A stretch of DNA of 5,034 nt from Chloracidobacterium sp. UBA7659 (GTDB lineage: Bacteria > Acidobacteriota > Blastocatellia > Pyrinomonadales > Pyrinomonadaceae): assembly GCA_002483395.1 (NCBI GenBank), contig DLHV01000161.1, positions 1 through 5,034 on the forward strand. The letters run 5' to 3'. Shown here piece by piece: positions 1-5,034 of the stretch. A program made the position numbers and the translations under genes. Numbering within the stretch: position 1 is the first letter of the stretch; each line of letters begins with the position of its first letter. A model generated the notes under the pieces. That model was given only the letters and a program-made list of their open reading frames with translations, did no database searches and was not told where the DNA came from.

Positions 1-24
1 GTTGGTGTCGGAGTCGGTGTCGGA
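1..24 (-). repeat. Hexanucleotide-like tandem repeat encoding a Pro-Thr linker
   Basis: The first 23 bases are GTCGGW-type hexamers that encode alternating Pro and Thr on the minus strand (residues 663-669 of the protease). Such linkers separate domains in secreted enzymes. The repeat continues out of the window, so its copy number cannot be seen. Confidence 0.6.
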
Positions 25-2009
25 TCGGACGCCGCGATCTCAAAATCCGCGCCGGTTGCCTGATCGGAATTTAAGAGAAGTCCCCCCGTGAGTGACGAAC
101 CTATAAGTATTTGGGCTTCCGCCTGTGTATTTGTCGAGGTCGTCCCCAAAATATTTGTGCCGACGGCCGTGTTCACCTTGTCGAGCGAAAGTTTGATGGT
201 TATCTCGTTTCCGTTTATTTCACCGAAATCGGCCGGGCCGATCGTTTCCTGATTTTGCGTTCCGGTTGCGAGCGTCGTGATCTTTCCGTATTCGAAGGTC
301 GTCGCCGTTTCATCGATCGACGCGGAAACAAAAACCTCTGTTTGCCCAAAGGCCGAAGTCATCGTCCAGCGCATATTCGGCGTTTGCACCGATGCGTCCG
401 ACACTTTCAGGCGGTAAACGATCTGATTCGCCACGGCGTCATACTTGAAATAACCCTCGCGAATGTCCTGGGCGGTCGTGCCCAATTGGTCGTCCGCTGG
501 ATCGACGATCTGCGGTGCGTTCGGATCGTCCGACGGGAAGAGATCAGCCGGGTGTGGTACGAGCGACAACGACATTGCAGTGCGAACGGCGTTGTGGGCA
601 TCGACGTAACCGGCGCCGACGACACGTTCCTCGTATGGCATCGGCGTCGCCGTCTGCCGAAGGATCGTGACGATCTCGTCCGGTGTCAAAAGCGGGTTCG
701 CTTCCATCATCAAAGCAACAATTCCGCTCACTTGAGGCGTCGAAAAACTCGTCCCCTGCGAAGTTGTGTAATAGGGAAGAAAGGCGGGCGGGATTGTCGA
801 TAGATCGTTGGCACCGACAAAAACCGGAAGCGTCCCGGCAACGTTGGTTACTCCCGGGGCCTTCGAACGCGTGCTTTTGATATCGACTCCGGAACCTATG
901 ATGTCGGGCCGCAGATTCGGCGCAACCGACGGGTCGGCTGGCTGTCCGGCGGTGTCGCTGCCAGTTCCATTGTTCTCGCCGCGTGAGGAGAAGCCGGCGG
1001 GAGTGCCCAAACCTTGTTTTTCGCCCGCAGCTACCGAAATGACCCAGGGAGCCACTGAAAAAGGATTGATCGCTCCAGGTGTGTCGCCAACCGAATCAAT
1101 GCCATTTCCGGCCGCGAATACAACGGTGATGTTTCGGTCGTGCATCATGCGAGTGGCCGTGTTTATCGGGTCGTTCGGATCGTAGGGGTAATTTGCGACT
1201 ACGTCGCCCCAGGAGTTATTGCAGACCCGGATGTTGTATCTGAATTGATTTACGAGCGTGTATTCCATCGCCTGTACGATCGCGTATGTCGTTAACCCGT
1301 AGTCGTTGCCCGCTCTGATCCCGATCAATTTAGCTCCCGGCGCCATTCCCTGATACAGCCCGCCGGATGCCGCACCCGTACCGGCCGTAACGCCCGCTCC
1401 GAATGTGCCGTGACCGCCCTCGATGTCCGAGATTGGGACGTTTTCGACCGGGACGATCGGCAGGAAACCTGACGGCGGTTCCACCGGCACGTCGGCAGTA
1501 GCGAAATACACGTTTTGGGTAACATTCTGTCCAAGCTGTAGATCGGGGTGCGTCGCGTCGATTCCGGTGTCGATGTAGGCAACACCGACATTCCTGCCCG
1601 ATACGGGGAGGCCCTGGTTCAGAGCCGTCACCTGCATATCGCGAATCAGATTTTCGATGCCAGTGATAGTTCGGCCTTCGCGGTCAAACAGCTCAAAGCG
1701 GCGGTTTGCATAAAGCGAACGGACGCCGCTCTTTGTCTTTAAGGCGTTGAACTGCGTCCTGTTGATCTTCGTCAAAATCATCGGCAGTTGCTGCAGATAT
1801 CGTCCGCCCGAAATGCCGAGCGATTGCAGCATCAGGAAATCGGCACTCGACACCTGGTGGTCAAACGTAATGACGACCGGCGTCAGGACGAGCGGCGAAG
1901 CGTTGACCTGGCTGGACAGCAAGCCGTCAATGGACGGAGCCGCATGGACCGAGATGCCGACGGCGATTGTAAAAACAGCAGCTGCAAACAAATTGACGAT
2001 TTTTCTCAT
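1..2009 (-). CDS. Secreted subtilisin-like serine protease (peptidase family S8), 3' end outside window
   Basis: An uninterrupted minus-strand frame runs from ATG at 2009 off the left edge: 669 codons, no stop. The start is supported by GGGGAG (2018-2023) 8 nt upstream. Residues 1-24 form a signal peptide (MRK, hydrophobic core, likely cleavage in VHA-A), so the product is exported. Residues ~40-110 (VVITFD..., then KINRTQFNALKTKSGVRSLY) resemble an I9-type inhibitory propeptide. The catalytic domain has all S8 signatures: Asp147 in VAYIDTGID, His200 in GGHGTFGAGV, oxyanion Asn302 in VVFAAGN and Ser421 in GTSFSTPQVSG, followed by the LL-TPDEI-x-LR helix and a GAGYVDAHNAV end. A Pro-rich insert (~171-193) lies between Asp and His. 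Residues ~498-657 form a beta-rich region starting DPADDQ, then PTPTPTP at 663-669, presumably linking to a further module. An active endoprotease acting outside the cytoplasm is inferred; the substrate is unknown. It is transcribed away from the FG-GAP gene. Confidence 0.95.
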   Translation of the reverse strand, partial: MRKIVNLFAAAVFTIAVGISVHAAPSIDGLLSSQVNASPLVLTPVVITFDHQVSSADFLMLQSLGISGGRYLQQLPMILTKINRTQFNALKTKSGVRSLYANRRFELFDREGRTITGIENLIRDMQVTALNQGLPVSGRNVGVAYIDTGIDATHPDLQLGQNVTQNVYFATADVPVEPPSGFLPIVPVENVPISDIEGGHGTFGAGVTAGTGAASGGLYQGMAPGAKLIGIRAGNDYGLTTYAIVQAMEYTLVNQFRYNIRVCNNSWGDVVANYPYDPNDPINTATRMMHDRNITVVFAAGNGIDSVGDTPGAINPFSVAPWVISVAAGEKQGLGTPAGFSSRGENNGTGSDTAGQPADPSVAPNLRPDIIGSGVDIKSTRSKAPGVTNVAGTLPVFVGANDLSTIPPAFLPYYTTSQGTSFSTPQVSGIVALMMEANPLLTPDEIVTILRQTATPMPYEERVVGAGYVDAHNAVRTAMSLSLVPHPADLFPSDDPNAPQIVDPADDQLGTTAQDIREGYFKYDAVANQIVYRLKVSDASVQTPNMRWTMTSAFGQTEVFVSASIDETATTFEYGKITTLATGTQNQETIGPADFGEINGNEITIKLSLDKVNTAVGTNILGTTSTNTQAEAQILIGSSLTGGLLLNSDQATGADFEIAASDPTPTPTP

Positions 2010-2042
2010 TACTTTTTCTCCCCAAGAGTTTTCAGGCTAATA

Positions 2043-2093
2043 TGCCGCAAGGTTACCCCCGACCACTTGAGAAATACTTGAGCCAGACTTGAG
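2043..2093 (-). promoter_or_regulatory. Three-copy 11-bp-phased CTCAAG regulatory site upstream of the protease
   Basis: Read on the minus strand, CTCAAG occurs at 2093-2088, 2082-2077 and 2071-2066, each separated by 5 nt, so the period is exactly 11 bp. The two gene-proximal copies with their spacer form CTCAAGTATTTCTCAAG, which recurs exactly at 2654-2670. After 15 nt comes TTGCGGCA (2050-2043), also shared with that second site. The last repeat ends 56 nt before the protease ATG. Same-face direct repeats of this period are known for OmpR/PhoB-type response regulators, so an activator or operator site is the likeliest role. A clear -10 box is not evident, although CATATT (2044-2039) is a weak candidate. 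The regulator itself is not in the window. Confidence 0.65.
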
Positions 2094-2109
2094 TTTAATT
2101 GAACAACAA

Positions 2110-2135
2110 AAAAGCACCCGCGATTGGGTGCTTTT
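2110..2135 (-). terminator. Rho-independent terminator (10-bp stem, 6-nt loop)
   Basis: AAAAGCACCC (2110-2119) pairs perfectly with GGGTGCTTTT (2126-2135) around the loop GCGATT. On the minus strand the stem is followed by a run of six T (2113-2108), and on the plus strand by TTTTGTATT, so the minus direction is better but both are possible. No intact gene ends just before it on either strand. It lies immediately upstream of the protease regulatory site, where it would insulate that gene from readthrough. Confidence 0.7.
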
Positions 2136-2254
2136 GTATTGCGCGAATTGTCGGGCGGCTTACGGATTAATCGTGACATACGTCGGGTCGATTCAGCCCG
2201 AATATTCTCAAGTGCGCCTTACACTTGCGTAGATGCAGGCTGGACCCGTCCGGA

Positions 2255-2286
2255 TGCGCCCCGCACTTAGCCATGTGCGCGGCGCA
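2255..2286. repeat. Hairpin: 11-bp stem, 8-nt loop
   Basis: TGCGCC (2255-2260) pairs with GGCGCA (2281-2286) and CGCAC (2262-2266) pairs with GTGCG (2275-2279). Only C2261 opposite C2280 is unpaired, and the loop is TTAGCCAT. There is no T-run on either side, so this is not a simple terminator. Confidence 0.6.
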
Positions 2287-2314
2287 CCTTGCGGCAGGCT
2301 AGGCCGTGTCGCTG

Positions 2315-2402
2315 CTACGGGCGGAAACGCGAGTGTGAACGAGCGTGCCTTCGTCGCCAGCATCGGATGCACGCTCCCTAACGGTCGCGTTTCTGCCCGT
2401 AG
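2315..2402. repeat. Long two-tier inverted repeat (18-bp outer, 8-bp inner stem)
   Basis: The 18-nt arm CTACGGGCGGAAACGCGA (2315-2332) matches the reverse complement of 2385-2402 at 17 of 18 positions. The single difference still allows G-U pairing if the plus strand is transcribed. Inside it, GAGCGTGC (2341-2348) pairs with GCACGCTC (2369-2376). The two stems are separated by 8 nt on both sides and enclose a 20-nt loop. This symmetry is far beyond chance for an 88-bp stretch and points to a palindromic mobile repeat or a folded RNA. Confidence 0.65.
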
Positions 2403-2470
2403 GCTCCGGGCGGAAGGCAGATGTTTATTGAGTTTCAGCTGATGTTTACCGGCATTCGGTAAGATTGCAC

Positions 2471-2504
2471 AGCCACGTAGCGGCGGAATGCCTTTAGCCG
2501 TGGG
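2471..2504. repeat. REP-like palindrome with GTAG tetranucleotide
   Basis: CCACG (2473-2477) pairs with CGTGG (2499-2503). Inside, GC (2480-2481) pairs with GC (2497-2498) and GGC (2482-2484) with GCC (2490-2492) around the loop GGAAT, leaving TA and TTTA bulges. GTAG lies at 2477-2480 and the 3' arm contains CTTTAGCCGTGGGG. A GTAG beside an imperfect palindrome is the hallmark of REP sequences mobilised by RAYT (TnpA-REP) transposases of the IS200/IS605 superfamily, and this is the basis of the call. No such transposase gene is in the window. Confidence 0.5.
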
Positions 2505-2510
2505 GTTTCA

Positions 2511-2653
2511 ATCGACGGCCGACTTTTGTCACTGGTAAATAGTACTGCCGCAAAAATTCCCACGAAGTTCGCCAGGAAATTCGCGTTCCGAGATAGAGTT
2601 TTCAGCCTGGTCGTATCGTCTACGCCCAGGTTTCCCCCGTCAACGGCACAAAT
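2511..2653. other. Intergenic stretch without recognisable features
   Basis: I find no convincing coding region, hairpin or RNA gene here. Short frames exist on both strands but have no Shine-Dalgarno sequence and no recognisable protein features. It ends at the regulatory repeat of the FG-GAP gene. Confidence 0.5.
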
Positions 2654-2696
2654 CTCAAGTATTTCTCAAGGCGCCTTGGATAAGGTGATTGCGGCA
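2654..2696 (+). promoter_or_regulatory. Two-copy 11-bp-phased CTCAAG regulatory site upstream of the FG-GAP gene
   Basis: CTCAAGTATTTCTCAAG at 2654-2670 is identical to the protease site, in the orientation that points to the plus-strand gene. The second half-site overlaps a perfect 12-bp palindrome CAAGGCGCCTTG (2667-2678), which the protease copy lacks. TTGCGGCA follows at 2689-2696, 18 nt after the repeat (15 nt in the protease copy). The distance from the repeat to the ATG at 2798 is 127 nt, so a long 5' leader is expected. The -10 box is not clear; A/T-rich sequence lies at 2697-2708. It is likely bound by the same regulator as the left-hand site. Confidence 0.6.
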
Positions 2697-2785
2697 CGAA
2701 AAAATAATTGCTGACACGCGATTTCGAGATTGTCAGAATATTTACATCTGATCTCTCGATAACTTTAAACAATTCAGTTCGTCCC

Positions 2786-2790
2786 AGGAG
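2786..2790 (+). promoter_or_regulatory. Ribosome binding site that fixes the FG-GAP gene start
   Basis: AGGAG lies 7 nt before the ATG at 2798. The frame is open further upstream to a TTG at 2708, but that position has no such site, and starting at 2798 puts a clean signal/anchor sequence near the N-terminus. Confidence 0.85.
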
Positions 2791-2797
2791 ATTTATT

Positions 2798-3898
2798 ATG
2801 TCTCTGACCGGTTTGCTCGCAGCAGAAAATCGCAAAAAGCTTATTGTAAGCACATCCGCGCTCGTCCTCGTCTCGCTAGTCGCTCTTGGAGCGATGGCGA
2901 AAAACGGCTGGCTGCCATCGACCGACCCGCTGACCGGCCAAAAGACCGGCTGGTTCGGATCAAAAAGCTCCCCTCCTTACGAAGGAGGGGTGGCCGCGTC
3001 TCGCGGACGGGGTGGTTCTCTCGATCCGGCTCCGCCGCCATCAGCCACGCCGCAACTTTCGCGCGAATATTTATATGCTGGCCAAAAATTATTGGCTGTC
3101 GAAGACGCAAACGCCAACGCCGCCCCGCCCGCCGATCTCGCCGTCTGGCGGCCATCCACTGGGCAATGGTGGGTTCTCGGCGGCCCGGGTTCGGCCCAGA
3201 CAAACGCATCGTGGGGGCAGGCGGGCGATATTCCCGTTCCGGGCGACTACGACGGCGACGGCAAGACGGATTTCTCGATATTCAGGCCGTCGAACTACCA
3301 GTGGTACATTATCTTCAGCAGCAACAACGTAATCTCAAATTACGAGTTCGGAGCGGTGGGCGACAAACCGGCCCAGGCCGATTACGACGGCGATGGGCGA
3401 ACCGATGCCGCTGTTTTCCGTCCTTCGAATAACAATTGGTACGTACTCGGCACGACCAACGGTTTTTATTACAGCACCTGGGGCGATTCCGGCGACATCC
3501 CGGTTTCAGCCGATTACGACGGCGACGGCCGGGCCGACATCTCCGTCTGGCGCGGCTCGAACAAGACTTTTTATTCGGTCAACAGCAGCAACGGCAATAT
3601 CCAGACAATTACCTTTACCCAATCGAGCACGCAGCCGGTCTGTGGCGACTACGACGGCGACGGCAAAGCCGACTTTGCAGTAAGAAGCGGCAACACCTGG
3701 ACCATTCGTAAAAGCTCGAATACTCAAATAGATACGATCACGCCTACGTGGGAACAAGCCGCCGACACGCCCGTCCCGAACGACTACGACGGCGACGGCA
3801 ATTGGTACATCCGCCAAAGCGCCACCAACGGCTCCCTCCGCCAACAAGCCTGGGGCCAAAGCGGCGACATCCCCGTCCCAGCTTTATACAGAAGGTAG
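2798..3898 (+). CDS. Secreted or membrane-anchored FG-GAP/VCBS-type repeat protein
   Basis: This is a complete frame of 366 residues. Residues 12-34 are a basic start (RKK) plus hydrophobic segment ending AMA, so it is exported, either cleaved after Ala34 or left as an anchor. Residues ~35-110 are a low-complexity, Pro-rich linker that includes residues encoded by a palindromic DNA repeat. From Ala112 on, units of 44-45 residues follow the pattern AVWRPSxxxWYV...WGxxGDIPVPxDYDGDG(K/R)(T/A)D. Asp-rich loops DYDGDG start at residues 150, 195, 239, 284 and 329, resembling calcium-binding loops of FG-GAP/VCBS beta-propeller blades. The last unit is 34 residues, lacking about 11 after DYDGDG, and the protein ends GDIPVPALYRR. 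A propeller-like surface or extracellular binding protein is inferred; the ligand is unknown and no catalytic motif is visible. It may be co-transcribed with the RHS gene 85 bp downstream, as no terminator is evident between them. Confidence 0.9.
   Translation: MSLTGLLAAENRKKLIVSTSALVLVSLVALGAMAKNGWLPSTDPLTGQKTGWFGSKSSPPYEGGVAASRGRGGSLDPAPPPSATPQLSREYLYAGQKLLAVEDANANAAPPADLAVWRPSTGQWWVLGGPGSAQTNASWGQAGDIPVPGDYDGDGKTDFSIFRPSNYQWYIIFSSNNVISNYEFGAVGDKPAQADYDGDGRTDAAVFRPSNNNWYVLGTTNGFYYSTWGDSGDIPVSADYDGDGRADISVWRGSNKTFYSVNSSNGNIQTITFTQSSTQPVCGDYDGDGKADFAVRSGNTWTIRKSSNTQIDTITPTWEQAADTPVPNDYDGDGNWYIRQSATNGSLRQQAWGQSGDIPVPALYRR
2966..3017. repeat. Small palindromic repeat element lying in frame within the FG-GAP gene
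   Basis: CCCCTCCTT (2970-2978) and AAGGAGGGG (2982-2990) form a perfect 9-bp stem around ACG. TGG and a second stem CCGCG/CGCGG (2994-2998/3002-3006) with loop TCT follow, then ACGGGGTGGTT. This CCCCTCCTT-AAGGAGGGG-TGG-stem-GGGGTGGTT layout resembles dispersed intergenic repeats that I recall from many bacterial genomes. Here it codes for SSPPYEGGVAASRGRGGS (residues 57-74) in the linker between the anchor and the repeats, a place that tolerates insertions. That it is an insertion is inferred; no duplicated target site is obvious. Confidence 0.65.
3245..3898 (+). repeat. Tandem ~135-bp repeats encoding the DYDGDG units
   Basis: The segment coding for DYDGDG begins at 3245, 3380, 3512, 3647 and 3782, at intervals of 135, 132, 135 and 135 bp. 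The loop DNA is nearly identical between copies (GACTACGACGGCGACGGCAA at 3245, 3647 and 3782), while the intervening sequence has diverged. The final interval, to the aligned ALY codons at 3881, is 33 bp short. Identity is high enough at the loops to allow slippage or recombination between units. Confidence 0.85.
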
Positions 3899-3983
3899 TT
3901 ATCGAGTAGGCCGGAGACAGAGTGATGTGTAATCGCAAACTTTTACGGACAGGATTTCCGAATCGAAATTGAGGAATTTGTTT
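3899..3983 (+). other. Short intergenic gap between the FG-GAP and RHS genes
   Basis: These 85 bp contain no strong stem with a T-run and no copy of the CTCAAG motif. The only landmark is GAGGA (3971-3975), 8 nt before the RHS start, which acts as its ribosome binding site. Co-transcription with the FG-GAP gene is therefore plausible but not shown. Confidence 0.5.
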
Positions 3984-5034
3984 ATGAAGAGAATCGTGTG
4001 GTCGGCATTAACAGTATTTGCGGTTATTGGCTTCAGCTTCGGGCAGGGCGCAGGCAATGAGAGAGCCGCCGACCGCACGTTGCGCGGGAGTGGACGCGTC
4101 AATGCTTCTACGCTAGGGATGGAATTCGACCTTCCCTTAGGCAGCTATTCGGGCCGCGGCATCAACGTTCCGATAAATCTTAGCTATTCCTCTAAACTTT
4201 GGCGCATGCAGTATACGGGTAATTCAAATATTCCGGGAAGCCAATCCAGCCCTTGCGATCCTGAGTATGAAGCACGATTTTCCGAAAATTCCGCGTCGGG
4301 TTGGACGACCAGCATGGCGGTGCCGTATATCGAGTACATCGGCGTGTCGGGACATTACGACGGTAATGGGAAACCAATGAGCACGACGAGTGATGTGGAC
4401 TGCCCGGGATACGGCGGCGGCGGTTCGCCAAGTATCAATTATATTCGGAGGCTGATGGTTCATCTTCCGGGTGGAGAGACACACGAGCTTCGTCCCGACG
4501 ATATCGCAATAACCGCTGCTTCGAGTGGAAGCAGCGGGACCAGTCCCTACAACGGCGACAACTGGAATGCGACGTATTACGCAGCCGACAGCTCGAATCT
4601 TAAGTACGTGCAGGACGCGGCCACGAGTACTTTCAAGCTTTTGATGCCCGACGGCTCTTTTTACAATTTTGACGCCACGACTCCGCACGGACAAAACAGG
4701 AAAGCCACTAAATTTACCGACCGCAACGGAAACTTCACAACTTACTACGGACCCGGGAGTGTCGATTCGAACGGCGTTACTCATCCTAACGGCTACTGGA
4801 AAGATACGTTGGGCAGAAATATATCTATTCCGCTTGGAAATACACAGGTAACAACGGCCGGAAATCCGCAAATTTATTCAATGCCGGGAATGACGGGAAC
4901 TTACAAATTTCAGTGGAAACTATTAAAGGGCAGCACGGCCACGGAAAGCGGGTTGACAAATTTCTCGCAGGATTTGAAGTATGGAGGGACTACTTACGTT
5001 TGCACACCTTCCGGTACACCGACTTACTGCACAC
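3984..5034 (+). CDS. Secreted RHS/YD-repeat family protein, N-terminal part only (3' end outside window)
   Basis: An open frame of 350 codons runs from ATG 3984 off the right edge, with GAGGA 8 nt upstream. Residues 1-20 (MKRI, then a hydrophobic stretch to FSFG) are a Sec-type signal peptide. Residues 44-73 (LGMEFDLPLGSYSGRGINVPINLSYSSKLW as overlapping motifs MEFDLPLG and INLSYSS) match the N-terminal beta region that precedes YD repeats in RHS-type proteins. MPDGSFYNFDA (221-231) and KFTDRNGNFTTYY (243-255) are the typical DG-x-x-x-x-F and DRNGN turns of this family. Full-length relatives usually exceed 1000 residues, with YD repeats, an RHS core and a variable C-terminal, sometimes toxic, module. 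None of these is in view, so toxin function cannot be judged. It has Cys at several positions, as is common in exported proteins. The family call is from recalled pattern, not a search. Confidence 0.8.
   Translation, partial: MKRIVWSALTVFAVIGFSFGQGAGNERAADRTLRGSGRVNASTLGMEFDLPLGSYSGRGINVPINLSYSSKLWRMQYTGNSNIPGSQSSPCDPEYEARFSENSASGWTTSMAVPYIEYIGVSGHYDGNGKPMSTTSDVDCPGYGGGGSPSINYIRRLMVHLPGGETHELRPDDIAITAASSGSSGTSPYNGDNWNATYYAADSSNLKYVQDAATSTFKLLMPDGSFYNFDATTPHGQNRKATKFTDRNGNFTTYYGPGSVDSNGVTHPNGYWKDTLGRNISIPLGNTQVTTAGNPQIYSMPGMTGTYKFQWKLLKGSTATESGLTNFSQDLKYGGTTYVCTPSGTPTYCT

Follow-up and report, generated by a model that had tools for sequence, protein, structure and literature searches.

We consider it very probable that the two identical boxes in this stretch of DNA (the window, which is the whole 5,034 nucleotides analyzed, contig C95:1-5034) are parts of two predicted promoters to which an AfsR-like (SARP) activator, the product of a gene on another contig, binds to switch them on; the genome is a 4.45-Mb assembly of 268 contigs that is 81.9% complete. 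Judged from sequence, the box is likely the operator of an inverted AfsR-like activator, and the window would hold two promoters of a protease regulon. A sequence-only reading of the same DNA had proposed a regulon-defining activator box and, as a prediction, that proposal was strengthened by what we observed: the box has one layout with a TANNNT at a fixed distance that suits a -10 element, it recurs in a constant orientation before genes of S8, M36, M12B and M4 peptidases and before the operon of the regulator, and it tracks the regulator gene from genome to genome. Binding and activation by that regulator are what we infer.

The window contains a divergent gene pair, a subtilase gene on the minus strand (3..2009; Peptidase_S8, 7.6e-37; truncated by the contig end, with an export-like N-terminus by eye) and, on the plus strand, a gene for an FG-GAP repeat protein of 366 aa with an N-terminal hydrophobic segment (2798..3898), which is the predicted target of the second promoter. 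As the sequence-only reading had noted, the identical 17-mer CTCAAGTATTTCTCAAG lies at 2066-2082 on the minus strand (half-sites 2077-2082 and 2066-2071) and at 2654-2670 on the plus strand, each copy facing its own gene, and its view that chance would hardly give such a pair in 5 kb is borne out by simple arithmetic with equal base frequencies (p ~0.0015). The protease promoter has, in addition, an overlapping upstream box, CTCAAGTCTGGCTCAAG, at 2077..2093 (minus), which adds a third half-site, CTCAAG at 2088-2093, in 11-bp phase; overlapping boxes are also found upstream of related S8 genes in G001, G008 and G011. Exactly 10 nt past each box there is a TANNNT, which had escaped the earlier reading: the predicted -10 elements are TAACCT at 2050..2055 (minus) for the protease promoter and TAAGGT at 2681..2686 (plus) for the FG-GAP promoter. 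That reading had pointed instead to a shared TTGCGGCA, which is indeed present 15 and 18 nt past the boxes but is not conserved; it accompanies just 3 of 53 boxes (both sites in the window plus a single site in G010), and we therefore treat it as lying outside the element.

The resulting layout, CTCAAG-N5-CTCAAG-N10-TANNNT, is a 33-bp promoter pattern. Among 53 promoter-proximal boxes (at most one mismatch; loci from 14 regulator genomes), TANNNT occurs at offset 10 in 47, any other offset from 0 to 24 has at most two, and the maximum in 2000 shuffles was eight. That count covers 23 regulator-genome loci and excludes boxes with a further box (up to two mismatches) within 60 nt downstream; L100, L101, L108, L110, L111 and the extra G000 contigs L113-L120 lie outside it. 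A recount over 35 loci of the 14 regulator genomes, which omits L114 as it mostly overlaps L007, gave 49 of 61 boxes, and following clusters to the last box with two mismatches gave 53 of 65. The loci were chosen by box or regulator searches and not by the -10. The 12 of 61 boxes without a TANNNT at offset 10 include the regulator-operon boxes of G006 and G010. As for genomes without the regulator, none of the 26 exact pairs in 17 of them has a TANNNT at offset 10 and 18 of the 26 lie inside ORFs of at least 100 aa, nine of the pairs having been judged on pieces of about 0.7 kb. Random positions genome-wide, the outcome that the sequence-only reading had set against its own proposal, is not what regulator-bearing genomes display; in these 17 regulator-less genomes, however, most pairs do fall inside ORFs and none has a -10.

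The spacer between box and -10 is rich in T. In a wider set of 103 composite sites, T was found at position 7 in 75, at position 9 in 100 and at position 10 in 93; the half-site and -10 letters of this set were selected for and so are not evidence. The composite profile of the 103 sites has no TTGACA at the usual distance. Boxes also tend to occur in series: across the 50 loci scanned, 15 cases have a second box at a distance of 31-32 bp, and there are 27 instances of 11-bp steps. When CTCAAG pairs were tallied by spacer in six genomes, spacer 5 accounted for 20 of the 130 pairs listed and out-of-frame spacers for 0 to 7 each, except spacer 1, with 21 of the 130 listed, largely from tandem heptamers. 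Such tandem heptamers (ACTCAAG/TCTCAAG), with a 7-bp spacing unlike that of the box, are present in G000:C42, C153, C169 and C221 and in G013:C12.

A search of the whole genome for CTCAAG-N5-CTCAAG, the check that had been suggested for the box, returned six exact pairs versus two for the reversed control, and all six were in just two regions, the window and contig C66, with three pairs each. Allowing one mismatch revealed more boxes on C66. The order there includes an S8/SLH gene, a 281-aa gene with an export-like N-terminus, two back-to-back boxes, an operon of a 264-aa lone NTPase and the 1087-aa regulator, an S8/SLH protease gene and a gene with an FTP propeptide domain (M36-like), each of the last two genes having a pair of boxes 31 bp apart. 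The suggestion that the box serves secreted proteins held for peptidase genes whose products have export-like N-termini (throughout, secreted or exported status was judged by eye from N-termini), but not for secreted proteins in general. Of 17 S8 domains in this genome, two are encoded by genes directly preceded by a box, one lies behind a boxed gene and 13 have no box, and we rejected a general secretion box. The S8 check allowed up to two mismatches on both strands in loci of 2.6-4.0 kb; C66:11297 was counted as the third member because it follows the boxed 281-aa gene and is read the same way, and C267:32365 has just a poor two-mismatch match ~470 bp upstream. Two-mismatch composite matches genome-wide (10/17 places; control total 22) were at background level and were excluded as members.

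What kind of genes follow the composite sites in other genomes? In 63 fetched loci, 116 composite sites led to 93 downstream genes (at least 120 aa, within 550 bp), the loci having been chosen by site or regulator and not by gene content, and many of them being orthologous. Twenty-six of the 93 genes fall in the cluster of lone NTPases that head the regulator operon, one of these being the regulator itself in G041 with a composite site 411 bp upstream, and 10 encode a small exported protein. Among the 54 downstream proteins longer than 350 aa, S8 peptidases numbered 30, M36 eight, M12B two and M4 one, that is 41 of 54 if no protein matched two families; others have BNR, Calx-beta or FG-GAP repeats. 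Counted among the 54 are the G041 regulator and one gene whose site, lying within a coding frame, looks false (G072:C24 72314). Relatives of the window's FG-GAP gene were absent from the 93 downstream genes, and a search of the genome collection with its protein found just four distant loci.

The regulator on C66 begins with an NTPase-TPR region and ends with a winged-helix/BTAD (SARP) region at ~836-1087. Its residues 8-541 match NCBIfam MalT at 225 bits, against an equivalog cut-off of 537, and residues 832-1083 match the SARP part of NCBIfam AfsR at 67 bits, against a cut-off of 1430. Pfam identified AAA, TPR and BTAD domains (BTAD 4.9e-17, 63 bits) and found neither a LuxR-type HTH at the C-terminus nor a receiver domain. 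The protein is the sole strong BTAD match in the genome (69 bits), the second being at 22.8 bits, and it has the order of an OmpR-like winged helix followed by BTAD by which SARP-type regulators are recognized. In the PDB it matches AfsR (2.5e-6 over both domains). The C-terminal domain of the G006 orthologue (253 residues), folded from an alignment of 26 relatives, gave a predicted model with a pLDDT of 92, for which the best structural matches were AfsR chains (E 9e-12 to 5e-11, TM 0.78-0.80), then EmbR. Aligned to AfsR in the numbering of PMC10936776, the window genome's regulator keeps W74, P79, S91, R94 and K95 and has H, P and H in place of R87, T88 and R92, so that base-contacting residues of AfsR (T88 and R92) are changed; Q48 falls in an uncertain stretch of the alignment and P79 is variable among the relatives. 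The recognition helix, KNFHPT[IV]SHIRKALN, is nearly invariant among relatives, with variants in G041 and G081, and such a constant helix would be in keeping with a constant CTCAAG.

The first gene of the regulator operon, directly before the regulator gene, encodes a lone MalT-like NTPase without a DNA-binding domain. Proteins of this type (about 250-290 aa; for example, L007:6494-7288) were seen in 25 scanned loci, and they are about 25-30% identical to the N-terminus of the regulators themselves; Walker A is kept in 24 of 25 and Walker B is readable by a simple pattern in 19 of 25. Back-to-back boxes 24-47 bp apart accompany the regulator operon in 15 of 50 loci scanned. Of the 14 regulator loci in which that end, or the sequence close to it, is retained, 12 are among these 15, and the others come from related genomes.

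Support that box and regulator belong together can be found in a survey of 162 genomes of the same class, in which the regulator was scored at E up to 1e-20 and the weak or partial matches in G040 and G044 were kept as positive. The 60 genomes with the regulator contain 216 composite sites (one mismatch allowed) versus 19 for the reversed control, and the other 102 contain 34 versus 28. At least two composite sites are present in 53 of 60 genomes with the regulator and in eight of 102 without it (Fisher 3e-26, relatedness ignored); in the window's genus the corresponding counts are 11 of 11 versus 0 of 30. Because Fisher values ignore relatedness, the safer figure is the contrast within genera that hold both states, and in 11 of 12 of these the regulator genomes have more sites. 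Exceptions were seen in both directions. G157, G040 and G044, the last two being the weak or partial matches, have the regulator and no sites, and two or three sites occur in the absence of the regulator in G078, G121, G126, G131, G144, G148, G066 and G058. When the 23 regulator-less genomes with sites were searched again, with a different orthologue as query, no close orthologue emerged, and distant BTAD matches only (22-36% identity) turned up in five of the 23. Completeness is 62% for G121 and 75% for G126, but 99% for G131. G038, which belongs to another family and lacks the regulator, contains six exact pairs, two triplets among them, and a -10 at offset 10 follows none of these. Its triplets, L226 (G038:C74) and L228 (G038:C107), are in 11-bp phase with spacers AAAAG/TTTTT and AATTT/AATTT, and the start codon ATG closely follows them; possibly they reflect another use of the same repeat.

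How does this arrangement compare with known systems? SARPs recognize direct repeats with a period of 11 or 22 bp close to the -10 (PMC10936776, PMC5930380), AfsR binds as a side-by-side dimer that substitutes for the -35 and provides a docking point for sigma region 4 (PMC10936776), and PimR recognizes three CGGCAAG repeats with 4-bp spacers (PMC5930380). The regulator-associated boxes, as predicted sites, have the 11-bp period. Here 10 nt separate the hexamer from the -10 (49 of 61) versus the 8 bp quoted for SARPs, and the two figures agree only when the repeat is given a length of 8 bp. The likeness to AfsR and the afs box of Streptomyces coelicolor extends to the winged helix with BTAD, the NOD and TPR regions, the predicted fold of the C-terminal domain (TM about 0.8) and a pair of 11-bp direct repeats that covers the -35, upstream of the -10. 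Unlike AfsR, the SARP domain is C-terminal here, the repeat is CTCAAG, base-contacting residues are changed, the targets are mainly proteases rather than afsS, and the host is an acidobacterium related to Pyrinomonadaceae; the named close relatives of the regulator come from sources called Pyrinomonadaceae or Acidobacteria bacterium, and we take the host to belong to that family. PimR (SARP-LAL, Streptomyces natalensis) resembles our system in three repeats at an 11-bp period, as before the window protease, in repeats that end in CAAG and in being a large regulator, but its SARP domain is N-terminal, its main operator is clear of the -35 and its target is an antifungal pathway regulator. With MalT, an ATP-dependent activator, the regulator shares the N-terminal NTPase and TPR region, but it scores below the equivalog cut-off and has a SARP domain in place of the C-terminal LuxR-type HTH. 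The C-terminal position of its SARP domain means that, in layout, it is not a large SARP of the AfsR or PimR type, and it is not a MalT, since the LuxR HTH was not found; by analogy it probably works like a SARP. The relevant SARP literature that we found concerns Streptomyces, and our search of the open-licence literature, with subscription papers outside its range, found no description of the box, the regulator or the regulon.

Because the window sites share the repeat form of SARP and PimR sites, we infer a mechanism in which two or three C-terminal winged-helix/BTAD domains of the regulator would line up next to one another on the half-sites, whose 11-bp phase gives each domain its own turn of the helix. 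The bound domains would stand in for the missing -35 by holding sigma region 4, as in the sigma-adaptation mechanism of AfsR, and RNA polymerase would be recruited to a promoter that has no -35, raising expression of the regulator's own operon and of a group of secreted proteases. Binding may be gated by the MalT-like NTPase and TPR region at the N-terminus until a signal releases that region, the boxes at the regulator operon could make the switch self-amplifying, and the lone MalT-like NTPase might tune it by joining the oligomer.

Would another protein serve as well? OmpR/PhoB-type regulators, too, bind 11-bp direct repeats placed ~10 bp before the -10, as in the pho box, and geometry alone would fit a response regulator of this type, or some other winged-helix activator, that binds the box and has the SARP gene merely as a target. 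The SARP operon does itself carry the box, and some genomes have sites and no detected SARP of this type. We nevertheless regard this explanation as improbable, as the number of sites tracks the SARP gene in nearly all genera with both states (the 11 of 12 above) and just two of the 93 downstream genes look like lone response regulators, in one genome each (G104:C16, by Pfam; G056:C111, by eye).

Still less probable, in our estimation, is that the same protein acts as a repressor or dual regulator, with half-sites over the -35 region excluding RNA polymerase. The box does occupy the place of the -35 and the composite profile has no visible TTGACA, but the lack of a -35 together with a fixed distance from box to -10 favors an activator, and AfsR and PimR are activators. 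Finally, the repeats could have nothing to do with transcription and be due to chance or to a dispersed DNA element, a view toward which the tandem CTCAAG heptamers that give the spacer-1 pairs (21 of the 130 listed) and the position of the pair mostly inside ORFs in regulator-less genomes might be thought to point. This idea has next to no probability left: in regulator genomes the orientation, the gene-start position and the TANNNT offset are fixed while neighboring letters vary, and we take it as refuted by the -10 spacing, the genome association and the regulator-less control.

Acidobacteriota are abundant soil bacteria whose gene regulation has been little studied, and here a 33-bp promoter pattern, one regulator and a likely target set are predicted together from sequence. 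If activation by the AfsR-like regulator is correct, activation in the manner of SARPs, familiar from the antibiotic genes of actinomycetes, would also apply to proteases in another phylum, with the order of the domains reversed and the regulator paired with an unexplained lone NTPase. More tentatively, and as something we hold possible rather than probable, Acidobacteriota may control the digestion of extracellular protein by a signal-gated master switch, in which an inverted-AfsR MalT-SARP hybrid ATPase and a truncated NTPase without a DNA-binding domain, acting as co-sensor or brake, would drive secreted S8, M36, M12B and M4 proteases in a self-amplifying burst, their promoters lacking a -35 and being unreadable in the absence of the switch.

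Several other features of the window deserve mention. A sigma-70-like promoter downstream of the FG-GAP gene's box counts against the AfsR-like activator as the explanation at that gene. A 41-bp block, 88% identical between window 2701-2741 and G000:C252:1-41 (minus), holds a sigma-70-like CTGACA/TTGACA-N17-CAGAAT and is situated ~30 bp past the box at the FG-GAP gene and ~190 bp past the box on C252, which may be the start of an FG-GAP paralogue truncated by the contig end; a third copy of its 31-letter core was not found in the genome at up to three mismatches. An Rfam search of the window returned no family, and the reading of the box as an RNA element was dropped. A terminator-like hairpin, AAAAGCACCC-N6-GGGTGCTTTT (2110-2135, minus), immediately precedes the protease promoter's three half-sites and is of a type for which ~1 match is expected by chance in that region. 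The further gene at 3984-5034, with an export-like N-terminus and no match in Pfam or NCBIfam searches, may be on the same transcript as the FG-GAP gene. Within the FG-GAP gene, and in frame, a GC-rich palindromic stretch (CTCCCCTCCTTACGAAGGAGGGG...) at 2968-3016 resembles a repeat element inserted in coding sequence.
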